Source: a bacterium
GTDB taxonomy: Bacteria; UBP4; UBA4092; JAOAEQ01
Reading direction: 5' to 3'
Length of the DNA stretch: 18,798 nt
Assembly: GCA_026416715.1 (NCBI GenBank)
Contig: JAOAEQ010000036.1
Location: 1-18,798 of the forward strand
Both the position numbers and the translations under genes were made by a program. Under the pieces are notes generated by a model, which had not been told where the DNA came from, made no database searches, and saw only the letters and a list, made by a program, of their open reading frames with translations. The number at the start of each line of letters is the position of its first letter. Positions within the stretch are counted from its first letter, which is position 1. Below, piece after piece: positions 1-18,798 of the stretch.

Positions 1-220
1 TCTTCCGCTGATGTAACAATCGCGCTCCTACCAGCGCATCACCGCCGTTGTTCCCTTTACCAACGAAAATCGCGATTCTTTTCGCATCCGGATAATGATG
101 TAAAACCGCTTCTGTAACCGATTTCCCAGCGTGTTCCATCAGATGAAGACTTGGGATAGACCGCTGGTCAATTGCGATGCGGTCGATTTGTTTCATTTGT
201 TCAGCGGTGACGATTTTCAT
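1..220 (-). CDS. nnrE: NAD(P)H-hydrate epimerase, N-terminal part (cut by left edge)
   Basis: Reading leftwards from the ATG at 220-218, the 73 visible codons begin MKIVTAEQMKQIDRIAID, then show a LMEHAGKSV segment and the glycine-rich GKGNNGGDALVGARLL motif near residues 58-73. This is the YjeF N-terminal (NnrE) signature. The family epimerises damaged R-NAD(P)H hydrate to the S form so that the linked dehydratase NnrD can repair it. The usual GGDG is GGDA here. The gene runs off the left edge, so whether an NnrD domain is fused cannot be seen. It is transcribed away from the GH57 gene. Family assignment is secure from the motif and the start context. Confidence 0.9.
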   Translation of the reverse strand, partial: MKIVTAEQMKQIDRIAIDQRSIPSLHLMEHAGKSVTEAVLHHYPDAKRIAIFVGKGNNGGDALVGARLLHQRK

Positions 221-230
221 AATACTCTAA

Positions 231-254
231 CCACAAAGACACCAAGATACAAAC
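231..254. repeat. Octamer repeat array (three 8-mers)
   Basis: Three consecutive octamers, CCACAAAG, ACACCAAG and ATACAAAC, lie just upstream of the nnrE start. Their 8-base period resembles the other octamer arrays at 6094-6172 and 9910-9990, although the unit sequence differs. No function can be assigned. Confidence 0.5.
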
Positions 255-378
255 AATACACCTTTATTTATTTCGACTAATATAATATAAGATTAACGAG
301 TTTTAATCAAGATGTCAATATTTCTGTTATTGCAGTAACCCACATGGGAAAATTCAGTTGGTTCCACAACCTTGAAAC

Positions 379-406
379 TTTACATATATTTAAAGTAAGA
401 TAAGAT
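379..406 (+). promoter_or_regulatory. Candidate promoter for the GH57 gene
   Basis: TTTACA (379-384) and TAAGAT (401-406) are separated by 16 bp, about 60 bp before the GH57 start. Both boxes are imperfect and the region is AT-rich, so this is tentative. No clear Shine-Dalgarno sequence precedes the ATG at 469. Confidence 0.3.
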
Positions 407-468
407 ATAGTTTTTATAAGGAAAACCATAAAAAAATTTAATGATGAATTGCACATTATCTTTGCTCT

Positions 469-2640
469 ATGGCTAAACCGATTAAATTTATTCTCGGATT
501 CCATAATCATCAGCCGATCGGCAATTTCGAACATGTTTTCGAAGAAGGATATCAAAAAGCATATAAACCGCTGGTAGAAACATTTCTAAACCATCCGCAG
601 TTTAAAATCACCTGGCATTTCACCGGATATCTCTATGAATGGCTGAACCAGCATCATCCGGAATTGAATGATAACCTAAAAACTATGGTAACCCGTGGAC
701 AAGCGGAAATGATGACCGGTGGATATTATGAACCTATTCTTTCAGTTATCCCTGAACATGACCGACAAGGTCAAATCCGCAAATTAACTGAGTATGTTAA
801 ACAGAAAACAGGATATAACCCCACCGGCGCATGGCTAGCCGAACGAGTCTGGGAACCGCAACTTGCTGGAACGTTTGTTGATGCTGGCATTAAATATACT
901 GTCACTGACGACTCACATTTTCTCTCCGCTGGATTATCGGAAGAAGAGACCTGGGGATATTTTTTAACCGAAGAGCTCGGCAAAACACTAGCAATATTTC
1001 CAATCAGTCAAACCTTACGATATACTATTCCATTTCAGGAACCAGGGAAAACCATCGAATTCTTTAAACGAGTTGCGGATAAACCGGGACATCATGTCGT
1101 CGTTATGGCGGATGACGGCGAGAAATTCGGTATCTGGCCTGGAACGTATGAACATTGCTATGTTAAAGGATGGCTGAACCGGTTTTTAGACGAAATCGAA
1201 AAGAACCTCGATTGGATTGACCCGATAACGTTTTCGGAATGTTTGGCGATGATTCCGCCGCTCGGACGGATTTATCTGCCGACCGCTTCTTATACCGAAA
1301 TGATGGAGTGGGCGATGCCGACTGCAGCGATTCTCCAATATGAATCTCTGGTTGAAGATTTAGATAAGCAAGGGAAATATAAACCGAATAAGCATTTTAT
1401 CCGTGGTGGGTTCTGGCGGAATTTTCTGGTTAAATATCCTGAATCGAATAATATCCATAAAAAGATGCTGTATGTCAGCAAGAAGGTGCAAGACCTAGCG
1501 ACAAGAAACGAAAAAACGCAGGTGCATCCGTTGGTTTTAGCTGCACAAGATGCACTCTGGGCAGGTCAGACCAACTGCGGATATTGGCATGGACTATTCG
1601 GCGGACTCTATCTAAATTATTTGCGAGATACCCTCTATCGAAAACTGATTGAAGCGGAAAAACTTGTTGATTCGGTTAACCATAAAACTAAATCTTGGAT
1701 TGACGTCGACCAGCTTGATTTCGATGCAGATGGTTATCCGGAGATTTTAGTCAATACTGCGCAGTTAAATCTGTATTTCAAACCGAATTATGGCGGTGCA
1801 TTGTTTGAATTAGATATTAAAAAAATTAATTTTAATCTACTAAATACCTTATCTCGGAAAAAAGAAGCGTATCATGAGAAAATCATCCATGCCCAAGTTC
1901 CCTCGCTAACCGAATCGGAAACGCAGGAAACGAAAAGTATCCATGATATAGTGAGAGCGAAAGAAGCGCATCTCGAACAGTATTTACATTACGATTGGTA
2001 TCAGCGGTATTCGTTACTTGACCATTTTATGCCGGTGAATGCGACGCTCGATGAATTCAGCAAATGCGAATATGCAGAACTCGGTGATTTCGTTAATCAA
2101 GCTTATAAATCTGCAATTCGCAATCCACAATCTAAAATCAAAAATGCAGTTGTTGAATTAACGCGGTCTGGGTACGTCTGGTATGAAGGAAAACAGGAAC
2201 CGATTTGGGTAGGCAAAACCATTCAGATTGCGAAAGATGAACCTGTGATTGATATAAAATATACGGTGAAGAATCTCTCGCAAAAACGGATTGCGGTTAA
2301 GTTTGGTATCGAGTTTAACTTTTCGCTTCTTGCGGGGAATGCGGATAACCGATATTATTATTTCCCAGGGAAAGAGTTATCAGATAGAAAACTCGCTAGT
2401 TTCGGAGAAATATCAGGTGTAACTGAACTCGGGTTGGTCGATGAATGGCAGAAACTAGATATCAATCTTAAGTTTGATACTCCGGCAACCGTATGGCGAT
2501 TCCCGATAGAAACGATTTCTAATTCTGAAGCTGGATTCGAACGGGTATATCAGAGTTCAGTTGTTATGCCAAACTGGATCTTAGATTTAGACCCGAATTC
2601 ATCTTGGCAAATCAAGATTACAAAATCAATTAGTAGCTAA
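469..2640 (+). CDS. GH57 4-alpha-glucanotransferase / alpha-amylase
   Basis: A 723-residue cytoplasmic glycoside hydrolase of family GH57. The conserved motifs are visible in order: HNHQP (12-16), GGYYEP (84-89), AERVWEP (124-130) with the predicted nucleophile Glu125, ADDGEKFG (214-221) with the acid/base Asp at 215 or 216, and a fifth motif MEWAMPT. Length and layout match the Thermococcus litoralis type 4-alpha-glucanotransferase: a (beta/alpha)7 barrel, a helical segment, then a large C-terminal beta-sandwich from about residue 420. Such enzymes transfer or hydrolyse alpha-1,4-glucan segments in glycogen or maltodextrin metabolism; amylase versus transferase activity cannot be settled from sequence. 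There is no signal peptide. Residues 549-559 are encoded by a 7-mer repeat array (2113-2147), apparently a tolerated insertion in the C-terminal domain. The start is fixed by the family's N-terminus. Confidence 0.9.
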   Translation: MAKPIKFILGFHNHQPIGNFEHVFEEGYQKAYKPLVETFLNHPQFKITWHFTGYLYEWLNQHHPELNDNLKTMVTRGQAEMMTGGYYEPILSVIPEHDRQGQIRKLTEYVKQKTGYNPTGAWLAERVWEPQLAGTFVDAGIKYTVTDDSHFLSAGLSEEETWGYFLTEELGKTLAIFPISQTLRYTIPFQEPGKTIEFFKRVADKPGHHVVVMADDGEKFGIWPGTYEHCYVKGWLNRFLDEIEKNLDWIDPITFSECLAMIPPLGRIYLPTASYTEMMEWAMPTAAILQYESLVEDLDKQGKYKPNKHFIRGGFWRNFLVKYPESNNIHKKMLYVSKKVQDLATRNEKTQVHPLVLAAQDALWAGQTNCGYWHGLFGGLYLNYLRDTLYRKLIEAEKLVDSVNHKTKSWIDVDQLDFDADGYPEILVNTAQLNLYFKPNYGGALFELDIKKINFNLLNTLSRKKEAYHEKIIHAQVPSLTESETQETKSIHDIVRAKEAHLEQYLHYDWYQRYSLLDHFMPVNATLDEFSKCEYAELGDFVNQAYKSAIRNPQSKIKNAVVELTRSGYVWYEGKQEPIWVGKTIQIAKDEPVIDIKYTVKNLSQKRIAVKFGIEFNFSLLAGNADNRYYYFPGKELSDRKLASFGEISGVTELGLVDEWQKLDINLKFDTPATVWRFPIETISNSEAGFERVYQSSVVMPNWILDLDPNSSWQIKITKSISS
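2113..2147 (+). repeat. Heptamer repeat array inside the GH57 gene
   Basis: Five consecutive heptamers with consensus NNAATYN (GCAATTC, GCAATCC, ACAATCT, AAAATCA, AAAATGC). They keep the reading frame and encode AIRNPQSKIKN (residues 549-559). The encoded IRNP/FRNP pattern recurs in ThiL and in the hydrogenase protease. Confidence 0.7.
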
Positions 2641-2644
2641 ATAG

Positions 2645-2749
2645 TTTAAAAGGAATCTCGGCGTATCTCTTGAGCAATATGTGCTAGTTGCTTTTACTTC
2701 TACGGCACAAGACGCTGAAACCATAAAACAGGATTTACCAAAAAAATGA
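2645..2749 (+). pseudogene. Possible C-terminal remnant of a HicB/ribbon-helix-helix antitoxin
   Basis: A 34-codon open stretch without a start codon, bounded by TAG (2642-2644) and TGA (2747-2749). It contains RNLGVSLEQYVLVAF, which resembles the C-terminal helix of HicB-type and other ribbon-helix-helix antitoxins (pattern GVSLNQYVL). No N-terminal part and no toxin gene are visible. The match is short, so the call is tentative. Confidence 0.3.
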
Positions 2750-3020
2750 ATTAGCCCGGTCACAATTTGCTGGCAACCAACGATGTGGAACTTCATATAG
2801 AATTATTTTATGAAGATGCATCTAAAGAATCTGCTTATTTTATGAGCGTAGCCAATATGCTAACCAAAATTCCTGTGTATTCATATTTTATTGGTTTATC
2901 ATATAAAATATTAAGCGAGATAACTAGTTTTAATGAAATAGGATTTTCTAATGGCTTGAAAATCGGGAACACGCAAAAAAATATTTAATTATATCCTTCA
3001 ACAAGATTCAAAAAATATAA

Positions 3021-3048
3021 CCCGTAGAACATTTTTAGGGTTTACGGG
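3021..3048 (-). terminator. Possible terminator of the DUF72 gene
   Basis: CCCGTA (3021-3026) pairs with TACGGG (3043-3048). The stem extends by AAC/GTT beyond a one-base bulge, with a 9-base loop. Read on the minus strand, the hairpin is followed by TTATATTTTTT, an interrupted U-tract, about 50 bp past the end of the DUF72 gene. Confidence 0.4.
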
Positions 3049-3099
3049 AAAAAGTGTTTGGCTATTATATGTCAGGCAGTTCAGCCAATTAACATAGCA

Positions 3100-3840
3100 T
3101 TACTGATTTTCGAGCATGGTTTTAAAGCGCAGTGCGTCTTGGAACATAAAAACGTTGTTGAACATAATATATGAACTCGGAATCGGCTCTTCTTCTATGC
3201 GCTGTTTGAGATAATGCAAATCTTGTCCGGTATATTGATAACCATATCCACCAATCCCATGCAGTCGCCAATATCGGAAATCTCGGGTTACGCTTGTATT
3301 TTTAAACGGGTCAACGATATGAATCAAACCCAGTTCTTCGCAAAGTGATTTGATTATCTTATCATCCCAGTTGCCTCGTGGTTCCCAGCCGAACCGAACC
3401 TGTTGTTTCCGTTCAATGGTACTAAAGAACTGTTTCATATTATTGATGTTTTCTGGGGTCGGCTTAAAGCTTGCTGGGCACTGGAAGATAATGAGAGTCG
3501 CTTGTAGAATTTCAGCTATCTTTTCGGTCTGTTGATATGCTAAGAAGACTTCATCTGTCGGTTTAAAATTCCCATAATTGTTCTGGTGATTTTTCGGAAT
3601 AGAAATTCTGGTTCTGCGATACGTTGGGCTTGATGGTAAATGCGTGATTAGCTGCCACGCTTTCATAGTAAACTCAAAATTCGCTGGCGCTAAACTCCGC
3701 CAATTAACCGCAAACCGCTCTTCCGGAATTTGATAGAACGTCTGCTGGATTTCGATAATGGTAAAATGCTTGAAGTATTCTTCTTTTCGAACTGGGAAAC
3801 CGCAACAGCCGATTTTGATCTGGTCAGAATAAGATTGCAT
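3100..3840 (-). CDS. DUF72 (YecE-like) TIM-barrel protein
   Basis: A 246-residue protein with the DUF72/YecE layout. The N-terminus IKIGCCGFP is followed by a segment matching the family's 'typE.n.tFY..P' pattern (IIEIQQTFYQIPEERFAVNW), then FEFTMKAWQLITH, LIIFQCPASFKPT, the strand VRFGWEPRGNW and a C-terminal YWRLHG plus a YIMFNN strand. DUF72 proteins are predicted to be TIM barrels related to the xylose-isomerase/endonuclease IV class. Their biochemical role is not established and I assign none. Length matches the family, so the gene looks complete. It is divergent from the phosphoesterase gene at 3948. Confidence 0.85.
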   Translation of the reverse strand: MQSYSDQIKIGCCGFPVRKEEYFKHFTIIEIQQTFYQIPEERFAVNWRSLAPANFEFTMKAWQLITHLPSSPTYRRTRISIPKNHQNNYGNFKPTDEVFLAYQQTEKIAEILQATLIIFQCPASFKPTPENINNMKQFFSTIERKQQVRFGWEPRGNWDDKIIKSLCEELGLIHIVDPFKNTSVTRDFRYWRLHGIGGYGYQYTGQDLHYLKQRIEEEPIPSSYIMFNNVFMFQDALRFKTMLENQ

Positions 3841-3900
3841 ATAAGAATATAGTATAGCAAACTGGTTTCGGATAAAAAAAGAGTACGTTCGCTAAAATTC

Positions 3901-3909
3901 TGGTATAAT
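3901..3909 (+). promoter_or_regulatory. Extended -10 promoter for the phosphoesterase gene
   Basis: TGGTATAAT (3901-3909) is a consensus -10 box with the TG extension. No good -35 is visible, as is common for extended -10 promoters. The gene has a strong GGAGG ribosome site at 3936-3940, 7 bases before the ATG at 3948. Confidence 0.5.
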
Positions 3910-3947
3910 AAAAAGTATAATAATTCTTTTTTTATGGAGGTTAGCTT

Positions 3948-6083
3948 ATGTATCTATTTCAGTCTGGTAAAGAACCTATTTCTAAACTAGTCTATATTAT
4001 TATTGGAATAAGCATATTCGTAGCTTGTCCCGCATTTGCTGCTGTGCAAGATTTCACCTTCTGGCAAATTAGCGATATCCATTCGCCATCGTTATCTAGC
4101 GCTTCAACGATAGCGCAACTAGCAAAACTTCGGCCGGTATATTTAGCGCCGTTTAAAACCATGAGTCAGCCGCCGTCGTTTATCCTCGCGACTGGTGATT
4201 TGACTGAATTCGGGTATCGTGGATGGAGCGCATATACCTCCTATTTCGCACAATATCGCATCCCGATATACCATCAGCTCGGGAACCATGATAATACCCA
4301 AGGAGCATTACAGCAGACTATCCGAGAACTATACGGTTCTCCCTATTATTCATTCGATACGTTCGGCTGTCATTTTGTCGGTATCTGTTCGCCGACATTG
4401 CATGAACCACTGCCGTCGTTCGGAGTTGAAATGCTGAATTGGCTGAAACAGGATTTGGATAAGGTTGGTCAGAAGACGCCAGTGTTCATTTTTTTCCATC
4501 ATCCACTCGATGCGAATGAATATGCGACCCCCATTGACCGATATACTTTTTTAGATACGCTCCGTCCGTATAACGTCGTGCTGCTCCTTGTCGGACATGG
4601 ACATAATGCGGTTGCGTATGATTTCGATGGCATCTCCGGTGTCCAAGGCGGAAGTACCTACGGTGCAAAAGCAGGATATAACGTTATCAATATAACTAAA
4701 AATAAACTGCAAGTTGCATATACCTTAGCATCTGAAACTGTAGCAACAATGAACTTGATTGAAAAAGAAATCCCAAGTTCAGCTACCTATCCTATTATTA
4801 CGATCCATAATCCAACCACGGCACAGGTGATAAATTCCGGTATGCTAACGATTCGCGCAACGATTCGGAATGCGAAAGATGTAAAATCCGCATTCTACCA
4901 AATTGATGACGGTGTGAAAATGCCGTTACCGTATTTAGATTTCTATTACGGCACAACAACGACAGTTACCGGATTAATTAATGGGGCGCATTTCGTTAAA
5001 GTAAGTTTTATATTAAGTAATACAACCGTTTACCGAACTGTGCGGTTCTATGTCGAAAATCCAGACCTGCCGAAAGCAAAATGGCGGTATCAGCTCGGTG
5101 GCTCGAGTAAATCGACGCCGGCAGTCGCTGACGGGATGGTTTATGTCGGTGCGAATGACGGAAAACTCTATGCCTTTTCCGCTGGTGGAACATTTTTCTG
5201 GGCATACCAGACGAATGGCGAAATACTCAGTTCTCCGCTAGTATATGGAAATTTAATTTACTTCGGGTCTGGCGATGGAAACGTTTATGCGGTATCACGT
5301 GATGGCAAACTCAAATGGAAGTATCAGGTTGGTTCGCCAGTATATTCTTCGCCGGTGATTGAAAACGGCATTATTTATATCGGGTCGAATAGCGGGAAAT
5401 TCGTTGCGCTCGATGCGTTGACTGGCGAATTGAAATGGCAGAATATCGAACCGAATTATGCTATTGAACAGAAACCGGCGGTACTTAACGGTGTCGTTTA
5501 TTTCGGAGCGTGGGATTCGTATATTTACGCTCTGGATGGGCAGACCGGAAAAACCCGATGGCATAGTCAAGCGGCAGGGAGCGCGTTTCGGACTGCAGCC
5601 AAAGAATATTATAGTGCGGCAGATTGTCCGCCGGTGATTTCACGAAATACAAGTTTAGTTTTCTTTACCGATCGCGACTTTCGACTCAGCGCTATTGATA
5701 TCCAATCCGGTGCGATATCCTGGTCAACCACGAACTGTGTCGGAGTCGGTATCTCTCGAGCGCAAGATGCGTTATATGTACGGAAATTCAGCGGGGATAA
5801 CCAGCTTGAAAAAGTTAAACTCGACGGAACTTTACTCTGGAGTGCTCCCGTCGTATTGAATCGTTCCCCGATGCGGTTTCCGACTGCGCCGATTGAAAAA
5901 GATGGGCTGGTGTATGTCTGTTCCTGCGACGGACGACTCTATGCTATTGATGCGAAAGATGGAAAAATCCTCTGGCAATATCAGGTCACTGCTGGGTCGT
6001 ATATCATGAATTCTGTTGCAGTCGCTGATGGTGTGGTATATGTTTCTGCAATGGATGGAACCCTTTCAGCGATTAGCAAATGA
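3948..6083 (+). CDS. Secreted calcineurin-like phosphoesterase with Ig-like and PQQ-type beta-propeller domains
   Basis: A 711-residue exported protein. Residues 1-31 form a signal peptide: Lys13, a hydrophobic stretch 14-27 and an AFA cleavage site at 29-31. The metallophosphoesterase domain (about 35-270) shows all metal-binding motifs: D43-x-H45, GD (83-84), GNHD (112-115), HH (184-185) and GHGH (216-219), implying a two-metal phosphodiesterase or phosphomonoesterase. Residues about 280-370 look like an Ig-like domain. From about 375 to the end there are roughly eight PQQ/BamB-like blades, seen as repeated 'DGxVYVGxxDGxLYALdaxxGxxxW' units. The substrate is unknown; the protein should act outside the cytoplasmic membrane, with the propeller serving for binding or scaffolding. 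The UGA stop shows that UGA is read as stop in this genome in normal contexts. Confidence 0.85.
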   Translation: MYLFQSGKEPISKLVYIIIGISIFVACPAFAAVQDFTFWQISDIHSPSLSSASTIAQLAKLRPVYLAPFKTMSQPPSFILATGDLTEFGYRGWSAYTSYFAQYRIPIYHQLGNHDNTQGALQQTIRELYGSPYYSFDTFGCHFVGICSPTLHEPLPSFGVEMLNWLKQDLDKVGQKTPVFIFFHHPLDANEYATPIDRYTFLDTLRPYNVVLLLVGHGHNAVAYDFDGISGVQGGSTYGAKAGYNVINITKNKLQVAYTLASETVATMNLIEKEIPSSATYPIITIHNPTTAQVINSGMLTIRATIRNAKDVKSAFYQIDDGVKMPLPYLDFYYGTTTTVTGLINGAHFVKVSFILSNTTVYRTVRFYVENPDLPKAKWRYQLGGSSKSTPAVADGMVYVGANDGKLYAFSAGGTFFWAYQTNGEILSSPLVYGNLIYFGSGDGNVYAVSRDGKLKWKYQVGSPVYSSPVIENGIIYIGSNSGKFVALDALTGELKWQNIEPNYAIEQKPAVLNGVVYFGAWDSYIYALDGQTGKTRWHSQAAGSAFRTAAKEYYSAADCPPVISRNTSLVFFTDRDFRLSAIDIQSGAISWSTTNCVGVGISRAQDALYVRKFSGDNQLEKVKLDGTLLWSAPVVLNRSPMRFPTAPIEKDGLVYVCSCDGRLYAIDAKDGKILWQYQVTAGSYIMNSVAVADGVVYVSAMDGTLSAISK

Positions 6084-6093
6084 AAGCTAACTT

Positions 6094-6172
6094 AAGAACT
6101 AAAGAATTAAAGAACGTAAGAACATAAAAACATTTTTGTTCCTCCGTTCTTCCGTTTCTCCGTTTTTTAGTT
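6094..6172. repeat. Inverted pair of octamer arrays abutting the thiL start
   Basis: Five octamers of the type AAGAACNT (6094-6133) are followed directly by four octamers of the type NTCCGTTY (6134-6165) and a TTTAGTT end (6166-6172). The right half is roughly the reverse complement of the left, so the element can fold into a long imperfect hairpin. It occupies almost the whole gap and ends on the base before the thiL ATG, leaving no Shine-Dalgarno site. A related element lies at 9910-9990. Confidence 0.65.
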
Positions 6173-7189
6173 ATGAAAATAAATCAGATTGGTGAATTTG
6201 AGCTTATCGAGCGGCTCGCTCGTTCCTTGGATAAACCAGGAGCGAATGTTATTGTTGGTATCGGAGACGATGCGGCTGTGATTGATATCGGAACCTCCGA
6301 ATATCTTCTATTCACGACTGATATGCTGGTTGAAAACATCCATTTTTCTCGGAAGTATGCGACCGGGTATCAAATCGGCTGGCGCGCAATAGCAGCGAAT
6401 ATCAGCGATATTGCGGCTATGGGCGGACTTCCTGGAGTAGCGGCGGTATCGCTTGGTGTCGCTGGTGATGTAGAAGTAGAATGGGTTGAAGAAGTATATA
6501 AAGGAATGCGGGAGTTAGCGGCGAAATATAAAGTTGATATCATCGGCGGGGATACCGTTTCCTCGCCGCAGATTATTATTAATATTGCATTAACCGGGCA
6601 AGTTAGTATATCAAATCTATCGTTGCGGTCACACGCGCAACTCGGCGATTTAATCCTAGCGACCGGTGATTTCGGCGGTTCCGCTGCCGGACTTGAGCTG
6701 TTACAGAACATTCCATCCGAAATCCGAAACCCGAAATCCGAATTGAATTATGTTATTGCGAGACATCTGACCCCCGAACCACGAATTGAAGCTAGTCAGA
6801 TTATTGCCAGTCATCCGTTATGTCATGCGTTAACCGATTCTAGCGATGGACTGGCTAGCGATTTACGAAACATTGGACTTGCAAGCGGAGTTGGCGCGAA
6901 AGTCTATGCGGACAAAATCCCAATTCACGGAACAACGAAAAAGGTTGCAGAACTAGCGAACAAGAATCCGATTGAATTTGCTCTCCAAGGCGGAGAAGAT
7001 TACGAACTGGTTTTCACCATGCCGCCAGATGCGGCTCTCGATGTTAAAACTGAAGTTGAACAGAAACTCAATCTGCCGATTTCAATCCTTGGCGAAATCG
7101 TTCCGAAAGAACAGGGGATAACCCTAATTCATCCTGACGGTTCGTCAGAACTACTTACACGATTTGGATATAATCATTTCATAAAATAA
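6173..7189 (+). CDS. thiL: Thiamine-monophosphate kinase
   Basis: A 338-residue ThiL, which phosphorylates thiamine monophosphate to thiamine diphosphate with ATP. Diagnostic segments are GIGDDAAVID (29-38), TTDMLVENIHFS, GWRAIAANISDIAAMGG, DIIGGDTVSS, LTDSSDGLASDL and LQGGEDYELVF. These make up the metal/ATP-binding N-terminal half and the substrate-binding C-terminal half of the AIR synthase-like fold. Length fits the family. Residues 181-190, in the normally variable linker before the RHLTPEPR segment, are encoded by a heptamer array (6714-6741). The ATG follows an octamer inverted-repeat element with no obvious ribosome site, so translation may be leader-poor or coupled. Neighbours give no thiamine operon. 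Confidence 0.95.
   Translation: MKINQIGEFELIERLARSLDKPGANVIVGIGDDAAVIDIGTSEYLLFTTDMLVENIHFSRKYATGYQIGWRAIAANISDIAAMGGLPGVAAVSLGVAGDVEVEWVEEVYKGMRELAAKYKVDIIGGDTVSSPQIIINIALTGQVSISNLSLRSHAQLGDLILATGDFGGSAAGLELLQNIPSEIRNPKSELNYVIARHLTPEPRIEASQIIASHPLCHALTDSSDGLASDLRNIGLASGVGAKVYADKIPIHGTTKKVAELANKNPIEFALQGGEDYELVFTMPPDAALDVKTEVEQKLNLPISILGEIVPKEQGITLIHPDGSSELLTRFGYNHFIK
6714..6741 (+). repeat. Heptamer repeat array inside thiL
   Basis: Four consecutive 7-mers with consensus AATCCGA (CATCCGA, AATCCGA, AACCCGA, AATCCGA). They encode SEIRNPKSE within residues 182-190, in frame, at a variable loop of ThiL. Confidence 0.75.
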
Positions 7190-7444
7190 TCCTTACCACC
7201 TGCTGGTGTAAAAAAAACCGAACAATAACATGTTTCACTTCTTAGTCTATGATTGTAGGAACATACTTCTTTACCTCGGCATGGATGGACGAAATCATGA
7301 TGTACCTAAATTCAAGGTCTAGTGGTTAAGACTGCTTCTCTTTGTTCTAATAAACCAGTATAGCCCGTAACTCGAATTAATTCAGAGCTAAAAGTAAATT
7401 TTTTATCCACAATATCGCTGCTCTGGAAATATGTTAGCAATCCG

Positions 7445-7487
7445 GGAGTATCTACGAACGAGATGGTATCTCGTTCGTAGATACTCC
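7445..7487. repeat. Perfect 20-bp inverted repeat with 3-base loop
   Basis: Positions 7445-7464 are the exact reverse complement of 7468-7487, separated by GGT. The arms begin GGAGTATCTACG and contain CGAACGAGAT next to the loop. No T-run follows on either side, so it does not look like a standard intrinsic terminator. It could be a structured RNA, a protein-binding palindrome or a mobile-element remnant. Confidence 0.75.
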
Positions 7488-7725
7488 AGAAGATGAACCG
7501 AGGTTAGGATTATCTTCTTAAACAATTTATACTATGGAGTTATGATGGTAAATAAGAACATAAACCCAATAGATTTTCTACTGAGTTTCGGTTCGAGATG
7601 GTCTTTGCTCTTTTAGAAGGAGAAAACATTCTGAACTAGCAAATAGTGTAAGAAATAGAAAAAATATATTCTATTGAAAAATCTAGAGTAACGAGAAATA
7701 ATGCTTGATAATCAGCATTTATCAT

Positions 7726-7755
7726 TTTACAAACTTATGCGCTGTAAGGTATAAT
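7726..7755 (+). promoter_or_regulatory. Sigma-70-type promoter for the small Cys-rich protein
   Basis: TTTACA (7726-7731) and a consensus TATAAT (7750-7755) are 18 bp apart. They lie about 48 bp before the ATG at 7803, which has a strong GGAGG ribosome site at 7788-7792. Confidence 0.6.
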
Positions 7756-7802
7756 ATATTAGTGAAGAGTCATAGGTTTTTCATTCTGGAGGAAAATAAT
7801 CA

Positions 7803-8129
7803 ATGGCGTCAACTTCTCAGCCATCAAAAACGTATTGTGCTAAAGGTCAACGGGACTGTAAACGGTTCGAATTGAAAGGGCAATGTGAAGGCGATTGTCC
7901 GATAGTTGTTCGGGAACAAAAACTCGCTGCCGAAGGAAAACTACCGAAAGTAAAAAAGAGTTTAGCGGAACTCTATCACGAACCGGTTGATGTTGATATC
8001 CCGTTTGAATTAGCGGATTTGGTAGCGATAACCGGTCCGGAATATGTTGAGTATATGTCCAAACCGGAATTATCGATTGCCCGATTTAATATATTGCTAT
8101 CGCAGAAAAAAAATACGACCAAACATTGA
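7803..8129 (+). CDS. Small Cys-rich protein of unknown function
   Basis: A 108-residue protein that I do not recognise. Four Cys occur near the N-terminus at 12, 19, 28 and 32 (spacing C-x6-C-x8-C-x3-C) in a lysine/arginine-rich context, which suggests a zinc ribbon or Fe-S site. The rest is charged, with no membrane segment or signal peptide. The gene has a near-consensus promoter and a GGAGG site 10 bases before the ATG, so it is very likely expressed. It ends in TGA, about 190 bp before hdrC, and sits just upstream of the hydrogenase/Hdr operon in the same direction. A role linked to that operon (redox sensing, assembly) is only a guess from position. Confidence 0.7.
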   Translation: MASTSQPSKTYCAKGQRDCKRFELKGQCEGDCPIVVREQKLAAEGKLPKVKKSLAELYHEPVDVDIPFELADLVAITGPEYVEYMSKPELSIARFNILLSQKKNTTKH

Positions 8130-8193
8130 ATAGATATTGAGCAGGATACTTTAAAATCGAAAATTGCAGGGCGGGTTTAGTCTTGAAGTTTCA

Positions 8194-8223
8194 TTGACAT
8201 CAAACAGTTCTAAATGATAGAAT
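8194..8223 (+). promoter_or_regulatory. Promoter of the hdr-nuo-mvh operon
   Basis: A perfect TTGACA (8194-8199) and TAGAAT (8218-8223) are 18 bp apart. The predicted transcript start near 8230 lies upstream of a terminator-like hairpin (8258-8283) and about 90 bases before the hdrC ATG. This is the only good promoter I see for the genes up to 18013. Confidence 0.6.
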
Positions 8224-8257
8224 AGTATTCCAAAATTGAAATGTCTGAAGGTGTATT

Positions 8258-8283
8258 CCGGTCGAAATGAAACCGGTTTTTTT
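8258..8283 (+). terminator. Intrinsic terminator or leader attenuator before hdrC
   Basis: CCGGT (8258-8262) pairs with ACCGG (8272-8276) across a 9-base loop, followed directly by seven T residues (8277-8283). It could end transcription from the upstream small gene. Because the 8194-8223 promoter lies before it, it could also act as an attenuator in the operon leader. Confidence 0.55.
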
Positions 8284-8321
8284 GTGTCTTCTGAAATAAC
8301 TGAAAAAACGAAATTGGAGCT

Positions 8322-8909
8322 ATGGCAAACCCGAATCAAAAAATTACTATCGAACAAGAAATGCAGCTCGGTTTCCTCGACGAAATCTACTCCATACCGG
8401 CTGGCGAAAAAATAAAAGATTGTATTCAATGTGGAACTTGTACGGGGTCATGTCCTGTGAGTTTCGTTATGGATCATGCGCCACGAAAATTATGGGCGAT
8501 GATTCGAGCTGGTATGCGGGACGAAGTATTATCCAGTAACACTATTTGGCTCTGTGCATCATGTTATTCCTGTGCCGTTCGCTGCCCGCAAGAAATCAAA
8601 ATTACCGATGTAATGTATGCGTTGAAACAACTGGCGATGAAAGATAAAAAATTCGCTAAAGATGTAACCGCACCGATATTTGCAAAATATTTCGTCCAAA
8701 TTATCAATCGCTACGGGAGAAACCATGAACCGGAATTGCTGGTTCGATACTATTTAAAAGCCAATCCGCTGGCGATGCTCAAAAACTCGTGGTTAAGTTT
8801 ACAACTTATCCGGCGTGGTCGGTTCCCGTTTTTTCCCGAACGGATTAAAGGGATTAAATCCCTGCGGAAAATGATGAAAAAAGCGCAATCGCTCGATGAA
8901 CTTAGATAG
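8322..8909 (+). CDS. hdrC: HdrC-like heterodisulfide reductase subunit C
   Basis: A 195-residue ferredoxin-type subunit with two [4Fe-4S] motifs: C34-x2-C37-x2-C40-x3-C44 and C78-x2-C81-x2-C84-x3-C88. Between them is the family segment HAPRKLWAMIRAGMRDEVL, and after them the typical ITDVMYALKQLA helix. In HdrABC complexes HdrC relays electrons from the HdrA flavin to the HdrB active site. The C-terminal tail is basic and helical and shows no transmembrane segment, so this is a soluble HdrC rather than a membrane HdrE/DsrM-like protein. A GGAG sits very close (2 bases) to the ATG. It is the first gene of the probable operon, followed by hdrB. Confidence 0.9.
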   Translation: MANPNQKITIEQEMQLGFLDEIYSIPAGEKIKDCIQCGTCTGSCPVSFVMDHAPRKLWAMIRAGMRDEVLSSNTIWLCASCYSCAVRCPQEIKITDVMYALKQLAMKDKKFAKDVTAPIFAKYFVQIINRYGRNHEPELLVRYYLKANPLAMLKNSWLSLQLIRRGRFPFFPERIKGIKSLRKMMKKAQSLDELR

Positions 8910-8913
8910 AAAC

Positions 8914-9028
8914 AAATTCGAATATTTAAATCCGAAATGACTGAATCCAAATTACATTCCTAAAAAAGGTTGATTTTGGAATTAATTAACGATTAATTTG
9001 GATTTTGAACTTTGGATTTTGGATTTGC
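8914..9028. repeat. Converging heptamer arrays between hdrC and hdrB
   Basis: Left array 8914-8962 consists of 7-mers such as AAATCCG and AAATTAC. Right array 8994-9028 consists of TAATTTG, GATTTTG, AACTTTG, GATTTTG and GATTTGC. The two are in inverted orientation: AATCCAAATTA at 8944-8954 matches TAATTTGGATT at 8994-9004, giving a possible hairpin about 30 bases apart. The element fills most of the gap. Confidence 0.6.
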
Positions 9029-9035
9029 ATTAACT

Positions 9036-9905
9036 ATGCGATATGCTTATTATCCCGGCTGTTCATTAAGCGCTACAGCAAAAGCGTATGATATTTCATC
9101 CAAAGTGGTGAGTAAAGAGCTGGGAATTGAATTCGAAGAACTCGAAGATTGGAACTGTTGCGGTGCCACAGCGTATCTTTCAGTAACTGAACTCCTATCG
9201 TTTACCTTTTCCGCTCGGAACCTAGCGTTAGCCGAAAAGATGGGGTTGGATATTGTCGCGCCATGTAGTTCTTGTTTTACCATATTAAATAAAACCAACC
9301 TGTATCTTGCTGAATACCCAGATTTGAAACGGAAAGTTGACATTGCGCTCGCAGAAGGCGGGTTGAAGTATTCCGGTAATGTTAAAGTCCGCCATCTTTT
9401 AGACGTTTATGTCAACGATATCGGCTATCAAAAAATCAAATCGAAAATGAAACGAGACCTAAAAGGATTGAATGTCGCCTGCTATTACGGTTGCCAAATC
9501 GTCAGACCCAAAAATAATTTTGATGACCCGGAAATGCCGACTTCGTTAGATGAATTAGTTACGACGTTAGGCGCGACTCCGGTACATTATCCAGTGAAAA
9601 CAAAATGTTGCGGTAGTTCTCTCATGGGAACAAAAGAAGAGTTAGCCTTGCAGTTAGTTAATAATTTATTAATGTGTGCCGTAGATAATCAAGCGGATTG
9701 TATTGTAACCACTTGTCCGTTATGCCAGATAAATCTTGATGCATTTCAAGGTAAAGTTAATCGGAAGTTTAAAACTAACTATGCGATACCGACTTTGTTC
9801 TTTCCGCAGTTGGTTGGATTAACGTTACCAATTCCTGTTGACGATTTAGCGATTCATAAAGGGATAGTATCGGCAGTTAACGTATTAGAAAAGCTTAAAA
9901 TATAA
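9036..9905 (+). CDS. hdrB: HdrB-like heterodisulfide reductase subunit B
   Basis: A 289-residue protein with two complete CCG domains. The first has C9, C41-C42 and C77-x2-C80. The second begins at ACYYGC, continues with KCCGSS and ends with TTCPLC. These motifs bind the two non-cubane [4Fe-4S] clusters that reduce the disulfide in HdrB. The start at 9036 (MRYAYYPGCS) is chosen because family members begin at this point; a TTG eight codons upstream (9012) falls inside the heptamer repeat and is unlikely. No Cys is missing, so a disulfide- or thiol-type acceptor is plausible, but its identity is unknown: a bacterium without CoM/CoB would need a different substrate. Confidence 0.9.
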   Translation: MRYAYYPGCSLSATAKAYDISSKVVSKELGIEFEELEDWNCCGATAYLSVTELLSFTFSARNLALAEKMGLDIVAPCSSCFTILNKTNLYLAEYPDLKRKVDIALAEGGLKYSGNVKVRHLLDVYVNDIGYQKIKSKMKRDLKGLNVACYYGCQIVRPKNNFDDPEMPTSLDELVTTLGATPVHYPVKTKCCGSSLMGTKEELALQLVNNLLMCAVDNQADCIVTTCPLCQINLDAFQGKVNRKFKTNYAIPTLFFPQLVGLTLPIPVDDLAIHKGIVSAVNVLEKLKI

Positions 9906-9909
9906 CTTG

Positions 9910-9990
9910 AAAAACTAAAAAATGTAACAACGTAAAGAAATAAATAAACCAAGTTTGTTTTTTTCGGTTCTTCAGTTTTTCTGAAGTTAA
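9910..9990. repeat. Inverted octamer-array element upstream of hdrA-N
   Basis: Octamers AAAAACTA, AAAAATGT, AACAACGT, AAAGAAAT and AAATAAAC (9910-9949) are followed by a T-rich right half with TTTCGGTT and CTTCAGTT units. The pattern parallels the element at 6094-6172 unit by unit and, like it, ends within a few bases of a start codon (ATG 9999). Confidence 0.55.
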
Positions 9991-9998
9991 GAATTATT

Positions 9999-10826
9999 AT
10001 GAGCCATAAAATCGGAGTATATGTTTGTCATTGTGGAACGAATATCGCCGGAAAAGTTAATATTTCCGACGTAGTCGAATTTGCGAAAACTTTGCCAGAA
10101 GTAGCGATTGTTCGTGAATATAAATTCATGTGTTCCGACCCGGGACAGGATTTAATCAAGCGGGATATTAAAGACTTGGGATTAGACCGGGTTGTAGTTG
10201 CGTCCTGTTCTCCATTAATGCATGAATCGACGTTCCGAAAAGCTTGCGAACAGGCTGGATTGAATCCTTATTTATTCCAGATGGCGAATATCCGAGAACA
10301 ATGTTCGTGGGTAACGGAAGACCCGGATAAAGCGACGTTGAAAGCGAAAGCGTTAGTCAGTGCAGCTGTTCGGAAAGCAATCGAACTCGAACCGTTGGAA
10401 AAGAAAGAAGTAGCGATAAATCCGAATGTGTTAATCGTCGGCGGCGGTATTGCTGGAATCCAAGCGGCATTAGAAATCGCGAACGCTGGGAAAAAAGTGT
10501 ATCTGGTTGAAAAAGAGCCGTCAATCGGTGGACATATGGCGCAATTTGATAAAACCTTCCCGACTTTAGATTGTGCCGCGTGTATTTTAACTCCGAAAAT
10601 GGTTTCCGTTGGAAAACATGAAAATATCGAATTGTTAAGTTATAGTGAAGTGGTGGATTTTTCCGGGTTCATTGGGAATTTTAAAGTTAAAATTAACCGG
10701 AAAGCGCGATTTGTTGAAGAAGATAAATGCAATAGTTGCGGGCTATGCTGGGGGAGTTGTCCGGCAACGATGCTTCCGAAAAAGCGAGTGATTAAACTCG
10801 GCAATCGAGTGATTAAGAAAACATAA
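9999..10826 (+). CDS. HdrA N-terminal half (flavin Rossmann half plus first ferredoxin motif)
   Basis: A 275-residue protein matching only the first part of HdrA, which is normally about 650 residues or more. The N-terminal domain has VCHCGTNIAG (C10, C12), FMCSDPGQ (C45) and VASCSPLMHESTFR (C70), which hold an Fe-S cluster in HdrA. The FAD-binding GGGIAG is at 148-153. LDCAACILTPKM (C192, C195) matches the HdrA site where some archaea have Sec. A [4Fe-4S] motif C244-x2-C247-x2-C250-x3-C254 follows, then a short basic tail and TAA. The continuation (second ferredoxin motif, second FAD half, C-terminal ferredoxins) is encoded at 13145-14908. The two polypeptides probably assemble one HdrA-like flavoprotein. 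Confidence 0.85.
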   Translation: MSHKIGVYVCHCGTNIAGKVNISDVVEFAKTLPEVAIVREYKFMCSDPGQDLIKRDIKDLGLDRVVVASCSPLMHESTFRKACEQAGLNPYLFQMANIREQCSWVTEDPDKATLKAKALVSAAVRKAIELEPLEKKEVAINPNVLIVGGGIAGIQAALEIANAGKKVYLVEKEPSIGGHMAQFDKTFPTLDCAACILTPKMVSVGKHENIELLSYSEVVDFSGFIGNFKVKINRKARFVEEDKCNSCGLCWGSCPATMLPKKRVIKLGNRVIKKT

Positions 10827-10943
10827 TCGATAGGATTGTTCGTTTTGATAAATCATAGGTATCGGTTTAGAGAATAAACGGTTTTGTCACATTGAACAAC
10901 CGACTCTTAACTGAAATTTCAACTAGGTAACGAGATTGAGACA

Positions 10944-11162
10944 ATGGATATTGCAATGAGTCAATTTATCGAACAAACCTGCCAGAAATATGCCAATAGC
11001 AAAGAAGCGTTGGTGATGATTCTGCAGGATGTGCAGAAGCGCTATAAAGGATTATCCGAACCGGCGTTACGCGAAATTGCGCAGCGACTTCAAGTTCCGC
11101 TATCGCAGGTATATGGTGTTGCGAGTTTCTATAAAGAGTTCCAGATTCAGGAATTAGGGTAA
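10944..11162 (+). CDS. NuoE N-terminal helical domain stub
   Basis: A 72-residue protein that matches only the helical N-terminal domain of NuoE/24 kDa subunits: a run of helices ending in the strongly conserved VYGVASFYKEFQ (57-68). The thioredoxin-like [2Fe-2S] domain that normally follows, with its four Cys, is absent and there is no Cys-rich frame in the 187 bp downstream. The following NuoF-like protein has its own thioredoxin-like domain, which may replace it. The domain could serve as a docking piece for the NuoF-like subunit. The upstream GAGATTGAG gives only a weak ribosome site. Confidence 0.7.
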   Translation: MDIAMSQFIEQTCQKYANSKEALVMILQDVQKRYKGLSEPALREIAQRLQVPLSQVYGVASFYKEFQIQELG

Positions 11163-11349
11163 ACCCCGAATTAGGGATAGATATCGATTATGTTCTCCTA
11201 AATCTAAAATAGGGATTACGCAAAGTAAATTATCTATATAAATAAAACGATTGAGAGAACCACTAGCGTCGCGCATTTATTTAGAAACAAAAAAGCGTTC
11301 GGGTTTTTAACCTAAAATGCACATAATAGCTATAGACTGAATTGAGTGT

Positions 11350-13143
11350 ATGCTGAAGATAAAAACGATAGACGATTTACATCAAATACATCATCAGGCG
11401 GATAAACAACTGTATCCGGATAAGATAAAGATTACCGTTGGTGTTTCTTCCTGTGGTATTTCAGCCGGTGCAGATTTGGTTTTCAGAAAGATTCAGGAGA
11501 AAGTTGACCAATTACATTTTGACGCTATCGTTGCATCGACCGGGTGTATTGGATACTGTCAGCAGGAACCGATTGTTGCGGTTCGAAAACCGAATCAACC
11601 GGTAGTATTCTATGGAAAAGTTGATGTGAAAAAGGCGGAAGAGATTGTCACCGGCCTAAAAACCGGGAAAATGGTTACTGATTCTATCCTAGGAAAACTC
11701 GAGCAGAACGAAACGTTACTCAATCCGCATCAGCATCAATATTCAGTGTTGCCGGGTAATTCCGAGTATGCGCATATTCCTTCCTTATTCGAGCTACCGT
11801 TCTATAGCAAGCAAAAAAGAGTTATAACTCGCAACTGCGGTTTTATCAATCCGGATAGTATTGAAGAATATATTGCGCAGGGTGGATACTATTCACTCTA
11901 TCAAGTCTTATCGCAAAAGATAGCTTCTGACGCGATTGTATCCGAACTGAAAACTGCTAGACTTCGGGGACGGAGCGGGGAAGGATTTCCTACAGCATTG
12001 AAATGGGAAGCAGCGAAAAAAGTTGAAGCACCGGTGAAATATATTATTTGTAACGGGAGTGAATGCGATCCGATTGCTGTGAAAGACCGGCTCCTGTTCG
12101 AAAGTGACCCGCATGCGGTCATTGAAGGAATGCTCATTGGCGCATATACTATCGGAGCAAAAGAGGGATATATCTATCTTCGGAGTTCGTATACCCGAGC
12201 AATCGAAAAAATTCAGAATGCTATCCAACAAGCGGAACGATATGGACTATTAGGCGATGATATTTGCGGAACCGGATTTTCATTTAAACTCAAAGTTATT
12301 CGCGGCGCTGGCTCGTATATGACAGCTGCGGCAACTGCGTTACTCGCTGCTATTGAAGGGTTTGTTCCGGAACCGAGAGCGAAATATGTCCATGTCCTTG
12401 AACAAGGGCTTTATAATAAACCTACTGTCATTAATAGTCCGGAAACATTAGCGAATATCCCAGTGATTATTGGTCGAGGCGGTACGTGGTTTGCTGGGAT
12501 CGGAACGGAGAGAAGTAAAGGAACCAAATTGTTTACCCTTTCCGGTGCGATTAAAAATTCCGGAATTATTGAAATCCCGATGGGAATAACCATCAAAGAA
12601 ATTATAACTGATATCGGGGAAGGTGCATCTCCTGCAAATACCATTAAAGGAATCCATTTCGGTGGTCCTTCCGGCGGAATCTTATCACTCAACAGCGGAA
12701 CGGAAAAATCCTTTGCAGAAACTGCGGTTGATTTCGAGCAATTAGCTGCTGCTGGAAGCACTATCGGTAGCGGAAGCATTTTTGTTATTCCCAAAAACCT
12801 TTGTATAGTCGATTATCTAAAATCGCATGTTGATTTTCTCAAAGAAGAAATTTGCGGTAAATGCACCCCGTGCAGAGAAGGTATCCGCAATATTTCCCGG
12901 ATATTAACTGCAATTAGTAATGGGAAAGGAAACGAACAAGATTTAGATTTATTACAAGAAATCGCTGCAGTGATGATTGATACGTCATTATGCGAAATTG
13001 GGGTTACTGCAACGAATCCGATTTTAAGCAGTCTCGTTTATTTTAACGAAGAATATCGGAGTCATATCCGAGATAAAACATGTCGTATCAAACCCGGTTC
13101 GGCAGCGAAACCACCGAACCTAAACGCTAAAATGGTATGGTAA
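11350..13143 (+). CDS. NuoF-like flavoprotein with N-terminal thioredoxin-like [2Fe-2S] domain
   Basis: A 597-residue relative of NuoF/HydB/HndC. Residues 25-105 form a thioredoxin-like domain with VGVSSCGISAGA (C35) and STGCIGYC (C66, C70), as in HndB-type proteins. The flavin region follows with LRGRSGEGFPT (205-215), NGSECDP (235-241) and GAGSYMTAAATAL (319-331). In canonical NuoF these read GRGGAGFPTG, NADEGEP and GAGAYICGEETAL, so the paired Glu of CGEE are replaced by Ala327-Ala328. The C-terminal [4Fe-4S] site is intact: C502-x2-C505-x2-C508 and C548. It should transfer electrons between a flavin and the NuoG-like [2Fe-2S] subunit encoded next, one base downstream. NAD(H) use is doubtful given the changed site. 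Confidence 0.85.
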   Translation: MLKIKTIDDLHQIHHQADKQLYPDKIKITVGVSSCGISAGADLVFRKIQEKVDQLHFDAIVASTGCIGYCQQEPIVAVRKPNQPVVFYGKVDVKKAEEIVTGLKTGKMVTDSILGKLEQNETLLNPHQHQYSVLPGNSEYAHIPSLFELPFYSKQKRVITRNCGFINPDSIEEYIAQGGYYSLYQVLSQKIASDAIVSELKTARLRGRSGEGFPTALKWEAAKKVEAPVKYIICNGSECDPIAVKDRLLFESDPHAVIEGMLIGAYTIGAKEGYIYLRSSYTRAIEKIQNAIQQAERYGLLGDDICGTGFSFKLKVIRGAGSYMTAAATALLAAIEGFVPEPRAKYVHVLEQGLYNKPTVINSPETLANIPVIIGRGGTWFAGIGTERSKGTKLFTLSGAIKNSGIIEIPMGITIKEIITDIGEGASPANTIKGIHFGGPSGGILSLNSGTEKSFAETAVDFEQLAAAGSTIGSGSIFVIPKNLCIVDYLKSHVDFLKEEICGKCTPCREGIRNISRILTAISNGKGNEQDLDLLQEIAAVMIDTSLCEIGVTATNPILSSLVYFNEEYRSHIRDKTCRIKPGSAAKPPNLNAKMVW

Positions 13144-13144
13144 T

Positions 13145-14908
13145 ATGAGTCCACTCACTACGGTTAACTTTACGATTAATGGAATTCAGGTTAAAGCAGA
13201 AAAGGGTACTCCGCTTATCCAATCGGCTAGTAAACTGGGGATACCGATCCCGGCATTATGTACTTACGAACATATGGAACCCTATGGTGCATGTCGTCTT
13301 TGTGTCGTGGAACTCCATCGGGGTAATCGCAGTCGGTTGGTAACCGCCTGCAACTATCCAGCAAGTGAAGGTATCGCGATTGTAACCGATAGTCCACGTG
13401 TCCAGCGTGCTCGAAAAATGAATCTCGAATTTCTGCTCGGACAGAATGCTAATGTTCCGGTTATTCAGGATTTAGCGAAACAGTATGGGATAACCGAATC
13501 TCGGTTCGGAAAAGAACCAGGCGGATGTATTCTTTGCGGATTATGTGTTCGGATATGTGATGAAGTGGTTGGCGCCCATGCATTAACCTTCGCTCATACT
13601 GGATGCAATCGAGAAGTAGCCGTTCCGTTTAATAAAGAATCGGATGCGTGTATCGCTTGCGGTGCCTGTGCGTTTGTCTGTCCAACCGGCTACATAAAAG
13701 TTGAAGATTATAAAAACCGAAAAATCGTTCATTCAGAATTAACCCTGGGCCCGAAAACCCCCATTTATGTTCCAACCCTACAATCCGTTCCGAACGTTCC
13801 GGTGATTGATAAAGAAAGTTGTATCCATTTTAAAACTGGTAAATGTAAAATCTGCGCTAAAATCTGCGAATCTCGCGCAATTGACCATACCATGCAAGAT
13901 AAAACGGTTGAAATTGAAGTTGGGACAGCGATTATTGCTACCGGATTCAAGCCATTCGATCCGAGTGTTTTGACTCAATATGGATATGGAAAATACGACA
14001 ACGTCCTAACTGCGCTAGAGTTTGAACGACTGAACTGCGCTGCCGGACCAACCGGCGGAAAAGTGTTGATGACGAACGGTGAACCGCCGAAAAGTATCGC
14101 TATTTTGCATTGTATCGGGAGTCGGGATAAACAATATAACGAATATTGTTCTCGGGTCTGTTGTATGTATGCCTTGAAATTTGCGCATCTGGTGAAAGAA
14201 AAAACGAATGCGGAAGTATACGATTTATATTTAGATTTACGCTGTTTCGGAAAAGGATATGAAGAATTTTATCATCGCTTATTGGAGGAAGATGTGCGGT
14301 TTATTCGCGGAAAAGGTGCGGAAGTATCGGATTTTGCTATCTATCCCGGTGAAAAAGGAAAATTGATTGTGCGCGTTGAAGATACGTTATTAGGTCTTGT
14401 CCGTCGGATTCCGGTGGATATGGTAGTGCTCTGTACGGCGTTAGAAGCGGCAGAAAATGCGAAAGAAATTGCGCGCATGTTCTCGATAAGTCAAGGGAAA
14501 GACCGATTCTTTATCGAAAAACATCCGAAACTTGGGCCAGTAGCAACAAATACCGATGGAATTTTCATTGCTGGAGTCTGTCAGGGACCGAAAGATATTC
14601 CGGATACAGTTGCGCAAGGGTCAGCCGCAGCGGCGGCCGTATTATCGCTAATTATGAAAGGAAGCGCAGAAATCGAATCGGCGGTATCGGTAATAGACCC
14701 TGACTTATGTAGTGGGTGTAAAATCTGCAATGAACTATGTCCCTATGCAGCGATACTATTCAATGCGGATAAGAAAATTTCTGAAATTAATGAAGCATTA
14801 TGTAAAGGTTGTGGGACATGTGCTGCCGCGTGCCCGAGTGGAGCAATCACGGCGCGCCATTTTACTACGAAACAAATTATGTCTGAAATTGAAGGGGTTC
14901 TTTTATAA
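13145..14908 (+). CDS. NuoG-like iron-sulfur domain fused to the C-terminal half of HdrA
   Basis: A 587-residue fusion. Residues 1-85 are a [2Fe-2S] ferredoxin fold (C39, C50, C53, C69). The His-Cys [4Fe-4S] segment usual in NuoG/HoxU is missing: residues 95-112 contain no Cys. Two [4Fe-4S] motifs follow (C128/131/134/138 and C169/172/175/179). From about 200 the sequence is HdrA, resuming where the separate N-terminal half stops: IYVP...VPNVPVIDKESC, a ferredoxin motif (C226, C234, C237, C241), FAD strand GTAIIATGF, CIGSR...YCSRVCC (C323, C335, C339, C340), NTDGIFIAGV, and two C-terminal [4Fe-4S] motifs (C522/525/528/532 and C553/556/559/563). It should bridge the NuoF-like subunit to the Hdr and Mvh modules. 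The start is one base after the preceding stop, indicating translational coupling. Confidence 0.85.
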   Translation: MSPLTTVNFTINGIQVKAEKGTPLIQSASKLGIPIPALCTYEHMEPYGACRLCVVELHRGNRSRLVTACNYPASEGIAIVTDSPRVQRARKMNLEFLLGQNANVPVIQDLAKQYGITESRFGKEPGGCILCGLCVRICDEVVGAHALTFAHTGCNREVAVPFNKESDACIACGACAFVCPTGYIKVEDYKNRKIVHSELTLGPKTPIYVPTLQSVPNVPVIDKESCIHFKTGKCKICAKICESRAIDHTMQDKTVEIEVGTAIIATGFKPFDPSVLTQYGYGKYDNVLTALEFERLNCAAGPTGGKVLMTNGEPPKSIAILHCIGSRDKQYNEYCSRVCCMYALKFAHLVKEKTNAEVYDLYLDLRCFGKGYEEFYHRLLEEDVRFIRGKGAEVSDFAIYPGEKGKLIVRVEDTLLGLVRRIPVDMVVLCTALEAAENAKEIARMFSISQGKDRFFIEKHPKLGPVATNTDGIFIAGVCQGPKDIPDTVAQGSAAAAAVLSLIMKGSAEIESAVSVIDPDLCSGCKICNELCPYAAILFNADKKISEINEALCKGCGTCAAACPSGAITARHFTTKQIMSEIEGVLL

Positions 14909-15029
14909 AAAATCCAAATGTCACATAAATCGTTCAATAACTCAAATTTTTAATGTCGGGTTCACTGGTTCAATGATTAAACGATTTATTTAGATTTTTT
15001 TGGAATTAGGTTTTTGGGGTCATTAAGCC
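14909..15029. repeat. Intergenic inverted repeat before mvhD
   Basis: ATAAATCGTT (14925-14934) is exactly complementary to AACGATTTAT (14980-14989), with a roughly 45-base loop that includes GTTCACTGGTTCAATG, which looks like a decayed octamer array. No T-run follows the pair directly. It may be another member of the local hairpin-forming repeats. Confidence 0.45.
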
Positions 15030-15491
15030 ATGGCTGAGTTTGAACCGAAAATAGTAGGATTTTTATGTAACTGGTGTTCTTATACCGGTGCGGATTTAGC
15101 TGGCACTTCGCGGAAAAAATATGCGCCGAATGTTCGCGTTATTCGTGTGATGTGTAGTGGCAGAGTTGAGCCGACCTTTGTTTTAAAAGCGTTTGAAGAA
15201 GGAGCGGATGGCGTATTGATACTTGGTTGTCATCCGGGCGATTGTCATTATGCGGAAGGAAACTATAAAACCATGCGGCGATATCCGTTACTCAAAAAAA
15301 TGTTGACCCAATTAGGATTAGAAGAAGGACGAATTCGGCTCGATTGGGTATCAGCATCGGAAGGCGACCGGTTTGCTGAAGTAGTCAATGAAATGACAGA
15401 ACAGGTACGTAAACTCGGTCCGTTAAACTGGAAACAACGCGTGCAAAGTCTTGAAATGAAAGAAGAAAAACCTGAACATAACAACAAATAG
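15030..15491 (+). CDS. mvhD: MvhD-like electron-transfer subunit
   Basis: A 153-residue [2Fe-2S] protein with the complete MvhD signature: [18 protein letters not shown] (C13, C16), [10 protein letters not shown] (C42) and [14 protein letters not shown] (C67, C72). In MvhADG-HdrABC complexes it connects the hydrogenase small subunit to HdrA. The Cys at the position that is Sec in some methanococcal VhuD proteins is a normal Cys here. The C-terminal extension after about residue 130 is charged. A GGGG lies about 10 bases before the ATG. Its place between the HdrA C-terminal fusion and mvhG fits the electron path. Confidence 0.92.
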
Positions 15492-15512
15492 ATATATTAT
15501 CCTATATTATCT

Positions 15513-16487
15513 ATGAGCAAATTAAAATTAGCATTATATTGGGCAGGTGCATGTGGCGGATGCGATGTTGCGGTGTTGGATACGAACGAAAAAATTTTCG
15601 ATATTGCTAAGGTAGCAGATATTGTTCTCTGGCCAATTGCGCTCGACCATAAATATCAAGCAGTTAAAACGATGGCTGACGGTGAAATTGACGTCGCGTT
15701 ATTCAACGGTTGTATTCGCAATTCGGAAAATGAAGAGTTAGCGCATCTGCTCCGGCAAAAAGCAAAAATTCTCGTTGCGTTTGGTTCCTGTTCTCATCTT
15801 GGCGGGATTCCTGGTCTCGCGAATTTAGCGTCCGCTCAGCAAGTGTTTGATATTGTCTATCAGCAGACATTTTCTACCGTTAATCCGGATAAAATAGTTC
15901 CTCAGCCGAAAGTTACGGTTCCGGAAGGAGAATTGTATCTCCCGGTATTCTATAATACCGTAAGTACATTGGCACAGATAGTTGCTGTAGATTATTATGT
16001 TCCTGGTTGTCCCCCAGCGGTACATCAGATTGTGGCGGTCTGGCAAGCGATAGCTAGCGGCAATCTCCCGCCAAAAGGGTCGGTAGTCGGTGCATCGAAT
16101 AAAACGCTCTGTGATGAATGTGAACGGAAAAAAGAAGAGAAAAAAATAACTAAATTTTCTCGACCACATACCGTGGTTCCGGATAAAGAACGGTGTTTTT
16201 TAGAACAAGGAATCATTTGTATGGGACCGGCGACTCGTGGTGGATGTGGGCTTCGTTGTATAAAATCAATGATGCCATGTCGAGGTTGCTACGGACCAGC
16301 ACCAGGCGCAATTGACCAAGGAGCGAAAATGATTAGTGCGGTTTCCTCGATTATTGATTCGAAAGACCCGAACGAAATCCAAAAGACTATTGACCAGATA
16401 GAAGACCCGATTGGAACGTTCTATCGGTTTAGTTTACCGCAATCATTATTAAAACGTAGTAAACTCGATAAAGATGATGCCGGTTAA
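15513..16487 (+). CDS. mvhG: [NiFe] hydrogenase small subunit (MvhG-like)
   Basis: A 324-residue small subunit of a group 3 cytoplasmic hydrogenase. Cluster ligands are visible in the usual order: WAGACGGCDVAVLD (C14, C17), FNGCIRNSENEE (C67), AFGSCSHLGG (C93) and VPGCPP. A C-terminal Cys-rich region follows (LCDEC, then CGLRC and PCRGCYGP) that carries the medial/distal [4Fe-4S] clusters. There is no Tat signal, so the enzyme is cytoplasmic. It relays electrons from MvhA to MvhD. No ribosome site is obvious, but the gene lies 21 bp after mvhD. Confidence 0.92.
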   Translation: MSKLKLALYWAGACGGCDVAVLDTNEKIFDIAKVADIVLWPIALDHKYQAVKTMADGEIDVALFNGCIRNSENEELAHLLRQKAKILVAFGSCSHLGGIPGLANLASAQQVFDIVYQQTFSTVNPDKIVPQPKVTVPEGELYLPVFYNTVSTLAQIVAVDYYVPGCPPAVHQIVAVWQAIASGNLPPKGSVVGASNKTLCDECERKKEEKKITKFSRPHTVVPDKERCFLEQGIICMGPATRGGCGLRCIKSMMPCRGCYGPAPGAIDQGAKMISAVSSIIDSKDPNEIQKTIDQIEDPIGTFYRFSLPQSLLKRSKLDKDDAG

Positions 16488-16549
16488 CCCTGTATTTGCT
16501 TCTTGCTACTTTATCCTGAATACTGAACGAAAGGAGGCTTCACCGCTTT

Positions 16550-18013
16550 ATGAAACGTATATCCATTGACCCGATAACTCGGTTGGAAGGTCACGGGAAA
16601 ATCGAGATTTTCCTAAACGATGCCGGAAATGTCGAAAATTGCTATTTCCAAGTACCAGAATTACGTGGGTTTGAACGGTTCTGTGTCGGTCGGCCGGTAG
16701 AAGAGCTACCGCGGATAGTAACACGAATTTGCGGCGTTTGACCCGGCGCGCATCATATGGCCTCGGGTAAGGCCGTAGACGCAGTATATCATGTAGAGAT
16801 ACCGTCTGTGACTAAAAAACTTCGTGAACTTTTCTATTGTGCGCATTATCTCCACAGTCATATCGCGCATTTCTATGCGTTAGCGGCACCAGATTTTGTG
16901 CTCGGTCCTGATTCCGACCCGGCGAAACGGAATATCCTCGGTGTTGTTGAGAAAGTCGGATTAGAAATCGGCGGTGAAGTTATCAAACATCGAGCGTATG
17001 CGCAGGATATCCAGACGATTATTAGCGGTCGTGCAACCCATTTAGTTTGGTCGCTACCTGGTGGAGTAAGTAAAGGAATATCGAAAGAAGACCGAGACAG
17101 AATTGAACAGATGGGCAAATCCTTACTTGAATTTGCTAAATTCTCAGTTAAACTGTTTGAAGATGTGGTATTGAAAAATCAAGCCTATGTAGATTTGATT
17201 CTCGGCGATGCCTACAAATACCCAACCTATTATATGGGGTTAGTAGATAAGAATAATAACGTTAATTTCTACGACGGCGATATTCGCGTTGTTGACCATG
17301 ACGGAAAAGAATTTCATAAATATAAACCTGCGGAATATTTGGATTATATTGCAGAGCATGTTGAACCATTTACCTATTTAAAATTCCCATATCTGAAAAA
17401 GGTTGGCTGGAAAGGGTTTGTCTTCGGGAAAGATAACGGGCTCTATCGTGCGGCACCGTTAGCGCGATTAAACGCCGCTGATGGTATGGCAACGCCACTA
17501 GCGCAAGCGGAATATGAGAAGTTCTATAGCACGCTTGGCGGAAAACCGGTTCATGCGACGCTGGCGATGCATTGGGCACGGTTAGTTGAACTCGTTTATG
17601 CCGCAGAACGATTAATGGAACTGGTGAGCGATCCGGAGATTACCGACCCAAATGTCCGGGTTATCCCGACAGCGACTCCGACTGAAGGAGTCGGTGTGGT
17701 TGAAGCGCCACGGGGAACGTTATACCATCACTATGTGACCGACGAAAAAGGGATTGTTACCAAAGTAAACCTGATTGTTGGAACGACTAACAATCATGCA
17801 GCTATTTCGCTCTCAATCAAACAAGCAGCTGAAAAACTGATTACCGCAGGGAAAGTGGTAACCGAAGGATTGTTAAATATGGTCGAAATGGCGTTCCGGG
17901 CGTATGACCCATGTTTCAGTTGTGCAACCCATACGCTTCCTGGCGAGATGCCGTTAACCATCGAAATCTACGATAAAGAACGGAATCTGCTTCAGAGAGT
18001 CAGCCGACAGTAG
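16550..18013 (+). CDS. mvhA: [NiFe(Se)] hydrogenase large subunit with predicted selenocysteine at residue 64
   Basis: A 487-residue large subunit read through an in-frame TGA (16739-16741). The N-terminal L1 motif reads R59-x-C61-G-V-[TGA64]-PGAHH, where group 3 enzymes have R-x-C-G-V-C-PGAHH. The C-terminal L2 motif D453-P-C455-x2-C458-x2-H461 is normal. Residue 64 corresponds to the Cys that bridges Ni and Fe. The frame is identical on both sides, with no other lesion, and a SECIS-like hairpin follows the TGA. The 26 residues after H461 should be removed by a maturation protease such as the one at 18159. A strong AAGGAGG (16531-16537) precedes the ATG. Alternatives are a point mutation or sequencing error at one Cys codon. 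UGA is not globally reassigned, since other genes here end in it. Split annotation would give a 63-residue fragment plus a frame from 16757. Confidence 0.85.
16739..16741 (+). other. In-frame UGA, predicted selenocysteine codon
   Basis: TGA replaces a Cys codon (TGT or TGC) at residue 64 of MvhA in an otherwise intact frame, at the second Cys of the L1 motif. Sec replacing a catalytic Cys is the normal pattern for bacterial selenoproteins. Confidence 0.75.
16756..16777 (+). promoter_or_regulatory. SECIS-like hairpin downstream of the mvhA UGA
   Basis: Eight base pairs join 16756-16763 (TATGGCCT) to 16770-16777 (AGGCCGTA), with one G-U pair and a six-base loop CGGGTA (16764-16769). The loop starts 22 bases after the UGA and has G in its second position and a GGT, as in known bacterial SECIS loops. 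These properties fit the published bacterial SECIS consensus (loop 16-37 nt downstream, G in the first two loop positions). It lies inside the coding region, as bacterial SECIS elements do. Confidence 0.7.
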
Positions 18014-18052
18014 CGGTTTGATTTGTTAAACCCGAGTATGATTAATTATTTG

Positions 18053-18087
18053 AAAAGCAAGTTATCCATTGGATAACTTGCTTTTTT
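18053..18087 (+). terminator. Strong intrinsic terminator after mvhA
   Basis: A perfect 11-bp stem, GCAAGTTATCC (18057-18067) with its complement (18071-18081) and an ATT loop, is flanked by AAAA and TTTTTT. It lies 40 bp after the mvhA stop and ends the operon. As AAAA pairs with TTTT, it could also serve the opposite strand. Confidence 0.9.
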
Positions 18088-18158
18088 ATTGTATAGTATT
18101 TAGGAGTCTCGTTATTTAGCTTTAAGTGATTTGACATCCATTTGATCTTGCTTTTTCT

Positions 18159-18653
18159 ATGAAGACACTCATTCTCGGTCTCGGTAACGATATCCTATGC
18201 GATGACGGTGTCGGCATCCATATTGCTAACCAGATTAAAGAAATTTTAGCCAGTCGTGCAGAATTCCGCAACCCGCATTTTGCAAACCGCAACCAGATTC
18301 TTGATGTGAAAACTACGACGCTAGCCGGATTCAATCTGCTCGACCTGCTGACCGGTTACGATCGGGTTATTCTGATTGATGCGATTAAAACCAATACCGG
18401 AAAAGTAGGTGAAATATATCAGTTAACCCCTGATAGTTTTAAGACTACCCCACGATTATTTTCGTTCCATGATATCGATTTGCCGACCGCATTAGAACTG
18501 GCTAAACGATTGAATATCCCGATGCCGCAAGAAATTAAAATATTCGCTATCCAAGTTCAGGATACCGAAACCTTATCCGAAACCTGCACGCCAGAAGTTG
18601 CTGCGGCGATCCCGCACGTTATCAATTTGATTTTTCAGACGGTAGAAATTTAA
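18159..18653 (+). CDS. Hydrogenase maturation protease (HyaD/HycI family)
   Basis: A 164-residue M52-type endopeptidase that would trim the C-terminus of the hydrogenase large subunit after nickel insertion. It begins MKTLILGLGNDILCDDGVG, the family N-terminus, with the first metal ligand position at D16 (often Glu). A second Asp is at D74 (ILIDAIK) and a His at H104 (FSFHDIDL), the usual nickel-sensing triad. MvhA has a removable 26-residue tail after its last His, fitting this role. Residues 35-48 are encoded by a heptamer array (18261-18302). The gene is separated from mvhA by a terminator and has no clear promoter or ribosome site of its own. Confidence 0.9.
   Translation: MKTLILGLGNDILCDDGVGIHIANQIKEILASRAEFRNPHFANRNQILDVKTTTLAGFNLLDLLTGYDRVILIDAIKTNTGKVGEIYQLTPDSFKTTPRLFSFHDIDLPTALELAKRLNIPMPQEIKIFAIQVQDTETLSETCTPEVAAAIPHVINLIFQTVEI
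18261..18302 (+). repeat. Heptamer repeat array inside the maturation protease gene
   Basis: Six consecutive 7-mers (GAATTCC, GCAACCC, GCATTTT, GCAAACC, GCAACCA, GATTCTT) encode EFRNPHFANRNQIL at residues 35-48. They sit between the first helix and the next strand, a loop region. This is the third in-frame array of this type in the window. Confidence 0.65.
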
Positions 18654-18715
18654 CTTCGGCATGAACTAGATGAAATAATTGTATACCAATAGAGTCGAAA
18701 GGATAACCATTCAAT

Positions 18716-18798
18716 ATGAATTGGAAATTATTGTTGAGTTCGTTTCTGATGATATTTATTGCCGAGTTGGGAGATAAAACGCAATTAGCGACATTTAC
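18716..18798 (+). CDS. UPF0016 (GDT1/TMEM165-like) cation exporter, N-terminal part
   Basis: The visible 27 codons read [20 protein letters not shown] followed by KTQLATF. The membrane helix ending in the E-x-G-D-K-T-Q motif is the signature of the UPF0016 family, which exports Mn2+ or Ca2+. AAAGGA (18698-18703) is the likely ribosome site. The gene is cut by the right edge, so the second E-x-G-D-K-T/S motif cannot be checked. Confidence 0.85.

Follow-up and report, generated by a model that had tools for sequence, protein, structure and literature searches.

Predicted selenocysteine at the Ni-Fe bridging position of a bacterial MvhA, probably a second class of [NiFeSe] hydrogenase

Introduction

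In the structures of [NiFe] hydrogenases, each of the motifs L1 and L2 provides two Cys, the first a terminal ligand of Ni and the second a bridge between Ni and Fe. One Cys of this Ni-Fe site is naturally replaced by selenocysteine (Sec) in HysA of Desulfovibrio and Desulfomicrobium, and in VhuA/VhuU and FruA of Methanococcales and Asgard. The large-subunit fold and the L1 and L2 motifs of HysA, VhuU and FruA are homologous to those of the MvhA described here, which likewise has a candidate Sec in place of one such Cys. Nevertheless, in these enzymes Sec occupies the position of the first Cys of L2 (UxxC), a terminal ligand, whereas in the present protein the predicted Sec occupies that of the second Cys of L1 (CxxU) and L2 is all-Cys. 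To our knowledge, the known natural [NiFeSe] hydrogenases all have Se at the terminal, proton-relaying ligand.

This proton-relaying terminal Cys is also the sole naturally Sec-occupied position named in a study of engineered enzymes (PMC11212049), and two reviews, from 2022 and 2026, give only UxxC, i.e. L2, as the Sec motif of MvhA/VhuA/VhuU and FrhA (PMC9312934, PMC13188914), in agreement with the initial annotation of this DNA, which had given L2 as the Sec site of the known [NiFeSe] enzymes. Papers on Asgard give FrhA, MvhA and VhuU as known families. A "selenocysteine-containing hydrogenase (MvhA2DG)" is mentioned for Db. autotrophicum, with a list of 17 Sec proteins of energy metabolism; MvhD, a periplasmic [NiFeSe] hydrogenase, HdrA and others are on this list, and MvhA is not among them. 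We found no natural hydrogenase with Sec in L1 (CxxU) in the open-access literature; subscription papers or databases may hold one. Evans et al. reportedly made single Cys-to-Sec replacements in Hyd-1 and Hyd-2 of E. coli in 2021 and 2024. In laboratory-made E. coli Hyd-1, Sec was put at each of the four Ni-binding Cys, bridging positions included (PMC11212049). These engineered Hyd-1 and Hyd-2 are artificial, UAG-programmed group 1 enzymes, whereas the gene described here has a natural TGA and belongs to group 3c.

MvhA of the HdrABC-MvhADG complex (5odc_F) has the same fold, the group-3 motifs and the gene order mvhD-mvhG-mvhA beside hdr genes, but this complex is archaeal, has Cys at the L1 bridge and lacks the NuoEFG-like subunits found here. 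The HydABCSL-type bifurcating [NiFe] hydrogenase (7t2r_D) combines an NADH module with a [NiFe] large subunit, as in the present system, but its active site is all-Cys and it has no HdrBC.

The gene studied here lies in the window, by which we mean the whole stretch of DNA that was analysed (18,798 nucleotides; assembly GCA_026416715.1, contig JAOAEQ010000036.1). We consider it very likely that it encodes a full-length MvhA containing Sec64, which would be decoded via a downstream hairpin and would bridge Ni and Fe in an Hdr-Nuo-Mvh complex.

An in-frame TGA at the L1 bridging codon of mvhA

The gene, its motifs and the hairpin are located as follows in the window.

16550..18013, + strand: MvhA-like group-3c [NiFe] hydrogenase large subunit, 487 aa with TGA as Sec (phmmer, Foldseek)
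16724..16756, + strand: L1 motif R-I-C-G-V-U-P-G-A-H-H, Cys61 encoded by TGC (translation and alignment)
16739..16741, + strand: in-frame TGA, predicted Sec 64, at the L1 Ni-Fe bridging Cys position (homologue comparison)
16759..16774, + strand: SECIS-like hairpin GGCCT-CGGGTA-AGGCC, with G at the second loop position (fixed-position comparison)
17906..17932, + strand: L2 motif D-P-C-F-S-C-A-T-H, both Cys encoded by TGT (translation)

When TGA is read as U, positions 16550-18013 form a single frame of 487 residues with exactly one TGA, at codon 64; a default ORF caller reports just the post-TGA part of mvhA. Over its entire length the 487-residue frame can be aligned with an MvhA of known structure, 5odc_F (phmmer, E 8e-123), residue 64 being aligned with the second Cys of RICGIC, and Cys455 and Cys458 of L2 are both retained (TGT, TGT). 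The four Ni-binding positions of the predicted protein are C61, U64, C455 and C458, that is one Sec and three Cys. The alignment to solved structures and the established ligand roles place codon 64 at the L1 bridging position.

An AlphaFold model of the large subunit, with Cys modelled for Sec, has a pLDDT of 86 and a pTM of 0.87. Its top PDB match in Foldseek is 5odc_F, MvhA of the Hdr/[NiFe] complex (TM 0.87/0.95), and the next-best matches are the bifurcating HydABCSL (7t2r_D, second) and then NAD-reducing enzymes. Full-length MvhA homology and the L2 form D-P-C-x-x-C-A-T-H are both present in the product of 16550-18013, and the L1 bridging Cys expected of a group 3c MvhA is replaced by TGA. 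The window protein scores far under the cut-off of the NCBIfam HysA and VhuU models, and the VhuA model NF041785 gives 431 bits, below its curated cut-off of 800. Because it has no Sec in L2, the enzyme is set apart from the classical [NiFeSe] family.

Conservation of the first two codon positions, with a near-random third, is equally strong upstream and downstream of the TGA. The TGA at 16739-16741 is genuine, and is neither a sequence error nor a lesion. The initial annotation had placed it exactly at the second Cys of R-x-C-G-x-C, with both Cys of L2 kept, and had seen no lesion in the rest of MvhA; codons 64, 455 and 458 and the 5odc_F alignment agree with the former, and the single frame, the single TGA and the equal conservation on either side with the latter. 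Its proposal of Sec at the L1 bridging position instead of L2 is supported by the recurrence of the TGA, the hairpin, the Sec genes and the structure alignment.

The same TGA in homologues from several phyla

A first scan of public genomes for relatives gave 80 loci; when loci from the relatives' genomes were added, TGA was found at codon 64 in 16 of 112 and at none of the other ligand codons. Wider searches contributed further genes, and removal of near-copies left a set of 161 distinct homologous genes, in which codon 64 is TGA in 36, TGC in 82 and TGT in 43. The 77,460 codons of these genes include 36 stops, every one a TGA and every one at codon 64, which exceeds chance, and none of the 159 genes covering L2 has TGA at codon 455 or 458. 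The initial annotation had advised reading this L1 column in homologues and had named pseudogene decay among them as evidence against Sec; the column holds TGA in 36 of 161 genes and otherwise TGC or TGT, and the conserved TGA is accompanied by no other stop.

Besides the window's lineage, genes with the L1 TGA occur in Bacillota, Chloroflexota, Acidobacteriota, Krumholzibacteriota, Latescibacterota, KSB1 and UBP1. In the class of Desulfoscipio, 17 genomes out of 33 with a match have a TGA gene; the class of L021 (Dehalococcoidales), which was sampled, has nine TGA genes in 8 of 70 genomes; and TGA was found in 7 of 25 in the phylum of L049. With a strict DNA pattern, whose reversed control gave no match, two further TGA genes came from the phylum that holds the Acidobacteria locus, and the 377 genomes in the phylum of L036 gave none. 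The cultured type strains Desulfotruncus alcoholivorax DSM 16058 and Desulfoscipio geothermicus DSM 3669 both have TGA genes; therefore metagenome assembly error is not the cause. We think it quite likely that these genes represent a natural L1-CxxU [NiFeSe] class, widespread in bacteria and repeatedly exchanged with Cys, whose active-site chemistry would be new to the study of natural enzymes.

Several genomes have both Sec and Cys copies of mvhA. Genome G349 (locus L159) has two TGA-type mvhA genes on one contig, at C27:9380-10837 and 14348-15805, about 3.5 kb apart, and Cys-type copies at other sites. When the L1 and hairpin columns are left out of the tree, nine changes between Sec and Cys are needed, at least seven of them on supported branches. 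These changes likely occurred both ways, the tree giving the number of changes and not gain versus loss. Residue 66 (16745-16747) is Glu in none of the 36 Sec proteins, compared to 54 of 100 Cys relatives; this link between Sec64 and the absence of Glu66 is not significant on independent pairs when relatedness is considered, and we do not claim it.

A SECIS-like hairpin downstream of the TGA

Bacterial SECIS elements are hairpins closely downstream of the TGA, with a G within the first two loop positions. In the window, a hairpin of five pairs and a six-base loop starts 20 nt downstream of the first base of the TGA and comprises bases 21-36 counted from its T, a distance which we take to be typical for bacterial SECIS. 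Since an Rfam gathering search of the window gave no match, we judged this element by fixed-position comparison. At the fixed positions, five pairs (stem GGCYT/ARGCC) and a loop of the form CGNGNA are found in all 36 TGA genes; among 100 Cys homologues more than 60% identical, 18 have the five pairs and 4 have the pairs and the loop. For the hairpin with its loop (36/36 Sec versus 4/100 Cys), Fisher's p is about 9e-29, with kinship ignored.

The Ser codon inside the hairpin is TCG in 36 of 36 Sec genes, compared to 14 of 54 Cys genes, in which TCC, TCA, TCT, AGC or TCG is used. As TCG is fixed in the Sec genes alone, this synonymous site is under constraint in TGA genes only. One TGA gene, L023, shows a compensatory change from C-G to U-A, which is the sole covariation support. 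Folded alone, the window hairpin is no more stable than shuffled sequences (z -0.40), and the minimum-energy fold of some Sec genes does not contain it. The conserved hairpin fits a bacterial SECIS. The complete hairpin and loop are also retained in four Cys-type mvhA genes (L048, L165, L166 and L178), which are likely relics of a recent Sec-to-Cys change.

Selenocysteine machinery

In the window's genome, which comprises 2.96 Mb and is 100% complete according to the tool, selA (608 bits), selB (417 bits) and selD (368 bits) are present, and a tRNA-Sec (70.7 bits) with the anticodon tca (UCA) adjoins selB; all four genes for which the initial annotation had proposed a search, selA, selB, selC and selD, are present. 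SelD is itself probably a selenoprotein, and thus the second likely one of this genome, since its gene (L122, G000 C14:30425-31351) has one in-frame TGA at the active site, C-S-G-U-A-A-K. Across the genomes compared, selA is above the cut-off in 16 of 16 TGA genomes versus 16 of 30 Cys genomes (p 7e-4, kinship ignored).

Alternative explanations

That the TGA results from a sequencing or assembly error, or from the decay of a pseudogene, is hardly conceivable: the genome is a multi-contig assembly, but the same TGA is found in 35 other genes, in two type strains and in several named phyla, and the TGA genes have no other stop and equal codon-position conservation on either side. UGA might be read as another residue, genome-wide or by suppression, either as Cys by a tRNA-Cys(UCA) or as Trp. 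Reading as Cys would restore the canonical L1 motif, and UGA-to-Cys recoding occurs in some bacteria. Nevertheless, the ORF at 7803-8129 of the window terminates at TGA, so the code is not simply reassigned; tRNA-Sec has the only UCA anticodon among the tRNA-Sec search matches examined, in which tRNA-Cys has GCA; and the TGA is accompanied by the hairpin and by selA. We regard such a reading as very unlikely.

A stop at the TGA followed by a restart at codon 70 would give a split subunit like methanococcal VhuA/VhuU, and codon 70 is ATG, TTG or GTG in 33 of the 36 Sec genes. However, it is CTG or TCG in the three others, neither L1 ligand would be in the C-terminal product and the bridge would be missing from the N-terminal one, and the fixed use of TGA instead of TAA or TAG, the conserved hairpin and the synonymous sites would be left unexplained, making a split subunit extremely unlikely. 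Finally, Sec could be inserted but have its role elsewhere than in the mature bridge, in maturation or as a redox sensor. Studies of D. vulgaris HysA, as summarised in PMC10362691, imply that Sec takes part in the incorporation of nickel; as residue 64 falls on the invariant L1 Cys in the alignment with 5odc_F and other group-3 enzymes, we consider a role away from the bridge very unlikely to be the explanation here.

Proposed enzyme and possible role of the bridging selenium

For a full-length MvhA with Sec64, SelB and tRNA-Sec(UCA) would decode the TGA as Sec, directed by the downstream hairpin. In the product, Cys61 and Cys455 would be terminal on Ni, and Sec64 and Cys458 would bridge Ni and Fe, by analogy with the homologous structures. 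We infer with confidence both the co-translational insertion of Sec and the bridging Se ligand. MvhA would serve as the large hydrogenase subunit in a cytoplasmic HdrABC-NuoEFG-MvhDGA complex, which we infer from the operon and which is probably electron-bifurcating or confurcating and would couple H2 to NAD(H), ferredoxin and a disulfide. Within such a complex, the enzyme probably represents a second, bridging-Sec class of [NiFeSe] hydrogenase.

The terminal position of Se has shaped ideas on the benefit of selenium, namely less product inhibition and less irreversible oxidation. A natural enzyme with Se on the Ni-Fe bridge, if true, would separate these two effects. Proton relay is the task of another cysteine than the bridging one. 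Reversible sulfoxygenation of the bridging cysteines is reported for an oxygen-tolerant group-3 enzyme, that of Cupriavidus necator (PMC12596923), and we hypothesize that a selenolate at the bridge could ease the reversal of such oxidation. Most speculatively, the bridging selenolate might render oxidative damage of the bridge reversible and/or shift the bias between H2 production and oxidation; it could also, again speculatively, adjust the electronic properties of the Ni-Fe site in an enzyme that operates close to the H2 potential. As two cultured type strains carry L1-TGA genes, the question is testable now. The results also suggest that L1-TGA genes run the risk of being mistaken for fragments or pseudogenes in annotation.

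Operon context

The other genes of the operon are the following.

8322..8909, + strand: HdrC-like 4Fe-4S protein (profile match)
9027..9905, + strand: HdrB, CCG domains (PF02754)
9999..10826, + strand: HdrA N-terminal half, Cys at the HdrA Sec position, DCAACI (translation and domain match)
10945..11163, + strand: short NuoE-like ORF, 72 aa (by eye from translation)
11350..13143, + strand: NuoF-like FMN/NADH subunit (PF01512, PF10589)
13145..14908, + strand: NuoG-like N-terminus fused to the HdrA C-terminal half (domain matches)
15030..15491, + strand: MvhD (FlpD), all Cys (PF02662)
15513..16487, + strand: MvhG small subunit (PF01058)
18159..18653, + strand: hydrogenase maturation protease, HycI family (PF01750)

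The genes mvhD, mvhG and hdrABC are present with mvhA in the operon, and the gene order points to a putative cytoplasmic H2/NAD(H)/ferredoxin/disulfide bifurcating complex. HdrA is split in the window (9999-14908) into two ORFs, with the NuoE- and NuoF-like ORFs between them. The initial annotation, which had called all operon genes intact, was right in that there is no lesion but had overlooked this split, which is an arrangement and not a lesion. In L017, L020, L021 and L044 the HdrA hits lie next to each other, as expected for an unbroken gene, whereas in L041 NuoF and the fused form of NuoG are present.

In the operons of L017, L020 and L021, TGA is also found at conserved Cys codons of HdrA, where it replaces the second Cys of DCAAC, and of MvhD, where it lies in LG-TGA-HP. 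The TGA-bearing stretches of L017 are 4649-5400 (HdrA) and 6613-7020 (MvhD), with the same places in L020 and L021, and the TGA of MvhD is seen in L018 and L046 as well. HdrA and MvhD are established selenoprotein families (PMC13188914). With TGA in MvhA, HdrA and MvhD, the complexes of L017, L020 and L021 may therefore have up to three Sec subunits each.

Upstream of the operon, a near-perfect long palindrome, GAGTATCTACGAACGAGAT-GGT-ATCTCGTTCGTAGATACTC, is found in non-coding DNA at about 7446-7487 of the window. Between mvhA and the protease gene, at about 18055-18090, a hairpin followed by a T run looks, by eye, like an intrinsic terminator.
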